From Pseudotabrizicola sediminis (lineage in GTDB: Bacteria; Pseudomonadota; Alphaproteobacteria; Rhodobacterales; Rhodobacteraceae), in the NCBI RefSeq assembly GCF_004745575.1, contig NZ_RPEM01000001.1, positions 456,556 to 520,555 on the forward strand: a stretch of DNA of 64,000 bases. Reading direction: 5' to 3'. Positions 1-64,000 of the stretch are shown piece after piece (position 1 is the first letter of the stretch; each line of letters starts with the position of its first letter). The translations under genes and the position numbers were made by a program. A model generated the notes under the pieces. That model had not been told where the DNA came from. It saw only the letters and a list, made by a program, of their open reading frames with translations, and did not search any database.

Positions 1-47
1 CTGCACCCTTAGCAGGGGTGTGCCTTCGACCACTCGGCCACCACTCC
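1..47 (-). tRNA. tRNA-Ser(GCU), partial at window edge
   Basis: Read on the minus strand this begins with a 7-base acceptor strand GGAGTGG, then TG, a D-arm GCCGAGTGGTCGAAGGC and an anticodon stem-loop CACCC-CTGCTAA-GGGTG. The loop gives anticodon GCT, so the tRNA decodes AGC/AGU serine. The variable arm, T-arm and 3' end lie outside the window to the left. The 85 bases between it and the next gene should hold its promoter. Confidence 0.9.
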
Positions 48-132
48 ACTGACCCGTTTAAAGAGGCGGCGCGGCGGGGGCAAGGGGCTGTGTCGAAATA
101 TTCTGTGGCGCTCTGTCGGGCGGCCGTTCTGG

Positions 133-1170
133 TCAGGGCTGTTCCATCGCGGCGCGCCATTCGGCCAGAAAGCGGCTGCGCGACATCGGGTCCAGATTGG
201 CCAGCAACCCCGGGTCCAGCCGGATCGGGCGCAGGTGCGGGTTGCGGTCAAAGGCCGCCCCTTCGACAGTCACCAGCCCGTCACCGCTGGCAATAAGCGC
301 CTGACCATCGGCCGACAGCATGTAGCGCAGAAAATCGGTCGCGGCTCCCGGCGCGGCAGCGGTTTGCGGGACCAAAGCGGTGCGCAGCAGCGTCAGCGTG
401 AAATCCTCCAGCTCCACAACGGTGACACGGTCCACATCCGCGCTTCCGGCATAGATCCCAAGCACGTTATAGCCCACCAGCAGGCGGCCTTCGCTCACAG
501 CCTCGATCATATCGACCGAACAGCAGAACAGCTGCGCGTCCAGCCGCCCCATCACCTCGGCCAGCCGCCAGAAAGTATCGGACAACCGCGCATCCTGCGC
601 CGCGAACAGATAGCCCACGCCCGAAACCGCCGGGTCATAGGTGCCCACGCGCCCGCGGAAGCGGTCCGGATTGTCACGCAACAGCGCAATCAGCTCGCGC
701 CGGGTGCGCGGCACCGGCTCCCCCGGCAGCAGGGCCTGATCCGACAGGATCAGCACCACAGGCTCCTGCGCCACCGACACCAGCAGATTGCGCCAGCGGG
801 CCCAGGACGGGTGGCCCGCAATCAGATCTTCGGGCAGCGGCAAGGCAAAGCCGTCATTGGCCAGCTTGACCTGCAGATCCATCGCCGATGAGATTACCAG
901 ATCAAACGCCGCCGCGTCTTCGGCGATGGCGCGGTGGACCTGTTGGCTGGTTGCCATCACATAGGTCAGCCCCAGTCCGGGATTGCGCGCCAGATAGCCG
1001 GTGATCACCGGCGCCAGCACCGCGATATCGGTGGTCGACAACACCGACAGCACCCGCTGCGGATCGGCGGGGCCAAACACCTGTGTCGCCTCGACCTCAA
1101 AGGCCAGGGTTTCGGCGGCGCTGAAGATCAGGCCGCAGATCAGGCCAGTGGCAAACAGAATTCCGCGCAT
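133..1170 (-). CDS. Periplasmic ABC-type (Fe3+/phosphate-like) substrate-binding protein, TctDE-linked
   Basis: A 345-residue protein with an N-terminal signal peptide (about residues 1-23, ending SAAETLA). The rest resembles extracellular solute-binding proteins of the iron/AfuA type, including a conserved GTYDPAVSGVGY stretch near residue 200. It is the third gene of a leftward tctD-tctE-sbp operon and overlaps the kinase gene by 31 bases, so translation is probably coupled. No ABC permease or ATPase gene is nearby. I infer that it acts as a periplasmic ligand sensor for the TctE kinase rather than as part of an ABC importer. The family call is moderately sure; the sensing role is inference. 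Confidence 0.75.
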   Translation of the reverse strand: MRGILFATGLICGLIFSAAETLAFEVEATQVFGPADPQRVLSVLSTTDIAVLAPVITGYLARNPGLGLTYVMATSQQVHRAIAEDAAAFDLVISSAMDLQVKLANDGFALPLPEDLIAGHPSWARWRNLLVSVAQEPVVLILSDQALLPGEPVPRTRRELIALLRDNPDRFRGRVGTYDPAVSGVGYLFAAQDARLSDTFWRLAEVMGRLDAQLFCCSVDMIEAVSEGRLLVGYNVLGIYAGSADVDRVTVVELEDFTLTLLRTALVPQTAAAPGAATDFLRYMLSADGQALIASGDGLVTVEGAAFDRNPHLRPIRLDPGLLANLDPMSRSRFLAEWRAAMEQP

Positions 1171-2540
1171 GCGCCGCCCCCCTGCCGGGCGCGCAGGCGG
1201 AAGGTGCCCCCCATCGCGCCGGCTGCTTCTTCGACAATGGTCAGGCCCAGACCCGACCCCATCACATCACCCACATTGTCACCGCGACGGAACCGGCGCA
1301 GCAGGCGGTCCGGCTCTGTGCCGCCCAGCCCCCTGCCCCGGTCCGCCACGGTGACCACCGCCATCGGCCCCTCGGCCAGCGCCGACACCTCGACCACCGA
1401 ATCCGGTGGTGAATACTTGATCGCATTGTCCAGGATGTTGCGCAAAGCCGCCTCGATCAGCACCGCATCGCCCTCGCAGGTCAGCACCGCGGGAATGGTC
1501 AGCACCAGATCCATATCCTTCATCCCCGCCGCCGGGGCCAGGCGCGCAGCCACCGCCCGCGTCATCGCCGCCAGATCCAGCTTGGCCCAATCCGCCTGAT
1601 CGGCACGGTAGAGCACGGTGGCATGGTCCAGCAACTGCCCGGCCGAGCGCGCCGCATCATCGGCCGACCGGATCAGCCCGCGCAGCCGCGCGCGCGTGTC
1701 TTCCTCGCTCGACTGGCGCAGCGCCAGTTCGGCCTCGTTGCGCATCACCGCCAGGGGGGTGCGGATGTGGTGTGCGGCCTCGGCAATAAAGGTCTCGGTC
1801 TGGCTCAGCGTGCCGCGCAGCCGCCCGATGAAACTGTTCAGCGCGGTGACAAAGGGCTGCAATTCACGCGGGGCCGGGTGGCGCACCGGGCGCAGATCGC
1901 GGGGGCCGCGCCGCCCCACCGCCTCGGCCAGCAGATCGATCGGGCGGGTCAGGCTGCGCGCGACCAAGAGCGCCAGCGGAATTGCCGCCAGAAACACTGC
2001 CAGCCCCAGAGCTGCTGCCTGCAGCCCCAGCCGTGCGGCAATCGCCTCCTGCCCCTCGCGCGTCTGGCCCAGCAGCACCAGCGCCGGTGCGGCCCGGCCA
2101 TCCACCCGCAGCGACCTTGCCACCGCCGCCACCCGGATCTGCGCCTCGCGGAACGGCACGGTATAGAACACCGGGGTCAGGGCCGTGGGCAACCGGCCCG
2201 GCAAAGGCAGATCGCCATATCCCGTCACCGTCAACCCGCCGATGTCGACCCGGTAGAAGATGCGCTCCTCTCCCATCGCGGCCAGCATCGACAGGGTCGC
2301 GGGCTGCATGTCGATCACAACGCCCCCTTCTTCGGCGCGCATTTCTTCCGCCATGCCCTGTGCCGCCGCGCCCAGCACCGCATCCAATGTTGCTTGCGAC
2401 GCGCGACCGGCCCCGACCTGCACCGCCAGCGACAACACCAGCGCCAGCACCGCCGCCAGCACCAGCAGTTGCACCACCAGCCTGCGGCGCAGCGACGGGG
2501 CCCGCAGCACCTTTTCCCGCCCGCTGTCGCGACCCGGCAC
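1140..2540 (-). CDS. tctE: Sensor histidine kinase, TctE type
   Basis: A 466-residue inner-membrane kinase. Hydrophobic segments at about 22-41 and 174-195 flank a periplasmic sensor domain of the TctE N-terminal type. A HAMP-like linker follows, then the H-box HHIRTPLAV with phosphoacceptor His257, the N-box NILDNAIKYS, and the G-boxes DRGRGLGG and GSGLGLTIVEEA. The start is GTG, three bases after the response-regulator stop. TctE kinases sense di- or tricarboxylates and phosphorylate TctD. The divergent tctCBA operon is the expected target. The substrate cannot be told from sequence. Confidence 0.88.
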   Translation of the reverse strand: MPGRDSGREKVLRAPSLRRRLVVQLLVLAAVLALVLSLAVQVGAGRASQATLDAVLGAAAQGMAEEMRAEEGGVVIDMQPATLSMLAAMGEERIFYRVDIGGLTVTGYGDLPLPGRLPTALTPVFYTVPFREAQIRVAAVARSLRVDGRAAPALVLLGQTREGQEAIAARLGLQAAALGLAVFLAAIPLALLVARSLTRPIDLLAEAVGRRGPRDLRPVRHPAPRELQPFVTALNSFIGRLRGTLSQTETFIAEAAHHIRTPLAVMRNEAELALRQSSEEDTRARLRGLIRSADDAARSAGQLLDHATVLYRADQADWAKLDLAAMTRAVAARLAPAAGMKDMDLVLTIPAVLTCEGDAVLIEAALRNILDNAIKYSPPDSVVEVSALAEGPMAVVTVADRGRGLGGTEPDRLLRRFRRGDNVGDVMGSGLGLTIVEEAAGAMGGTFRLRARQGGGACAEFCLPLA

Positions 2541-2543
2541 GCC

Positions 2544-3209
2544 TCAACCGTCGGTCAGGCGGTAGCCAAGGCCCCGCACGGTTTCGATCCGGGCCTCACT
2601 GCCCGCCAGTTTCTTGCGCAAGCGGCCCACATAGACCTCGATCGCATTGTCGGTCACCGGTTCCGAGAATGAAAACAGCCGGTCGCACAGATGCTCTTTC
2701 GACAGGATACGCCCCGGCGCATTCAGGAACAATTCCAGCAACCGCACCTCGCGCGATCGCAGATCCCGCGATTCGCCGGCAATGACCACAGTGGCCGCCA
2801 GCGGGTCGAAACTCAGGTCGCCAAATCGGCGAAAGGTCTGCACCGACCCGCCCTTGCGCCGCAACACCGCCCGGCACCGCGCTTCCAGCTCGGCAAAATC
2901 GAACGGCTTGGTGATGTAATCATCCGCCCCGGTGTCCAGCGCATCCACCCGGTCACTGACCGCAGACCGCGCCGTCATCACGATCACCGGGGTCTGTCTT
3001 TCCGCCCGGCGGTGCCGCGCCAGAAAATCCCGCCCGTCCCCATCCGGCAGCATGATATCCAGCAATATCAGATCGTAAGACGCCGACAGCAGAAATTCCT
3101 CCGCCTCGGCCAATGTGCCGGCATGGTCCACGCCATGCCCTTCCAGCCCCAGCCGCGCCGCGACCGATGCGGCCAGATCTGCATTGTCTTCGACCAGCAG
3201 GAACCGCAC
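2544..3209 (-). CDS. tctD: OmpR-family response regulator, TctD type
   Basis: A 221-residue two-domain regulator. The receiver domain (1-120) shows the acidic pair E7/D8, phosphoacceptor D51 in LLDIMLPD, a conserved threonine in VIVMTAR and lysine in TKPFDF. The C-terminal winged helix (about 130-218) has the OmpR-type SREVRLLELFLNAPGRILSKEHL and IEVYVGRLRKKL segments. The start is GTG. It is the first gene of the leftward operon and divergent from tctC, with 151 bases between the start codons, so it probably acts in that gap. Confidence 0.9.
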   Translation of the reverse strand: MRFLLVEDNADLAASVAARLGLEGHGVDHAGTLAEAEEFLLSASYDLILLDIMLPDGDGRDFLARHRRAERQTPVIVMTARSAVSDRVDALDTGADDYITKPFDFAELEARCRAVLRRKGGSVQTFRRFGDLSFDPLAATVVIAGESRDLRSREVRLLELFLNAPGRILSKEHLCDRLFSFSEPVTDNAIEVYVGRLRKKLAGSEARIETVRGLGYRLTDG

Positions 3210-3360
3210 AGCACCCCCGTTTGCCTGTTCTCACCCTGCACAGAAAATTTGCGCATGACAGGTTCGTGTCAGCTTTCCAGCTTTGTGTATGTCCTGCAAG
3301 ACCCGTGCGTCACGAGGAAAACACGGGCTGCCTGACATCTTGAGTCTCGGGAGGACTTAC
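3210..3360. promoter_or_regulatory. Divergent tctD/tctC promoter region with inverted repeats
   Basis: This gap holds TGACA-N6-TGTCA at 3256-3271, a direct repeat of AGCTTT at 3271 and 3279, and a second inverted repeat CCCGTG...CACGGG at 3302-3327. A strong Shine-Dalgarno GGGAGGA lies at 3349-3355 just before the tctC ATG and decides that start. The repeats are seen directly; their use as TctD binding sites is inference from position. Confidence 0.5.
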
Positions 3361-4326
3361 ATGCGACTAACCATCAAGACGCTGGCTCTCAGCGCAACCG
3401 CCGTCATTGGCATCACCACATCGGCGATGGCCACCGAATGCATCGCGCCCGCCAACCCCGGCGGCGGCTGGGACTTCACCTGCCGCCAGATCGCGAACAT
3501 CATGCAGGAAACCGGCCTGTCGCCGAACATGGTGCAAGTCACCAACATGGCCGGCGCCGGTGGCGGCATCGCCTATACCCATGTCGTCGGCCAGCGCAAC
3601 GCCGATCCCAATACCTTCGTTGCCGCCTCTTCGGCCACCACCACCCGTCTGGCTCAGAACGCCTTTGGCGGCATGACCGCTGATCAGGTCCGCTGGGTCG
3701 GCACCATCGGCGGTGATCCGGGTGTGATCGTTGTGGCCAAGGACAGCCCGCTGCAAACCATCAACGATCTGGTCGAGGCGGTGAAGGCCGATCCGTCCAA
3801 GGTCGCTTTTGCCGGTGGCTCGGCAGTGGGCGGCTTTGACCACCTCAAGGTGCTGATGCTGCTCGACCGCGCCGGGTTCGGCGATGCGCGTGCGGTGAAA
3901 TACATCGGTCTTGACGGCGGCGCGGATGCCATCACCCAGACCGTGGGCGGCTTCACGCAAGCCATGACCGGCGACATCTCGGAAATCCAGGGCTTCATCC
4001 GTTCGGGCGACGTGCGCGCTCTGGCGGTCCTGTCAGATGAGCGCGTGGCCGGATTCGAAGACATCCCGACCGCGAAAGAGCAGGGCATCGACATGGTCGC
4101 GATGAACTGGCGCGGCATCTATGTGCCAAAGGGCATTTCCGATGAGGATTACGCCAAATGGACCGACACCCTGCAAAAGGTGGCCGATTCCGAGCAATGG
4201 CAGAAGGTGATGACCGAAAACGGTCTGGCCCCCTATACCCTGATCGGTGCCGAGTTCGAGACGTTCATCAACGAAAACATTGCTGAAATCACCGAAATTT
4301 CCAAAGAAATCGGGCTGATCCAATGA
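3361..4326 (+). CDS. tctC: TTT-family tricarboxylate-binding receptor
   Basis: A 321-residue periplasmic receptor of the tripartite tricarboxylate transporter family. Residues 1-24 form a signal peptide ending SAMA, and the mature protein opens with the family hallmark ANPGGGWD that contacts the ligand. Length is normal for the family. The start was set by GGGAGGA six bases upstream; an in-frame start 78 bases further up lacks this and would spoil the signal peptide. The stop overlaps the tctB start. The substrate is a carboxylate of unknown identity. Confidence 0.93.
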   Translation: MRLTIKTLALSATAVIGITTSAMATECIAPANPGGGWDFTCRQIANIMQETGLSPNMVQVTNMAGAGGGIAYTHVVGQRNADPNTFVAASSATTTRLAQNAFGGMTADQVRWVGTIGGDPGVIVVAKDSPLQTINDLVEAVKADPSKVAFAGGSAVGGFDHLKVLMLLDRAGFGDARAVKYIGLDGGADAITQTVGGFTQAMTGDISEIQGFIRSGDVRALAVLSDERVAGFEDIPTAKEQGIDMVAMNWRGIYVPKGISDEDYAKWTDTLQKVADSEQWQKVMTENGLAPYTLIGAEFETFINENIAEITEISKEIGLIQ

Positions 4327-4766
4327 TGCGCGCCGACCGCATCTTTGGTGTGGTCATGATGATCGTGGCGCTGGGGTATATCCTCAGCGCCATGACCATC
4401 CAGACCTCGTTCCTGTCCGACCCGGTGGGGCCGCGTGTGTTTCCCTATATGGTCGCAGGCGTTGTGATGATCTCCTGTCTGGTCATGATCCTGCGCCCCG
4501 ACCCCGAGGTGCACTGGCCCGTCGGCGGCATGCTGTTGCAGATGATCTTGGCCCTCGCCGTTCTGCTGGGCTATGCCATGCTGATTCAGCCTTTGGGCTT
4601 CATCATCCCCACCGTGATCGCCGCAGGCATCCTGTCCTGGCAGATCAACCCCCGACCGGTTCCGGCGGCATTGTCCGGCCTTGGCCTTGGCATCGGGCTG
4701 TTCGTGCTGTTCAAATTCATCCTCGGGCTGGGTCTGCAAGGCCTTCCCCGCGCCCTGATGGGCTGA
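4323..4766 (+). CDS. tctB: TTT transporter small membrane subunit
   Basis: A 147-residue protein with about four hydrophobic segments, matching the poorly conserved small subunit of TTT transporters. It starts inside the tctC stop (ATGATG), which indicates translational coupling, and precedes tctA by 18 bases. It forms the integral-membrane complex with TctA. Recognised mainly from size, topology and position between tctC and tctA. Confidence 0.88.
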   Translation: MMRADRIFGVVMMIVALGYILSAMTIQTSFLSDPVGPRVFPYMVAGVVMISCLVMILRPDPEVHWPVGGMLLQMILALAVLLGYAMLIQPLGFIIPTVIAAGILSWQINPRPVPAALSGLGLGIGLFVLFKFILGLGLQGLPRALMG

Positions 4767-4784
4767 CCCAGAGGACCACACCCC

Positions 4785-6308
4785 ATGGATATTTTCGCAA
4801 ATCTGGCGATGGGCTTCGGCATCGCCCTGACCCCCTATACGCTGATGCTGGCGCTGATCGGCTGCTTTGTCGGCACCATCATCGGTGCCCTGCCCGGCCT
4901 TGGTCCATCAAACGGCGTGGCACTGCTGATCCCGATCTCGTTCTCGATGGGCCTCTCGGCGATCCCGGCGCTGGTGCTGCTCACCTCGGTCTACTACGGC
5001 GCGATGTATGGCGGGCGGATCAGTTCGATCCTGCTGAACATTCCGGGTGACGAGCCTGCGATGATGACCACGCTGGACGGCTATCCGATGGCCAAACAGG
5101 GCTTTGCGTCGGATGCTCTGGTGATCTCGGGTGTGGCGTCGTTTGTCGGTGCCTTTCTTGCCACCATCGGCCTGATGTTCCTGTCGCCGATGCTGGCGCA
5201 GGTCGCGTTCAAGTTCGGCCCTGCCGAATACTTCGCGCTGTACATGCTCGCGTTCTGCACCCTTGGCGGCATCGGGTCAAACAATCAGGCCAAGGCAGCG
5301 CTTGCCGCCGCCATCGGTCTGGGCATCTCGATGATCGGGCTGGACAAGACCACCGGCATGCCACGCTTCACCTTCGGCGAGATGCACCTGATGGACGGGG
5401 TTGATTTCCTTGTCGCCATCGTCGGGCTGTTTGCCGTGGCCGAAGTGTTCCACTTCATCGAAACCCATGGCAAGGACAGCGCCATCGGCGTCAAGCTGGG
5501 CAAGATCACCGTGAACTGGGCCAAGCTCTGGTCCACCCGCTATGCCATGCTGCGCGGGTCGGGCATCGGCTTTGTCGCCGGCATCCTGCCGGGGGCTGGC
5601 GCGTCACTGGGGTCGTTCCTCGCCTATATGACCGAAAAATCGTCGGCCAAGGACAAATCCACCTTCGGCAAGGGCAACCCCAACGGCGTGGCCGCGCCCG
5701 AGGCGGGCAACAACGCCGCCGCCGGTGGCGCGCTGATCCCCATGCTGACTCTGGGTGTGCCGGGGTCCGGCACCACCGCCGTTCTGCTGGCGCTGCTGCT
5801 CACGCTCAACATCACCCCCGGCCCGCTGCTGTTCACCGAACGGCCCGAGGTGGTGTGGTCGCTGATCGCATCATTGCTGATCGCCAACTTCATGCTGCTG
5901 ATCCTGAACGTTCCGATGGTGAAGGTGTTTGTGAAAATCCTGCAGGTGCCAAGCTGGGTGCTTCTGCCGGGTGTGACGATGATCGCCTTTGTCGGCATCT
6001 ACTCGCTGACCGGATCGTCCTTCGACATGATGCTGATGGTGGCCTTCGGGGTCATGGGCTGGCTGTTCCGCAAGCTGGATATCCCGACCGTGCCCGTGAT
6101 CCTCGGCATCCTCTTGGGCAACGCGATGGAAGACAACATGCGCCGCGCCATGGTGCTGTCGGATGGCGACTGGACCTATCTGTTCTCGTCCCCCATCGCC
6201 ATCGGGCTGTGGATCGCCGCTGTTGTCGGCTTTGTGGCGCCGATGTTCCTGCGTGGGGTCTTGAAGAAGCCGCCGCAGCCGTCCACAGACATCGGCATCC
6301 CGGATTAA
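4785..6308 (+). CDS. tctA: TTT transporter large membrane subunit
   Basis: A 507-residue permease with about twelve hydrophobic segments. Typical TctA stretches are visible: GALPGLGPSNGVALL near residue 40, YYGAMYGGRISSILLNIPGDEPA near 70, and a second copy-like segment LTLGVPGSGTTAVLL near 325. These glycine/proline-rich loops are the family's conserved core. GAGGA lies ten bases before the ATG. It moves the TctC-delivered carboxylate by secondary, not ATP-driven, transport. Confidence 0.94.
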   Translation: MDIFANLAMGFGIALTPYTLMLALIGCFVGTIIGALPGLGPSNGVALLIPISFSMGLSAIPALVLLTSVYYGAMYGGRISSILLNIPGDEPAMMTTLDGYPMAKQGFASDALVISGVASFVGAFLATIGLMFLSPMLAQVAFKFGPAEYFALYMLAFCTLGGIGSNNQAKAALAAAIGLGISMIGLDKTTGMPRFTFGEMHLMDGVDFLVAIVGLFAVAEVFHFIETHGKDSAIGVKLGKITVNWAKLWSTRYAMLRGSGIGFVAGILPGAGASLGSFLAYMTEKSSAKDKSTFGKGNPNGVAAPEAGNNAAAGGALIPMLTLGVPGSGTTAVLLALLLTLNITPGPLLFTERPEVVWSLIASLLIANFMLLILNVPMVKVFVKILQVPSWVLLPGVTMIAFVGIYSLTGSSFDMMLMVAFGVMGWLFRKLDIPTVPVILGILLGNAMEDNMRRAMVLSDGDWTYLFSSPIAIGLWIAAVVGFVAPMFLRGVLKKPPQPSTDIGIPD

Positions 6309-6319
6309 GGATCAGACCC

Positions 6320-7678
6320 ATGCCCACCCGCGTTCTTGTGCCTTCGGGCGTCCTCGGCCTTGGCTTCGACCGGACCGCACTGGCGCGCGGGGTGGCCATG
6401 CGCCCCGACATCATCGCAATCGACGGGGGGTCCACAGACAGTGGGCCCTTCAGCCTTGGCGCGGGCCAGTCGAAATACGCCCGCGCCGCCACCAAATCCG
6501 AATGGCGCGATCTGATGCTGGCGCGGGCAACCGCTGGCGTGCCGCTGGTCATCGGCACCGCAGGCACCTGTGGCGCGGATGCGACGGTGGACTGGATGTT
6601 CGACATCACCGTGGAGCTGGCGCGCGAGCTGGGCCAGACCCTGCGCATCGCCCGGCTTTATTCAAGCCAATCGCCGGATACCGTAACCACCGCTCTGGCA
6701 CAGGGCCAGATCACCCCCCTCTCCCCCGCCCCCGAAATCTCTGCCGAAACCCTTGCGAGCATGACCAACATCGTCGCCCTCGCCGGGGCCGAACAGATGC
6801 AGGCCGCCCTGCAAACCGGGGCCGATATCGTCATCGCCGGCCGCACCACCGACACCGCCACCATCGCAGCCTTGCCACTGCTGCGCGGCGACCATCCGGG
6901 TGGCGCATGGCACGGCGCCAAGATCGCCGAATGTGGCGCGCTGTGCTCCACCAACCCCACCTCGGGCGTGATCGTGGTCGATTTTGACGAAACCGGCTTC
7001 ACGGTCGAGGCGATGCATGAAACTGCCCTGTGCACGCCGCATTCCGTTTCCGCCCACATGCTTTACGAAAACACCGACCCCTTCATCCTCTATGAACCCG
7101 GCGGCCACCTTGACGTGACGCGCGCCCGCTACACCGCGCTGGACGCCCGCCGCGTGCGGGTCGAAGGATCAGAGTGGGTGCCCGGCCGCTACACGGTCAA
7201 GCTTGAGGGCGCGCGGATCGCGGGGTACCAGACCACCATCCTCGCCATCCTGCGCGGGCAGCATTACGCCAGCCACGCGCGGGAATGGGTGGCCAAACTC
7301 ACCACCTTCCTGGCCGACACCATCAGCCGCCGCATGGACCTTGCGCCAGACAGCTACGCCCTCGACTTCCGCCTGATCGGCGTCGATGGCGCTTTGGGCG
7401 GCCTGGAAAACCGCGAAGGTTCACCGGTCGAGGTTGGCGTGCTTGGCATCGTCACCGCCCCCACGCAAGCCATTGCCGCCGAAATCGGCAAGCTGATCAA
7501 CCCCTTCGTGCTGCATTACCCGCTGACCGAGAATGAAGAACTGCCCACCTTCGCCTTCCCCTATTCCCCCGCCACCACCGACCGCGGCGCGCTGTATGAA
7601 TTCGCGCTGAACCATGTGATGGAACTGGCCGACCCGATGTCCGCCTTCCGACTGACCGTGACGGAGGTCGGCGCATGA
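6320..7678 (+). CDS. AtuA-like protein (DUF1446)
   Basis: A 452-residue soluble protein of the acyclic-terpene-utilisation AtuA/DUF1446 family, recognised from IDGGSTDSGP near the N-terminus, VIGTAGTCGADATVDW, and DIVIAGRTTDTATIAALPL. The ATG follows tctA by 11 bases; a longer frame running back into tctA is a shadow. The biochemical role of the family is not firmly known to me. Its place behind a TTT transporter and directly before its usual partner DUF4387 suggests the pair acts on the imported carboxylate or its CoA ester. That is inference. Confidence 0.85.
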   Translation: MPTRVLVPSGVLGLGFDRTALARGVAMRPDIIAIDGGSTDSGPFSLGAGQSKYARAATKSEWRDLMLARATAGVPLVIGTAGTCGADATVDWMFDITVELARELGQTLRIARLYSSQSPDTVTTALAQGQITPLSPAPEISAETLASMTNIVALAGAEQMQAALQTGADIVIAGRTTDTATIAALPLLRGDHPGGAWHGAKIAECGALCSTNPTSGVIVVDFDETGFTVEAMHETALCTPHSVSAHMLYENTDPFILYEPGGHLDVTRARYTALDARRVRVEGSEWVPGRYTVKLEGARIAGYQTTILAILRGQHYASHAREWVAKLTTFLADTISRRMDLAPDSYALDFRLIGVDGALGGLENREGSPVEVGVLGIVTAPTQAIAAEIGKLINPFVLHYPLTENEELPTFAFPYSPATTDRGALYEFALNHVMELADPMSAFRLTVTEVGA

Positions 7679-7974
7679 AAACTCTTGGTCAGCAAGTCCT
7701 CAAGGTCCGCTCGAAAAACGCTGGTCCCTTCTGGGTCACCATCGACATTTTCTGCGGCACGGCGCAGGCTTACGCGGCGATCCTCCCACGGCTGCACACC
7801 GCAGTTGTGGCCCGCCTCTACGGCACGCCGGAACAACTGGTGAAACGCTTCGACATCGCCGATCTGTACGTCATCAAATTCTCGATCCCCCGCCCGGTGG
7901 TCCAAGGCTCGGCGGCAGACCGCGACATGCATGGCGCGCAATGGGCGCATCTGCTGGATGAGATGTTGTTGTGA
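7675..7974 (+). CDS. DUF4387 protein, AtuA partner
   Basis: A 99-residue protein matching DUF4387 in length and pattern, opening with LGQQVLKVRSKNAGPFWVTIDIF and ending in a DRDMHGAQWAHLL motif. It starts inside the AtuA stop (ATGA) and its own stop overlaps the next start, so all three are translationally coupled. In many genomes DUF4387 is adjacent or fused to DUF1446, which suggests a two-subunit enzyme. The reaction is unknown. Confidence 0.85.
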   Translation: MKTLGQQVLKVRSKNAGPFWVTIDIFCGTAQAYAAILPRLHTAVVARLYGTPEQLVKRFDIADLYVIKFSIPRPVVQGSAADRDMHGAQWAHLLDEMLL

Positions 7975-8996
7975 CCTTTCTGACCAGACCGCGCCTGCTG
8001 ACCTTTGCCATCGCCATCACAGGGGCCGCTTTGTTCCTGTTGCTGCAGCTGCCGCTCGCCCTGCTGCTCGGCCCGATGGCCGCCTGCCTCGTGGCGGCGC
8101 TTCTGGGCGCAAAGATGCAGGATGCGGGCACGCTTGGCACCTTCATGCGTACCTTTCTGGGGGTGGCCGTCGGGTCTTCCATTACGCCTGAAACCATCGG
8201 CCACCTGCCCGATTTCGCTCTGTCCTTGCTGTTCGTGCCGCTGTTCATCGCGGTGATCGGCGCGGTTGGCTACCCGCTGTTTCGCTATGTCTTCGGCTTC
8301 AACCACCCCACCGCCTGGTATGCCGCCATGCCCGGCGGCTTGCAGGACATGCTGGTGTTCGGCGAAGAAGCAGGCGGCGACGTGCGCGCGCTCTCGCTGA
8401 TCCATGCCACCCGCGTACTGGTCATCGTTACCGCAGCACCCCTGATCATGACGCTGTACTGGGGCATCGACCTGACACAGCCGCCCGGCAAACCGGCGCT
8501 GGAAACCGACCCGGTGCAGATCGCCCTGATGATCTTTGCCTGCTTTGCCGGCTGGAAGATTGCCGAGCGTGTCGGCCTGTTCGGTGCCTCGATCCTCGGT
8601 CCGATGATCCTGACCGGCGCGCTGTCGCTGGGCGGCATCATCACCACCCGCCCGCCGGCCGAAATCATCTGGGCCGCGCAGTTCTTCATCGGCATCGCGG
8701 TCGGGGTGAAATACTCCGGCATCACTTGGAAGGAGTTGCGGATCGACGTGGGCGCAGGCGTGGTCTACGCCCTGATGCTCGCTGCGATTTCGCTGGCGTT
8801 CTTTGAGGTGATCTACCTCGCGGGCTTCGCCCCCGCGCTGGATGCGTTCCTTGCCTTCCTGCCCGGTGGGCAGGCCGAAATGGTGGTCATCGCCATCATC
8901 GCAGGGGCCGATCTGGCCTATGTGGTCAGCCACCACCTGCTGCGCATCATCCTGGTGATCATGCTCGCCCCCATCGTGGCGCGCCTCTTCCGTTAG
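7971..8996 (+). CDS. AbrB-family (ammonia monooxygenase-like) membrane protein
   Basis: A 341-residue polytopic membrane protein with about ten hydrophobic segments in two similar halves, as in the AbrB/ammonia-monooxygenase-like family. Conserved segments include MPGGLQDMLVFGEEAGGDVRALSL near residue 120 and LPGGQAEMVVIAI near 297. The start is GTG within the overlap GTGA. It ends the tctCBA operon. Its stop overlaps the convergent doeB stop by four bases. Function of the family is unclear; transport of a small organic acid is a guess. Confidence 0.8.
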   Translation: MTFLTRPRLLTFAIAITGAALFLLLQLPLALLLGPMAACLVAALLGAKMQDAGTLGTFMRTFLGVAVGSSITPETIGHLPDFALSLLFVPLFIAVIGAVGYPLFRYVFGFNHPTAWYAAMPGGLQDMLVFGEEAGGDVRALSLIHATRVLVIVTAAPLIMTLYWGIDLTQPPGKPALETDPVQIALMIFACFAGWKIAERVGLFGASILGPMILTGALSLGGIITTRPPAEIIWAAQFFIGIAVGVKYSGITWKELRIDVGAGVVYALMLAAISLAFFEVIYLAGFAPALDAFLAFLPGGQAEMVVIAIIAGADLAYVVSHHLLRIILVIMLAPIVARLFR

Positions 8997-9988
8997 CCCG
9001 GCACCTCATCCGCCACCACCGCCACACAGTCCCCCGGCTTCACCAGCCCCGGAAAGTGCCGCGCAGTGAACAGCCCGCCCCGGCGCAGACGCACTTCCAC
9101 CGGCGCGGTTCCGGTGCGGCCTGTTGGATAGATCAGCGCAATCACCTGCCCCGCCGCTACCCGGTCGCCCAGATCGGCGGTAAACCGGATCAGCCCGCCG
9201 TCTTCGGCAAAGGCAAAGCAATCCCCGTCCGGCATATCCAGCCATTGCGTCGGACGGTCGGCCACCGCGCCCCGCACTATCCCCGCTGCGATCAGCAGGT
9301 TGCGCAGGCCAACTACCGCAATCCCCACCGTGCGGGCAGAAGCCGTCCCGCCACCGCCCAGTTCGGTGGTGACAAACACCTTTCCCATCTCCTCGGCGGC
9401 GGTGTCATACATGCCCACCGCATCAATCTCCAGCATCCGCACCGAATACGGGGCACCAAAGGCCCGCACGAGGCGGAACGCCTCGGCCTCCTGCGCCTTG
9501 TCAGGCAGCACATGGGCGGCGCAGAACGGCAGGAAATCCAGTGTCTTGCCGCCCGAATGAAAATCCATCACCACATCGGCCATCGGCAGAAGCACACGCT
9601 GGAAGTAGTCGGCGATCTTTTCAGTCACCGACCCGTCAGGACGGCCCGGAAAGCTGCGGTTCAGGTTGCCCCGGTCAATCGGCGATGTCCGCGTGCCCGC
9701 CGCAAACGCAGGCTGGTTCATTGCAGGCACAATGATCACCCGGCCCGTCACCTGATCGAGGCTCAGCCCCCGCGCCAGATCGAACAGCGCCACCGGTCCC
9801 TCATACTCATCGCCATGATTGCCCCCGGTCAGCAGCGCCGTCGGCCCTGCCCCGTTCTTGACCACACAGACCGGAATCATAACCGACCCCCAGGCCGCAT
9901 CGTCCCGGCTGTAGGGCAGGCGCAGGAAGCCGTGCTGCACACCATCTGCGTCAAAATCCACCGATGCCGTGATGGGAGAGTCGCGCAT
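8993..9988 (-). CDS. doeB: N-acetyl-L-2,4-diaminobutyrate deacetylase, DoeB-like (AstE/AspA family)
   Basis: A 331-residue zinc deacylase of the succinylglutamate desuccinylase/aspartoacylase family. Zinc ligands are visible as His58 and Glu61 in GGNHGDEYEGP and His144 in MDFHSGGKT; Glu209 in TTELGGGG is the likely catalytic acid. A C-terminal beta barrel-like region follows. In ectoine breakdown DoeB removes the acetyl group to give 2,4-diaminobutyrate. It is three bases downstream of doeA, the usual arrangement. The substrate is inferred from this pairing and from doeX and doeD next door. Confidence 0.82.
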   Translation of the reverse strand: MRDSPITASVDFDADGVQHGFLRLPYSRDDAAWGSVMIPVCVVKNGAGPTALLTGGNHGDEYEGPVALFDLARGLSLDQVTGRVIIVPAMNQPAFAAGTRTSPIDRGNLNRSFPGRPDGSVTEKIADYFQRVLLPMADVVMDFHSGGKTLDFLPFCAAHVLPDKAQEAEAFRLVRAFGAPYSVRMLEIDAVGMYDTAAEEMGKVFVTTELGGGGTASARTVGIAVVGLRNLLIAAGIVRGAVADRPTQWLDMPDGDCFAFAEDGGLIRFTADLGDRVAAGQVIALIYPTGRTGTAPVEVRLRRGGLFTARHFPGLVKPGDCVAVVADEVPG

Positions 9989-9991
9989 CGC

Positions 9992-11173
9992 CTACCCCTT
10001 CACAAACAGCTGGCGCGGCACGTCTGCCAGACATTCAACGCCCGTCTCGGTGATCAGAATGCTTTCGGTGATCTCCAGCCCCATATCTTCCAGCCACAGC
10101 CCGGTCATGAAATGAAAGGTCATGCCTTCCTGCAACACCGTGTGGTCGCCCCGGCGCAAAGACATGGTACGCTCGCCCCAGTCTGGCGGGTAACTTACGC
10201 CAATGCCGTATCCGGTGCGGCTGTCCTTCTGAAAGCCAAAGCGGGCGAGGGTGTCAAAGAACCCAGCCGCAATATCCTCACAGGTGTTGCCCGGCTTTGC
10301 TGCCGCAAGGCCAGCCGCCATGCCTTCAAGAACCGCCTCTTCGGCGCGCAGAAAGGCATCCGTCGGCTTGCCCAGAAACAACGTGCGCGACAGCGGCACA
10401 TGATAGCGGTTCACACAGCCCGCGATTTCAAAAAACGTGCCTTCGCCGGATTTCAGCGGGCTGTCATCCCAAGTCAGATGCGGGGCGGCGGCATCGGCAC
10501 CCGATGGCAACATCGGCACAATCGCCGGATAATCGCCGCCGATCCCCGGCACACCGCGCAAAGACGCGTCATAGATTTCCGCCACCAGATCGCATTTGCG
10601 CATGCCGGGTTCGGCCACATCAACAATCCGCCGATGCATTTCAGACACGATCTTAGCTGCATCCCGCATGTAACTGATTTCACGCGCTGATTTAACCGCG
10701 CGCTGCCAGTTTACCAAGCCGGTCGCATCCACCAGATCTGCTTTCCCCAAACCTGTCAGCAAACTCCGGTAAGCGGCTGCCGTAAAATAGTAATTGTCCA
10801 TCTCGACCCCAATCCGGCCCCGCGCCAGACCGCGCGCGGTCAGTTGCGCCGAAAGATCGTCCATCGGGTGGCGTTCGGTCGATTGTACATAGTGGTCGGC
10901 ATAGGCCAGCATGTCGTCGGGCTCCAGCCAGGCCGTGCGTCGCGCCCCCTCGCGGTCCATGCCCCGGCCCCACCAGAACACCGCCCCTTCCAGCGGCACC
11001 ACCACGCCCTGATGCACATAGAACGACCAGCCGTCATAGCCGGTCAGCCAGTTCATGTTGCTGGGGTCTGACACGATCAGACAATCCAGCCCCCGTGCCG
11101 ACATATCGCGCCGCACCCGCGCCAGACGGGCGGCAAACTCTTCGCGTTCAAATTTCAGCTTCGGCGTGATCAT
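9992..11173 (-). CDS. doeA: Ectoine hydrolase, DoeA-like (M24 family)
   Basis: A 393-residue pita-bread (M24 creatinase/prolidase-like) protein. The N-terminal part has the DoeA-type LTGYDGWSFYVHQGV; the C-terminal part carries the fold segments TFFEIAGCVNRYHVPLSRT and TGYGIGVSYPPDWGE. DoeA opens the ectoine ring to N-acetyl-diaminobutyrate. I chose the ATG giving MITPKLKF because the next upstream ATG overlaps a palindrome in the divergent promoter region; GAGGGG precedes the chosen start. First gene of the doeA-doeB operon. Confidence 0.82.
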   Translation of the reverse strand: MITPKLKFEREEFAARLARVRRDMSARGLDCLIVSDPSNMNWLTGYDGWSFYVHQGVVVPLEGAVFWWGRGMDREGARRTAWLEPDDMLAYADHYVQSTERHPMDDLSAQLTARGLARGRIGVEMDNYYFTAAAYRSLLTGLGKADLVDATGLVNWQRAVKSAREISYMRDAAKIVSEMHRRIVDVAEPGMRKCDLVAEIYDASLRGVPGIGGDYPAIVPMLPSGADAAAPHLTWDDSPLKSGEGTFFEIAGCVNRYHVPLSRTLFLGKPTDAFLRAEEAVLEGMAAGLAAAKPGNTCEDIAAGFFDTLARFGFQKDSRTGYGIGVSYPPDWGERTMSLRRGDHTVLQEGMTFHFMTGLWLEDMGLEITESILITETGVECLADVPRQLFVKG

Positions 11174-11194
11174 CGGCCCCTCACACATGCGTAT

Positions 11195-11244
11195 GCGCAA
11201 GGCTTGCGCCCGTTTCCCGGTCCGTCAAGCCCCCGCGCTTGCGC
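11195..11244. promoter_or_regulatory. Candidate DoeX operator between doeA and doeX
   Basis: A perfect inverted repeat GCGCAAG-G-CTTGCGC spans 11195-11209, and a matching half-site CTTGCGC recurs at 11238-11244. Both lie in the 116-base gap between the divergent doeA and doeX genes. AsnC/Lrp proteins often bind such sites near their own gene. The repeats are seen; the binding protein is inferred. Confidence 0.45.
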
Positions 11245-11289
11245 CCCGTGCCGCGATGGTGTTCGTTGGCGGCCAAAAGGGGCCTGACC

Positions 11290-11760
11290 ATGCGGCTGGA
11301 TGCCATCGACCTGAAGATCCTTGATGCCGTGCAGCGTGACGGCCGCATCACCAAGCTGCGGCTGGCCGAGACGGCGGGCCTGTCGCCTACCCCGGTCTGG
11401 CTGCGCCTGCGCAAGCTGGAGCAATCCGGCCTGATCGCGGGCTACCACGCCCGCCTTGCCCCGCGCAAAGTCATGCCCTTTGCCGCCGTAATCATGGAAA
11501 TCACCCTGTCCAACCACCGTCAGGCCGATTTTGACCGGTTTGAGCGCGCGGTGAAAACTGCGCCGCAGGTGGTGGCGATCTGGTCGGTCGGGGGCAAGGT
11601 GGATTACTTTTTGAAAATCCTGACCCCGGATATCGAGGCGTATCAAACCCTTGTCGATGACTGGCTTGCCACTGACATCGGGATCGAACGCTATTTCACC
11701 TATGTCGTGACCCGCACGGTGAAGGACGACCCCGATTTCCCGCTTGCCCTGCTGGGATAG
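11290..11760 (+). CDS. doeX: Lrp/AsnC-family regulator, DoeX-like
   Basis: A 156-residue regulator. The N-terminal helix-turn-helix reads KLRLAETAGLSPTPVWLRLRKLEQSGLI (about 20-50), followed by a ligand-binding RAM domain ending YVVTRTVKDD. The start giving MRLDAIDLKILDAV fits the family N-terminus exactly. It sits between the divergent doeAB operon and doeD, the position of DoeX, which in known ectoine degraders senses pathway intermediates and controls the genes. Role inferred from context. Confidence 0.85.
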   Translation: MRLDAIDLKILDAVQRDGRITKLRLAETAGLSPTPVWLRLRKLEQSGLIAGYHARLAPRKVMPFAAVIMEITLSNHRQADFDRFERAVKTAPQVVAIWSVGGKVDYFLKILTPDIEAYQTLVDDWLATDIGIERYFTYVVTRTVKDDPDFPLALLG

Positions 11761-11804
11761 AGACTTTCTCTGAATATTACCGCCCAAACAGACCAGACAC
11801 TTCG

Positions 11805-11822
11805 CCAAACCCGAATGTTTGG
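11805..11822. promoter_or_regulatory. Inverted repeat in front of doeD
   Basis: CCAAAC-N6-GTTTGG lies in the 115-base gap between doeX and doeD, 54 bases before the doeD ATG. It has no T-tract, so an operator is more likely than a terminator. It does not share its sequence with the doeA/doeX palindrome, so a common regulator is not shown. Confidence 0.35.
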
Positions 11823-11875
11823 TCCCCTCCTTCGCCCCCCACCTGCCATGCTGCGCGCAACACAAAGGACACAGC

Positions 11876-13249
11876 ATGACCGACCGCGCCAATGACCTGA
11901 CCGCCTGGGATCGCGACCATTTCTTCCACCCCTCTACCCCCGCAGGCCAGCACGCGCGCGGCGATACCCCGCGCCGTCAGATTGTGGGCGGCGACGGGGT
12001 GCATATCATTGATTCGACAGGAAAACGCAGCCTTGATGCTTTTGGCGGGCTCTACTGCGTCAACGTAGGCTACGGCCGCACCGAGATTGCCGATGCCATG
12101 GCCGCACAGGCGCACGCGCTGGCCTATTACCACGCCTATGCCGGGCACAGCACCGAGGCCAGCATCACGCTGTCCCGCATGATCATCGAACGCGCGCCTG
12201 CCAATATGAGCCGGGTTTACTTCGGCCTGTCGGGGTCTGATGCGAATGAGACCAACATCAAACTTGTCTGGTATTACAACAACATCCTTGGCCGGCCCGA
12301 GAAGAAAAAGATCATCAGTCGCTGGCGCGGCTATCACGGGTCGGGCGTGATGACCGGCAGCCTGACCGGCTTGCAGGTCTTCCACGACCATTTCGACCTG
12401 CCGCGTGCGCCCATCCTGCACACAGATGCCCCCTATTACTTCCGCCGCGATGACCTTGACCTTACCGAGGCGCAGTTCACCGCCCGCTGTGCGCAGCGGC
12501 TGGAAGACATGATCCTGACCGAAGGCCCCGACACGATCGCGGCCTTCTGGGCCGAACCGGTGCTGGGCACCGGGGGCATCGTGCCGCCACCGGCAGGCTA
12601 CTGGCCCGCCATTCAGGCGGTGCTGGTGAAATACGATATCCTGCTGGTCGCGGATGAGGTTGTTACCGGCTTTGGCCGTCTGGGCACGATGTTCGGGTCA
12701 GACCATTACGGCATGACGCCCGATCTGATCACCATCGCCAAGGGCCTGACCTCGGCCTACGCGCCGCTGTCTGGCTCCATCGTGTCGGACAAGATCTGGC
12801 AGGTCATCGTCGACGGGGCCGACCGGATGGGCCCGATGGGCCATGGCTGGACGTATTCCGCCCACCCGGTCTGCGCCGCCGCCGGGGTGGCGAACCTGAA
12901 GCTGATCGACGATCTGGGTCTGGTCGAAAATGCAAGGACAACCGGGGCGTATCTGCGGCAAGGTTTGCAAGACGCGCTTGGCACACACCCCAATGTCGGT
13001 GATGTCCGGGGCGAAGGCATGCTGGCCGCGGTCGAACTGGTCGCAGACCGCGACAGCCGCCGCTTCTACGACCCGGCGCAGAAAATCGGCCCCCGGATCG
13101 CCACCGCGATGCTGGAGCGTGGCGTCATCGCCCGCGCCATGCCGCAAGGCGACATCCTCGGCTTTGCCCCGCCGCTGTGCCTGACCCCGGCAGAGGCCGA
13201 CACCATCATCAGCGTGACGCGGGACGCCATCACCGCCACCTTGGGCTGA
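11876..13249 (+). CDS. doeD: Class III aminotransferase, DoeD-like diaminobutyrate transaminase
   Basis: A 457-residue PLP enzyme. The pyridoxal lysine sits in ITIAKGLTSAYAPLSG (about residue 285), with the cofactor-binding VADEVVTGFGRLG upstream and the phosphate-contacting HGWTYSAHPV downstream. In the ectoine route DoeD converts diaminobutyrate to aspartate semialdehyde; the next enzyme, DoeC, is not in the window. AAAGGAC five bases before the ATG fixes the start. Class III enzymes have broad substrates, so the specific call rests on the neighbours. Confidence 0.8.
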   Translation: MTDRANDLTAWDRDHFFHPSTPAGQHARGDTPRRQIVGGDGVHIIDSTGKRSLDAFGGLYCVNVGYGRTEIADAMAAQAHALAYYHAYAGHSTEASITLSRMIIERAPANMSRVYFGLSGSDANETNIKLVWYYNNILGRPEKKKIISRWRGYHGSGVMTGSLTGLQVFHDHFDLPRAPILHTDAPYYFRRDDLDLTEAQFTARCAQRLEDMILTEGPDTIAAFWAEPVLGTGGIVPPPAGYWPAIQAVLVKYDILLVADEVVTGFGRLGTMFGSDHYGMTPDLITIAKGLTSAYAPLSGSIVSDKIWQVIVDGADRMGPMGHGWTYSAHPVCAAAGVANLKLIDDLGLVENARTTGAYLRQGLQDALGTHPNVGDVRGEGMLAAVELVADRDSRRFYDPAQKIGPRIATAMLERGVIARAMPQGDILGFAPPLCLTPAEADTIISVTRDAITATLG

Positions 13250-13287
13250 ACCAGACCAACGGGGCGGCTACCGGCCCCCTCCCTGTG

Positions 13288-14463
13288 TCAGGCCGTCACA
13301 TCCTGCTTGTAGAGCCAGTCAAACCGCTTGATCGCGGCACCGGGGGCCACCACCGACCCCAGCCGCAGCCCCAGATGCGCGATGCCGCGCGCAGGGCCCG
13401 ACAGGTGATACAGCCGCGCATTGGTATTGGCTGCCGCCACAATCCGGGCGCACCGCGGCAGGCGCGCGGCCTGATAGGCCGCAAGCCCCGCCGCCATACT
13501 GTCATGCGTGGCCAGACAGTCGGCCAGCACCCAGGCATCTTCCAGCGCCATGCAGGCCCCCTGCGCCAGAAACGGCAGCGTCGGGTGCGCCGCATCGCCC
13601 AAAATGACAGCCGCCCCCTGATTCTGCACTGCAAACCATTGCTTCGCCACCGGATGCCGGAACAGCCCCCACAGCCAGACATCCTCCACCTGATCCAGCC
13701 AGCCGCGCACGCGCGGGGAAAACCCCTCGAACGCCAGCTTCATGTCCATGCTGTCATCGCGGATAGTCCAGCCTTCTTCCACCCAGGCCCGCCGCTCTTC
13801 CACCGCCACGATGTTGCGCAGGGTGCCGCCGCGCAGCGGATAGCTGACCAGATGCCGCCCAGGCGCCATATGCACCTCGGCCCGGTTTTCCACGCCCGGA
13901 GTCTCTGGGATCAGCGCCCGCCACGCCACCTGATGGGTAAAGAACGGGGCCACCTTGCCGGTCAGTGCCGCCCGCAGGGTCGAATGCAAACCGTCTGCGC
14001 CGATCAGCAGATCGGTCTCCCCCGCCGCGCCTTGCGCGTTCTGCCACCGGGGCCGCGCGCCGCCAAGGTCAACGGACGCGATCTTTTGCAGCAACCGCAG
14101 CTCTACCCCGGCCTCACGCGCGCCCGCCAGCAAGAGCGCGATCAGATCGGCGCGGTGCACAAAATGATAGCCCCCCCCCGCGCCGGAAACATCCAGCCGT
14201 GTCACCAGATCACCCGACGGCCCGTCGCGCAGTTCCACCGCCAGCGCGCGGGTCGAGGCCGCCTGCAGCGCATCGCCCAAACCCAACGCACGCAGCACCG
14301 CCGCGCCATTCGGGCTGATCTGCAAGCCCGCCCCCACCTCGCGGATGGCGTCGGCCTGTTCCAGCACCACCACCTGCGCCCCGCGCAAGGCCAGCGCGCG
14401 GGCCACCGCAAGCCCGGCCACTCCGGCCCCCAGAACCGTCACGCTTTGCCCGATCAGGCTCAT
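13288..14463 (-). CDS. FAD-dependent monooxygenase (aromatic hydroxylase type)
   Basis: A 391-residue flavoprotein of the salicylate/3-hydroxybenzoate hydroxylase family. The N-terminal Rossmann motif VLGAGVAGLAVARALALRG, the DG motif LLIGADGLHSTLR (about 160), and the FAD motif GDAAHPTLPFLAQGACMALEDA (about 285) are all present. GGAGG seven bases upstream supports the start MSLIGQ. It reads toward doeD and shares no operon with it. The substrate is unknown. Confidence 0.83.
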   Translation of the reverse strand: MSLIGQSVTVLGAGVAGLAVARALALRGAQVVVLEQADAIREVGAGLQISPNGAAVLRALGLGDALQAASTRALAVELRDGPSGDLVTRLDVSGAGGGYHFVHRADLIALLLAGAREAGVELRLLQKIASVDLGGARPRWQNAQGAAGETDLLIGADGLHSTLRAALTGKVAPFFTHQVAWRALIPETPGVENRAEVHMAPGRHLVSYPLRGGTLRNIVAVEERRAWVEEGWTIRDDSMDMKLAFEGFSPRVRGWLDQVEDVWLWGLFRHPVAKQWFAVQNQGAAVILGDAAHPTLPFLAQGACMALEDAWVLADCLATHDSMAAGLAAYQAARLPRCARIVAAANTNARLYHLSGPARGIAHLGLRLGSVVAPGAAIKRFDWLYKQDVTA

Positions 14464-14560
14464 CCGCCCATCCTCCGTCTTCCAATGCAGAACGCCGGAC
14501 CATCGGCCCGGCGTCATTCCTTCGTCGGCCCCAGACGGGCCGGCAAACTTTGCGACGGGC

Positions 14561-15034
14561 CTAATCCTCGCGGTGAACCTTTTCCCGACGCTCATGCTTT
14601 TCCTGCGCCTCCAGCGTCATTGTCGCAATTGGCCGCGCATCCAGCCGCTTCAGGCTGATCGGTTCGCCGGTCATCTCGCAATAGCCGAATTCGCCATTGT
14701 CGATCCGGCGCAGCGCGGCTTCGATCTTGGAAATCAGCTTGCGCTGGCGGTCGCGGGTGCGCAGTTCCAGCGCGCGGTCGGTTTCTTCCGATGCGCGGTC
14801 GGCCAGATCGGGCACGTTGCGCCCGCTTTCGGTCAGATTGCCCAAGGTTTCCGCGCTTTGATCCATCAGCTCCTGCTTCCAGGTCACCAGCTTGCGGCGG
14901 AAATACTCCAGCTGCCGGTCATTCATGAAAGGTTCGCTCTCGGCGGGACGATAATCATCCGGGAGGAAGGCTTCTGGCTTCATCGCAGCACTCTCCAGTT
15001 GGTCGGAACGCGGCGACAGGTGGGCTTCTGTCAT
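14561..15034 (-). CDS. dksA: DksA-type RNA polymerase-binding protein
   Basis: A 157-residue DksA. Conserved features are FMNDRQLEYFRRKLVTWKQEL at the start of the coiled coil, the tip DLADRASEETDRALELRTRDR, and the globular domain GYCEMTGEPISLKRLDARP. Only one cysteine of the usual four-cysteine zinc finger remains (CEMT, then PIATMTLEAQ), as in other alphaproteobacterial DksA proteins. With ppGpp it tunes promoter activity of RNA polymerase. AGGAG precedes the chosen ATG; a second ATG at 14983 (MKPEAF, 140 residues) with GGAGAG upstream is equally possible. Confidence 0.9.
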   Translation of the reverse strand: MTEAHLSPRSDQLESAAMKPEAFLPDDYRPAESEPFMNDRQLEYFRRKLVTWKQELMDQSAETLGNLTESGRNVPDLADRASEETDRALELRTRDRQRKLISKIEAALRRIDNGEFGYCEMTGEPISLKRLDARPIATMTLEAQEKHERREKVHRED

Positions 15035-15155
15035 GGCGCACTCCTGTTGGCGCAGCACCTAGCTCTTTTCGCGGCCGTTGTCACTAGCTGTTGCGAGATT
15101 TTGTGGTCACGGATAGCGTGCGCCACATCTCCCCGCAGCAATCCCCGGACGTGCA

Positions 15156-15995
15156 ATGACCTTTTCCTCGACTGACCGCTATGTCGCCACCAAAGACCTG
15201 ACCGTGGCGGTCAACGCCGCCGTCACCCTGCAACGCCCGCTGCTGGTAAAGGGTGAACCCGGCACCGGCAAGACCGAACTGGCCCGGCAGGTGGCAGAGT
15301 CGCTGGGGATGGAATTGATCGAATGGCATGTAAAATCAACGACAAAGGCCCAGCAAGGCCTTTATGAATACGATGCCGTCAGCCGGCTGCGCGACAGCCA
15401 GCTGGGCGACGCCCGCGTGCATGATGTGGCCAATTACATCCGCAAGGGAAAGTTGTGGCAAGCCTTCATCGCGCCCGCGCGGGTGGTGCTGCTGATCGAC
15501 GAGGTGGACAAGGCCGATATCGAATTTCCGAACGATCTGTTGCAGGAACTCGACCGGATGGAGTTTCATGTCTACGAGACCGGCCAGACCGTGCGCGCCT
15601 TGCACCGGCCCGTGGTCATCATCACCTCGAACAATGAAAAGGAACTGCCCGACGCCTTTTTGCGCCGCTGCTTTTTCCACTACATCCGATTCCCCGATGT
15701 CGAAACCCTGCGCGCGATTGTGTCCCTGCACTTCCCGGATATCAAAGAGGCGCTGCTGACCACCGCCCTGATCCAGTTCTTTGAGATCCGCGACACGCCG
15801 GGGCTGAAGAAAAAGCCCTCGACCTCCGAAGTGCTGGACTGGCTCAAACTGCTGCTGGCCGAAGACCTGAGCGCGGAAGACCTGCGGCGTGATGCGAAAT
15901 CCGCGCTGCCACGTCTGCACGGTGCGCTGTTGAAGACCGAACAGGATGTGCAGTTGTTCGAAAAGCTGGCCTTCATGGCGCGTGGCAATCGCTGA
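15156..15995 (+). CDS. MoxR-family AAA+ ATPase
   Basis: A 279-residue MoxR ATPase. Walker A is GEPGTGKT at 33-40, Walker B VLLIDEVD with D115/E116, sensor 1 VIITSNNEKELPDAFLRRC. Such ATPases pair with VWA-domain proteins as chaperones that load cofactors or mature enzyme complexes. The matching VWA gene here is at 18054, separated by a lipoprotein and a small membrane protein, all on the same strand. Client unknown. Confidence 0.9.
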   Translation: MTFSSTDRYVATKDLTVAVNAAVTLQRPLLVKGEPGTGKTELARQVAESLGMELIEWHVKSTTKAQQGLYEYDAVSRLRDSQLGDARVHDVANYIRKGKLWQAFIAPARVVLLIDEVDKADIEFPNDLLQELDRMEFHVYETGQTVRALHRPVVIITSNNEKELPDAFLRRCFFHYIRFPDVETLRAIVSLHFPDIKEALLTTALIQFFEIRDTPGLKKKPSTSEVLDWLKLLLAEDLSAEDLRRDAKSALPRLHGALLKTEQDVQLFEKLAFMARGNR

Positions 15996-16440
15996 GCGCG
16001 GCACGCGGCGTGTATTTCCGAATCGGGTTGATTTGCGGGGGCTTAGCGCACCTTCTTCAGGCGACAGATCACCTTTGCCTCCGCCAGGATCACGGATATC
16101 CGGCAGATGAAACATACTGACACATCCCGTGCAACCTGCCGGGCAGATAGGGCGCCAAGGCCCCCGTTCAGCGCCATGGCTGGTACGGCGGGCGGGCGGC
16201 AGGGATCACAGGATTGACACCGCCCCGTCGCTTTGCCGACATAGGCCCCTGATCATCGGGTGCTGTCAGCGCCCTCAGGTTCCCGGTCCCGGCCATGCGC
16301 GCAAGCGCCAGACGGGAAAGGGCGGGGCTCGGGGGGGGCCCCGGACATGTTGCGGGTTTCGGCTGTCCGGTTCTGCCCGGATGGCCGGACCGGGTTGAAA
16401 CCGGGGTTCTTGCCGTGCCCCCAATGCAAAGAGCTGCCTC
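15996..16440. other. 445-base gap between MoxR and DUF2927 genes
   Basis: I see no gene here. TTGACA at 16214-16219 is a fair -35 box, but only a weak -10 (GACATA, 18 bases on) follows. Downstream come a GGGTGC/GCGCCC hairpin (around 16258), a GCGC-GCAA-GCGC tetraloop hairpin enclosed by TTCCCG/CGGGAA, and a run of eight G. This would give a structured leader of about 190 bases for the lipoprotein gene. I could not match it to a known RNA family. Confidence 0.35.
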
Positions 16441-17820
16441 ATGCGCCTGTCCCCGCTGTTCGCAGCCCTCGCTGTCGCCTCCGCCCTTTTTGCCTGCGCA
16501 CCTGCGCGCGAAACCGATGTCAGCAAGGCGGCGTTCGACCCGCCGCTGGCCCTGCCGGGCAACCTGCCCTTGCGCAGCTTTGCCCCGGCGCAAGCCACCG
16601 GGGCGTTGCGAAGCAATGCCGAAATGGCACAGGATTTTCTGGACCTGAATTTCCGCATGGAAAGTGGCCGCACCCTGCCGGTGCTGACCCGGTTCGAGGA
16701 GCCGATCACGGTGGCGCTGTCAGGCGACGTGCCCGCCACCGCGCGCAATGACCTGACCGGTCTGCTGGCCCGGCTGCGGGCCGAGGCGGGGCTGGATATC
16801 CGCCAGACCAACGCCCCCGCCGCCATCACCCTTGATTTTCAGCCCAAGGCCGCCCTGTCCCGCGCCGTACCCTCTGCCGCCTGTTTCGTGGTGCCCAATG
16901 TGACGGGGCTGGCGGATTACCGCAAGAAACGCGGCAGCGCCGCGGTGGACTGGGGCCAGCTGCCGCAGCGCACCCGGATTGCGGTCATGCTGCCGTCGGA
17001 TTCCAGCCCGCAAGAGGTGCGCGATTGCCTGCACGAAGAACTGGCGCAGGCGTTGGGTCCGCTCAATGACCTGTTCCGCCTGCCCGACTCTGTGTTCAAC
17101 GATGACAATTTTCACTCGGTCCTGACCGGGTTTGACATGCTGATGCTGCGGGTTCACTACGCCCCGGACCTGCGGTCGGGCATGACAGAGGCGCAGGTCG
17201 CCGCCCGCCTGCCCGCGATCCTTGCCCGTCTGAACCCCGCCGGACAAAACGTCGCGGGTGGTCCCAAACAAATCAGCCCGCGCGCCTTCCTTTCGGCAAC
17301 CCAGACCGCCTTTGGCACAGGGGCCGGTGCAGGCGGGCGGGCCAGCGGTGCGGCCCGCATGCTGGCCATCGCCCGCGCCGAAGGCTGGACCGATGGCCGT
17401 CTGGCCTTCAGCCATTATGCCCATGGCCGCGCCCTGACCGCCCGCGACAGTGCCGCCGCGACCGAAGCATATTCTCAGGCCGCGCAGATCTGGCGGGCGC
17501 AACCCGGCGGCCAGATCCATGCCGCCCATGTCGACATGCAGCTGGCGGCCTTTGCGCTGTCATCGGGGCAGAATGACGCCGTGCTGTTCCTGACCGCCCG
17601 CGCCATCCCCGTCGCCCGCAGCCACCAGAATGCATCCCTGTTGTCGTCGCTGCTGGCAATGCGGGCCGAAGCGCTGACCACGCTGGGCCGCGCGGCCGAG
17701 GCGCGGTCGGCGCGTCTCGACAGTCTGGCTTGGGCGCGCTATGCGTTCGGCTCAGAGGCGCAGGTGCGGGCCCGGATGTCGGATATCGCGGCACTGGCCC
17801 GGCGCGGCGGACGGGGCTAA
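16441..17820 (+). CDS. DUF2927 lipoprotein
   Basis: A 459-residue secreted protein. The N-terminus has a lipobox-like SALFACAP at about 15-22, so it is probably lipid-anchored. The middle carries the DUF2927 signature DCLHEELAQALGPLNDLFRLPDSVFNDDNFH (about 200-230) followed by YAPDLRSGM. The C-terminal third looks like helical repeats rich in alanine (TPR-like). HEELAQ resembles a zinc-protease HExxQ-like centre, but activity is unproven. It lies between the MoxR and VWA genes, on the same strand. Confidence 0.78.
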   Translation: MRLSPLFAALAVASALFACAPARETDVSKAAFDPPLALPGNLPLRSFAPAQATGALRSNAEMAQDFLDLNFRMESGRTLPVLTRFEEPITVALSGDVPATARNDLTGLLARLRAEAGLDIRQTNAPAAITLDFQPKAALSRAVPSAACFVVPNVTGLADYRKKRGSAAVDWGQLPQRTRIAVMLPSDSSPQEVRDCLHEELAQALGPLNDLFRLPDSVFNDDNFHSVLTGFDMLMLRVHYAPDLRSGMTEAQVAARLPAILARLNPAGQNVAGGPKQISPRAFLSATQTAFGTGAGAGGRASGAARMLAIARAEGWTDGRLAFSHYAHGRALTARDSAAATEAYSQAAQIWRAQPGGQIHAAHVDMQLAAFALSSGQNDAVLFLTARAIPVARSHQNASLLSSLLAMRAEALTTLGRAAEARSARLDSLAWARYAFGSEAQVRARMSDIAALARRGGRG

Positions 17821-17859
17821 GGCGGAACCGCCCCCCGCACAGCAGGCAAGGGGAAGCGG

Positions 17860-18027
17860 ATGATCGTTCTGGCTGGTTTGGTCCTTGGGGCCATCTTCGG
17901 GGCCTATACTGCCCGCAAACGCGGCGGCAACCGGCTGGATATGGCACAATACGCCGCAGGCTATGCCATCGCGCTGATGCTGCTGGGCCTGTTCGTGACC
18001 ATCTTCATCGAGCGCGTGCTGGCCTGA
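17860..18027 (+). CDS. Small two-helix membrane protein, 55 residues
   Basis: A short gene in the gap between the lipoprotein and VWA genes. It starts ATG after GGGGAAG and encodes 55 residues with two hydrophobic segments (about 2-16 and 34-50) separated by a basic loop TARKRGGNRLD, a helical hairpin topology. Codon use matches the neighbours and spacing (40 bases upstream, 26 downstream) fits an operon. Function unknown; it could anchor the ATPase/VWA complex at the membrane, which is a guess. Confidence 0.7.
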   Translation: MIVLAGLVLGAIFGAYTARKRGGNRLDMAQYAAGYAIALMLLGLFVTIFIERVLA

Positions 18028-18053
18028 TGCCCGGCGCGCGGAAAGGCTGAGCG

Positions 18054-19235
18054 ATGTTCCTGCCGTTCTTCGACTGCCTTCGAAAAACCGGCGTGCCGGT
18101 ATCCTTGCGCGAATATCTGGCCTTTCTGGAAGGCATGGCCGCCGGGCTTGCCACCTATGATGCCGACGCCTTCTATTACCTGGCCCGCACCGCAATGGTG
18201 AAGGATGAACGCCACATAGACCGGTTCGACCGCGCCTTTGCGACAAGCTTTCAGGGGCTGGAGGCGATCACGCCCGAACAGGTTCTGGACGCCATCGACC
18301 TGCCCGCCGACTGGTTGGCGCGACTTGCCGAGCGTCACCTGACGGCTGAGGAACGCGCGGAAATTCAAGCGCTTGGCGGCTTTGACGCGCTGATGGAGAC
18401 GCTGAAGGCGCGGCTGGCAGAGCAAAAGGGCCGCCATCAGGGCGGCAACAAGTGGATCGGCACCGCCGGCACCAGCCCCTTCGGTGCCTATGGCTACAAC
18501 CCCGAAGGGGTCCGCATCGGGCAGGACCGGTCGCGCCACCAGCGCGCGGTCAAGGTCTGGGACAAGCGCGAATTCCGCAATCTGGATGACCAGGCCGAGC
18601 TTGGCACCCGCACCATCAAGATCGCCCTGCGCAGCTTGCGCCGCTGGGCCCGCGATGGCGCGGCGCAGGAATTTGACCTGGACCGAACGATCCAGTCGAC
18701 CGCGCGCAGCGGGTTTCTCGATGTGCAGACCCGGCCAGAGCGGCGCAATGCGGTCAAGGTGCTGATCTTCTTCGACATCGGCGGCAGCATGGACCCCTAC
18801 GTGCGGGTGATGGAAGAGCTGTTCTCTGCCGCCCGCAGCGAATTCAAGCACCTTGTGCCGTTCTACTTCCACAATTGCCTGTACGAAGGTGTGTGGCAAG
18901 ACAATGCCCGCCGCTGGGATGCACAGACGCCCACAGCCGAGGTGTTGCGCAGCTATGGCTCCGATTACCGCTGCATTTTTGTCGGCGACGCCGCCATGTC
19001 GCCCTACGAAATCCTGCACCCCGGCGGGGCCAATGAACACTGGAACCCGGAATCCGGTCAGGTCTGGCTGGAACGCGCCTGCGCCCAATGGCCGCATCAC
19101 CTGTGGATCAACCCAGTGCCCGAGGCGCATTGGCAGTACACCCAATCCACCCGACTGATCTCCGGCATTTTTCAGGGCCGCATGGTGCCGATGACGATTG
19201 AGGGCCTGACCCGCGGCATCAGGCAGATCCGATGA
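18054..19235 (+). CDS. VWA-domain protein, CoxE-like
   Basis: A 393-residue protein with a C-terminal von Willebrand A domain. The metal-ion site is DIGGSMD at 241-247, with glycine in place of the first serine of the usual DxSxS. A later FVGDAAMSPYE carries a further metal-site aspartate. It is the partner of the MoxR ATPase at 15156. The next gene starts within its stop (ATGA). Confidence 0.85.
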   Translation: MFLPFFDCLRKTGVPVSLREYLAFLEGMAAGLATYDADAFYYLARTAMVKDERHIDRFDRAFATSFQGLEAITPEQVLDAIDLPADWLARLAERHLTAEERAEIQALGGFDALMETLKARLAEQKGRHQGGNKWIGTAGTSPFGAYGYNPEGVRIGQDRSRHQRAVKVWDKREFRNLDDQAELGTRTIKIALRSLRRWARDGAAQEFDLDRTIQSTARSGFLDVQTRPERRNAVKVLIFFDIGGSMDPYVRVMEELFSAARSEFKHLVPFYFHNCLYEGVWQDNARRWDAQTPTAEVLRSYGSDYRCIFVGDAAMSPYEILHPGGANEHWNPESGQVWLERACAQWPHHLWINPVPEAHWQYTQSTRLISGIFQGRMVPMTIEGLTRGIRQIR

Positions 19236-19585
19236 CCCTGCTGCGCCGCCATCCGGTTCTGGCCACCCTGTTCGTGCTGGCCCTGATCCTCACGCTGGTC
19301 TTTGCCGGGCGGTTTGTGGCGCAGGTGGTGTACTGGTCCGACCCCGCCCGGCAGGAACAAGAGGTCGAGGGCTGGATGACCCTGCGCTACATTGCCCGAA
19401 GCTGGCAGCTGCCGCCGCGCGATCTGTATGAGGCGGCAGGGCTGCCCGGTCCGACGCGGGGCCAGCCGATGACGCTGGAGCAACTGGCCGTAGACCGGGG
19501 CATGCCGCTGGACGCCCTGATCGCCGAGGTCGAGGCCGGTATCGACCGTCTGACCGCCGCGCGCGACGGGGCCCACGCACCGTGA
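19232..19585 (+). CDS. Hypothetical single-pass membrane protein
   Basis: A 117-residue protein with one N-terminal hydrophobic helix (about 9-31) and a soluble C-terminal part containing WMTLRYIARSWQLPPRDLYEAAGLP, which suggests a small helical domain. The start overlaps the VWA stop (ATGA) and the stop overlaps the DedA start (GTGA), so it is translated with both. I do not recognise the family. Confidence 0.7.
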   Translation: MTLLRRHPVLATLFVLALILTLVFAGRFVAQVVYWSDPARQEQEVEGWMTLRYIARSWQLPPRDLYEAAGLPGPTRGQPMTLEQLAVDRGMPLDALIAEVEAGIDRLTAARDGAHAP

Positions 19586-20172
19586 CCGACTGGATGCTCT
19601 CTGCCGTGCCGACCTATGGGCCATGGCTGGTGGCGCTTGTCACCTTTCTGTCCTGTGTCGGCGTGCCTGTCCCTGCGTCGATGCTGATGCTGGCCGCCGG
19701 GGGCTTTGCCGCCGCCGATGATCTGGATGTCTGGCAGGTGGCACTCGCCGCGCTGCTGGGCGCAGGGCTTGGCGACCAGACCGCCTATTGGGTGGCGCGC
19801 AAGGGCGGGGCGCCTTTTGTTGACCGCATCGCCACCGGGGCCCGTGCGCCGCTTCTTGCCCGCGCCCGCGCCCTTGTTGCTTCGCGTGGCACCATCGCGG
19901 TGTTCCTCAGCCGCTGGCTGGTCAGCCCGCTGGCCCCCTACGCCAGCCTGATCACCGGGGCAAGCCGCATGGGGTGGCTGCCCTTTACCACCGCCGCTGT
20001 CGCGGGTGAGGTGGTCTGGGTTGGCGTCTATGTCGGTGCGGGCTACACCTTTGGCGACAATCTGGAAGCGGCCACCGAATTTGCCGGATCCATCCTTGGC
20101 TTTCTGGCCGCCGGCGCCATTGCGGCGGGTCTGGGCTGGTGGCTCTGGACGCTTGCAAAACGCGGGGATTGA
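19582..20172 (+). CDS. DedA-family membrane protein
   Basis: A 196-residue integral membrane protein of the DedA/VTT family. The family pattern is seen as VPVPASMLMLAAGGFAA, GAGLGDQTAYWVARKGG, and the arginine-proline region FLSRWLVSPLAPYASLITGASRMGW. DedA proteins act as lipid scramblases or recyclers of undecaprenyl phosphate or phosphatidylethanolamine. The start is GTG, coupled to the preceding gene. Confidence 0.87.
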   Translation: MTDWMLSAVPTYGPWLVALVTFLSCVGVPVPASMLMLAAGGFAAADDLDVWQVALAALLGAGLGDQTAYWVARKGGAPFVDRIATGARAPLLARARALVASRGTIAVFLSRWLVSPLAPYASLITGASRMGWLPFTTAAVAGEVVWVGVYVGAGYTFGDNLEAATEFAGSILGFLAAGAIAAGLGWWLWTLAKRGD

Positions 20173-20211
20173 CCCTTTCCCTTTGCCCCCTTCCGCCCCA
20201 TATTCCGTACC

Positions 20212-20898
20212 ATGATAAAGTTCCTGCCCATCCTCCTTGCCATCGGTTACGCGCTGCTGATGTGGCGGTTTTCCGTATGGCGCACGGCAAAGATGCTCGA
20301 CGAACAGAGCCAGCCGCTGACCGACCCCGCCATCACCCGTTTGGCCGACCGGATGGCACGGGCGCTTGAGATCCCGACGATCAAGGTCAATGTCTTCGAG
20401 ATTGACGCCGTCAACGGCCTTGCCGCCCCTGATGGCCGCATTTTCCTGACCCGTGGGTTCCTCAACCGCAAGGCGCGCGGCGAGGTCAGCGCCGAAGAAC
20501 TGGCCTCGGTGATCGCGCATGAACTGGGCCATGTGGCCCTTGGCCACACCCGCCGCCGGATGATTGATTTCACCGGGCAGAATGCGGTGTTCATCATGCT
20601 GTCGGCCCTGTTGAACCGCTTCATCCCGTTCCTTGGCGTCTGGATCGCCAACCTGATCTCCACCGCGCTGATGGCCCGCATGTCGCGCCGTGACGAGTTC
20701 GAGGCCGATGCCTATGCCTCGGCGCTGCTGGTCAAGGCGGGCATCGGAACCGCGCCGCAGAAATCGCTGTTCCGCAAACTGCAGGCGCTGACCAACAACG
20801 CAGGCGCAGGCGTGCCCGCCTGGCTGCTCAGCCACCCCAAGACCGACGACCGCATCAAGGCCATCGAAGCCGCCGAAATCCGTTGGCAAGCCCGCTAG
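20212..20898 (+). CDS. M48 family membrane zinc metalloprotease
   Basis: A 228-residue peptidase. One hydrophobic segment lies at the N-terminus (about 3-18). The zinc site HELGH is in VIAHELGHVALGH (about 102-106), and the third ligand is probably the glutamate of RRDEFEADAYA. A second hydrophobic hairpin lies near 120-155. M48 enzymes degrade misfolded membrane proteins or process lipoproteins. Its last bases belong to a 16-bp direct repeat. Confidence 0.87.
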   Translation: MIKFLPILLAIGYALLMWRFSVWRTAKMLDEQSQPLTDPAITRLADRMARALEIPTIKVNVFEIDAVNGLAAPDGRIFLTRGFLNRKARGEVSAEELASVIAHELGHVALGHTRRRMIDFTGQNAVFIMLSALLNRFIPFLGVWIANLISTALMARMSRRDEFEADAYASALLVKAGIGTAPQKSLFRKLQALTNNAGAGVPAWLLSHPKTDDRIKAIEAAEIRWQAR

Positions 20899-20922
20899 CT
20901 GCAGCGGGCAAGCCCGCTAGCT
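20885..20922 (+). terminator. Hairpin terminator made by a duplicated gene end
   Basis: GGCAAGCCCGCTAGCT occurs at 20885-20900, covering the M48 stop codon, and again at 20907-20922, a 22-base period. The junction forms AGCGGGC-AA-GCCCGCT (20903-20918), a tight 7-bp hairpin, followed after a short GC stretch by TTTT. It probably stops transcription of the M48 operon. Confidence 0.5.
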
Positions 20923-20995
20923 TTGGCGGTTTTACGGAACCAGCCCTGCGTCCCGCACGTTCCCCCTATGTAATGACACATATACAGGAGGCATC

Positions 20996-21343
20996 ATGTC
21001 CGCCCCCCAGACAAACATCGACAAACAAAAACGCCGTCACCGTGGCCCGCTGCTTGGCATGATCGTGGTGGTGATCGCCGTGGGCATCGGCTTCGTGTGG
21101 TGGCTGGGGTATGAGGCTGCCGAGAGCGATCCGGTGCAGGGCGACCAGACCCAGATCGACGGCCGCACCGGCGAACAGGTCCCCCCCGGGTCTGCAGCGG
21201 ACACGCCTGACCCTACGGTCGTGCGGCGTGAAGAGCAGTCGTCCCCCGGAGTACCGGCCCAGAATGTCGACCCGCAGACCCCGGCCGATATCCCGGCGGT
21301 TGACCCGATCGAGCCGGAAACATCCACGCCGTCCACCTACTAA
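20996..21343 (+). CDS. Hypothetical membrane-anchored protein with acidic tail
   Basis: A 115-residue protein with a short basic N-terminus (DKQKRRHR), one hydrophobic helix at about 19-38, then a hydrophilic proline-, aspartate- and glutamine-rich tail of low complexity. AGGAGG nine bases upstream is a strong Shine-Dalgarno. The topology suggests the tail is periplasmic. I do not recognise the family. Confidence 0.65.
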   Translation: MSAPQTNIDKQKRRHRGPLLGMIVVVIAVGIGFVWWLGYEAAESDPVQGDQTQIDGRTGEQVPPGSAADTPDPTVVRREEQSSPGVPAQNVDPQTPADIPAVDPIEPETSTPSTY

Positions 21344-21397
21344 GGCGCGCGGCGCGGCGGATATCCGTTCAGATATCACAGGCGCGGCAGACCGGTT

Positions 21398-21949
21398 TCA
21401 GCGGGTTACCGCGTACAGCGCTTTGGCCAGCCGGTTCAGCCGCGACCGCTTCAACAGCGATTTGCGGCTGAATGCCTGACCCGCCAACCGGCAGGCGGTG
21501 GCATGCACATCCGCCACCACCTGCGACACGGTGTCCGGGTTGCGCGACCACAGCTCCCACAGGAACCCATCCGGATCGCGGCGGTCCACCCCCTCTTCCG
21601 CCAGCAGATGGCGCGGGAAATCCATGGCATTGAAGGTGACGATGCAATCGGCCGATCCGCCGATCGCCACTGCCAGCACATGCACATCATCAGGGTCGGG
21701 CAGCATCAGCCGCGCCTCGATATCGGGCCGTTCCCGCAGCATCGCCTCTGGGAATTTCGCCCGCAGCAGCGCCGCCTCGCCTTCGGCAATCATCTGTTGG
21801 GCCGGACCCAGCTTGGCTGTCGCTCGCACCCATTCGCGCAGGATGCGTTCCGACACCAAGGGATCATACAGCCCGGCCGCCGCACAGCCCAACAGGATCT
21901 CGCGCAGCACCGTGGGATAGATCACGCAGGCATCCAGAACCGCCCTCAT
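21398..21949 (-). CDS. PIN-domain protein (VapC-like)
   Basis: A 183-residue PIN-domain protein. The N-terminal MRAVLDACVIYP supplies the first acidic residue; LPDPDDVHVLAVAIGGSADCIVTFNAMDFP holds the remaining PIN-type acidic cluster. PIN proteins are usually RNases and often toxins. No antitoxin-sized gene precedes it, so it is either an orphan or not a toxin. It converges with the preceding hypothetical gene. Confidence 0.8.
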   Translation of the reverse strand: MRAVLDACVIYPTVLREILLGCAAAGLYDPLVSERILREWVRATAKLGPAQQMIAEGEAALLRAKFPEAMLRERPDIEARLMLPDPDDVHVLAVAIGGSADCIVTFNAMDFPRHLLAEEGVDRRDPDGFLWELWSRNPDTVSQVVADVHATACRLAGQAFSRKSLLKRSRLNRLAKALYAVTR

Positions 21950-21993
21950 GCCGGACGCTCATCGCGCAGGATCGCATTTGCCCGAAGGTGTAG

Positions 21994-22011
21994 GGCGGGG
22001 TTCACCCCGCC
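21994..22011. repeat. GC-rich hairpin between PIN and RlmI-like genes
   Basis: GGCGGGGT and ACCCCGCC form a compact perfect hairpin directly downstream of the RlmI-like gene on its strand. There is no T-run. It could be a REP-like element, since similar palindromes are scattered in Rhodobacterales genomes, or a transcription end. Confidence 0.4.
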
Positions 22012-22058
22012 ATGCCATGACCTGCCGCAAGCGAGGGGAGCCTGCCTCCGGCCAGACA

Positions 22059-23303
22059 TCAGCCATCCAGCCGGAAGGTCAGCGCCTTCAGATAGCCCGA
22101 TTCCGCCAGTTGCGGCAGCATCGGGTGGTCCGGCCCGGCAAACCCGGTGTGGATCAGCTGCGCGCGGCGCCCGCCACGCCCGATGCCGCGCCCCGAAGCG
22201 TTGCGGAACGACGCCAGATCAGCGGCATGTGAACAGGAACACAGCACCAGATAGCCGCCCGGGGCCACCAGCGGGGCCGCCAGCCGCGCCACCCGTTCAT
22301 AGGCGCGCAACCCCGCCTCCAGCGCAGGTTTTGCTGGCGCAAACGATGGCGGGTCGCAGATCACCAGATCAAACTGCGCGCCCTCGGTGCCCAAAGCCTC
22401 CAGCACGTCAAAGGCATCGCCCTGACGTGTGGCAAAGCGCGCCTCTACCCTCATCGCCGCAGCGCCTTGCGCGGCCAGAGCCAGCGCCGGGGCCGACCCA
22501 TCAACCGCCAGCGCACTTTCTGCCCCCGCCGCCAGACAGGCCAACCCAAAGCCGCCGACATGGGAAAACAGGTCCAGCACCCGCGCGCCCTTTGCCAGCC
22601 GCGCGGTAAAGGCGTGGTTGGGGCGCTGGTCATAGAACAGCCCGGTTTTCTGCCCGCCGACCAGATCCGCCATATACAGCGCGCCGTTCATCGGCACCGT
22701 CACCGGCCCGTCAACCGCGCCGCGCACCACGGCCACCTCTTCAACCAGCCCCTCAAGGCTGCGCGACCGGCCCGATCCGTTCTTTACGACCGATGCCACA
22801 CCCGTCACCGCCACCAAGGCCGCGACAAGCACATCCAGATGCGCCTCGGCCCAGGCCGCATTCGGCTGCACCACCGCCACATCGCCGAACCGGTCGATCA
22901 CCACGCCGGGCAGGCCATCGGCCTCGGCATGCACCAGCCGGTAGAACGGCGCGTCGAACAGCCGGGCCCGCATATCCAGCGCGCGGGCAATCCGCGCCTC
23001 GAACCACGCCTGATCGATCACCGCCTCGGGGTCGCGGTCCAGCATCCGGCAGATGATCTTGGATTTCGGGTTGACCGTGACCAGCCCCAAGGGCCGCCGT
23101 TCGCCATCCTCCAGCACCGCAAGCTGGCCGGGGGCAAGCCCCTGGGTGCGCCGGTCGGTCACCAGTTCATCGGCATAGACCCAAGGGAAGCCATGCCGGA
23201 TCGCCCGGGCCTCGGCCTTGGGTTTCAGCCGCACCACGGGCTGGCTGCGGGCGGTGTGGATATCGGAGTCGGGGGCGTCATGCGCGAAGGGAGGGGTCAT
23301 CAT
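22059..23303 (-). CDS. Class I rRNA methyltransferase, RlmI-like
   Basis: A 414-residue protein with an N-terminal PUA domain (VRLKPKAEARAIRHGFPWVYADEL, about 25-110) and a C-terminal SAM methyltransferase. SAM motif I is VLDLFSHVGGFGL (about 243), the catalytic region DPPSFAPAK, and the late motif LVLCSCS. The family methylates C5 of a cytosine in 23S rRNA (RlmI, position 1962 in E. coli). Normal length. Confidence 0.85.
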   Translation of the reverse strand: MMTPPFAHDAPDSDIHTARSQPVVRLKPKAEARAIRHGFPWVYADELVTDRRTQGLAPGQLAVLEDGERRPLGLVTVNPKSKIICRMLDRDPEAVIDQAWFEARIARALDMRARLFDAPFYRLVHAEADGLPGVVIDRFGDVAVVQPNAAWAEAHLDVLVAALVAVTGVASVVKNGSGRSRSLEGLVEEVAVVRGAVDGPVTVPMNGALYMADLVGGQKTGLFYDQRPNHAFTARLAKGARVLDLFSHVGGFGLACLAAGAESALAVDGSAPALALAAQGAAAMRVEARFATRQGDAFDVLEALGTEGAQFDLVICDPPSFAPAKPALEAGLRAYERVARLAAPLVAPGGYLVLCSCSHAADLASFRNASGRGIGRGGRRAQLIHTGFAGPDHPMLPQLAESGYLKALTFRLDG

Positions 23304-23344
23304 CCCCTCCCCTTACCGCAAACGCCCGGCTTGGGAAATGCCCC

Positions 23345-24022
23345 TCAGCGCAAGGTAACCACACTGAGCTGCGTCTGCGCGCGGCTGAGCAGCATCGGGT
23401 CCGTCACCCGGGCCGACAGCTCTGAGCGGATCGCATCCGCCAACCGCTCCACCACCACCACCCGCTGGGTGCGCCCCGCCAGTTCCTCGGCCACCGCCTG
23501 CTTGCCGCCAGCGGCGCGTGCATCCGCCGCCACCACACGTGGCCCGTCGATCACCGCGCCGGTTTGCGCATCGCGCACCGTCAGCGTGAAGCGCATCGAA
23601 TGGGTGCCGCCGACCGTGTAGCGGGTTTTCTCCGTCACCGAATGGAACCGCGTCACCTCGACATCCACCACCACCCTGCGGCCCGAGGTCATCGTGCCGG
23701 TGCCCCGGTCCATCGCCTCGCGGAAGATCGCCGCCACCTGGGCATGACGGTTGCCCATCGGCTCGCCGCGCCAGACGATGTCGGCCACCGGGTAGAACAT
23801 ATTGGCTTCCGAAACGTTCAGGCTGCCCGGCACCGCGATGCGGGTTTCCGTCACATCATATTGCGCCATCAGCACCGGCCGGACATCGCGCAAACCCGTG
23901 TCAGGCCCCTGCGTCGCCAGCGTCATCTGCGACCTGTCCGAGCGCATCACATCCGGCCCGCCGCCTGCGCAGGCCGACAGACCCGTCACGACAGCCAGCA
24001 TCGGCAAAAGAAGCGTCTTCAT
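23345..24022 (-). CDS. Lipoprotein of unknown function
   Basis: A 225-residue protein with a short signal peptide and lipobox LSACAGG (cleavage before cysteine about 18). The mature part has conserved-looking stretches VADIVWRGEPMGNRHAQVAAIF and TRFHSVTEKTRYTVGGTHSMRFTLTVRD, suggestive of a beta-rich domain. I chose the ATG giving MKTLLLPML because it starts the signal peptide. I believe related proteins are common in Rhodobacterales, but I cannot name a function. Confidence 0.7.
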   Translation of the reverse strand: MKTLLLPMLAVVTGLSACAGGGPDVMRSDRSQMTLATQGPDTGLRDVRPVLMAQYDVTETRIAVPGSLNVSEANMFYPVADIVWRGEPMGNRHAQVAAIFREAMDRGTGTMTSGRRVVVDVEVTRFHSVTEKTRYTVGGTHSMRFTLTVRDAQTGAVIDGPRVVAADARAAGGKQAVAEELAGRTQRVVVVERLADAIRSELSARVTDPMLLSRAQTQLSVVTLR

Positions 24023-24171
24023 CACCAAACCCTCCGGGGGAGGTCTTCCCCTGAAAGACCAGATATACCGGCCAAAAATGGCACGATTGCGCGCGAATGC
24101 GTGCAAAAGCGGGGTATTGTGGTGGCGGATGGGTAAGCGGTCGCCCAACCCGGACACAAAGCGAAAGGCCC

Positions 24172-24801
24172 CTACCGGTCCCTGTCAGCCCGGGCTTCCA
24201 TCCGGTCAGCCATCTCCGCATGCCCTGACGCCCTCAGCCCCTCGACGGTCCCAAGATAATCCATGGCCTCTCTGTTCTGGCTCAGCTTCGATTTTGCCAG
24301 AATCCGGCTGACGGCGATCCGGAACGCAACAATCCCATCAAGCATCGCGGTCATGTAATCGGCGGGCGCATCCGCCATCCGCCACGCCTGCGCGCCGTTC
24401 AACCGGCGTTCGTGATGCCGCGTCAGCAACCCCACTGCGGCGCGCTTTGCATGATCGTCATGCTGGAACATGATGGTGCCATAGACATGAACAACCTCGT
24501 AATTCCATGTCGGCACATGCCGGTGATGCTCCTGTTTCGTCGGATAAAAGTTGGGAGAGACATAGGCATCGTCGCGGCGGAACACCGACAGCACCTCCTG
24601 CCCCTCCGCGATCAGGCGGTGCATGTCATTGGCAAGGGCGACATGTCCGACAAGATCACCCTTGGGGGTTTTCAGAAGCGGCAGATGATTGGCAACAAGC
24701 CCGAAACCCGTATGGGCAACCACGCAGGCAAGGGGGGCATCCTCCAGCAGACCAGCAATCGACTCACCGCTGACCTCGGCGAAATGGGGGGGAATATACA
24801 T
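24172..24801 (-). CDS. FMN-binding negative regulator, PaiB-like
   Basis: A 209-residue PaiB-family protein, recognised from the start MYIPPHFAE, the segment HLPLLKTPKGDLVGHVALAND, and SPNFYPTKQEHHRHVPTWNYEVVHVYG (about 105-130). PaiB in Bacillus is a small flavin-fold protein linked to repression of protease and sporulation genes. A longer frame exists upstream but MYIPP is the family start. Divergent from edd. Confidence 0.87.
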   Translation of the reverse strand: MYIPPHFAEVSGESIAGLLEDAPLACVVAHTGFGLVANHLPLLKTPKGDLVGHVALANDMHRLIAEGQEVLSVFRRDDAYVSPNFYPTKQEHHRHVPTWNYEVVHVYGTIMFQHDDHAKRAAVGLLTRHHERRLNGAQAWRMADAPADYMTAMLDGIVAFRIAVSRILAKSKLSQNREAMDYLGTVEGLRASGHAEMADRMEARADRDR

Positions 24802-24931
24802 GGCTGGCCGTGCCCCGTCTGTGATCCTGCCCGAACCATAGGCTGCGCGCCTTTCCATGGCAACGACAGCCCTGTGCCCGTCACAATCCGCCCGTTCCAA
24901 CCGATCCGGACCTCGCTTCTTTCCCTCACCC

Positions 24932-24960
24932 TTGTTAGCGCTAACAAATTCTGCTATGCT
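24932..24960 (+). promoter_or_regulatory. edd promoter with embedded LacI-type operator
   Basis: TTGTTAGCGCTAACAA (24932-24947) is a perfect 16-bp palindrome of the kind bound by LacI-family repressors. Its first six bases, TTGTTA, form a -35 box exactly 17 bases before the -10 box TATGCT (24955-24960), which has an upstream TG. A bound repressor would block RNA polymerase. The regulator gene is not in the window. Confidence 0.7.
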
Positions 24961-24994
24961 CACCACATCGCCAGCCCCAACCCAAAGGCCCGCC

Positions 24995-26800
24995 ATGACC
25001 ATGCACCCAACTATCGCCCGCGTCACCGACCGTATCCGCGAGCGCAGCCATGGGCCAAGGGCAGGCTATCTGCGCCAGATGGCCGCTGCCGTCGCCGCTG
25101 GCCCCGCGCGCAGCCACCTGACCTGTGGCAATCAGGCCCATGCCTATGCCGCGATGGAGCAGGACAAGGAAACGCTTGCCACCACCCGCGCGCCCAATAT
25201 CGGCATCGTCACCGCCTACAACGACATGCTCTCGGCCCACCAGCCGTTCGAGCGTTACCCCGACCTGATCCGCACCGCCGCCCGCGCCGCCGGGGCCACC
25301 GCGCAGGTCGCAGGCGGGGTGCCCGCCATGTGCGATGGCGTGACCCAAGGCCAACCGGGGATGGAGCTGTCGCTGTTCTCACGCGACGTGATCGCGCTGG
25401 CCGCAGGAGTGGCGCTGTCGCACAACACCTTCGACTCCGCCCTCTATCTCGGCGTCTGCGACAAGATCGTCCCCGGCCTGATCATCGCCGCCGCCGCCTT
25501 CGGGCATATCCCGGCCGTGTTCGTGCCCGCCGGGCCAATGACCTCTGGCATCCCGAACGACCAGAAATCCGCCGTCCGCAACGCCTATGCCGAAGGCAAG
25601 GCCACGCGCGACGAGCTGATGGCGGCCGAGATGGCCAGCTATCACGGCGCGGGAACCTGCACCTTTTACGGCACGGCCAACACCAACCAGATGCTGATGG
25701 AATTCATGGGGATGCACCTGCCCGGCTCCAGCTTCATCAACCCCGGCACGCCCTTGCGCGACGCGCTGACCACCGCAGCCGTCCAACGCGCGGCGCAGAT
25801 CACCGCGCTTGGCAACGATTTCCGCCCGGCGGGCGAGATCCTGGACGAGCGGGCTTACGTCAACGGCCTTGTCGGCCTGATGGCCACCGGCGGCTCCACC
25901 AACCTTGTGCTGCATTTGCCCGCCATGGCGCGGGCGTCGGGGGTGATCCTTGACCTTCAGGATTTTGCCGACCTGTCCGATGTGGTGCCCTTGATGGCCA
26001 AGGTCTACCCCAACGGCCTGGCCGACGTAAACCACTTCCACGCCGCCGGGGGCCTGCAATTCCTGATCAACCAGCTGCTCGATGCGGGCCTGCTGCACGC
26101 CGATGCCAAGACCGTCGCGGGCGAAGGGCTGGAGGCGTACCGTCAGGAACCCACCCTGAAAGACGGCAAACTCGGCTGGCAGGACGGCCCGCGCGACTCG
26201 CTCAACGAAAAAATCGTGCGCCCCGCATCTAACCCCTTTGCCGCCACCGGCGGGCTGAAGCAACTTTCGGGCAACCTCGGGCGCGGCGTGATCAAGGTTT
26301 CCGCCGTCGCACCCGAACGGCACATCGTGCAGGCCCCGGTCCGCATCTTCCACACCCAGGACGCGGTCAAAAACGCGTTCAAGGCCGGCGAGTTCACCTC
26401 TGACACCATCGTCGTGGTCCGCTTTCAGGGCCCCAGCGCCAATGGCATGCCCGAGCTGCACTCGCTTACCCCCACCCTGATGGTGCTGCAGGATCGCGGG
26501 CTCAACGTGGCGCTGGTCACCGATGGCCGCATGTCCGGGGCCAGCGGCAAAGTTCCCGCCGCCATCCACGTCTCGCCCGAAGCGGCCAAGGGCGGCCCCC
26601 TCGCCCGCCTGCGCGACGGCGACATTGTCCGCCTTGACGCCGTGGCAGGCACCCTCACCGTGCTGGCGGATGATTTCGACAGCCGCCCCGCCATCACCGT
26701 CGATCTCTCGGCCAACAGCCATGGCATCGGACGCGAGTTGTTCAACGTCTTCCGCCAGACCGTCGGCACCGCCGACACGGGCGCCGGCGTGGTGATCTAA
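24995..26800 (+). CDS. edd: 6-phosphogluconate dehydratase
   Basis: A 601-residue Fe-S dehydratase of the IlvD/Edd family. It converts 6-phosphogluconate to 2-keto-3-deoxy-6-phosphogluconate, the first committed step of the Entner-Doudoroff pathway. Visible signatures are [59 protein letters not shown], and [19 protein letters not shown], which carry the cluster cysteines and binding loops. Length is normal. AAAGG six bases before the ATG sets the start. eda follows 91 bases downstream. Confidence 0.96.
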
Positions 26801-26814
26801 CGCACGCCCCCCTT

Positions 26815-26857
26815 GTTCCATCATCTGTTCTTAAATATCCCCGCCGGAGGCTCCGCC
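26815..26857 (-). repeat. Rhodobacterales-type dispersed intergenic repeat, copy 1
   Basis: Between edd and eda, the minus strand reads a GC-rich palindrome (GGCGGAGCCTCCGGCGG) followed by GGGATATTTAAGAACAGATG. The second half recurs, with one change, at 59834-59856 on the plus strand, again after a palindrome. It is non-coding. Confidence 0.6.
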
Positions 26858-26891
26858 ATTTCCGCCTCCCTGCCGCCAAAGGACTGACCCC

Positions 26892-27533
26892 ATGACCCCC
26901 GCCGAACAATCCGCCCGCGCGCTTGACGTGTGCCGCCTTGCCCCCGTCGTTCCCGTTCTGGTGATCGACGATCTGGCGCATGCAAAGCCGCTCGCACAGG
27001 CCCTCGTCGCCGGTGGCCTGCCCGCGCTCGAAGTCACGCTGCGCACCCCTTGCGCGCTTGATGCGATCCGCGCCATGTCGGAAGTGCCCGGTGGTGTGGT
27101 GGGGGCGGGCACGCTTCTGACCCGCGCCGACGTGAAGGCCGCCAAAGAGGCCGGGGCCACCTTTGGCGTCTCTCCGGGGGCCACCGACGCGCTGCTTGAT
27201 GCCTGCGCCGAATTTGATCTGCCGCTGTTGCCCGGTGCCGTCACCGCGTCAGAAGTCATGCGGCTTCTGGAAAAGGGCTACACCGTCCAGAAATTCTTCC
27301 CCGCCGAACAATCCGGGGGTGCTGCCTTCCTGAAATCCATCGGAGCGCCGATTCCGCAGGTCAGCTTCTGCCCCACGGGGGGCATCAGCCTGAAAAACGC
27401 GGCCGATTACCTGTCGCTGAAGAACATCCTTTGCGTCGGGGGATCGTGGGTCGCCCCGAAAGAGGCGATGGCAAAGGGTGACTGGGCCACCGTCACCACC
27501 CTCGCTGTTGAGGCCTGCGCCTTGCGCAACTAA
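26892..27533 (+). CDS. eda: KHG/KDPG aldolase
   Basis: A 213-residue class I aldolase that splits 2-keto-3-deoxy-6-phosphogluconate into pyruvate and glyceraldehyde 3-phosphate. The Schiff-base lysine is K134 in TVQKFFPAE, with Glu47 and Arg51 in ALEVTLRTP and the phosphate-binding FCPTGGISLKN near 180. Length is normal. AAAGGA before the ATG. Second gene after edd; probably transcribed from the edd promoter, though the dispersed repeat lies in between. Confidence 0.96.
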   Translation: MTPAEQSARALDVCRLAPVVPVLVIDDLAHAKPLAQALVAGGLPALEVTLRTPCALDAIRAMSEVPGGVVGAGTLLTRADVKAAKEAGATFGVSPGATDALLDACAEFDLPLLPGAVTASEVMRLLEKGYTVQKFFPAEQSGGAAFLKSIGAPIPQVSFCPTGGISLKNAADYLSLKNILCVGGSWVAPKEAMAKGDWATVTTLAVEACALRN

Positions 27534-27537
27534 GGTC

Positions 27538-27572
27538 ACGCCCGCGCGCGGGCGGCGCGGGCGTCAATTTTT
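27538..27572 (+). terminator. eda terminator
   Basis: ACGCCCGCGC and GCGCGGGCGT form a 10-bp stem around a 7-base loop, followed by CAATTTTT. This is a classic factor-independent terminator five bases after the eda stop. Confidence 0.8.
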
Positions 27573-27590
27573 CGTATTGAATTTACGGCC

Positions 27591-29273
27591 TTATGCAGCC
27601 CAGCTCCATCGGTCGGTCCGCCGTTTGCGGCGCGCCGCGCGCGGCACCTCGGCCCGCAGGTCCTCGGCCAGAGCTTCGGCAATCGCCGCCCCGATTTCGG
27701 CCGAGGCGGTGATGCCCTGCACGAACGGCCGGTCGTGCATCAGGTAGGGCAAGGCCGCCAGCACCAGCCGCCCCTCGAACCCCGGAACCCCGGTCAGCGC
27801 AAAGCCAGCGTCCAGGTCCGGCACCTCCTGCCCCGCCTCCAGCAGCGCCCGGCGCAGCCCGGCAAAGGGCATGTCCTGTGCCGCCATGGGGCGCTGGCCG
27901 CGCGCGTCGATGAAGACGTCAAAGTGCAACTGCCGCGTCTGCGCAGCATCCTCTTTTGACTGAGCCAGAGTGATCACAGTCTGCTGATCGCCGGCCTGAA
28001 GATCGCCGATTTGCAAATCATAGTCATCCCCCAGCCCCTCCACCCCCAGCACGCCCGCATCACGCAGAGCCAGCAGGCGGCGGATCGATTCCGGCGGCAC
28101 GGCGGCGTAATTGTCGATGAACACGCGCTTCAGCCCCGCATCAAACCGGGCGCGGTCTGGGTCGGGCAGGCTGGCCACCACCTCTTCAACCTGCTCATGC
28201 ATGCGCAAGATCGCATAGCGCCAACCCACCGTGACCTTGTTGGCCTTGTTCGCCTCGACCTCGCGCAGGTTCTCGCGCGCCCAGCCAAAGGGGTCGCGCG
28301 CCATCCGGTCGGCGAAATAGGCCTGCGCAAAATCATCCGCTGTCAGTGTCTCCAGCCCGATCTGCATGGCATAGTCCGGGTCCGCCCCCGCAATTTCGGC
28401 GCGGAACAGATCAAACACCGCATCCAGCGGCTGTGGCCCGGCCAAAGCCCGCGCCAGCGCGCTGTCGGTCATCACCCGCAACGGCGCGTAGGGTATGGGG
28501 CAGTAGAAATCCGCCTCGGGCAGCACCCCGCTGCGCGACATCAGGGTGATCCGCAGACCATTGCCGTCCCCCGGCGCGTCATGGCGTTCATAGGTCAGGT
28601 CTTCCCCCTGCCCTGTGCGACGGAACCGCCCATGCTGCGTTGCCACCGCCATCGCCGCGTCGATCCCGCTCAGCGAGGTGCCAAGGATGCCAACGCGCAC
28701 CGCCGGGATATCGGTCTGGATCAACCCGGACCACGGGTTGAGGAAATAGCGCCCGCTGCCCGGATCATCCTCGCCAAAGCTGTGGCCGGAGGCGACGATC
28801 ACATGGTCAAACACACCCTCGTCGGGCGAAACCCCATCCACCACCAGCCGCAACCCGCCCGTGTCCGCAAGAATATCCGTCACCTCGACCTCGGTCCGCA
28901 CCTCCACCGCATGGCCCGCCGCCTGCGCCAGACCGATCAGCTGTTGAAACTGCGCATGGAAGTAGCTGCCCAGCATCAGCCGGGGTGTGAACAGCCGTTC
29001 ATCCAGATCGGCACGCGCCAGGCCGAACCGCTCCAACGCCGCATCGGGTTGCGCCTGCATCCAGTCCAGATAGCCGGTAACCAGCGGCGGAATTTCGATG
29101 CTGGCGATATTGGCCAGCATCGCCTTGGTCGCCGACTCAAGCGAATAGGGCGTGCCCACCCCAATGGTATCGCCTTTTTCATACAAGGTGATCCGGCAGG
29201 CCGGCCCCGCCACCAGCCCGGCAAAGGTATAAAGCCCGGTTGGACCGGTTCCCACAATCGCAACTGATCTCAT
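27591..29273 (-). CDS. FAD/NAD(P)-binding protein (NAD_binding_9-like)
   Basis: A 560-residue flavoprotein. The N-terminus is a dinucleotide fold, VAIVGTGPTGLYTFAGL, followed by EKGDTIGVGTPYSLE; a second nucleotide motif is VRVGILGTSLSGIDAAMAV (about 200). The family (HpyO/NAD_binding_9) acts on unknown substrates; some members are N-hydroxylases or process siderophore-like compounds. AGGAG upstream supports the start. It converges with eda. Function unassigned. Confidence 0.75.
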   Translation of the reverse strand: MRSVAIVGTGPTGLYTFAGLVAGPACRITLYEKGDTIGVGTPYSLESATKAMLANIASIEIPPLVTGYLDWMQAQPDAALERFGLARADLDERLFTPRLMLGSYFHAQFQQLIGLAQAAGHAVEVRTEVEVTDILADTGGLRLVVDGVSPDEGVFDHVIVASGHSFGEDDPGSGRYFLNPWSGLIQTDIPAVRVGILGTSLSGIDAAMAVATQHGRFRRTGQGEDLTYERHDAPGDGNGLRITLMSRSGVLPEADFYCPIPYAPLRVMTDSALARALAGPQPLDAVFDLFRAEIAGADPDYAMQIGLETLTADDFAQAYFADRMARDPFGWARENLREVEANKANKVTVGWRYAILRMHEQVEEVVASLPDPDRARFDAGLKRVFIDNYAAVPPESIRRLLALRDAGVLGVEGLGDDYDLQIGDLQAGDQQTVITLAQSKEDAAQTRQLHFDVFIDARGQRPMAAQDMPFAGLRRALLEAGQEVPDLDAGFALTGVPGFEGRLVLAALPYLMHDRPFVQGITASAEIGAAIAEALAEDLRAEVPRAARRKRRTDRWSWAA

Positions 29274-29388
29274 GCTGTCTGTCTCCTGACCAGCGAACGC
29301 TTCGGTGCTGTCACAAACGCGCATCAAAGCCCGCAGGTTCCGCAGTCTCCGTGTAGGGCATGCGCAGCACATCCCAGACGAGACATGC

Positions 29389-29427
29389 AAAAAAACTGCG
29401 CCGGGGGAAAGACTTCCCCCGGCGCAG
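29389..29427 (-). terminator. Strong terminator of the DUF2383 gene
   Basis: On the minus strand a 14-bp stem (CTGCGCCGGGGGAA and its complement, loop of four) is followed by seven T. It lies 117 bases past the DUF2383 stop. The rest of the 270-base gap 29274-29543 shows nothing else I can name. Confidence 0.85.
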
Positions 29428-29543
29428 GACCACTCATGAAATACCAAACGGGAAATCAGACAACTTGTTAACTATCGGTGCGTGGAACAGCCCCGCACCG
29501 AATGCCGTGAACCTGAGGCGACGCAGGCAAGGCCGCGCGGCCG

Positions 29544-30029
29544 TCAGTCCAGATGCCGCGTGTCTTGCAACAGCAGCGTCAGCTCATCGCGCATGTCGCG
29601 CAGTTGGGTTACATCCGCCGGGGGCATGCCCGATGCGCCGATGGCCTCGTCAAAGGCTTCCAGCACATGGTTTTCGCCGTCGCGGATGCTGTCCATCACA
29701 TCCTCGTCAATGTCATCGAACAGGGCACGCAACGACACCACAGCCTTGTTCACCGTGCCCATGAAGCTGCCATCGGCATCGGGTTCGACCCCGTGCCGGA
29801 TCAGTACGGCGGTCAACGCCGCATTATGGCGGTCGTGAATGGCGCGAAAGCGTTCGGCCACCGGGCGGAACTCCGGCTCGGCCTTGTCAACCATGGTCAC
29901 ATAGCCTGCCAGCGCATCTGCCGTCCGGCGTTGCAGCACCAGCAGCGCATCGGCGGCATCCGGGGCGGCTTCGGGCGAATCGCCCGCTTCGGTATCAAGC
30001 ATCATCGCGGCGGTTGTCGGGGTCAGCAT
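29544..30029 (-). CDS. DUF2383 four-helix-bundle protein
   Basis: A 161-residue protein with ferritin-like helices, ALLVLQRRTADALAGYVTMVDKAEPEFRPVAERFRAIHDRHNAAL in the first pair and a second acidic helical pair ending DVTQLRDMRDELTLLLQD. This agrees with DUF2383 (PA2169-like), linked in other bacteria to stress. AAGGAG seven bases before the ATG fixes the start. It has its own strong terminator, so it is likely monocistronic and well expressed. Confidence 0.8.
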   Translation of the reverse strand: MLTPTTAAMMLDTEAGDSPEAAPDAADALLVLQRRTADALAGYVTMVDKAEPEFRPVAERFRAIHDRHNAALTAVLIRHGVEPDADGSFMGTVNKAVVSLRALFDDIDEDVMDSIRDGENHVLEAFDEAIGASGMPPADVTQLRDMRDELTLLLQDTRHLD

Positions 30030-30128
30030 GGAAACTCCTTTCACGCGGTTGCGAGGGGTCTGTCTGGCCGCCTTGCGCAGCCTCACGGGTATAACGCCGT
30101 TCACCCGGCTACGGTTCCGGCCCAACTT

Positions 30129-32198
30129 TCAGCTTTGCACAAACACCAGCACAGACTGCCCCGGGACAATCACTTGCCCCGATACCGGACCATCGCCCGC
30201 ACCATCCGGCACCACCGCCTCGGCCGCAGAGTCCAGCCGCAGGGTCCAGTCACCTTCGGGTAAGGCAAAACCGCTGTCATCGCCTGCATTCAGCAGCACC
30301 AGCACATCGGCCCGCTCCGCCCGGCGCAAAAGCAGGCCCAGCGGACCTTCGTGCTCCCAGTCACCATCGGTCATTTCGCGACCTTCGGCCTGCAGCCAGA
30401 CCGCTTCATCGGCCATGCCGTCGCCATCCCCCGCTCCCACGGCAAAGCGTCGCCGGGCCAGACCCAGATCGGCGCGCAGGGCGATCATCTGCCCAACCGC
30501 CTGCACCAGCCCGGGCTTCGCCTCGGCCCAATTGAGCCAGGCAATCTCGTTGTCCTGACAATAGGCGTTGTTGTTGCCCTGCTGGGAATGACCCATCTCG
30601 TCGCCCGCCAATATCATCGGCACGCCTTGCGACATCAGAAGGGTCGCCAGCATTGCCTTTGCGCGGCGCAAGCGGCCATGGGTGATGCCGGGGTCATCGG
30701 TCGGCCCTTCGGCCCCCATGTTGTGCGACAGGTTGTTGTCATGGCCATCGGCATTGCCCTCGCCATTGGCGTCATTGTGCTTGCCGTCATACGATAGCGT
30801 GTCCCACAGGGTGAACCCGTCATGCGCCGCGATGAAGTTGATCGAAGATGTGGCAGGCCGCCGCGAATGGTGGAACTGCACCGGCGACCCCAGCAGGCGC
30901 TGCGCCAGATCGCCGCGCTTGCCCGCATCGCGCCGCCAATAGCTGCGCAGATCATCGCGCGCCTTGTCGTTCCATTCCCGGAACGGCCACGGAAAGCCGC
31001 CCACCTGATACCCGCCCTCGCCGATATCCCAAGGCTCGGCGATCAGCTTCACGCGACTCAGCACCGGGTCCTGACGGATCGCGGCAAAGAACGCGCCTTC
31101 GCGCTCGAACCCCGCGCTTTCGCGCCCCAAGGTCGACGCAAGATCAAAGCGAAAGCCATCCACATGCATGACCTGGACCCAATAGCGCAAGCTGTCCAAC
31201 ACCATGCGCAGCACCATCGGATGCGACACGTTCAGCGTGTTGCCGCAGCCGGTGGTATCGAAACTGTGTCGCGGGTTTTCCGGTGACAGCAGGTAATAGG
31301 ACGCATTGTCGATCCCCCGGAACGACAGGGTGGGCCCCATTTCATTGCCCTCGGCGGTATGGTTGTAGACCACATCCAGCAGCACCTCGATTCCGGCATC
31401 GTGGAACCGCCGGATCGCATCCTTGATTTCCGACAGCTTGCCGGTCTTGAGGTACGGCGCATTGGGCGCAAAGAACGACAGCGAGTTGTAACCCCAGTAA
31501 TTCGACAAGCCGTTTTCCAGCAGATGCCGGTCCTGCACAAAGGACTGCACCGGCAACAATTCAATCGCCGTGATCCCCAAGGCCTTCAGATGGTCGATCA
31601 CCGGGGCGGAGGCCAGCCCGGCAAACGTGCCCTGATCGGCCTGCACCACCCCGTCATGGCGCATGGTCAGCCCTTTGACATGCGCTTCATAGATCACCGT
31701 CCTGTCCCATGGGGTCTGCAAGGCCCGGTCCGCCGACCAGTCATAGGCCGGGTCCACCACCAGCGCGCGCGGCATGAACGGGGCGGAATCGCGCTCGTCA
31801 AACCCGGTATCCTCGCCGCCCACCGGATAGCCGAACAGCGCATCATCCCACTGCAGCGGCCCGGTCAGCTGCCGCGCATAGGGGTCCAGCAGCAGCTTGT
31901 TGGCGTTGAAGCGGTGCCCCGCTTCCGGGGCATAGGCCCCGTGCGCACGGTAGCCATAGGCCTGCCCCGGTGCCAGCCCGGGCACAAAGCCAAACCAGAC
32001 CCCGCCCTCCATGTCGGGCATGTCCATGCGGGCGGTTTCGGTCTGGCCATCGGGACCATACAGGCACAGCTCCACCCGCTCGGCATGGTCGGAAAACAGC
32101 GCGAAATTGACACCCTCACCGTTGTGTTCCGCCCCAAGGGCATCAGGATGGCCTGCGTCCCGGTCAAAGGCCACATCCTGCATTACGGCTTTCAGCAT
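30129..32198 (-). CDS. glgX: Glycogen debranching enzyme
   Basis: A 689-residue alpha-amylase-family isoamylase. An N-terminal CBM48-like domain (NFALFSDHAERVELCLYG) is followed by the barrel: nucleophile Asp in VDGFRFDLASTLGRE, acid Glu in KLIAEPWDIGEGGYQVG, and stabilising Asp in FIAAHDGFTLWD. It removes side chains from phosphorylase-limited glycogen. The ATG overlaps the glgC stop by one base (TGATG), coupling both genes. Confidence 0.94.
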   Translation of the reverse strand: MLKAVMQDVAFDRDAGHPDALGAEHNGEGVNFALFSDHAERVELCLYGPDGQTETARMDMPDMEGGVWFGFVPGLAPGQAYGYRAHGAYAPEAGHRFNANKLLLDPYARQLTGPLQWDDALFGYPVGGEDTGFDERDSAPFMPRALVVDPAYDWSADRALQTPWDRTVIYEAHVKGLTMRHDGVVQADQGTFAGLASAPVIDHLKALGITAIELLPVQSFVQDRHLLENGLSNYWGYNSLSFFAPNAPYLKTGKLSEIKDAIRRFHDAGIEVLLDVVYNHTAEGNEMGPTLSFRGIDNASYYLLSPENPRHSFDTTGCGNTLNVSHPMVLRMVLDSLRYWVQVMHVDGFRFDLASTLGRESAGFEREGAFFAAIRQDPVLSRVKLIAEPWDIGEGGYQVGGFPWPFREWNDKARDDLRSYWRRDAGKRGDLAQRLLGSPVQFHHSRRPATSSINFIAAHDGFTLWDTLSYDGKHNDANGEGNADGHDNNLSHNMGAEGPTDDPGITHGRLRRAKAMLATLLMSQGVPMILAGDEMGHSQQGNNNAYCQDNEIAWLNWAEAKPGLVQAVGQMIALRADLGLARRRFAVGAGDGDGMADEAVWLQAEGREMTDGDWEHEGPLGLLLRRAERADVLVLLNAGDDSGFALPEGDWTLRLDSAAEAVVPDGAGDGPVSGQVIVPGQSVLVFVQS

Positions 32199-33445
32199 CA
32201 CGACACCATCTGTTGGAAAAATTTCAACCGCCCGGGGCGGGCCGTGCGGGGCATGCGTGCGGCCCGGCGCGACAGCATCTGGGTTGTCACCAGCGTGGTG
32301 CCCCCCGGTGTCACCCGGAACCAGCGCGCATCTTCCACCGGGTCTTCGCCCACCACCAGCCCTTCGGGCAGCGTCACACCCGGCGCGATCAGCGCCCGTG
32401 TCAAGCGGCAGCCCGGCGACAGCCGCGCGCCCTCCATCAGCACCGATTGCTCGATCACGCCCCAACCGGATTTGCCGGCCGGGCTGTGCAGTGGCGCAAA
32501 CAGCCGAAGCCCCCCCACCGTAGTCGACATGCCAAAGCGCGACAGCACCGGATCGAGATCGGCCAGATCGGGCGATGGCAGGGCGCAGGGCACCTGACCC
32601 GACTCAAACAGCAGCGCAGTCTCGCGCAAGCTGTCCAGCGTGCCCACATCGCGCCAGAACGCGGGCCGCCCGCGCTCGGTGTCCCAGATCCAAGCAAAGG
32701 CATCACCCGCCGCCACCGCCTGCGGCAGGATGTCATGGCCGAAATCATGGCCGCTGTCTTCCCGTTGCGCGTCGCGCGTCAGCACATCGCGCAGCCAGTG
32801 CCAGTCGCAGATATAAATGCCCATGCTGGCCAGTGCGTGATCGGGGTCACCCGGCAGGGTCGGCGGATCCGCAGGCTTTTCCACGAAATCCCGGATCTGC
32901 CCACCCGCATTTGCCGTGATCACGCCAAAGCCGCGCGCCGCATCGCACGGCACCGGCTGCGCCGCCACGGTGATCCGCGCGCCCGAGGCGCGATGCGCCG
33001 CGATCAGCGGGCGATAGTCCATTTCATACACATGATCCGCCGACAGGATCAGCACCTCACGCGCGCCCAGCGCATCGAGTTCGGCCCGGTTCTTCCACAC
33101 CGCATCCGCCGTACCCGTATACCCCAACGGCGAGTCGGGCAGGTCAGACCCCCGCCGCAACCGCAGCGCCCCTTCGCCCAACCGCCCGGACCAGGCGGCC
33201 TGCACATAGTCTTCCAGCGGCCCGGCCCGATACTCGCTGGCCAGGATCACGCAGTGCAGCCCCGACCGCGCGATGTTTTCAAAGGTGAAATCGACAATCC
33301 GCCGCCGCCGCGCAAAGGGCAGCGCCGGTTTACAGGTCCGCTCGGTTAACTCATGGAGCCGCGAGCCGCGCCCCCCGGCGAGAACGATTGCCACCAGATC
33401 GGCAGAACCATCGTCATGCGTCGCGTCAGTCACCATGCGGGCCAT
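32198..33445 (-). CDS. glgC: Glucose-1-phosphate adenylyltransferase
   Basis: A 415-residue ADP-glucose pyrophosphorylase. The nucleotide loop is AIVLAGGRGSRLHELT (about 20-35); further marks are GTADAVWKN, LILSADHVYEMDY and FVEKP. A left-handed beta-helix-like C-terminus follows. It makes ADP-glucose for glycogen synthesis. GGAG upstream favours the start MARMVTD. Only glgC and glgX are present here; glgA, glgB and glgP must lie elsewhere. Confidence 0.93.
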   Translation of the reverse strand: MARMVTDATHDDGSADLVAIVLAGGRGSRLHELTERTCKPALPFARRRRIVDFTFENIARSGLHCVILASEYRAGPLEDYVQAAWSGRLGEGALRLRRGSDLPDSPLGYTGTADAVWKNRAELDALGAREVLILSADHVYEMDYRPLIAAHRASGARITVAAQPVPCDAARGFGVITANAGGQIRDFVEKPADPPTLPGDPDHALASMGIYICDWHWLRDVLTRDAQREDSGHDFGHDILPQAVAAGDAFAWIWDTERGRPAFWRDVGTLDSLRETALLFESGQVPCALPSPDLADLDPVLSRFGMSTTVGGLRLFAPLHSPAGKSGWGVIEQSVLMEGARLSPGCRLTRALIAPGVTLPEGLVVGEDPVEDARWFRVTPGGTTLVTTQMLSRRAARMPRTARPGRLKFFQQMVS

Positions 33446-33501
33446 TGTGCGGGTCTCCGGAAACAGGGACAGGTGCCGTGTCAGCACCAATGTCGGTCAA
33501 C

Positions 33502-33517
33502 TGTGTGAAGTTACACA
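33502..33517. promoter_or_regulatory. Inverted repeat upstream of glgC
   Basis: TGTGT-GAAGTT-ACACA lies 57 bases before the glgC start, in the gap between glgC and the SLC13 gene. It resembles a half-conserved CRP/FNR-shaped site, but the bases do not match either consensus. Role unknown. Confidence 0.3.
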
Positions 33518-33592
33518 CCAACGCCGCAATCGCCGGTTCGGTTTCATGAATTCTGCGCGCCTGGGCAGATTTTGCGCCGGGGTACCGCCGGT

Positions 33593-35371
33593 TTACAACG
33601 GCCAGAACCACAGGATCGCCGGCATCCCCACCACGATCACGATCGCCTCCAGCGGCAGTCCCATCCGCCAGTAATCCGAAAACCGGTAGCTTCCCGGCCC
33701 CATGACGATGGTGTTGTTCTGATGCCCGATCGGGGTCAGAAACGCACAGGACGCCGCAATCGCCACCCCCATCAGATAGGAATCGGCATTGGTCCCCGTC
33801 GCTTCCGCAAGCCTGATGCCCACCGGGGCCGCCAGAATGGCGGTGGCGTTGTTGTTCAGCACGTCCGAGATGAACATCGTCGACACCATCAGCACCAAAA
33901 GTCCCACCCAGGCTGGCAGCCCCGATGTCGCCGCCGCCAGCGCCCCCGCAATCAGCCCCGACGCGCCGGTGCTGTCCATCGCCATCCCAAGCGGGATCAG
34001 CGAGGCGAGCAGGATGATCACCGGCCAGTCGATGTGATCATACAGATCCTCGACCCCCAGCACCTTGACCAGCACGTAGCCGATCACCACCGCCCCCAGC
34101 GCCACCGGCATGGTCACCAGCCCCAGGCTGACCGCCGCAATCGCGGCGACAAACATCAGCACCGCCCACACCGCGCGCTTTTCCATCGTCACCGTCTCGC
34201 GCCGGCTCAGCGGCAGCAGGCGCAGCGCGTCGGCAATCGCCTCTGCCTCCGTCTCGGGGATCAGCACCAGCAGGATATCGCCCGCCAGAATCTTGGTGTC
34301 GCGCAGCTTGTCATGCAGGGTGCGGTCGCGCCGCAGAATACCCAGCAGAACCGAGTCGTGATCCACCGCCAGCCGCGCCTGCCGCGCCGTGCGCCCCACA
34401 ATGCGCGACGCATTGGTCACGACGAATTCCACCATCACCTCACCGGCCAACGCGATCCGGGGGGCATCTGCCGACAGGCCATCCGGGTAAGCCAGCTGCA
34501 TCTCGACCCGAACCTCTTCCAGCAGGGTCGGGTTCGCCTCGACCAGCAGAATATCGCCGAGTTCCAGCACAATGCTGGCGGGCGCGCCGTAGACCCGCCG
34601 CCCGCGGCGCTTGACGGCAATCAGGCTGGCCCCCAGCTTTTCGCACGCGGCGCGCAGTTCGGCCTTGGTCTGGCCGATCGTCTTTGCCGCCTCTGGTACC
34701 ACCAGTTCGGCCACATAATCGCGCATCCGCGCTGCGGCATCCTCGGCCGCAGTGCCGTCATGACGCTGCGGCACCAGCCGCCAGCCGACGAAGGCCACGA
34801 ACAATAGCCCCGCCACCGCCACGATCCCGCCCGCATAGGCGAAATCGAAGAAGCCAAAGCCTGTGCCTGTCGTCTCGGCGCGAAAGCTCGAAATGATCAG
34901 GTTCGGCGGCGTGCCGATCAGCGTGATCATCCCGCCCAGGATGGTGGCAAAGGCCAGCGCCATCAGCGTCAGCCCCGCCCCCCGCCCGGCTTTGCGCGCG
35001 GTCGCCACATCAACGGGCATCAGCAGCGCAAGCGCTGTCACGTTGTTCATCACCGCCGACAACAGCGCCCCCACCGCCCCCAACCGCAAGACATGCATCG
35101 ACACCGGAAGATCCGGGTCCGACAGCACCCGGGCCAGTGCATTGATCGCCCCCGTCCGGATCAACCCAGCTGACACCACCAGCACCAATGCCACCGTCAC
35201 CACCGCCGGATGCGCAAAGCCCGAAAACGCCTCGTCCACCGGCACCACGCCGATCAGAACGCCCACGATCAGCCCGGCAAAGGCCACGATATCATGCCGC
35301 CACCGCCCCCAGATCATCAGCACGACGAGCGCCGCAAACAGCGCAAACAACAAAATCTGGGGTTGGGTCAC
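33593..35371 (-). CDS. SLC13-type permease with two RCK_C domains
   Basis: A 592-residue permease. Two membrane halves (about 1-180 and 375-592) flank two cytosolic TrkA-C/RCK_C-type modules containing ASIVLELGDILLVEANPTLLEEV and TKILAGDILLVLIPET. The anion-binding motifs are SAVMNNVTALALLMPV and SDVLNNNATAILAAPVG. The family carries sulfate, dicarboxylates or phosphate. I set the start at GTG, 11 bases after AAGGAG; an ATG 69 bases upstream would read through that ribosome-binding site. Confidence 0.87.
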   Translation of the reverse strand: MTQPQILLFALFAALVVLMIWGRWRHDIVAFAGLIVGVLIGVVPVDEAFSGFAHPAVVTVALVLVVSAGLIRTGAINALARVLSDPDLPVSMHVLRLGAVGALLSAVMNNVTALALLMPVDVATARKAGRGAGLTLMALAFATILGGMITLIGTPPNLIISSFRAETTGTGFGFFDFAYAGGIVAVAGLLFVAFVGWRLVPQRHDGTAAEDAAARMRDYVAELVVPEAAKTIGQTKAELRAACEKLGASLIAVKRRGRRVYGAPASIVLELGDILLVEANPTLLEEVRVEMQLAYPDGLSADAPRIALAGEVMVEFVVTNASRIVGRTARQARLAVDHDSVLLGILRRDRTLHDKLRDTKILAGDILLVLIPETEAEAIADALRLLPLSRRETVTMEKRAVWAVLMFVAAIAAVSLGLVTMPVALGAVVIGYVLVKVLGVEDLYDHIDWPVIILLASLIPLGMAMDSTGASGLIAGALAAATSGLPAWVGLLVLMVSTMFISDVLNNNATAILAAPVGIRLAEATGTNADSYLMGVAIAASCAFLTPIGHQNNTIVMGPGSYRFSDYWRMGLPLEAIVIVVGMPAILWFWPL

Positions 35372-35470
35372 TTGGGGGGATGCTCCTTGGTTTAACCACG
35401 TAACGCGGCTGAGGATCAGCGGTTCCGGCCCCCCGATCATCGGCCCAGATATTGGCCTCGGGCCATCAGA

Positions 35471-36211
35471 TCAGCGTTTGTGCTGCAACAGGGCAGGCAC
35501 GCTGATCGCCAGAAGGATCAGTGCAAGCGGCATCGAGAAGAAGAACCCGATCTGGCCATATCCCAGCGCACCGATCACCCCTCCGCCCAGAAAGGCACCC
35601 ACCAGCCGCAGCAGGATCCGCAGCTTGACACCGTCCACCCGCACGCCAAGTCCGGGCCGCACCAGCCAAAGACAGGCGCGCCCGGCTTCTATCCCGATAT
35701 CGGTGATCATGCCGGTTGCATGCGTCGTGCGGATGCGCGCGCCCGAGATCTTGGTGATCGTCGCATTCTGCATCCCCATGATGAAACACAGGCAGGCCAG
35801 TGCGAACAGCCGGCCTGCCTCGCTGGTCAGGGTGCCGCCAAAGGCAAAGCAGAACAGAAACATCCCCTGCACCGCCAGGGGCCAGGCAAACTGCAGCCGG
35901 ATCGCGGCCGCGCGGGCCAGATGGATCAGCACCGTGCTCAGGCCCGCACCGGCGACAAAAGCCGTGATGGCCAGAGCGCTGACAAAGACAATCCGCAGGT
36001 TCAGGGTCACCAGATTGTCGGCCAGTTGCGACAGATATCCGGTCATATGCGATGTGTATTGCCCCAACGCGAAAAATCCGCCCGCATTCGCGGCCCCGGC
36101 GATTCCCGCCAGAACCGTCGCCAGCACAAGATCATTCCCGGCCGAGCGCCGATGCGTCACAATGGCCCGCGCCAGACGTAGAGGATGCAGAATGCGGCGT
36201 CTGGTTTTCAT
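35471..36211 (-). CDS. DUF1275 (YoaK-like) membrane protein
   Basis: A 246-residue membrane protein with about six hydrophobic segments and the DUF1275 pattern: AGIAGAANAGGFFALGQYTSHMTGYLSQLA and CFIMGMQNATITKISGARIRTTHATGMITDIGIEAGR. Function unknown; thought to be a transporter-like protein. The ATG gives a short basic N-terminus (MKTRRRI) ahead of the first helix. Confidence 0.85.
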   Translation of the reverse strand: MKTRRRILHPLRLARAIVTHRRSAGNDLVLATVLAGIAGAANAGGFFALGQYTSHMTGYLSQLADNLVTLNLRIVFVSALAITAFVAGAGLSTVLIHLARAAAIRLQFAWPLAVQGMFLFCFAFGGTLTSEAGRLFALACLCFIMGMQNATITKISGARIRTTHATGMITDIGIEAGRACLWLVRPGLGVRVDGVKLRILLRLVGAFLGGGVIGALGYGQIGFFFSMPLALILLAISVPALLQHKR

Positions 36212-36332
36212 CGCATATCCGACTGTCAAATTTGCCCCGCGCCGGCGTGACCCGGGCCCTGCACCGCGAGGTGCCAGACACGCCCTCATCAAGACCAGGG
36301 AGACCCATCGGCCCTGTGGCCCCCGGCGCCTC

Positions 36333-36602
36333 CTATGCGCCCAACCGTGCCGCCCGTCCACCCCTGCGGCGCGGCGGGTCCGGGCGCACCAGCGCCTGCG
36401 TCAGCACCGCGCTCATCGGGTGGTCTGGTGCGGCCAGCGCATATTCGGCCAGCACCGCCCGCAGCGCCTCGTCCACATCCACCCCCGGCTGCAGGCTCAG
36501 CGCCCAGTCGATGAAGATCGACCGGCACTCCGGCCCCGTTATCCCCTCGATCCGGTAGCTTTCGCGTACCAGCCCTTTGGGGTCTGCCTCATCCTGCCGC
36601 AT
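36333..36602 (-). CDS. Conserved hypothetical, glnE-coupled
   Basis: An 89-residue soluble protein with a compact acidic-helical pattern, SYRIEGITGPECRSIFIDWALSLQPG and DEALRAVLAEYALAAPDHPMSAVLTQAL, and a basic tail. The ATG, preceded by GGAG, lies inside the end of glnE (14-base overlap), so it should be co-translated with it. I do not recognise a family. A role tied to nitrogen control is possible only by position. Confidence 0.65.
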   Translation of the reverse strand: MRQDEADPKGLVRESYRIEGITGPECRSIFIDWALSLQPGVDVDEALRAVLAEYALAAPDHPMSAVLTQALVRPDPPRRRGGRAARLGA

Positions 36603-39390
36603 CACCGCTCTCCCCATCAAGGTCCCCCATCAGCCCGGTGATCACCCGGTCCGCACGGCCCGTCACCGCCTCCAGCCGCGCGGTCAGCGCCTCGGCGCTG
36701 GCCTCGCCCGTTTCGCGCAACAAAAACGCCCGCCCGCCGATGCCAAGCCCCTCCATCTCCAGTGGCCCTTCGGTCAGCAGCCGGGTGCCGCATTGCAGCC
36801 GCCACAGCAGTCTGTAGGCGTCCAGCAGCGCCGTCTGATCCGCCTGCGACACACCCGCCGCCGATCCCGCCGCAATCTGGCGCTCGACCCCGCGCGCGGG
36901 GCTGCCGCCGATCAGCGCCAGCATCTGCGCGCACAGCTCCACATCCATCAGCCGACCGGCACCGTTCTTGGCCTCCCAGCTGCCCTTGGCAGGCTTGGCC
37001 GCCTGCAACCGCTGCCGCATGGCGGCAACATCGGCGCGCACCGTCTCTCCCTTGCCCTTACGGGCCAGCAGGTCGCGCCGGAACGCCTCCCATTCCGCCG
37101 CAAGCCCCGCATCCCCCGCCAGCGCCCGTGCGCGCGTCAGCGCCAGATGCTCCCAGGTCCAGGCCTCATCCTCCTGATAGCCGGTGAAGCTCTGCCATCC
37201 CGTCGCCACCGGCCCCTGCCGCCCGGATGGCCGCAGCCGCATGTCCACCTCATACAGCCGCCCCTCCGACATCTGCGCCGTCAGCGCCGTCACCATCGCC
37301 TGCGTAAGGCGCGCATAATAGGGCCGCGTGGCAAGCGGTTTCGGACCGGTGGACTCCTCTATCCCCGCCGCATCATAAATCATGATCAGGTCCAGATCCG
37401 ACCCCGCATTCAACCGCTGCGCGCCCATCGAGCCCATTCCGATCAGCACCGCCCCGCGCCCCGGCATGGCCCCGTGCTTGCGGGCAAATTCTGCCGCCAC
37501 AACGGGCCACAATGCGCCGACCACCGCATCGGCCAGATCGGCATAGGATTTTCCGGCCTCGAACGCGTCAATCAAGCCGCGCAAATGATGCACGCCGACG
37601 CGGAAATGCCATTCCCGCGTCCAGCGCCGGGCGGTATCCAGCTTCTTCTCGTAATCCGGCACCTCGTCCAGCACCTTTGCCAAGTCCGCCCGCAAACCCG
37701 CCGTTCCCGGCCAAGCGGTCCAGAAACTGCCGCCGATCACCGCATCCAGCACACCCGCATTGCGCGACAGATGCCGCGCCAGCGACGGCGAGGTGCCCGC
37801 GATGTCGATGATCAGTTCGATCAGCGTCGGATTGGCCTCGAACAGCGAAAAGATCTGCACCCCGGCAGGCAACCCGCCCATGAACCCATCCAGCGCGCGC
37901 AGCGCCTCATCCGGGTTGGCGGCGCGGTGCAGCTGCTTCAACAGCTGCGGACGCAAGCGCTTGAAAATCGCCTGCGCCCGCTCGGATCGCAGCGCCGGGT
38001 AATGCATCCAGCCCGCCACAATCTTGCCCGCCGCCTCGGACAGCTCCGGCCCGGTTTCTGCCTCGCCGGGGGCAAAGAAGGCATCGGTCAACGTATCGAC
38101 CCGCGCAATCCGCTCCAGCAACCCCTCACGGAACGCCGCCTCCTCCTGCCCGCAGAAAGCGGCGATCCGCGCCACCCCTTCGGCGGTGACCGGCAGATCA
38201 TGGGTCTGTGCATCCCCCACCATCTGCAACCGATGCTCCAGCTCGCGGTGCGCGCGGTACAGCGTGGTCAGCTCCTGCGCCACGTTCTCCGGCACCCAGC
38301 CTTTCTCAGCCAGCACCGCCAGCCCCCCTACCGTGGTGCAGTCCCGCAGGTCAGGGTCGCGCCCGCCCGCAATCAGCTGCCTTGTCTGGGTAAAGAACTC
38401 GATCTCGCGGATGCCACCCTGCCCCAGCTTCATGTTGTGGCCCTCGACCACAACCCGCCCGTTCAGCCCGCGATGCTCGCGGATGCGCAGGCGCATGTCA
38501 TGCGCGTCCTGAATCGCGGCGAAATCCAGATGCTTGCGCCAGACAAAGGGGGTCAGCGTCTTCAGAAACCGCGCCCCCGCCGCCAGATCGCCACCACAGG
38601 GCCGGGCTTTGATATAGGCCGCGCGCTCCCATGTGCGGCCGACGCTTTCATAATAGCTTTCCGCCGCCGCCATCGACAGGCACACCGGCGTCACAGAAGC
38701 ATCGGGCCGCAAGCGCAGATCGGTGCGGAAGACATAGCCATCCCCGGTCAGATCCGACAGGATCGCCGTCATCTTGCGGGTGACGCGAATGAAGGCCGCC
38801 CGCGCCTCCTGTTCCACACCCGGATAGCGGGTCTCGTCAAACAGGCAGATCAGGTCGATGTCGGACGAATAATTCAGCTCTCCCGCGCCCATCTTGCCCA
38901 TGGCAAGGCAGACCATCCCCGCCGCCGTCGCCGCATCCTCAGACACTGCCCCGGGTATCTTGCCACGCCGGATCTCTTCGGCGACCAGCCTGATCATCGC
39001 CAGATGCACCGCGCGGTCGGCCAGCCCGGTCAACGCGCCGGTAACCTCCTCCAGCGCCCAGACCCCGCCCAGATCACACAGCGCCGTCATGAGCGCGGTC
39101 CGCCGCTTGGCCTGCCGCAAGCCTGCGCCCAGATCGTCCAGCGACAACGCCTCGATCCGGGCAAATTCGGCGTCCAGTGCGGCCTCCGGCCCCGCCGCCA
39201 AAGCCGTGCGCAGCCAGTCGGCCTCGCGCGACATCAGCCCACGAAGGTAGGGGCTGCACCCGGCCGCCCCCGCCAACAGTTCCGCCACCTCCGGTCCCAG
39301 ATCGGCAAAGGCAACCCGTGCCTCGTCTCCGGTGGCGCGGTCAAAAGGATGCGGAGATCGGGTCAGCCGTGCTGAAAAATCGGTCATCAT
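36589..39390 (-). CDS. glnE: Glutamine synthetase adenylyltransferase/deadenylase
   Basis: A 933-residue two-domain enzyme. The N-terminal deadenylase nucleotidyltransferase domain has MGKMGAGELNYSSDIDLICLFD (about 215-240); the C-terminal adenylylase domain has IGMGSMGAQRLNAGSDLDLIMIYD (about 685-708). Each shows the G-S/G...DxD nucleotidyltransferase motif. It switches glutamine synthetase off and on under PII control. The start MMTDFSARLTRSPHPFD fits related proteins; the Shine-Dalgarno is weak, so an upstream start is possible. Confidence 0.94.
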   Translation of the reverse strand: MMTDFSARLTRSPHPFDRATGDEARVAFADLGPEVAELLAGAAGCSPYLRGLMSREADWLRTALAAGPEAALDAEFARIEALSLDDLGAGLRQAKRRTALMTALCDLGGVWALEEVTGALTGLADRAVHLAMIRLVAEEIRRGKIPGAVSEDAATAAGMVCLAMGKMGAGELNYSSDIDLICLFDETRYPGVEQEARAAFIRVTRKMTAILSDLTGDGYVFRTDLRLRPDASVTPVCLSMAAAESYYESVGRTWERAAYIKARPCGGDLAAGARFLKTLTPFVWRKHLDFAAIQDAHDMRLRIREHRGLNGRVVVEGHNMKLGQGGIREIEFFTQTRQLIAGGRDPDLRDCTTVGGLAVLAEKGWVPENVAQELTTLYRAHRELEHRLQMVGDAQTHDLPVTAEGVARIAAFCGQEEAAFREGLLERIARVDTLTDAFFAPGEAETGPELSEAAGKIVAGWMHYPALRSERAQAIFKRLRPQLLKQLHRAANPDEALRALDGFMGGLPAGVQIFSLFEANPTLIELIIDIAGTSPSLARHLSRNAGVLDAVIGGSFWTAWPGTAGLRADLAKVLDEVPDYEKKLDTARRWTREWHFRVGVHHLRGLIDAFEAGKSYADLADAVVGALWPVVAAEFARKHGAMPGRGAVLIGMGSMGAQRLNAGSDLDLIMIYDAAGIEESTGPKPLATRPYYARLTQAMVTALTAQMSEGRLYEVDMRLRPSGRQGPVATGWQSFTGYQEDEAWTWEHLALTRARALAGDAGLAAEWEAFRRDLLARKGKGETVRADVAAMRQRLQAAKPAKGSWEAKNGAGRLMDVELCAQMLALIGGSPARGVERQIAAGSAAGVSQADQTALLDAYRLLWRLQCGTRLLTEGPLEMEGLGIGGRAFLLRETGEASAEALTARLEAVTGRADRVITGLMGDLDGESGDAAG

Positions 39391-39591
39391 GGCCGCAGCT
39401 TTGACCAAGGATGCAGGCAGGGTCAATTCCTGACGCATATCACAGGCGGAAACGGTGGAAGGGGCTCTGCCCACGGATCCGCACCTTTCCCAGATACGCC
39501 CGCGCGAAGCGCTGTGCGGAGCCGGTTGGCCGCAGGCCAGAGGCGACTGAAAAACAATGCGGCGCAGCCGCTCAATTGTCTTAAAGCCAAC

Positions 39592-39951
39592 TCAGGCGGC
39601 GGGCGCGTCCTTGAACTTGATCGACTCGCCGCAGCCGCAGGCCTCGGCCACGTTGGGGTTGCGGAACTTGAACCCGGCGTGCAGCAGGTCAACCTCATAG
39701 TCGATCTCGGTGCCGATCAGAAACATCTGCGCCATGGGTGCAATCATCACCCGGGCACCGTCCTGTTCCACCACAGCGTCCAACGGGTTCACCTCGGACA
39801 CGTAATCCATGGTGTATTCCATCCCCGCACAACCGCCTTTCTTGACGCCGATGCGCAGGCCCTGACGGCCGTCTTTTGCCATCAGCCGCGCAATCTGGCT
39901 GGCGGCAAGGGGGGTCAGGGTAACGGCGGCTTTGCCGGGGATGCCAAACAT
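39592..39951 (-). CDS. A-type Fe-S carrier, IscA/SufA/HesB
   Basis: A 119-residue A-type carrier with the three invariant cysteines: Cys41 in KKGGCAGMEY, and Cys105 and Cys107 in EACGCGESI. It hands Fe-S clusters to target proteins. AGGAG precedes the ATG. It lies 26 bases downstream of DUF3307. Together with the DUF59 gene at 41537 it forms a typical end of a suf cluster, but a SatD/DUF3307 pair separates them here. Confidence 0.92.
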   Translation of the reverse strand: MFGIPGKAAVTLTPLAASQIARLMAKDGRQGLRIGVKKGGCAGMEYTMDYVSEVNPLDAVVEQDGARVMIAPMAQMFLIGTEIDYEVDLLHAGFKFRNPNVAEACGCGESIKFKDAPAA

Positions 39952-39977
39952 GGGGTGCTCCTGTCTCTGTCCCCAAT

Positions 39978-40721
39978 CTAAGGCGAAAGGTCGGGAATTC
40001 CAAGCGGTGGCAGCGATGATAACACCATCACCGTGCCGATCGCCGTCAGCATCGCCCAGCCGAAGGACGCCAGCGTGCCGATGATGACATATTCCGACAG
40101 CCGCGACTCCTCCTTGACCGCGCCAAAGCGCAGCACGGATTTGGCGGCGATCAGAAAGCCGATGCCGCCGGGCTCGCCCGCCAGGATCAGCACAAAGATG
40201 ATCCCGCGCTCCAGCATCCCGATGATCCGGCCACCGCCGGGCAGACCGTCCAGGCCCACCTCGCCCCAGGGCCGCATCAGCAGACCAAGCGCAAAGCCAC
40301 CCGCACGGGTGGCCAGCACCGCACCTGCGATCACCGTTGCTGCGGCGGGCAGCCAGAGCGGGGCGTGCGCGGCCCACAGCCCCTGCGCCCAAAGCTGCGG
40401 CGCAAGGCCGGCGACCAGGCCCAGCGTCACCAGATGCGCCGCCTGATCGGCGACAAAGGCGGCAATCCCCGACAGGCGCGCGCCAATCGCCACCTTGGCC
40501 GCATCAATTCCAAGATGCGCCAGGCTCAGTCCCGCCACCCAGGCCGCCGCCTGCGGCGTCTGCACGCCCAGCAGCACAGTGGCAACCGCGCCCACCACCC
40601 CGATATGCGCCATCATCCAGCCGATGTGCCCCCCGGCCTTGGCCAGTGCCATGCGTCCCGGTTGCAGCACGAAATCCGCCAGCACATGCGCCAGCAGCAG
40701 CAGGGCAAGGGTTTCAGCCAT
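39978..40721 (-). CDS. DUF3307 membrane protein, SatD partner
   Basis: A 247-residue polytopic membrane protein with about seven hydrophobic segments. The DUF3307 pattern is LLLAHVLADFVLQP at the N-terminus and HLGIDAAKVAI near residue 80. A glycine-rich loop and an acidic-basic stretch KSVLRFGAVKEESRLSEYVIIGTL near the C-terminus are conserved-looking. Its start overlaps the SatD-like stop by eight bases, so the two are translationally coupled. Function unknown; I infer that SatD reads or controls its state. Confidence 0.85.
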   Translation of the reverse strand: MAETLALLLLAHVLADFVLQPGRMALAKAGGHIGWMMAHIGVVGAVATVLLGVQTPQAAAWVAGLSLAHLGIDAAKVAIGARLSGIAAFVADQAAHLVTLGLVAGLAPQLWAQGLWAAHAPLWLPAAATVIAGAVLATRAGGFALGLLMRPWGEVGLDGLPGGGRIIGMLERGIIFVLILAGEPGGIGFLIAAKSVLRFGAVKEESRLSEYVIIGTLASFGWAMLTAIGTVMVLSSLPPLGIPDLSP

Positions 40722-41346
40722 CAGCAGCCCCTTGCGCAAACTGCGCGGCAAAGGCGCGGGTGGCCTGCCGCGTCAGATCGAACCCGGCCGCCGACAAGCG
40801 CGCCGCGAAGGCCTGCCGCGAAATCCCCAACCGCTCGGCCTGCACCTGCTGGCTGTACGGCCCGTCGGGGTCGAGCGACAGGGCGACCGCCTCGGCCTGT
40901 TCCGGCGACCAGCCCTGCACCTGCGCGTCAAGATAGGCCATCAGCGCATGGTGCAGCGGGTCCACCCCTTTCCCGGCCAGGGCCAGCCACTGGCCATCGG
41001 TCATCGCATCCAGCGCCCGGCCGGACTGGACAAAGGCCGTTCCCCCCGCCGTTCCAAGAGTGCCCGTGTCAAAGCCGGTGGCATCGCCCAACCCAAGTGC
41101 CATTCGGCTGGACAGAAGATCCATGGCGCGCAGTTGCGCGGCAAGGAACAGCATGGCCTCCAGACCCCGCCCCGCCGCGCCGATATAGGCCTGCCAGCCG
41201 TCACCACGATAGCGGTGAAAGCGGGTGTCATCGCCGAACCGGTCCACCGCCTCTTCGATCACCATCATGGTGTCATCGACCTGCGCCGCAGTGCCGCGGG
41301 TTGACAGGATCAGATCGCCGGTAAGGACTGCGTGAAACTGGGCCAT
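40714..41346 (-). CDS. SatD-family protein with C-terminal helix-turn-helix
   Basis: A 210-residue protein. The N-terminal SatD domain starts AVLTGDLILSTR (6-17) and continues with YRGDGWQAYI (46-55) and MALGLGDATG (82-91). The C-terminal SQQVQAERLGISRQAFAARLSAAG (165-188) is a plausible helix-turn-helix, so this is probably a DNA-binding regulator. The ATG lies two bases from a palindromic repeat and has no Shine-Dalgarno, which suggests a leaderless or tightly controlled message. The TGD...GDGWQ...GLGD pattern faintly resembles nucleotidyl-cyclase/GGDEF palms; that is speculation. Function unknown. Confidence 0.75.
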   Translation of the reverse strand: MAQFHAVLTGDLILSTRGTAAQVDDTMMVIEEAVDRFGDDTRFHRYRGDGWQAYIGAAGRGLEAMLFLAAQLRAMDLLSSRMALGLGDATGFDTGTLGTAGGTAFVQSGRALDAMTDGQWLALAGKGVDPLHHALMAYLDAQVQGWSPEQAEAVALSLDPDGPYSQQVQAERLGISRQAFAARLSAAGFDLTRQATRAFAAQFAQGAADG

Positions 41347-41348
41347 GC

Positions 41349-41508
41349 GCAAGTCATATGACTTGCATTGCCAATATGCAAGTCAAACGGCCTGCACTCT
41401 TTGATGCAAGCCAAGTGCGTTGGATTTTCAACAAACAAGCCAAACATCCAGCACCCCTAGAGCAAGCCAAACGGCTTGCAAATGAAAAATGCAAGCCGGA
41501 TGGCTTGC
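41349..41508. repeat. Array of six 18-bp palindromic iterons
   Basis: Six units start at 41349, 41378, 41406, 41435, 41462 and 41491, spaced 29, 28, 29, 27 and 29 bases. Consensus is GCAAGYCAAAYGGCTTGC. The first (GCAAGTCATATGACTTGC), fifth (GCAAGCCAAACGGCTTGC) and sixth (GCAAGCCGGATGGCTTGC) are good inverted repeats; the second has one mismatch; the third and fourth keep the left half but have decayed right halves. Spacers are 9-11 bases and AT-rich. The array fills the region before the SatD-like gene, so it is most simply a multi-site operator for it. On the minus strand TTGACT in unit two could be a -35 box and CATATG in unit one the -10. Confidence 0.85.
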
Positions 41509-41519
41509 ATTCAGATCGC

Positions 41520-41532
41520 TACAACTGTTGTA
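41520..41532. promoter_or_regulatory. Palindrome TACAACTGTTGTA
   Basis: A perfect 13-base palindrome immediately past the DUF59/SufT stop codon and before the iteron array. It has a different sequence from the iterons. It could be an extra operator for the SatD operon. Confidence 0.4.
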
Positions 41533-41536
41533 ACGC

Positions 41537-41896
41537 CTACATGAAGCCCAGTTCCAGCCGGGCCTCATCGCTCATCATCTCCATCCCCCAGGGCGGATCA
41601 AAGGTCATCTGCACATCAACCTGCTTGACGCCAGCCAGCGGCTCTACCGCATCGGCGACCCAGCCCGGCATCTCACCCGCCACCGGGCAGCCGGGGGCGG
41701 TCAGGGTCATGATGATACTGACCGCGTTTTCCGTATCAATCTCAACCGTGTAGATCAGCCCCAGATCAAAGATGTTCACCGGGATTTCCGGGTCAAACAC
41801 CGTGCGGCAGGCATCGACCACCGAGTCATACAACGGATGATCGGTGCTCGATGGTTTGATGAGCGGGGTGCCCTCGACTTTTGTTTCGCTGTTCAT
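41537..41896 (-). CDS. sufT: DUF59 Fe-S assembly protein, SufT-like (MIP18 family)
   Basis: A 119-residue MIP18/DUF59 protein. The conserved core is VFDPEIPVNIFDLGLIYTVEI, the cysteine motif TLTAPGCPVAGEMPGWV (Cys70 region), and QMTFDPPWGMEMMSDEARLELG at the end. These proteins help mature Fe-S clusters, mostly under cluster stress. A TATAAT box lies upstream. The same strand continues into the iteron array, SatD, DUF3307 and IscA. Confidence 0.9.
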   Translation of the reverse strand: MNSETKVEGTPLIKPSSTDHPLYDSVVDACRTVFDPEIPVNIFDLGLIYTVEIDTENAVSIIMTLTAPGCPVAGEMPGWVADAVEPLAGVKQVDVQMTFDPPWGMEMMSDEARLELGFM

Positions 41897-41923
41897 TCCG
41901 ACCTCATCAAGGGTTGTTGAGGG

Positions 41924-41929
41924 ATTATA
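41924..41929 (-). promoter_or_regulatory. sufT -10 box
   Basis: On the minus strand TATAAT stands 28 bases before the sufT ATG. A fitting -35 is weak (GACGGG at 17 bases), so activation by a regulator is likely. Seen directly; use as promoter is inferred. Confidence 0.5.
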
Positions 41930-41964
41930 TAGGAAATCCAGCCCGCCCCGTCCAGTGCGGCAGA

Positions 41965-42801
41965 TCAGTCCCGGTGCGGGCGGGCTTCGGGCAGGTTGAT
42001 GCGGGCGACCTGTTCGGCAATCGGGTCCATCGATAGCGGGTGCAACTCGGCCCGGTGCGCGGCGGGATCACCCAAATCCTGCCACGCGCCGCCCTTGTAA
42101 ATCTCCAGCGCGGAAAACCCGGCCTTGTAGCCCATCTTGCGGCTGCCCGGCACCCAATAGCCAAGGTAGACGTAAGGTAGCCCCGCCTCGCGCGCGATGG
42201 CGATATGGTCCAGGATGATATGGGTGCCAAGCGACAGATCAACCAGATCGGGGTCGTAAAAGCTGTAGACCATCGACAGCCCGTCATCGAACACATCGGT
42301 CAGGCAGACCGCAGCCAGCGCAGCCCCGCGGCCCCCCGCTGCATGCGGGCGGGTGTACTCGATCACCCGGCTTTTGATCGGGGTTTCCTCGATCATCGCG
42401 GCGAATTCAAAGATATCCATGTCGGCCATGCCACCATCGGCGTGGCGCGCATCCAGATAGCGGCGGAACAGCGCGAACTGATCTTCGGTGGCCCAGGGGC
42501 TGGTGGCATTGCGGCGCAGATGCGCTGCACGGCGCATGACGCGGCGCTGGGTCCGGCTGGGCTGAAAATCAGCCACCCGGATGCGGGCCGACAGACAGGC
42601 CGAGCATTCGGAACAAGACGGGCGGTACAGCACATTCTGGCTGCGGCGGAACCCCTGCTTTGACAGCGTATCATTCAGCCGCTGCGCATGTTCGCCCTGC
42701 AGCGCCGTAAACAGCTTCCGCTCCATCCGCCCCTCAAGGTACGGACAGGGCTGCGGAGCCGTCACATAGAACTGGGGCGCAATGGGAAGGGTGTGGCGCA
42801 T
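41965..42801 (-). CDS. bpt: Aspartate/glutamate leucyltransferase (N-degron enzyme)
   Basis: A 278-residue aminoacyl-tRNA-protein transferase. The N-terminal cysteine-rich part [15 protein letters not shown] and [18 protein letters not shown] (cysteines near 19, 63-69) is typical, as is the transferase core [40 protein letters not shown]. It attaches leucine to proteins with N-terminal Asp or Glu, marking them for ClpS/ClpAP. Normal length. Confidence 0.9.
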
Positions 42802-42900
42802 GGCTGACTGATTGTGAAAAGATGTATCACGTTAGCAAGCCACGCGCCGGACGCCAAGACGGCATTTGTCGCACGCCATCACTTGATCATCTCGGATGGG

Positions 42901-43347
42901 TCAGCGTGTGGCCGGACTGTTGATCGCCACCGAGCCCATCACCAGATCGCTGAGGCCCTGCCCGCGTGACGAGGTCAGCATCAGCACGACCGACACCACC
43001 TGCGGCGCAACGAAAGCCATCGACAACGTATAGCCCAGCGTGTGCAGCAATGCGTTCGCACCATCAAAACGCTGGCCATTGCGGTCAAGAAATTCGATGT
43101 TCATCAACCGCATGCCCCAGGTGGCCGAACGGCCCGACAGGGTCAGCCAACGATAGACAAAGCCGACCACCAAAAACAGCGCTGGCAGGAAAAACAGGGC
43201 AGTAAAGGCCGTGAACGGCACGATCAGCGCCGTCGCCAGACCGATCAGCACAAGGTCCAGCACCCAAGCCAGAAAGCGCTTGGGCAGGACACCTTCGTAA
43301 AACGCGGCATGGCGCTCGGGGTCGGGTTGCATATCGGACATCGTCAT
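42901..43347 (-). CDS. RDD-family membrane protein
   Basis: A 148-residue protein with three or four hydrophobic segments and the RDD pattern: RFLAWVLDLVLIGL near the N-terminus and LTLSGRSATWGMRLMNIEFLD in the middle. Function unknown in general; some members are ion antiporters. No good Shine-Dalgarno marks the start; ATG codons at 43341, 43347 and 43365 are all possible. Confidence 0.8.
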   Translation of the reverse strand: MTMSDMQPDPERHAAFYEGVLPKRFLAWVLDLVLIGLATALIVPFTAFTALFFLPALFLVVGFVYRWLTLSGRSATWGMRLMNIEFLDRNGQRFDGANALLHTLGYTLSMAFVAPQVVSVVLMLTSSRGQGLSDLVMGSVAINSPATR

Positions 43348-43450
43348 AGGGGAAACAGTGCGCATGGCAATCGGTCCTGAACAAGAGGGTTCGTGCGGAA
43401 AAGGGCGGATAGGGGCGGCGGCCCGCAACCGGGCCGCCACATCTCAGACA

Positions 43451-43921
43451 TCAATACTCGCCACGCGGGCCAGCTTCGGCAGCAACCGGCGGGCGCGCGG
43501 CCCCTTTGGCGCGGTCTTCCATGAAACTGTCGAATTCCTGCTTGTCCTTGGCGTCGCGCAGACGCTGCAGGAAGGACTCGAAGGCACCCTGTTCGTCTTC
43601 CAGGCGGCGCAGCGTATCGGCCTTGTAGGCGTCAAAAGCGCTGTTGCCCGAAGACCGCCAGGCGGCGTGACGGCTGGTGCCACCATCGCGGCGGCTGGCG
43701 CAGAATTTACCTTTGAACATGCTTTTGCTCCATTTGTTGGCGTAGGTCATGTATATCACCAGGGCCAGCCCGACCGGCCAGACAAAGACAAAGCCCAGCA
43801 CCATGGCGGCGATCCACGCCCCACGGCCCCGTTCATCCATCCAGTCTTCGGCACGGCGCAGTCTGTCTGTCAGGCCGCCGAGCGCAGGCGCTTTGGCGGT
43901 GGTATCGGGGGAATAGGTCAT
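43451..43921 (-). CDS. DUF2852 protein
   Basis: A 156-residue protein. After a short N-terminus a hydrophobic hairpin WIAAMVLGFVFVWPVGLALVIYMTYANKW (about 38-65) matches DUF2852, followed by a soluble helical C-terminus FDAYKADTLRRLEDEQGAFESFLQRLRDAKDKQEFD. GGAGAG supports the ATG. Divergent from tpiA across a gap with two palindromes. Function unknown. Confidence 0.83.
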   Translation of the reverse strand: MTYSPDTTAKAPALGGLTDRLRRAEDWMDERGRGAWIAAMVLGFVFVWPVGLALVIYMTYANKWSKSMFKGKFCASRRDGGTSRHAAWRSSGNSAFDAYKADTLRRLEDEQGAFESFLQRLRDAKDKQEFDSFMEDRAKGAARPPVAAEAGPRGEY

Positions 43922-43993
43922 AGCGTCTCTCCATCTCGGCGGCTGCGTGCCCGGTTGGCACCCCTTTCGGGGCGTCATGCCCGTCAGGTCGTA

Positions 43994-44012
43994 ATGTGAA
44001 TGCCTTTCACAT
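43994..44012. promoter_or_regulatory. Operator-like palindrome ATGTGAA-N5-TTCACAT
   Basis: A 19-base inverted repeat with perfect 7-base arms, 73 bases before the DUF2852 start. It fits the same pattern ATGTRAA-N5-TTYACAT as the one at 44053. It looks like CRP at first glance but has seven, not six, bases between TGTGA and TCACA. Confidence 0.6.
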
Positions 44013-44052
44013 GACACAAGATGCGCACGCCCTGCCCTTCGGTCAAGATGCG

Positions 44053-44071
44053 ATGTAAAACATTTTTACAT
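44053..44071. promoter_or_regulatory. Operator-like palindrome ATGTAAAACATTTTTACAT
   Basis: A 19-base inverted repeat with perfect 8-base arms around CAT, very AT-rich for this genome. It shares ATGTRAA-N5-TTYACAT with the site at 43994, 59 bases away centre to centre, so one dimeric regulator may bind both. The rest of the 286-base gap holds a 15-base tandem repeat just before tpiA. Confidence 0.65.
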
Positions 44072-44165
44072 TATTTTCGGCCCGCAAAATCTGATGTGGT
44101 TCAAGAGCGCGATGCCGCGCGATTGGCGCTTGTGTCATCAGGACCGGCTTCTATGATCGCGCCCT

Positions 44166-44195
44166 GTCAATCTGAACTGTGTCAATCTGAACTGT
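44166..44195 (+). repeat. Tandem 15-bp duplication before tpiA
   Basis: GTCAATCTGAACTGT occurs twice with no gap, ending just before the tpiA Shine-Dalgarno GGAGAAGG. Recent slippage or a duplicated binding site are both possible. It lies in the leader or promoter of tpiA. Confidence 0.85.
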
Positions 44196-44207
44196 GGAGA
44201 AGGCGAG

Positions 44208-44951
44208 ATGCGCAAACTGGCGGCTGGAAACTGGAAGATGAACGGAACGCAGGCCAGCCTGTCCGAGGTGGTGGCGCTGCTGAACGCCCATCCTGCCCCG
44301 GCCTGTGACATGCTGCTGTGCCCGCCAGCCACGCTGCTTGCGCGGATGGCCGATCTGGCACGCGGCACGGCGCTGCTGGTGGGCGGGCAGGATTGCCACG
44401 CCGGCACAAATGGCGCGCATACAGGGGATGTCTCGGCTGGCATGCTGGCCGATGCCGGGGCGGCCTGTGTGATCGTCGGCCATTCCGAACGCCGCACCGA
44501 CCACCACGAGTCAGATGCGCAGGTGATGGCCAAGGCGCAGGCGGCGCAGGTGGCCGGTCTGGTCGCGGTGGTCTGCATTGGTGAAACCGAAGCTCAGCGC
44601 GATGCGGGCGACACGCTGGATGTGATCGGTCGTCAGCTGGTGGGGTCGGTGCCCGAAGCCTCCACCGCCGCAAACTTGGTGGTGGCCTATGAACCGGTCT
44701 GGGCCATTGGCACCGGACGCACGCCCACAATTGCCGAAATTGCCGAGGTGCACGCGTTCATCCGCGCCCGCCTGACCGCGCGGATCGGCGCGCAAGCCGA
44801 TGGCGTGCGCCTGCTGTACGGCGGGTCGGTCAAGCCGTCGAATGCCGCCGAGATTTTCGCGGTGCCGCATGTGGACGGCGCGCTGGTCGGCGGGGCCAGT
44901 CTGAAGGCCGCTGATTTCGGCGCGATTGTCGCGGCGCTGTCTGCGGCCTGA
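44208..44951 (+). CDS. tpiA: Triosephosphate isomerase
   Basis: A 247-residue TIM-barrel enzyme interconverting dihydroxyacetone phosphate and glyceraldehyde 3-phosphate. Catalytic residues are Lys10 (GNWKMNG), His92 (VIVGHSERR) and Glu162 ([12 protein letters not shown]). GGAGAAGG precedes the ATG. Stand-alone gene or first of a short rightward operon with the DMT permease and P450. Regulation probably involves the palindromes and tandem repeat upstream. Confidence 0.97.
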
Positions 44952-45041
44952 GCGGCTGCGCTGATCCCGGTGCCTGATTGCGGCACGGGTTGCGTCGCGG
45001 GCAGGCAAGCCTGCGGCGGTGGCGACAGGCATCAAGGCCAG

Positions 45042-45965
45042 ATGACCGTCGTACCCGCCACCCTGCCCCGACCCTCGCTTGCGCTGGCGCATCTGGCCTG
45101 CGCCGGATCTATGCTGGTCTGGGCGGCGGGGCTTCCGGCGGCAGACCTGCTGATCCCGCATGTACCGGCCCTGACCCTGACCGCCGCGCGGATGACCATT
45201 GCCGCGCTTGCCCTGCTGCCGGTCTGGTGGCTGCTCGACGGATCGCGCGCCATTCTGGGCGCCGCATGGGGCATCGGGCTGATGATCGGGGCGGTCAACA
45301 GCCTTGGGGCCTTTGGGCTGATCCTGGGGCAGGCAAGGTCTGATGCGGTGACGGTGGCCATCGTTTCTGCCGCCATGCCGATCATCGGCATGGGGATCGA
45401 GGTAGTTCTTGATGGCCGCCGGATCACGCGCGCGCTGATCCTTGGCATCGGGCTTTCGCTGTTGGGCGGGCTGATCGCGCTGGACGGGGGCGGATCGGGT
45501 GGTGGTACGGTGCTGGGGGCGCTTCTGTGCCTTGGGTCCATCGTGATCTTCACCTTCAGCTCGCGCTGGACGGTGACCGCCTATCCCCGCCTGTCGCCCT
45601 TGGGGCGCACGACGATCACGCTCTGCGGCGGCGCGCTGGCGGCTGTGGTGATGGCGGGGCTGGCCACGCTGTTTGGCCTACCCGCACCCGAATGGGACGC
45701 GCTTGGCCTGCCCGAGGCCGGGGCGATGTTTGTCTATGCCTTTGCCGCACTTGCCCTGTCGCAGGTGCTGTGGATCACCTCGGTCGGGCGGCTGGGGATC
45801 GGCATCGCTTCGCTGCACATCAACGCCACGCCCTTCTATGTGATGCTGATCCTGTTCGCCTTTGGCGGCCCGTGGCTCTGGCATCAGGTGTTTGGCGCGG
45901 CGCTGGTGGCGGTGGGGGTGATGGTGGCACAAGGCCTCTTGCACCCGTCCCGCCTGCGCGGGTAA
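45042..45965 (+). CDS. DMT-family (EamA) transporter
   Basis: A 307-residue permease with ten hydrophobic segments in two EamA halves. Conserved-looking stretches are LTLTAARMTIAALALLPVW, FGLILGQARSDAVTVAIVSAAMPI and VYAFAALALSQVLWITSVGRLGIGIASLHINATPFYVML. Such carriers export amino acids or metabolites. The start was taken at MTVVPATL after AAGG. A small hairpin GCAGGC-AA-GCCTGC at 45001 lies between it and tpiA. Confidence 0.83.
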   Translation: MTVVPATLPRPSLALAHLACAGSMLVWAAGLPAADLLIPHVPALTLTAARMTIAALALLPVWWLLDGSRAILGAAWGIGLMIGAVNSLGAFGLILGQARSDAVTVAIVSAAMPIIGMGIEVVLDGRRITRALILGIGLSLLGGLIALDGGGSGGGTVLGALLCLGSIVIFTFSSRWTVTAYPRLSPLGRTTITLCGGALAAVVMAGLATLFGLPAPEWDALGLPEAGAMFVYAFAALALSQVLWITSVGRLGIGIASLHINATPFYVMLILFAFGGPWLWHQVFGAALVAVGVMVAQGLLHPSRLRG

Positions 45966-45969
45966 GCCC

Positions 45970-47157
45970 ATGCCCATGCAGACCCTGTCCCAATCCCCGA
46001 CCGAGCCGGATTTTGTCCAGAATCCCTATCCGTTCTACGAACGTGCCCGCGCCGCCGGCCCGTTCTTTCACTGGCAGGACTACGGGCTGATCTGCACGCC
46101 TGTCGCGGCGGCGGCCAATGCCATCTTCCGCGACCGCCGCTTTGGCCGCGAGGTGCCGCCCGACCTCGCGCGCCCGATTGCCCCGCACACCGCCCCGTTC
46201 TACGCGGTCGAGGCGCATTCGATGCTGGAGCTGGAGCCGCCACGCCACACCCGCCTGCGCAGCCTTGTGCTGCGCGCCTTCACCTCGCGCCGGATCGCCG
46301 GGTTGCAGCCGGATGTCGAAAGCCTGAGCCACAGCCTGATCGACGCGCTGCCGGAGGGCGAATTCGACCTGATCACCGGCTTTGCGCAGGCCCTGCCGGT
46401 GATCATCATCGCCCGCCTTCTGGGCGTACCCGAGGATATGGCGGGGCAGCTTCTGCGCTGGTCCAACGCGATGGTCGGCATGTATCAGGCGCGGCGCACG
46501 CATGACATGGAGGTTGCGGCCAGTGATGCCGCGCGCGACTTCTCCGACTTTCTGCGCGGCTATGTCGAACAGCGCCGCAAAGCCCCCGCCGATGACCTGA
46601 TCACCCAGCTGATCGCGGCCGAAAGCGACGGCGAACGCCTGTCGACGGATGAGCTGATCACCACCTGCATCCTTTTGCTGAACGCAGGGCACGAGGCGAC
46701 GGTGCACACCATCGGCAATGGCGTGAAAACCCTGCTGGAAACCGGATCTGTGGCGCAGATCCTGTCGCCCGACACGGTGCAGGACACGGTAGAAGAGATC
46801 CTGCGCTTCGACCCGGCGCTGCACATGTTCACCCGCACCGCCTATGAAAGCGTTGAGGTGATGGGCCATACCTTCGCGCGCGGCGATCAGGTGGCGCTGC
46901 TGCTGGGGGCCACCAACCGCGACCCGGCCCTGTGGGACCGCCCCGACCACTTTTTGCCGGGGCGCACCGCAAAGCCTAACCTGACCTTCGGCGCGGGCCT
47001 GCATTTCTGCGTCGGCGCGCCGCTGGCCCGGCTGGAACTGCAGATCGCCCTGCCCATACTGTTTCGCCGCCTGCCCGGCCTGCGTCTGGCCGAAGCCCCC
47101 CGCTACGCTGATGTTTACCACTTCCACGGGCTGGAGCGGCTGTTGCTGGCGCGATGA
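45970..47157 (+). CDS. Cytochrome P450
   Basis: A 395-residue soluble P450. The heme loop is TFGAGLHFCVGAPLARLE with Cys347 as iron ligand; the I-helix oxygen motif is NAGHEAT (about 238-244); the K-helix ExxR is EILR (276-279). Length is typical for a bacterial class I enzyme. It starts four bases after the DMT stop, so both are co-expressed. No ferredoxin is adjacent. The substrate is unknown. Confidence 0.94.
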   Translation: MPMQTLSQSPTEPDFVQNPYPFYERARAAGPFFHWQDYGLICTPVAAAANAIFRDRRFGREVPPDLARPIAPHTAPFYAVEAHSMLELEPPRHTRLRSLVLRAFTSRRIAGLQPDVESLSHSLIDALPEGEFDLITGFAQALPVIIIARLLGVPEDMAGQLLRWSNAMVGMYQARRTHDMEVAASDAARDFSDFLRGYVEQRRKAPADDLITQLIAAESDGERLSTDELITTCILLLNAGHEATVHTIGNGVKTLLETGSVAQILSPDTVQDTVEEILRFDPALHMFTRTAYESVEVMGHTFARGDQVALLLGATNRDPALWDRPDHFLPGRTAKPNLTFGAGLHFCVGAPLARLELQIALPILFRRLPGLRLAEAPRYADVYHFHGLERLLLAR

Positions 47158-47225
47158 CGCCTGCGCCAGCCCCTATGGCCACGCGATCCTGAAGGTGCTG
47201 CTGGTGGCGTGAGGTCTGGGCGACC

Positions 47226-47687
47226 CTATAATGGCAGCACGGTGGTGGACTTGATCTCTTCCATGCTCAGCAGGGCTGTCACGTTGTAGATCTTCACCTC
47301 GGAAATCAGCGCCTGATAGAACTGATCATAGGCGCGGGCATTCCTGACCCGCACTTTCAGGATATAGTCGATATCGCCCGCCAGCCGGTGCGCCTCCAGC
47401 ACTTCGGGGCGGTCGCGCAGGGTTTTGAGGAACTTGCGCTGCCATTCGGCCTCATGCTCTGACGTGCGGATCAGCACGAAGAAGCAGGCCTCCAGCCCCA
47501 GCGCCTCGGCGTCCAGAATCGCGGTCTGACGGGTGATCACGCCCTGTTCGCGCATCCGGCGGATGCGGTTCCACACCGGCGTTTTCGACGACCCCACCTT
47601 GCGCGCGATTTCATCCAGCGACTGGCTGGAATCCAGCTGCAATTCGCCAAGGATTTTCCGGTCCAGTTCGTCCAGTTGGGCCGCCAT
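47226..47687 (-). CDS. Lrp/AsnC-family regulator of the sulfur operon
   Basis: A 153-residue Lrp-type regulator. The helix-turn-helix reads SLDEIARKVGSSKTPVWNRIRRMREQGVI (about 23-51), followed by the RAM ligand domain ending VTALLSMEEIKSTTVLPL. It is divergent from the cobA-cysI-cysH operon, an arrangement common in Rhodobacterales, and probably controls it. Effector unknown; a sulfur amino acid is likely. Confidence 0.87.
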   Translation of the reverse strand: MAAQLDELDRKILGELQLDSSQSLDEIARKVGSSKTPVWNRIRRMREQGVITRQTAILDAEALGLEACFFVLIRTSEHEAEWQRKFLKTLRDRPEVLEAHRLAGDIDYILKVRVRNARAYDQFYQALISEVKIYNVTALLSMEEIKSTTVLPL

Positions 47688-47825
47688 TCACCATTTCCTT
47701 CGTTTTGCAGAACCCCTGCCCCGCTTCGGCGCAGTATCGGAACAGGTTTCCTTATCTGCAAGGGGGCATGGCGGGGGGCAGGGAAAATATCCTATATTGA
47801 CGCGGCACAGCCAAAGGAATCCGCC
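47688..47825. promoter_or_regulatory. Divergent Lrp/cobA promoter region
   Basis: The 138-base gap contains AATAT-CCT-ATATT (47786-47798), a perfect inverted repeat overlapping a possible -10 box TATATT for cobA, and GGAA-N5-TTCC (47739-47751). AAAGGAA at 47813-47819 is the cobA Shine-Dalgarno. The palindromes are candidate Lrp sites. Confidence 0.45.
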
Positions 47826-48593
47826 ATGCCCACGCTGCACCAGCCCTTGCTGCCCGCCGTCGCCTTTGTCGGCGCAGGCCCGGGTGCGGCCGAGCATCTG
47901 ACGCTGGGGGCTTACCGCGCGCTGCAAGAGGCCGAAGTGGTGATCCATGACCGGCTGGTGGGGGCCGAGGTGCTGGCGCTGATCCCGGCCACGGCGACCC
48001 GCGTCGATGTCGGCAAGGAAGGTTTTGGCCCCAGCACCGCGCAGGCCACGATCAACGCGACACTGGTTGCCCATGCAAGGACCGGCGCGCGGGTGGTGCG
48101 GCTCAAGGGCGGCGATTGCGGGATTTTCGGGCGGTTGGATGAGGAGATGGACGCGCTGACCGCAGCGGGCCTGCCGTTCCGCATCCTGCCCGGCCTGACC
48201 TCCGCCACCGTGGCTGCCGCCAACATCGGCCAGAGCCTGACCAGACGCGGTCGCAACGCCAGCCTGCGCATCCTGACCGGGCATGACATGGCCGGATTTG
48301 CCGAACAGGACTGGCGCGGCATGGCGCGGACGGGGGAGGTTGCGGCGATCTACATGGGCAAGAAATCGGCCCGTTTCATTCAGGGCCGGCTGATGATGCA
48401 TGGTGCGGCCCCCGGCACCGATATCACCATCGTCGAAAACGTCAGCCGCGCCGATCAGCGCATCATCGGCACCACCCTCGCCCATCTGCCCGAGGCCATC
48501 GCCACCTGCGACGGGCCGGCCGTTATCCTGTTCGGCCTCGCCCCGCGCGCGGCTGCGTCCTCCCTTGCCCAATTGAAAGAAGCCACCGCATGA
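47826..48593 (+). CDS. cobA: Uroporphyrinogen-III C-methyltransferase
   Basis: A 255-residue SUMT enzyme that makes precorrin-2, the siroheme precursor needed by CysI. SAM-binding FVGAGPGAAEHLTLGAYRAL is at the N-terminus and IHDRLVG follows. The usual RLKGGDPFVFGRG loop reads RLKGGDCGIFGRL here, an unusual variant. It lacks the CysG dehydrogenase/ferrochelatase part, so another enzyme must finish siroheme. First gene of the sulfur operon. Confidence 0.9.
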   Translation: MPTLHQPLLPAVAFVGAGPGAAEHLTLGAYRALQEAEVVIHDRLVGAEVLALIPATATRVDVGKEGFGPSTAQATINATLVAHARTGARVVRLKGGDCGIFGRLDEEMDALTAAGLPFRILPGLTSATVAAANIGQSLTRRGRNASLRILTGHDMAGFAEQDWRGMARTGEVAAIYMGKKSARFIQGRLMMHGAAPGTDITIVENVSRADQRIIGTTLAHLPEAIATCDGPAVILFGLAPRAAASSLAQLKEATA

Positions 48594-48895
48594 GCCGCCA
48601 GTTCACCCCGAAAGTCGTCACCGCCAACCGCCTGCGCGAAGGCGATGTGGTGTACCTGACCGCCGATGACCAATGGTCGCCGCTGCACCATCAGGCAGAG
48701 CTGATCGAGGATGAGGCCCATGCGCAACTGCGCCTGCTGCATGCATCGAGCCAGAAACTGCTGATCGTGGGCCCCTATCTGGCCGATGCCAAGGCAGGCC
48801 CCAGCGGGCCAGAGCCGGTGCATTTCCGCGAGGCATTCCGCACCCGTGGCCCGTCGAACTATGACCACGGCAAGCAAGCAGATCTAAGGGCATAA
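48590..48895 (+). CDS. DUF2849 protein
   Basis: A 101-residue small protein recognised from its place and pattern: VVTANRLREGDVVYLTADDQWS at the N-terminus and REAFRTRGPSNYDHGKQADL at the end. It starts within the cobA stop (ATGA) and is two bases from cysI. DUF2849 proteins are found beside sulfite reductase in alphaproteobacteria; a role in siroheme handling is likely but unproven. Confidence 0.87.
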   Translation: MSRQFTPKVVTANRLREGDVVYLTADDQWSPLHHQAELIEDEAHAQLRLLHASSQKLLIVGPYLADAKAGPSGPEPVHFREAFRTRGPSNYDHGKQADLRA

Positions 48896-48897
48896 AG

Positions 48898-50568
48898 ATG
48901 TATTCCTATTCCGACTTCGACGAGTCCTTCGTCCGCGCCCGTGTTGCCCAGTTCACCCAGCAGGTCGAACGCCGCCTTGATGGCTCGCTCACCGAAGAGG
49001 AATTCCGCCCGCTGCGCCTGATGAACGGGCTTTATCTGCAACTGCACGCCTATATGCTGCGGGTAGCCATTCCCTATGGCACCATCAGCCCGCATCAGAT
49101 GCGGCAGCTGGCGATGATCGCCGACACCTATGACAAGGGCTATGGCCACTTCACCACCCGGCAGAACATCCAGTTCAACTGGCCCATACTGCCCGATGTG
49201 CCCGCGATCCTTTCCGCACTGGCAGATGTCGAGATGCACGCCATCCAGACCTCCGGCAACTGCGTGCGCAATGTCACCGCCGACCATTTTGCCGGGGCGG
49301 CGGCGGATGAGATTGAAGACCCGCGTCCTTACGCCGAACTGCTGCGGCAATGGTCCACCGATCACCCCGAATTCCAGTTCCTGCCGCGCAAGTTCAAGAT
49401 CGCCATCACCGGTGCCCCAAATGACCGCGCCGTGACCCGCGCGCATGACATCGGCCTGCGTATGGTCAAGAACGCCGCGGGCGAGTCGGGGTTCGAGGTG
49501 ATGGTCGGCGGTGGCCTTGGCCGCACACCGATGATTGCGCACACGGTCAGGAATTTCCTGCCCGTGGCCGATTTGTTGCCATATGTCGAGGCGGTTCTGA
49601 GCGTTTACAACACGCTGGGACGGCGCGACAACAAGTACAAGGCCCGCATCAAGATCACCGTGCATGAGACCGGGAAAGAAGAGATTTCCCGGATGATCGA
49701 AGAGCGGTTCGCTGAATTGCGCCCGCTGTTCGGTGGCCATGATCAGGAATTGCTGGAAGACATCCGTGCCGCCTTCGCGCCGCCTGCGTTCCGCAACGCG
49801 CCGCTGGGTGCCTATGACGCGTTCTACAAGGCCGACCCCACCTTCCGATCCTGGGCCGACACAAATCTGTCGCAGCACCGCAATGACCAGTATGCCATCG
49901 TCACCATCAGCGTGAAGGCGCATGGCCAGACGCCCGGCGACGCGTCCTCGGATCAGATGCGCATGATGGCCGATCTGGCCGAGCGCTATGGCCACAACGA
50001 TCTGCGCATCAGCCACGAGCAGAACGTGATCCTGCCGCATGTCCACAAATCCGACCTTCCGGCGGTGCATGCGGCCCTTGCGCAGGTGGGGCTGGCCACC
50101 GCCAATGTCGGGCTGATTTCCGACATCATCGCCTGCCCCGGCATGGATTACTGCGCCCTTGCCACTGCGCGATCGATCCCGATTGCCACCCAGATCGCAG
50201 ACCGCTTCGAGGCGCTGGATCTGGAGCATGACATCGGGCCGATGAAGATCAAGATCTCGGGCTGCATCAACGCCTGCGGGCACCACCATGTCGGCCATAT
50301 CGGCATTCTGGGGCTGGACCGGGCGGGGGTGGAAAACTACCAGATTACCCTCGGCGGCGACGGCACGGAAACCGCCGCCATCGGCGACAAGACCGGCCCG
50401 GGCTTTGCCTATGACGAGATTGTGCCGGCGGTGGAACGCATCATGCGCGCCTACCTGACTGTGCGCGAGGCCCCGCAGGAAACCTTCCTGCAAACGGTCC
50501 GCCGTTTGGGGCTAGACCCGTTCAAAGCCGCGCTGTACGGGACCGAAGGCGCTCAGGATGCCGCGTGA
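48898..50568 (+). CDS. cysI: Sulfite reductase hemoprotein (nitrite/sulfite reductase)
   Basis: A 556-residue siroheme and 4Fe-4S enzyme, six-electron reductase of sulfite. N-terminal GHFTTRQNIQFNWP and QTSGNCVRNVTADHFAG bind siroheme; the cluster cysteines are in IIACPGMDYCALA (about 418-424) and KISGCINACGHHHVGHIGI (about 455-460). It probably takes electrons from the Fpr encoded downstream, via ferredoxin. Its end overlaps cysH by 11 bases. Confidence 0.94.
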   Translation: MYSYSDFDESFVRARVAQFTQQVERRLDGSLTEEEFRPLRLMNGLYLQLHAYMLRVAIPYGTISPHQMRQLAMIADTYDKGYGHFTTRQNIQFNWPILPDVPAILSALADVEMHAIQTSGNCVRNVTADHFAGAAADEIEDPRPYAELLRQWSTDHPEFQFLPRKFKIAITGAPNDRAVTRAHDIGLRMVKNAAGESGFEVMVGGGLGRTPMIAHTVRNFLPVADLLPYVEAVLSVYNTLGRRDNKYKARIKITVHETGKEEISRMIEERFAELRPLFGGHDQELLEDIRAAFAPPAFRNAPLGAYDAFYKADPTFRSWADTNLSQHRNDQYAIVTISVKAHGQTPGDASSDQMRMMADLAERYGHNDLRISHEQNVILPHVHKSDLPAVHAALAQVGLATANVGLISDIIACPGMDYCALATARSIPIATQIADRFEALDLEHDIGPMKIKISGCINACGHHHVGHIGILGLDRAGVENYQITLGGDGTETAAIGDKTGPGFAYDEIVPAVERIMRAYLTVREAPQETFLQTVRRLGLDPFKAALYGTEGAQDAA

Positions 50569-51307
50569 TCTGCACACCGGCCCGGTGGCAGAGCGGGTGG
50601 CAGCGCTGAACACGCGCTATAAGCACCACTCTGCCACCGCCGTGCTGGAACACAGCCTGAAGGATGACGATCTGGGCCGGGTGGCCTTGGTCTCATCCTT
50701 TGGCGCGGAATCAGTGGTGCTGCTGCATCTGGTGTCGGTGATCGCCCCCGAAACCCCGGTGCTGTTCATCGACACAAAGATGCTGTTCACGGAAACGCTC
50801 GATTACCAGCGTCAGTTGGCCGACATGCTGCACCTGTGCGACGTACGCACCATCCGCGCCGCGCAGCCGCGCGTGGCGTTCGAAGACCCGGATGGCAGCC
50901 TGCACCAGTTCAACACCGATGCCTGCTGCGCGGTGCGCAAGGTGGAACCGCTGGAACGCGCTCTGTCGGGCTTTGACGGCTGGATCACCGGACGCAAACG
51001 CTATCAAAGCAACACGCGCGGTACGGTGGATTTCTTCGAATCCGAAGGCGATACCCGCATCAAGGTCAACCCGCTGGCCCATTGGGGCCGCGAAGATCTT
51101 GAGGACTATATCGTCAACAACCGCCTGCCACGTCATCCGCTGGTGGCCAAAGGCTACCCCAGCATCGGCTGCGCGCCCTGCACCAGCCCGGTGAAACCGG
51201 GTGAAGACCCGCGCGCAGGCCGTTGGCGGGGAACACAAAAAACCGAATGCGGCATCCATTTCATTGATGGCAAACCCGTTCGCATCACAAAGGACAGTGC
51301 CGCATGA
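50558..51307 (+). CDS. cysH: Adenylyl/phosphoadenylyl-sulfate reductase
   Basis: A 249-residue reductase yielding sulfite. The cysteine pattern Cys123-Cys124, Cys205-x2-Cys208 binds a 4Fe-4S cluster, which marks an APS- rather than PAPS-type enzyme; the catalytic cysteine is Cys231 in TECGIH. The P-loop-like SSFGAESVVLLHL is near residue 46. The start lies within cysI and its stop overlaps the DUF934 start (ATGA). Confidence 0.93.
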   Translation: MPRDLHTGPVAERVAALNTRYKHHSATAVLEHSLKDDDLGRVALVSSFGAESVVLLHLVSVIAPETPVLFIDTKMLFTETLDYQRQLADMLHLCDVRTIRAAQPRVAFEDPDGSLHQFNTDACCAVRKVEPLERALSGFDGWITGRKRYQSNTRGTVDFFESEGDTRIKVNPLAHWGREDLEDYIVNNRLPRHPLVAKGYPSIGCAPCTSPVKPGEDPRAGRWRGTQKTECGIHFIDGKPVRITKDSAA

Positions 51308-51708
51308 GCGTGATCGTCACCGATACGGGCTTTGCGCCCGCCCCGCCCGTCAATGCCGTTACTCTGGCCGATATCGACAGGCATCAGGGCACGCTGGACC
51401 TGACCCACACCGATGACCCGGCGACGGTTGAACCGCACCTTGCAGGGCTGACGCTGATCCGCATCTCGTTTCCTGTCTTCAGCGATGGCCGGGCCTTTAC
51501 CGTCGCACGCCGGTTGCGGATGCTGGGCTATACCGGCGAATTGCGCGCCACCGGCCCGGTGATTTCCGACCAATACGCCATGGCGCGGCGCGTCGGCTTT
51601 GACTCGGTCGAAATCCCCGATGATCTGGCCGCACGTCAGCCCGCCGACCAGTGGCAGTTCCGCGCCGACTGGCAGGCGCATCATTATCAGGCACGTCTGC
51701 GCGCCTGA
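51304..51708 (+). CDS. DUF934 protein, sulfur assimilation accessory
   Basis: A 134-residue protein of DUF934, recognised from LTLIRISFPVFSDGRAFTVARRLRMLGYTGELRATG and ISDQYAMARRVGFDSVEI. It is always close to cysH/cysI in proteobacteria. Its biochemical role is not settled. Translationally coupled to cysH. Confidence 0.9.
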   Translation: MSVIVTDTGFAPAPPVNAVTLADIDRHQGTLDLTHTDDPATVEPHLAGLTLIRISFPVFSDGRAFTVARRLRMLGYTGELRATGPVISDQYAMARRVGFDSVEIPDDLAARQPADQWQFRADWQAHHYQARLRA

Positions 51709-51793
51709 CAGCCCTGAGACACCCCGACGCTTTCCTCCGATCCGGATCATAGCTAGAAGGAAGATGCCGGTGTACCCGCCGGACACAAATCTC

Positions 51794-52633
51794 ATGACCG
51801 AAGTGACCCTGATGACCGACGCAAGCCCTGCCCCGGCCCCCGCCGCAAAACCGCACCTGCCCGACGCGGCAAAAGTCACCTCCGTGACCCATTGGACCGA
51901 CCGGCTGTTTTCCTTCCGGGTCGAACGCCCGCGCACCTTGCGCTTCCGTTCGGGTGAGTTCGTGATGATCGGCCTGATGGGCGACACCGGCAAACCGCTT
52001 TTGCGCGCCTATTCCATCGCGTCGCCCGCCTGGGACGAAGAGCTGGAGTTCTATTCGATCAAGGTGCCCGATGGCCCGCTGACCAGCCGGCTGCAACATA
52101 TCAAGGTCGGCGACGAGATCATCCTGCGCCCGAAACCCGTGGGCACGCTGGTGCATGATGCGCTGCTGCCCGGCAAGCGGCTGTGGTTTCTGGCCACCGG
52201 CACCGGCATCGCGCCTTTTGCGTCGCTGATGCGCGAGCCGGACACTTACGAAAAATACGACCAGATCATCATGATGCACACCTGCCGCGAGGTGGCGGAA
52301 CTGGACTACGGCCGCCAGCTGGTGGAAAGCCTGAAAGATGACCCGTTGATCGGCGAGCTGGTGGGCGACAAGTTGCTGTACTATCCCACCACCACGCGCG
52401 AACCCTACCCTCGCATGGGCCGCGTCACCGACAATCTGTCCTCGGGCAAGGTCTTTGCCGACCTCGGCCTGCCGCCGATGGACCCTGCCACCGACCGCGC
52501 CATGGTCTGCGGGTCACTGGCGTTCAACGTGGATGTGAAGGCCATTCTCGAAGGGTTCGGCCTGCGCGAAGGGGCCAATTCGGAACCGCTGGAATATGTG
52601 GTGGAAAAGGCCTTTGTCGGCGACGGCATCTGA
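51794..52633 (+). CDS. fpr: Ferredoxin--NADP+ reductase
   Basis: A 279-residue flavoprotein. FAD binding RAYSIASPAWDEELEFYSIKV (about 74-94) and NADP binding LWFLATGTGIAPFASLMREP (about 131-150) are clear; the C-terminus ends YVVEKAFVGDGI. It supplies electrons for sulfite reduction and other ferredoxin-dependent steps. The start is uncertain: ATG at 51764 follows AGAAGGAAG too closely, and ATG at 51812 is also possible. Confidence 0.9.
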   Translation: MTEVTLMTDASPAPAPAAKPHLPDAAKVTSVTHWTDRLFSFRVERPRTLRFRSGEFVMIGLMGDTGKPLLRAYSIASPAWDEELEFYSIKVPDGPLTSRLQHIKVGDEIILRPKPVGTLVHDALLPGKRLWFLATGTGIAPFASLMREPDTYEKYDQIIMMHTCREVAELDYGRQLVESLKDDPLIGELVGDKLLYYPTTTREPYPRMGRVTDNLSSGKVFADLGLPPMDPATDRAMVCGSLAFNVDVKAILEGFGLREGANSEPLEYVVEKAFVGDGI

Positions 52634-52653
52634 ACCGATCGTCCCGAAACAGA

Positions 52654-52682
52654 AAAAGGCCGCGCACCCTGCGCGGCCTTTT
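52654..52682. terminator. Bidirectional terminator
   Basis: AAAAGGCCGCGCA-CCC-TGCGCGGCCTTTT: a 13-bp stem with A's on one side and T's on the other. It lies between the convergent fpr and alanine-rich genes and can end both. Confidence 0.9.
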
Positions 52683-52699
52683 CCCGTTCTGGTCCCGGA

Positions 52700-53323
52700 T
52701 CAGAGGCCGAGGGCCGATTTGACCTGAGTGATCACGCCTTCCAGCAGGGCCGGGTTGGAAGATGCGGCATCCACGGCAGAGGTCAGCGTGGTTTTGGTCG
52801 CGGCATCCAGCGACGAGCTGGCGATCAGGCCCTTGACCGCATCGGCGTTGAAATTCTCCGGGTCAAGCGCTGCGGCCCCTGCCGTGGCTGCGCTGGACGC
52901 GGCCTCTTCTGCGGCGTCGGCTGCGGATTCGGCGGCCACATTGGCCGCGTTTGCGGCATCGGTGGCCGCGTCGGTGGTCGCCTCGGCAGCACCTTGAACC
53001 GCTTCGACAGCGGCAGCGGCTGCACCCTGGGCCGCTTGGGCGGCTTCGGCAGCGGCGGCTTCGGCAGCGGCGGCGGCCGCTTCCACCGCTTCGGTCACGG
53101 CGCTTTCGGCCTCTGCAGCGGCGGCCTCTTCGGCGGCAGCAGCAGCGGCGGCTTCGGCCTCGGCAGCGGCGGCCGCAGCGGCTTCTTCCGCTGCCTGCGC
53201 TTCGGCAGCAGCGGTGGCGGCGGCCTGCTCAGCGGCCTGTTGTGCCGGCACATAGCTGAACTGGTAATATCCGCCAGCGGCCAGCAGAATGACGACCGCG
53301 CCAATGATTACAGTTTTGTTCAT
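52700..53323 (-). CDS. Membrane-anchored alanine-rich protein
   Basis: A 207-residue protein: an N-terminal hydrophobic helix (about 4-20, TVIIGAVVILLAAGG), then about 115 residues of almost pure alanine and glutamate in a likely long helix, then a short globular end with GLIASSSLDAATKTTLTSAVDAASSNPALLEGVITQVKSALGL. GGGAG precedes the ATG. Composition like this suggests a rigid periplasmic spacer. Family unknown. Confidence 0.75.
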   Translation of the reverse strand: MNKTVIIGAVVILLAAGGYYQFSYVPAQQAAEQAAATAAAEAQAAEEAAAAAAAEAEAAAAAAAEEAAAAEAESAVTEAVEAAAAAAEAAAAEAAQAAQGAAAAAVEAVQGAAEATTDAATDAANAANVAAESAADAAEEAASSAATAGAAALDPENFNADAVKGLIASSSLDAATKTTLTSAVDAASSNPALLEGVITQVKSALGL

Positions 53324-53544
53324 CTTGATACTCCCATATCCGGGTGTCCCGCCCGGTTGCGTCGCCCATATGGCAGGTGAGCACCCGGTTGAAAAGACGT
53401 GCGCCGCACTGCGGCATGGATTTGGCAGCGATTGGCCGCTTTTCTGCACGTCTTCGGACCAAAATCGCGGTGAATCACATTGAACCCAAAGCGCAGGGCG
53501 TTTATCTTGCCTGCGCCTGTGCAAACCACCAAAGGACGAAAACC

Positions 53545-54084
53545 ATAGCCCGCAGACCCCACAACGCCCCGCCGCAACGTGACACCGGCCCGCGTATCAA
53601 TGATCGCATCCGCAGCCCGGAAATCCGCCTGATCGGCGCGGATGGCGAAAATGTCGGCGTCGTGACGCCCGCCCGCGCCATGGCGATGGCCGAAGAGGCT
53701 GGGCTTGATCTGGTCGAGATCAGCCCGAATGCCGAACCGCCGGTCTGCAAGATCATGGATTTCGGCAAGTTCAAGTATGAGACGCAAAAGCGGGAGGCCG
53801 AAGCCCGCAAGAAGCAGCACATCATCGAGATCAAGGAAATCAAGTTCCGTCCCGGCACGGATACCCATGATTACGACGTGAAGATGCGCTCGGTCCTGAA
53901 GTTTCTGGAAGAGGGTGACAAGGTCAAGATCACCCTGCGTTTCCGGGGCCGCGAAATGGCCCACCAGAACCTTGGGATGGAACTTCTGAACCGCGTGGCC
54001 GCTGATGTCGGCGACAATGGCAAGGTAGAATCGATGCCCCGGCTGGAAGGCCGCCAGATGGTGATGATGATCGGCCCGAAATAA
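53545..54084 (+). CDS. infC: Translation initiation factor IF-3, AUA start
   Basis: A 179-residue IF-3. The N-terminal domain has [24 protein letters not shown]; the linker and C-domain follow with [45 protein letters not shown]. It keeps ribosomal subunits apart and proofreads start codons. No ATG, GTG or TTG fits the family N-terminus ([15 protein letters not shown]). AUA at 53545 stands eight bases after AAAGGA, so it is the likely start, as rare starts in infC allow self-control. Confidence 0.93.
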
Positions 54085-54121
54085 GGGTTCAGCATTTTCG
54101 CAGACCATTCGTGACGGATTG

Positions 54122-54146
54122 CGGGGGCCAGTGCGGCCCCCGTTTT
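54122..54146 (+). terminator. infC terminator
   Basis: CGGGGGCC and GGCCCCCG form an 8-bp stem with a 5-base loop, followed by TTTT at 54143-54146, next to the stop of the convergent molybdopterin-binding gene. Confidence 0.75.
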
Positions 54147-55156
54147 CATGCCGGGCGGCGCGCTTCGCGTGGCTGCGGGCGGATCGGGATTTCCTTCAGC
54201 AATCCCCCCACCCCCATGGCGGCGATGTCATCATCCCCAAGCGTCAACCCGCAGGCCAGCCGTTCCAGCACCCAGTCGGCCCCGTTCAGCGCCGGGCTGC
54301 GCGCGCAGCCCGGCAGGCCGATCACCGGGCGGTCCCCAAGCTGGCCGTGAAACAGCAGATTGCCCGGGTCCACCGGCATGCCAAACCGCGCGACACGCCC
54401 GCCCGCCCGGCGCAGCGCTTGCGGGGCGGTGTCATGCAGGTCTGATGTGGCCGACCCAGTCAGGATCAGCACCATCGCGCCGGGCAGGCGGGCCATGGCT
54501 CCGGCAAGCGCCGCCTCGTCATGTGCCACCACCTCACACGCCGCCAGCCGCATCCCCAGGGCCCGCAGCCGCGCCTCCACCGCCGCGCGCCCCTTGGCCG
54601 CCAGCTTTGCCGGCAGGCCCGGAACCTCGGTCAGGATCAGCCCGGCATCGGGCAGCGCCACCGGATGCACCTTTATGGCCGCGCGCGCCAGATCACAGGA
54701 CCGGACAAGGGACACCTCGGGCACGCTGTAGCTGATGATCTTGACCGTGCCCACCAAAGTGCCCGCCTCCACCCGGGTATAGGGCGCAAGCGTGGCCAGT
54801 GTGATCGACGGGTCCACCCGGTTCAGCGCGTGGATCGCCGCCGCATCAAGCCCCACCACACCGGGTCCGATGGCATTCAGATTGACCCGCCCGGTAAAGG
54901 CGGTGGTGACCGCCAGCCCGGCGGCACCCGGATCAGGCACCAGCGCCCGCGCCAGCCGCGTCGCGGCGTGGTCCTCCGCCACATCGCCGGGTTCCAGCCG
55001 CGCCACCGTCACCTGTGTGACCCCTGCCGCCCGCAATAGCGCAAGCTCGCCCGCGCCCAGAACCACACCCTTGCGCAACCGCCCTGCGCCCTCCAGCACC
55101 GAATGCGCCAGCACAGCGCCCTCGGCCAGGTCCAGCGGCACTTCGGCAAAGATCAC
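54146..55156 (-). CDS. Molybdopterin-binding protein (MoeA/MoCF-like)
   Basis: A 336-residue protein. The C-terminal half is a MoCF-type molybdopterin-binding domain, seen as VLILTGSATSDLHDTAPQALRRAGG and FHGQLGDRPVIGLPGCARSPALNGADWVLERLACG. The N-terminal IFAEVPLDLAEGAVLAHSV resembles MoeA-like proteins. It starts at GTG inside the XdhC stop (GTGA), so both are co-translated. It probably prepares cofactor for a molybdenum hydroxylase. Confidence 0.78.
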   Translation of the reverse strand: MIFAEVPLDLAEGAVLAHSVLEGAGRLRKGVVLGAGELALLRAAGVTQVTVARLEPGDVAEDHAATRLARALVPDPGAAGLAVTTAFTGRVNLNAIGPGVVGLDAAAIHALNRVDPSITLATLAPYTRVEAGTLVGTVKIISYSVPEVSLVRSCDLARAAIKVHPVALPDAGLILTEVPGLPAKLAAKGRAAVEARLRALGMRLAACEVVAHDEAALAGAMARLPGAMVLILTGSATSDLHDTAPQALRRAGGRVARFGMPVDPGNLLFHGQLGDRPVIGLPGCARSPALNGADWVLERLACGLTLGDDDIAAMGVGGLLKEIPIRPQPREARRPA

Positions 55157-56145
55157 GGCACGCTCCGCAAGACCTGGGTGATCTGTGCCAGGATCGAGAC
55201 CGCAATTTCCGCCGGGGTCTTCGCCCCGATGTTCAGGCCCACCGGCGCGTGAATGCGGGCGATATCCGCGTCTGATACCCCCGCCGCCCGCAACCGATCC
55301 AGCCGTTTGGCATGGGTGCGGGTCGATCCGAGGCAGCCAAGATAGAAGCACGGGCTTTGCAGCGCCGCCATGATTGCCGGGTCGTCCAGCTTGGCATCAT
55401 GGGTCAGCGTCACCACCGCCGTGCGCGCATCGGGGGCCAGTGCCGTCATCGCCTCATCCGGCCAGTCTTCGGAAATCACCTCACCCGGAAACCGCTCCGC
55501 GCTGCCAAAGGCCGCGCGCGGGTCGATCAGCGTTGGCGCATAGCCACAGGCGCGCGCCATGGTCAGCAAGGGTTGCGCAATATGCACCGCCCCCACCACG
55601 ATCAGCCGCAGGCCGGGGTTCTGCACCGCAATGAAGCGCCCGTCCTCCTCCATCCCGGATTTGTCCGACCGCAGCCGCGCATCCACAGCCTGGTCCTGCC
55701 CCGGTCGCACCAATCCGCGCGTCCAGGCCTCCAGCGCGACAGTATAGGCGCATGCCTGCCGCCCCGCCCGCGCCGCCACCAGCGTCTCCAGCATCGCGGG
55801 CGGCAGGCGGGCACCACCTTCCCCAACAGGCTCCACCAGCACCCGGATGGTGCCGCCACAGGCCAGACCCACGGCGAATGCGCTGTCGTCGCTGACCCCG
55901 AAGGTCAGCAGGCGCGGCACGCCATCGGCCATCGCTTCCAGCGCCTCGGCCACCACCGCGCCCTCGACACAGCCGCCGGACACCGACCCCATGATCTGCC
56001 CGGTGCCCGACACCGCCAGCTGACTGCCCGCCTGACGCGGCGCAGAACCCCATGTTTCCACCACCGTGGCCAGCGCCGCCCCCTGCCCGACCAGGTACCA
56101 GTCCAGCGCAATTTCGGGGATACGGTCGTGATCGGCTGGGGTCAT
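55153..56145 (-). CDS. XdhC/CoxF-family molybdenum enzyme maturation factor
   Basis: A 330-residue XdhC-type protein. The N-terminal XdhC part has TWGSAPRQAGSQLAVSGTGQIMGSVSGGCVEGAVV; the C-terminal NAD(P)-fold part has LIVVGAVHIAQPLLTMARACGYAPTLIDPR and HAPVGLNIGAKTPAEIAVSILA. XdhC proteins bind and sulfurate the molybdenum cofactor and pass it to xanthine dehydrogenase or CO dehydrogenase-like enzymes. GAGG precedes the ATG. The enzyme it serves is not in the window. Confidence 0.88.
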   Translation of the reverse strand: MTPADHDRIPEIALDWYLVGQGAALATVVETWGSAPRQAGSQLAVSGTGQIMGSVSGGCVEGAVVAEALEAMADGVPRLLTFGVSDDSAFAVGLACGGTIRVLVEPVGEGGARLPPAMLETLVAARAGRQACAYTVALEAWTRGLVRPGQDQAVDARLRSDKSGMEEDGRFIAVQNPGLRLIVVGAVHIAQPLLTMARACGYAPTLIDPRAAFGSAERFPGEVISEDWPDEAMTALAPDARTAVVTLTHDAKLDDPAIMAALQSPCFYLGCLGSTRTHAKRLDRLRAAGVSDADIARIHAPVGLNIGAKTPAEIAVSILAQITQVLRSVP

Positions 56146-56289
56146 GTCATCCTCGGGTGCGGGGCCTGATCTGTGCCTCATTATGGGCCAGCCCCCGCAG
56201 CCATGCCACTGGCAAAAGGTGCCATACCCTCACATGCGAACGCCGCAGGGGGTTTCCCTGCGGCGTACACGTTCAATCCAACCCTCGGG

Positions 56290-58362
56290 TCAGCGCAGCG
56301 AGGCAGACCGCATCAGCGGCGTCACCACCCGCACGGCGGCGCGGCGGTTACGCACTTCATCCGCCTGCGTGTCGATGCGCAACTCATTCTCGCCATAGCC
56401 TTGCACCACCATGTTTTCCGGCGGGATATCGTAATACTCGGTCAGGGCCAGGGCCACCGACTCGGCCCGACGGTCCGACAGCGTCAGGTTGTAAGACGCC
56501 GACCCGACCGCATCGGTATGCCCTTCGATCAGGAACACCTCACCCGGATTGTCGCGCAGGATATCATCCATGATCCGGCCCAAAGACGCCAGTTTGCGCG
56601 CCTCGCTTGGCCGGATGACGGCCGAGCCGGAGGCAAAGGTGATGTTGTCCACGTCGATGGTTGCCGCCAGTTCGCGCACCTGCGGGATCTCGCGGATCTG
56701 ACGCAGGCTGAAGGTCCGGCCCAAAGCGCGGGCCTCGTCGCGGGCAAGGGCGGCTTTCAGCGCGGCATTGCTGTCATTGGTCGAGATCGTCACCCGGTCA
56801 GGGCGCGGACGTGGCAGGGTCGAGATGTCGATGCGCTCTTCGCGCACCAGATCGTCGATCAGCACAATCTCGTTGCCACGGCTGTCATAGGTGGCGCGGC
56901 GCAGCACCCGGCCCGAGGCATCACGGATGGTCACAACCTGTGCCCCGTCTTGACGGTCAACTGTGGTGCGGGTCGAACCGTCATTGAACGTCTCGGTCCG
57001 CACGGTTGAACCGGGACGCCGCAGCAGCGTGTCATCGTCCTTGTAGACCGAGAAGTTGCCCTGCGGGTCGCGCACGACAACCCGGTCGCCGGTGTTTTCC
57101 ACCACTTCGCGCCCGTCGCTCAGCACCTTGCCCACCACAAGCGCGCCCAGCGCCAGCAAGCCGACCTTTTCCAGGTTCGACAGGCCCGAACGCTGGTTGT
57201 TGCCAACGGCGGTGGGGGCTGCGGCGAATTCCTGTGCCGAAGACCGGGCATCGGCTTCGGTCACGGTGGTCGTCGTCACACTTTCCGGTTCCGGCTGGGC
57301 TGCCGGTGCCTCTGTGGTTGCGGCGGTGCCATCGGCGGCGGTGCCTGCGACCAGACCCGCTGCAGCGGCGGCGGCGGCAAGTCCGGTCAGCACATCGCTG
57401 CCGTCCCCGCCTGCATCCGTCGCGTCAGGCGCGGACAGCAGATTGAGCAGGCTTTGGTTTTCTTCCTCGGTCACGACTGGCGCTTCCACCGGTTCGGCTT
57501 CTGCAATTGCCTGAGCGGCTTGTTCGGCAGCCACTGCCGCCGCCGCTTCTGCCGCAATCGCGGCCTCTTCGGCTTGCGCAGCGGCCAGAGCATCCTCTTC
57601 GGCCAGCGCTTCGGCTTCGGCCGTTGCAGCTGCATCCGCCTCGGCATCCACTTCGGCGGTGGCTTCTGCCCCTGCCTCTGCCGGAACGGCAGGGTCAACC
57701 GGTACCTCGGCCTCCGCTGCGGCCTCTGCTGCAACAGCGGCTTCCAGCTCTGCAGCGGCCTCTGCTTCGGCCAGGGCCGCGGCGTCTTCTGCTTCTGCTG
57801 CGGCCGCCTCTGCCGCCAGTGCTTCTGCTGCCGCCGCTTCTGCTGCAGCTGCCTCTTCAGCAGCGCCAGCCTCTGCTGCTGCCGCCGCTGCTGCTTCTTC
57901 AGCTGCCGCTGCTTCCGCCGCAGCCGTGGCCTCGGCTGCTGCAGCGTCTTCCGCCGCCGCCGCTTGCGCTGCTTGCTCTACCGCTGCGGCCTCTGCCGCC
58001 GCTGCTTCCGCCTCTGCGGCTGCCGCCGCGTCTGCCTCTGCGGCTGCCGCCGCTTCGGCTTCTGCTTCTGCCGCTGCTGCTTCTTCCAGTGCCAGAGCTT
58101 CGGCCAGGGCCGCTTCTTCGGCCGCCGCAACCTCGGCAATCAGCTCGTCTGCATTACCGGCAACAACCTGTTCGGTGATCAGCGCGATGTCACAGGTCTG
58201 GCCCGCGGCCACCGAACACAGCAGGGCCCCGTCTTCGGCAAGAACCGACCCATCCTCGGAAACAGTCAGATTGGCCGACAGATCCTGCGCCATCAGCGGC
58301 CAGGGCTGAATGGGGGTCAGGGCGAGCGACAAAACCGCAGTGGTGGAGAGCAAACGTTTCAT
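56290..58362 (-). CDS. OmpA-family protein with long alanine-rich domain
   Basis: A 690-residue outer-membrane or periplasmic protein. A signal peptide (about 1-25) is followed by about 250 residues almost entirely of Ala and Glu, likely one very long helix or coiled coil, then a TTTTVTEAD linker, a hydrophobic VGLLALGALVVGKVL segment, a beta-rich part, and a C-terminal OmpA peptidoglycan-binding domain (about 570-685) with EGHTDAVGSASYNLTLSDRRAESV. AAAGGAAG supports the start. It probably links the envelope layers. Confidence 0.85.
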   Translation of the reverse strand: MKRLLSTTAVLSLALTPIQPWPLMAQDLSANLTVSEDGSVLAEDGALLCSVAAGQTCDIALITEQVVAGNADELIAEVAAAEEAALAEALALEEAAAAEAEAEAAAAAEADAAAAAEAEAAAAEAAAVEQAAQAAAAEDAAAAEATAAAEAAAAEEAAAAAAAEAGAAEEAAAAEAAAAEALAAEAAAAEAEDAAALAEAEAAAELEAAVAAEAAAEAEVPVDPAVPAEAGAEATAEVDAEADAAATAEAEALAEEDALAAAQAEEAAIAAEAAAAVAAEQAAQAIAEAEPVEAPVVTEEENQSLLNLLSAPDATDAGGDGSDVLTGLAAAAAAAGLVAGTAADGTAATTEAPAAQPEPESVTTTTVTEADARSSAQEFAAAPTAVGNNQRSGLSNLEKVGLLALGALVVGKVLSDGREVVENTGDRVVVRDPQGNFSVYKDDDTLLRRPGSTVRTETFNDGSTRTTVDRQDGAQVVTIRDASGRVLRRATYDSRGNEIVLIDDLVREERIDISTLPRPRPDRVTISTNDSNAALKAALARDEARALGRTFSLRQIREIPQVRELAATIDVDNITFASGSAVIRPSEARKLASLGRIMDDILRDNPGEVFLIEGHTDAVGSASYNLTLSDRRAESVALALTEYYDIPPENMVVQGYGENELRIDTQADEVRNRRAAVRVVTPLMRSASLR

Positions 58363-58521
58363 GGTCTTCCTTTCGCATGGGATCGGTCCGGTCGCATCTG
58401 CGATTCGAACCGCCGTTGAGCATGGCCGGACCTTGGGGCGATGCGCGTTGCTATGCGATATCACCCCCCGGTATCGGCATAACACGCGTCAACTCTGTGC
58501 CCCTAACGCGCATCCTGGGCA

Positions 58522-59793
58522 TCAGGTTCCCGACAGCAACCGCATAAGACGCGCCTTTTCGCCACCGTCCCGGTCCGACCCGTCTTCGTGCCCGGACAAC
58601 ACCGCACCCAAAGCCTCCAGCGAGGCCACCGAATGCCCGGCCCGGAACGCATCACAATGCGGCAGCATCGCCCTGATGCCCTGTGCCTTCGGGGCAAAAC
58701 CATCCCAGCGCAAGAGCGGGTTCAGCCAGATCAGCCGACGGCACGACAGGTGCAGCCGTTCCATCGCCTTGGCAAGCGCGCCGCTGTCATCGCGGTCCAG
58801 CCCGTCGGTGATCAGCAACACCACAGCACCCTGCCCCAGCACCCGGCGCGACCAGTCGCGGTTGAACTCGGCCAGACAGGCCCCGATGCGGGTGCCGCCC
58901 GACCAGTCCTGCGCCTCGGCCCCCGCCGCCCGCAGGGCTGCATCGACATCGCGGGTCTTCAGATGCCGGGTGATGTTGGTCAGCCGCGTGCCAAAGGTAA
59001 AACCATGCACCTGCGCCCAGCCCTGCCCCTGCCGGTTCGCCACCGCATGGATGAAATGCAAAGCCATCCGGCTGTACTGGCTCATCGAGCCAGAGATATC
59101 GCACAGCACCACAAGGTTCGGCCAGCGCAGGCGCGGGGCCCGCATCGCCAGCTGCGTGATCTCGCCACCCTGCCGCAGACTGGCGCGCAACGTGCGGCGC
59201 AGATCGACCTGCGCCCCTGTCGCCGACGTCCGGCTGCGCCGGGTGATCAGCGGCTTGACCGGCAGCGACAGCCGCGCCAGCATTGCCTTGGCCTGTGCCA
59301 TTTCCTCCACCGACATCTGCTCGAAATCCAGCGACTTCAGCCGTTCTTCCTGACTCATGGTGGCCGAAGCGTCGATGTCGATCCGGTCTTCACCCGGGTC
59401 AGCAGGCGCGGGCAGATCCCGCTCCACCCCGTCCAGCAGCGCCTGCGCCGCCCGCTTTTCCGCAGCCTGCGCTGCGCGGTCTTCCTGCAGACCCTGGATC
59501 GCGGGCAGCAACAGGCTCATCATGTGATCGAGATACTTCGGATCGCGCCAGAACAGCCGGAACACCTGCTCGAACACCACCCGTTCTTCGGGCCGGCTGA
59601 CAAAACAGGCGTGCAGGGTCCAGTAGAAATCGGCCCGCCCGGAAAAACCCGCAACCTCGACCGCGCGCACCGCATCCAGCACCCGCCCCGGCCCGATCGG
59701 CAGCCCGGCCTTGCGGAGCGCCCGCGCAAAATGGGCGATGTTCTGCGCCAGCTTGCCGTCATCTGGAATGGTCAGCGGAGCATAGGTTGCCAT
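58522..59793 (-). CDS. VWA-domain protein, CoxE-like
   Basis: A 423-residue protein with a C-terminal VWA domain. The metal site is CDISGSMSQYS (D232, full DxSxS), with GGTRIGACLAEF and LLITDGLDRDD as the other metal loops. The N-terminal half is the CoxE-type helical part. It pairs with the CoxD-like ATPase 86 bases upstream. In known systems the CoxD-CoxE pair builds the CuSMoO2 centre of CO dehydrogenase. Confidence 0.9.
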   Translation of the reverse strand: MATYAPLTIPDDGKLAQNIAHFARALRKAGLPIGPGRVLDAVRAVEVAGFSGRADFYWTLHACFVSRPEERVVFEQVFRLFWRDPKYLDHMMSLLLPAIQGLQEDRAAQAAEKRAAQALLDGVERDLPAPADPGEDRIDIDASATMSQEERLKSLDFEQMSVEEMAQAKAMLARLSLPVKPLITRRSRTSATGAQVDLRRTLRASLRQGGEITQLAMRAPRLRWPNLVVLCDISGSMSQYSRMALHFIHAVANRQGQGWAQVHGFTFGTRLTNITRHLKTRDVDAALRAAGAEAQDWSGGTRIGACLAEFNRDWSRRVLGQGAVVLLITDGLDRDDSGALAKAMERLHLSCRRLIWLNPLLRWDGFAPKAQGIRAMLPHCDAFRAGHSVASLEALGAVLSGHEDGSDRDGGEKARLMRLLSGT

Positions 59794-59801
59794 CGTTGCG
59801 A

Positions 59802-59859
59802 CCGGGGGGTTTCACACCCCCCGGACCCCCCGTGGGATATTTATGAACAGATGATGAAC
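59802..59859 (+). repeat. Dispersed intergenic repeat, copy 2
   Basis: CCGGGGGGT-TTCAC-ACCCCCCGG is a strong 9-bp hairpin (59802-59824), followed by GGGATATTTATGAACAGATG at 59834 on. The second part is the same as in the edd-eda gap but for one base. It separates the CoxD- and CoxE-like genes. Confidence 0.6.
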
Positions 59860-59879
59860 AAGTGAGGTGTAGGAACTGG

Positions 59880-60782
59880 TCATGCCGGAGCCAGCTCTTT
59901 ACGGACCTGATCGAGCAGGCGCTTGGCCTCGGACCCCTGAATTTTCTGGATATCGTCCTGATATTTCAGGATCGCCCCCAAGGTGTCGGCAATCACTTCC
60001 GGCGACAGGGCGATCACATCCAGCGCCAGCAGGCATTTGGCCCAGTCGATGGTTTCGGCCACGCCGGGCTTTTTGAACAGATCCTCGCGCCGCAGCCGCT
60101 GCACAAAGCCCACAATCTCGCGGCTCAGCGTCTCTTGTGCCTCTGGCGCGCGGGCGTGCAGGATCTCCATCTCGCGGGTGAAGTCGGGGTAATCCACCCA
60201 ATGATAAAGGCAGCGGCGTTTGAGCGCATCATGCACCTCGCGCGTGCGGTTCGAGGTCAGGATCACGATGGGGGGTTCAGGCGCGCTTATGGTGCCAAGC
60301 TCGGGGATGGAGACCTGCGCTTCGGACAGGGCCTCCAGCAGGAACGCCTCGAACGGCGCATCGGTGCGGTCGATCTCGTCGATCAGCAGCACCGGCGCGC
60401 CGCCCGGTTGCGGGCGCATCGCCGCCAGCAGCGGGCGTTCGATCAGGTACTCTTCGGTGAAAAGGTCTGCCTTCGCGGCGCTGCCGCCCGTGGCTTCCGC
60501 CGCGCGGATCGCCACCATCTGCGCGGCAAAGTTCCACTCTGCTACCGCCGAAGCCTGATCGAGGCCTTCATAGCATTGCAGTCGGATCAGCCGCCGCCCC
60601 AGCGCCGTGGCCAGCGTCTTGGCAATTTCGGTCTTGCCGACGCCCGCCTCGCCTTCCAGAAACAAGGGCCGCCCCAGCTTCAGCGACAAGAACACCACCG
60701 TGGCCAGCGCCCGGCTGGCAACATAGCCCTGCCCTGCAAGCATCTCTTCTGTCGCGTCAATCGTGGCCGGAACGGCTGTCAC
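59880..60782 (-). CDS. MoxR-family AAA+ ATPase, CoxD-like
   Basis: A 300-residue ATPase. Walker A is GEAGVGKT (44-51), Walker B LLIDEID (132-138), sensor 1 VILTSNRTREVHDALKRRC. GTG is the likely start, since GGGGAGGA lies seven bases before it; an ATG further upstream reads through that site. CoxD-type ATPases act with CoxE on molybdenum hydroxylases. With XdhC and the MoeA-like protein it makes a cofactor-insertion set. Confidence 0.88.
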   Translation of the reverse strand: MTAVPATIDATEEMLAGQGYVASRALATVVFLSLKLGRPLFLEGEAGVGKTEIAKTLATALGRRLIRLQCYEGLDQASAVAEWNFAAQMVAIRAAEATGGSAAKADLFTEEYLIERPLLAAMRPQPGGAPVLLIDEIDRTDAPFEAFLLEALSEAQVSIPELGTISAPEPPIVILTSNRTREVHDALKRRCLYHWVDYPDFTREMEILHARAPEAQETLSREIVGFVQRLRREDLFKKPGVAETIDWAKCLLALDVIALSPEVIADTLGAILKYQDDIQKIQGSEAKRLLDQVRKELAPA

Positions 60783-60929
60783 ACGGCATCCTCCCCTAGG
60801 GTGCGCCATGCTGGTCAGAACGCCCGGCGGGGTCAAGCAGGCAAGCGCCCGGCTACGACCAAGGCAGTAGTCAGCGCTTAGGATGGCGCCTGTGTCAGAT
60901 AATCCGCGCTAAACGTCCGCCCGCTGCCG

Positions 60930-63137
60930 TCACAGACCCAGCATCCCCTGCCGGATGTAGCGGTGATCGCCCCGCGTCAGCACCCATCGCCCCAGCTTGC
61001 GCGCCAGATCGGGGCGGCCCCGGTCCAGTGCGCGCTTGAACAGTTCGCGCTGATAGCGGGCAAAGCTGCGGCGGGCGCGCAGGGTGCGGTAGAATTCAAG
61101 TTCGGACAGTGTGCCGTTCAGCGCGGCCAGCGTGATCGGCGCAAGGATGCCCATCTGGTGCAGGCTGGACCCAAGCCGGTGCCCCAGCAAGGGCGCGCGC
61201 AGCTTGACCACATTCGCGCCGCTGAACCGGTCGGCATGGGCGGCATCCAGCGGCTCGTAGGGGTCATAAAGCAGGAACACCCGGCCCGCCGCCTGCGCAG
61301 CCTGCGCCGCATCACCGTAGGGGCCGGAATAATCGCGGCCCCAAGCGGTGTGGTAGCGGGTTTCCCAAGGCACCAGGGCCTTGTCCAGCGTGGATTGCGG
61401 CGAGATCGCCACCACATCCGCCCCCGGACAGGCGGCGGAAAAGGCGCAGGCGGCATAGCCCCCCATCGAGGCGCCGTAGAACACCACCCGCTTGAACGGC
61501 CTGAAAAAACCGGCGTCGCGCAGCGCATCGAACTGCTGCCAGACCCAGGGGTCGCGATACCAGGTCCAGCCGTTCGCCATCACCCCCAGCATCGACCAGC
61601 CCTGCTTTTCGATGAAGGAAAACCCCCAGGGGCGGCGGTCTTCGCGCTTGCCCATGGCAATGTCGAGGTTGTCGAAGGTTACCACCAGCGTGTCAGAGCG
61701 TTGGATGAACAGAAACGAATGGTCCGGGCTTTCGCGGAAGAACCCGTCTTCGCCGGCCAGCGTTTTGGCAATCGCCGCCCAGCCGCCATCTTGCGGCACT
61801 TTGGCCGCAACCTGCGGCCCGGCGCGGAACAGCGCGCGGGTGATGGTCACACCGTCCGCCTCGCGCACCGTCAGCGACTCGCACCTGCCATAGTCGTTCA
61901 GCAACGGATAGCTGCCCGAGCCTTTGCGGATATCCGTCAGCATCTGTGTACCCGCATGAAGTGACGCTTCAAGAACGGGCTGCAGATGCTTGATCTTGTT
62001 GACATCTCCGAACCCGGACAGATTGGCGATCACCTCCACCGGACGCAAATCGGCGGGGCGTGCGATCCGCCTGATCCTTGTCTCGGGCACGCCATGGGCG
62101 GTCAGAAAGGCGATATAGGGAGCAACCCAGGGCGAGGCGGTGGCGGGCCAGTTGCCCTTGTGGTCCAGATCGATCAGATCAATCTCACAATCCCACCGGC
62201 TCCATGCCGCCAACGCCACAGATTGCGCATTGCCCCCGACATCGGCAAAGGCGGACACGTCGCCGCAGTCCAGACGGTGGATCAGACCGGCATCGAACAC
62301 ATGTTTGCCGCGCCCTTTGATCGGCGCGGCCTCTGCCGATATCTGATGCAAGACCAACAGCTTGTGCAGGTAACTTCCAACGGGAGGCAGACCGTGGTGG
62401 CGCAGGCCGAGTTCGCGCTTGTTCGAGGCCCAGAGGTGCAGCGCCGTGGTGCGCGGGGTGATCATCGCTTCGGCCACCGCTGCAGGTCGCAGGAATTTCA
62501 GCCGGTTGGGAAAGGTGACCGGGTAGAACGCATCCAGCGGCTGCACCTTGCCCGCCAGACCTAGCGCATGGGTGAAATGGGTGATCATCATCGGCCCCCA
62601 GACCCCCCAGGGCTGCTGGCTGACATGCACAGGTCGCCCCGCCGCCGCCGCCGCGCGATAATCGTCCTGCAGCCTGCCCTTCACAAAGGGCGGAATGGCA
62701 TGAACGTCCGAGGTATAGTTCAGCATCGCCTGCAACAACGGCCCGTCCGCAGGCAGGCCCAGCACGGCATTGTTCACCCGCGCGCCGCCCGGCAGTTCAA
62801 ATCCCATCACATGATCTTCGTCATAGGTCATCGGGCGCAGGCAGTAGACGTCGGTATCAACCCAGATCATCCCCGGATTGCGCGCGATCATGTGCAGCCG
62901 GAACAGATCGGCAAACAGCGCAAAGCTGTCTTTCTTTTCATATTTCAGAAAGGTGTCAGTCTCCAACACCTCGCGCCCATCACGCAAGATCACCCCTGCG
63001 GGGACATTGGGGATCGGCTCGTAGGAAAACAGCGTGATGGGCTGCCCCCGGTCGACAAAGGATTTCAGGCACAGCTGTTCCATCCAGGACAGGCTGCCGC
63101 CGATCCACAAGGTGCCGACCTCCCTGACCCTGCCCAT
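60930..63137 (-). CDS. Three-part fusion: glycosyltransferase, methyltransferase-like, alpha/beta hydrolase
   Basis: A 735-residue protein. Residues 1-270 are a glycosyltransferase of the sugar-binding DXD type (WVDTDVYCLRPM, D94 and D96; NNAVLGLPADGPLLQAML follows). Residues 280-430 resemble a SAM fold (SAFADVGGNAQSVALAAW, then IDLIDLDHKGNW). Residues 440-735 include an esterase-type elbow FYGASMGGYAACAFS (GASMGG 555-560). It probably builds or decorates a surface polysaccharide. The start has only a weak Shine-Dalgarno. Confidence 0.72.
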   Translation of the reverse strand: MGRVREVGTLWIGGSLSWMEQLCLKSFVDRGQPITLFSYEPIPNVPAGVILRDGREVLETDTFLKYEKKDSFALFADLFRLHMIARNPGMIWVDTDVYCLRPMTYDEDHVMGFELPGGARVNNAVLGLPADGPLLQAMLNYTSDVHAIPPFVKGRLQDDYRAAAAAGRPVHVSQQPWGVWGPMMITHFTHALGLAGKVQPLDAFYPVTFPNRLKFLRPAAVAEAMITPRTTALHLWASNKRELGLRHHGLPPVGSYLHKLLVLHQISAEAAPIKGRGKHVFDAGLIHRLDCGDVSAFADVGGNAQSVALAAWSRWDCEIDLIDLDHKGNWPATASPWVAPYIAFLTAHGVPETRIRRIARPADLRPVEVIANLSGFGDVNKIKHLQPVLEASLHAGTQMLTDIRKGSGSYPLLNDYGRCESLTVREADGVTITRALFRAGPQVAAKVPQDGGWAAIAKTLAGEDGFFRESPDHSFLFIQRSDTLVVTFDNLDIAMGKREDRRPWGFSFIEKQGWSMLGVMANGWTWYRDPWVWQQFDALRDAGFFRPFKRVVFYGASMGGYAACAFSAACPGADVVAISPQSTLDKALVPWETRYHTAWGRDYSGPYGDAAQAAQAAGRVFLLYDPYEPLDAAHADRFSGANVVKLRAPLLGHRLGSSLHQMGILAPITLAALNGTLSELEFYRTLRARRSFARYQRELFKRALDRGRPDLARKLGRWVLTRGDHRYIRQGMLGL

Positions 63138-63320
63138 GCCCGACGCCAACCCCACAACCGGCCCATCACTGTTGGCCGCCACGCACCAGTCTGACGAAAT
63201 TACAGCGCTTTGCCAAGCGATTGGCACACGGCATAGGGGCTTTGCTTTGCCGTGATCCTGCCAACATGCTATGCCATCTGCCAAAGCGGCAGCAGACCGC
63301 AGGCAAAAAGGGGGCGGGGC

Positions 63321-64000
63321 ATGGCGGGCAGCCCGAAGACATCCAGTGCGACCGTGCTTCACCGCAGCCTTGCGGCGCGGGATCTGGGGCAGGACGGGCT
63401 GACGCGGCTGCTCGATTGCGTGCAATTGCCCGATGGCACGGTAATCAGCACATTCGGCACCGGCACCCATCCATCGGCGTTTCTGCCCGACGGGGCACCG
63501 GACTGCGCCACCCCGCTGGACCTGCGCGAGATTTCCGGGGCGGCACTGGTCATCACCGCCGGGCCGGGCGCGCTTGCACTGGCCACCGGCGCCCGGCTAG
63601 ACATGGTCCCCGTGCCTGCCGAACCCGAGCTGTTCGCCGGGTTGAACACGATCTTTGGCTTACGCATCGACGAATCTGCGGCGCAGGTGGCCGAAGGGCT
63701 GCGCTATCACGCGCTGCACCATGGTTTGCACGCAGCACTGATCGTCTGCCGCGCGCAAGATGGCCCCGGCTTTGCCCGCGCCCTGCGCAAGGCGCTGGCA
63801 GATACGGTGCTGACCGTGGTTGTGCTGGACAGCCCCTTGCCCCTTGGCAAGCCGGATCACGGCCCGATGAACCACCCATGGTACGCCCCGGACGCCCCCG
63901 GCAAGGACCGGATGGAGCCACCTGCCCCCGACCCCTGGCGGTCGGATCTGGCCGAACTGATCCTGTTCGAATCGCTCAAATGGCGGTTCCTGTCACAGGC
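63321..64000 (+). CDS. Unknown protein, 5' part only
   Basis: An open frame from ATG (after GGGGGCGGGG) to the window edge, 226 codons without a stop. The N-terminal region reads LHRSLAARDLGQDGLTRLLDCVQLPDGTVISTFGTGTHP. Later come YHALHHGLHAALIVCRAQDGPGFARALRKALADTVLTVVVLDSP and a proline-rich NHPWYAPDAPGKDRMEPPAPDPW. I do not recognise it. It is divergent from the glycosyltransferase fusion; TGCCAA-GCGA-TTGGCA at 63211-63226 lies between them. A role in the same polysaccharide is a guess. Confidence 0.6.
   Translation, partial: MAGSPKTSSATVLHRSLAARDLGQDGLTRLLDCVQLPDGTVISTFGTGTHPSAFLPDGAPDCATPLDLREISGAALVITAGPGALALATGARLDMVPVPAEPELFAGLNTIFGLRIDESAAQVAEGLRYHALHHGLHAALIVCRAQDGPGFARALRKALADTVLTVVVLDSPLPLGKPDHGPMNHPWYAPDAPGKDRMEPPAPDPWRSDLAELILFESLKWRFLSQ

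Follow-up and report, generated by a model that had tools for sequence, protein, structure and literature searches.

A spaced palindromic array upstream of satD homologues as a putative operator for SatD autoregulation

Introduction

Short palindromes repeated at a regular step directly in front of a gene raise the question of which protein reads them, and to what effect. Such a case is found in Pseudotabrizicola sediminis (Rhodobacteraceae), where an array of six units precedes a gene for a SatD-like protein. Here, the window denotes the whole stretch of 64,000 nucleotides that was analysed (NCBI RefSeq assembly GCF_004745575.1, contig NZ_RPEM01000001.1, positions 456,556 to 520,555), and L numbers denote loci.

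The SatD family (PF16264) is named after the sat operon of Streptococcus mutans. In the literature on SatD and DUF3307 that was accessible, with subscription papers mostly out of scope, neither a DNA-binding role nor an operator array was found. According to the accessible part of one study, satD is essential in the strains tested and yet present in 178 of 249 Streptococcus pyogenes genomes (PMC11323703). The accessible parts of two further papers contain a protein labelled as SatD family (PMC10326533) and a DUF3307 protein listed in a phage (PMC8504454).

The array and its locus

On the minus strand, the window carries in order a FeS_assembly_P gene, the array, the satD-like gene, a DUF3307 gene and an IscA-type (Fe-S_biosyn) gene (Table 1). 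The original prediction described six 18-bp units with a period of 27-29 bp, three of them good palindromes, one nearly so and two reduced to a half-site. Both points were borne out: the measured spacings are 29, 28, 29, 27 and 29 bp, and the mismatch counts assign units 1, 5 and 6 to the good palindromes, unit 2 to the near one and units 3 and 4 to the half-sites. The array also extends, as proposed, to 2 bp from the satD start codon, presumed to be the ATG at 41346-41344. Translation might also begin at a TTG in the same frame within unit 1 (41352), an alternative that cannot be excluded. The hairpin at the distal unit may also terminate the upstream FeS_assembly_P transcript. Searches with the gene products gave a membrane-protein family in PHROGs for the DUF3307 partner, and no PADLOC match for the four window proteins given.

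Table 1 Features of the satD-like locus in the window
Feature	Position	Strand	Remarks
DUF3307 membrane-protein gene	39978..40721	-	8-base overlap with the end of satD
satD-like gene	40714..41346	-	210 aa; cyclase-like N-domain and C-terminal HTH
Operator unit 1 (proximal)	41349..41366	.	perfect palindrome GCAAGTCATATGACTTGC; 0 mismatches to GCAAGYC-N4-GRCTTGC; -10-like hexamer in core
-10-like hexamer TATGAC	41353..41358	-	inside unit 1, 6 bp before ATG; inferred, leaderless start
Weak -35-like hexamer TTGCAT	41376..41381	-	17 bp from TATGAC; inferred
Operator unit 2	41378..41395	.	1 mismatch to GCAAGYC-N4-GRCTTGC
Operator unit 3	41406..41423	.	single half-site kept; 3 mismatches to GCAAGYC-N4-GRCTTGC
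Operator unit 4	41435..41452	.	single half-site kept (ACAAGCC); absent among matches with <=3 mismatches
Operator unit 5	41462..41479	.	0 mismatches to GCAAGYC-N4-GRCTTGC
Terminator-like hairpin from distal unit, then T-run	41487..41512	-	
Operator unit 6 (distal)	41491..41508	.	0 mismatches to GCAAGYC-N4-GRCTTGC
FeS_assembly_P gene (Pfam PF01883)	41537..41896	-	syntenic upstream neighbour, outside the module

Single sites with up to three mismatches number 21 in the window and 19.5 in shuffles, which is chance level. By a motif-free score for paired palindromes, the array holds the top seven of 1275 window tiles (scores of 28 or 24, lag 29), and the best tile outside it scores 23, at other lags. 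It is clustering, rather than single sites, that sets the array apart in the window. The term iteron, used at first for the units, is not apt in the replication sense, as no initiator was found among the four scanned neighbours (satD, DUF3307, FeS_assembly_P and Fe-S_biosyn). The array shares tandem, regularly spaced sites with replication iterons, but an operator is the better reading, no initiator gene having been seen nearby.

Conservation across SatD homologues

Absence of the array ahead of most homologues had been named in the original prediction as an outcome that would refute it. With no motif given, paired palindromes at a lag of 27-30 bp were detected upstream of satD in 77 of 95 loci at p<=0.01. 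At p<=0.05 the count rises to 84, whereas the control inside the gene gives 3 of 95. The prediction was therefore not refuted. By set, the stricter threshold was met in 46/59 Rhodobacteraceae, 25/27 Bacteroidia and 6/9 other Pseudomonadota loci, and the looser one in 49/59, 27/27 and 8/9, with inside-gene controls at 2/59, 0/27 and 1/9. The mean score peaks at lag 29 in Rhodobacteraceae (20.6; other lags 14.1-16.0) and at lag 28 in Bacteroidia (21.7; 17.5 at 29; other lags 15.1-16.2), and no comparable peak appears in inside-gene or shuffled controls. When all lags from 20 to 45 compete, 41/59 Rhodobacteraceae and 20/27 Bacteroidia loci exceed the 99th percentile of the shuffles, compared with 2/59 and 0/27 inside the gene.

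Across loci the step is kept, in most cases at 28, 29 or 30 bp; what varies is the half-site (GCAAG, TCAAG, GCAACC, GAAAG, TATCGG, TATAGG). Arrays comprise between two and eight units, and DUF3307 lies downstream of satD in 94 of the 95 loci. The longest array among these loci (L108) has eight units at a strict 28-bp step, with TATCGTC half-sites. No array was found at p<=0.05 in 11 of the 95 loci. In six of these, residue 177 of the protein is Gln or Lys (L054, L061, L066, L079, L080, L118), and autoregulation may have been lost or altered there; the other five have R or P at this position (L038, L057, L062, L072, L125). Q or K at 177 also occurs where an array is present, in L059 (Q), L042 (K) and many Bacteroidia (Q).

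The distribution of the gene is patchy. A first search returned a homologue in 12 of 61 genomes, including 7 of 16 of the genus, and all seven congeneric loci have the array. Among 248 Rhodobacteraceae genomes we obtained 52 strong homologues; the other 15 matching genomes gave only weak partial matches, whose range suggests that cyclase or HTH domains in other proteins were hit. Matches were present in 28 of 198 genomes from the class of the L023 genome, which we take to be Bacteroidia. Beyond its own class, the phylum of the window genome yielded nine genomes with E below 1e-7 (299 searched in all).

The analysed sets were defined as follows. L073, one of the 52 strong matches, has a start that could not be placed; it is included in the 59-locus lag spectrum, where it is probably the single locus with a best lag of 42, and left out of the 95. 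Also left out were L110 and L112 (partial or weak matches) and L083, L119, L122 and L128 (repeat loci of one genome), while L114, L115, L146 and L147 were judged by eye only. A second satD copy in genome G363 (L113), beside L089 in that genome, has repeats upstream, and DUF3307 was not found in the fetched locus.

The SatD protein

The window protein itself does not match the Pfam PF16264 model, unlike part of its family. The designation SatD-like is supported through transitive homology: 28 of 94 aligned homologues reach PF16264 at E<=0.01, with 6.1e-13 as the lowest value. Matches to PF16264 occur in 4 of 299 genomes of the window's own phylum and in 2 of 201 from the phylum of L027, an Anaerolineae record; by eye, the upstream regions of these two, which were not scored, show no clear array. 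The canonical PF16264 proteins of L114 and L115, with a GDEFQ motif, have upstream palindromic repeats by eye (GAACC..GGTTC and TGACCC..GGGTCA), and downstream of their satD lies a different frame resembling a small membrane protein.

An AlphaFold2 model built on 94 sequences (pLDDT 95.6, pTM 0.92) agrees with the C-terminal helix-turn-helix that had been read from the sequence: helices are predicted at 166-173 and 177-186, the second as the recognition helix, and family members match several HTH Pfam families. For the model, Foldseek returned 11 matches at E<=0.001, ten of them adenylyl cyclases (Rv1900c, Ma1120 and the Oscillatoria enzyme among them) and one GTP cyclohydrolase III; GGDEF domains rank lower in the list. 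Among PDB structures, an adenylyl cyclase domain matches best (E 1.9e-4; TM 0.42 by query, 0.51 by target), and TM-scores by query length are low among the 11 best matches (0.37-0.47). A profile match to 3mr7 spans residues 3-93 (E 0.0035), and its Asp residues align with D11 and D49, which together with G48 and G109 are invariant in the 94 sequences. In class III cyclases the corresponding two Asp bind metal.

The modelled fold supports a class III cyclase-like N-domain; the fold matches do not support cyclase activity. SatD thus resembles the class III nucleotidyl cyclase homology domain (Rv1900c, Ma1120) in fold and in both conserved Asp, but differs in joining a single such domain to an HTH, in its low TM-scores and in that catalysis has not been shown. 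Because the fold is cyclase-like and D11 and D49 are conserved and aligned to 3mr7, a nucleotide is a fair guess for the SatD ligand, although this is inferred and no activity has been shown.

Promoter elements and a model of autorepression

We consider it very likely that SatD represses its own gene through an operator array under which the promoter is buried. Computation supports the array and its conservation, the confinement of two-unit arrays to satD, the covariation of helix and operator, and a predicted fold; binding, dimerisation, cooperativity, the sign of repression and the nucleotide ligand are inferences. Under this model the C-terminal HTH would bind each palindromic unit, probably as a dimer, and neighbouring dimers, whose constant spacing of 28-30 bp the protein would dictate, would probably touch. 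Such contacts would let several weak or half sites fill cooperatively; cooperative binding and self-repression were already part of the original prediction and remain inferred. With a helical turn of about 10.5 bp, a step of 28-30 bp amounts to about 2.7-2.9 turns, not a whole number, and neighbours are therefore not stacked on one face. The fixed step in distant homologues suggests instead, by inference, that neighbouring dimers are in direct contact and wind round the DNA. The promoter would lie under the array, its -10 falling within the proximal unit's core, where sequence constraint is weak. Filling of the array would therefore shut off the satD-DUF3307 operon, whose controlled product would be the DUF3307 membrane protein. 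The N-terminal domain would probably sense, or make, a nucleotide and thereby set occupancy.

A promoter inside the array had been proposed with a -10 in unit 1 and a -35, TTGACT, in unit 2. The first element stands as an inferred and weak -10-like hexamer. The second, at 41386-41381, was rejected, since the gap of 22 bp to the best -10-like hexamer is too long. A consensus promoter scan at the window array called no promoter, the hexamers being weak. The position of TATGAC relative to the ATG fits a putative leaderless start. In the Rhodobacteraceae set, TAT occurs in the core of 19 of 46 proximal units against 6 of 89 distal ones (Fisher p 2.4e-6). Among Bacteroidia, TAnnTTTG, which we take to be the promoter consensus of that class, is present at varied offsets in 17 of 27 upstream regions, with no shuffle control.

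These elements also bear on the sign of regulation. SatD could instead switch on its own operon or organise DNA, the array being of an activator or architectural type; sequence does not fix the sign, and the range of two to eight units speaks in favour of such a role. Against it, the -10-like core falls within the proximal unit, and in 25 of 65 loci an ATG in frame follows that unit after 2-3 bp, a proximal position known for repressors rather than activators. That count covers loci with a score >=24 and an ATG, and the ATG nearest to 2 bp was chosen, which favours short distances. A repressor on unit 1 would block RNA polymerase. We regard an activating or architectural array as improbable.

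Proposed recognition of the array by SatD

The original prediction named the adjacent HTH protein as the binder of the array, and covariation between recognition helix and half-site lends support to this, in the absence of binding data. We compared the evaluable columns of a 210-column model with each operator position in the 46 loci of the Rhodobacteraceae set with a score >=22. Column 177, the first residue of the predicted recognition helix, covaries most with the operator by mutual information (Z 12.1, against base -9). Seven of the top ten columns fall within 175-183, and columns 82, 143 and 47 lie outside the helix. The combinations of residue 177 and base -9 in the 46 loci are R-G 34, P-T 5, T-T 2, A-T 1, K-T 1, R-A 2 and Q-A 1; arginine-guanine is a common major-groove contact. 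Helices with SRQA or TRQA mostly go with a GCAAG half-site, and those with SPQA, SAQA, STQA or SKQA with TCAAG or TCAAC. KSRQ-VTK helices are found with GCAACC, GCACCC, GCAGCC or GCATCC, mostly at a 30-bp step, and Bacteroidia with Gln at 177 often with TATAGG, TATAAG or TATCGG. L117 is an exception, having Arg at the aligned position and T at -9.

The shuffles behind these scores ignore relatedness, and phylogeny was not removed from the scan. On a tree of 148 N-terminal columns, residue 177 has switched between R and non-R no fewer than 8 times, and the base has changed no fewer than 10 times. A paired test admitted 53 of 78 loci with a score >=22; the remaining 25 were left out because at 28-bp spacing the inter-unit dyad cannot be distinguished from the unit dyad. 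Residue and base are discordant in 2 of the 53 (L051 and L060), both of which look like register errors when the sequence is read, and are still counted as discordant. Only three independent pairs rest on supported branches; the base follows the direction of the residue in an average of 2.9 of them and runs counter to it in none (sign test p 0.25). GCAAG together with Arg is also found elsewhere in the tree, in L085, L120 and L127, the last two from another class of the phylum, which looks like a putative recurrence of one solution. A protein-DNA code of this kind, linking residue 177 to base -9, points to SatD as the reader of its own array.

A different regulator, encoded elsewhere, could nonetheless bind the array and hold SatD as a mere passenger of its regulon, given that no SatD binding has been measured and that the SatD HTH matches only general HTH families, weakly. 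This is very unlikely, as the half-site shifts with SatD's own recognition helix and distant homologues have the same architecture with different motifs. Occurrence argues in the same direction. A search of seven congeneric genomes for two units at a 29-bp step, with <=3 mismatches allowed, gives matches at satD and nowhere else, and a reversed pattern gives 0. In satD-free relatives, the array is absent downstream of FeS_assembly_P at 20 of 20 readable sites; 25 genomes, satD-free by the first genome search, were searched, two had no close homologue, and 3 of the 23 sites lacked a stop codon.

An exact scan for two adjacent units in 84,980 species, one genome each, gave 11 loci. Seven are at satD (L019, L020, L021, L022, L023, L024, L028), of which L021, L022 and L024 are on the same contigs as congeneric loci. 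L025, L027 and L029 have no relative within the fetched 8 kb. In L026 (CP059262.1), array units stand beside FeS_assembly_P, and neither satD nor DUF3307 was found in the genome; this is a putative relic of the array. The L026 record is titled as an Exiguobacterium profundum MAG, yet its FeS_assembly_P and IscA genes are Rhodobacteraceae-like, and it is perhaps mislabelled. Among viral_contigs, 60 stretches match a pattern, none of them encoding a relative. Single sites with <=3 mismatches in the window's own genome number 1065, against 1080 for the reversed control, and one-mismatch sites do occur elsewhere in it, so that single-site targets away from satD are neither shown nor excluded.

The repeats might also act as RNA, through hairpins in the 5' transcript that serve attenuation, stability or protein binding. 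The sense strand does fold better than shuffled sequences do (z -5.6), and the distal unit forms a terminator-like hairpin with a T-run, but any DNA palindrome also folds as RNA. The arms contain, on the sense strand, 92 A.C mismatches and 73 G.U, so that A.C is no rarer than G.U and RNA pairing is not favoured; moreover, should the proximal unit's -10-like core be in use, the transcript would begin past the array. We find a role as RNA highly improbable. Lastly, a dispersed or mobile repeat (REP/MITE-like, CRISPR-like or plasmid iterons) at the locus by chance, to which tandem short palindromes with regular spacing would correspond, was rejected on copy number and plasmid search and retains virtually no credibility, since there is no further two-unit match in seven whole genomes, the window SatD has no match in 72,556 plasmid records, the neighbours that match a family are DUF3307 and genes for Fe-S assembly, and the motif varies between loci along with the protein.

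Discussion

Autorepression by SatD through its own array has parallels. Antitoxins and phage and plasmid repressors are autorepressors with repeated operators, and SatD resembles them as an HTH protein encoded by the first of two genes, with palindromes over its own promoter region. It differs from them in an array of 2-8 units whose 28-30 bp step is kept in distant homologues, in its cyclase-like domain and in its DUF3307 partner. We know of no toxicity of the DUF3307 membrane protein. That satD is essential yet accessory in Streptococcus pyogenes, as far as the accessible part of that study goes, might be what is expected for the repressor of a harmful partner. This, together with the overlapping genes and the patchy presence (52 strong homologues from 248 genomes), hints at a further possibility, which we put forward as doubtful: SatD-DUF3307 could be an undescribed nucleotide-gated module in at least two phyla, in which a cyclase-fold regulator polymerises on the array and silences a potentially harmful DUF3307, in the manner of a toxin-antitoxin system, until a nucleotide signal arrives.

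The array, predicted to be an operator, is common among the homologues examined and more widespread than first noted, and each SatD very probably controls its own gene via sites tuned to it, with binding inferred from sequence. If true, a family so far filed under an acid-tolerance name gains a concrete role, that of autoregulators which bind DNA, and a code between protein and DNA that can be read from residue 177 and base -9. The loci would offer a natural series of matched regulator and operator pairs, in which spacing is fixed and sequence changes, for the study of specificity evolution and for orthogonal regulators. The finding also points to the cyclase-like fold as a transcription-factor sensor, and would give a handle on the control of DUF3307.
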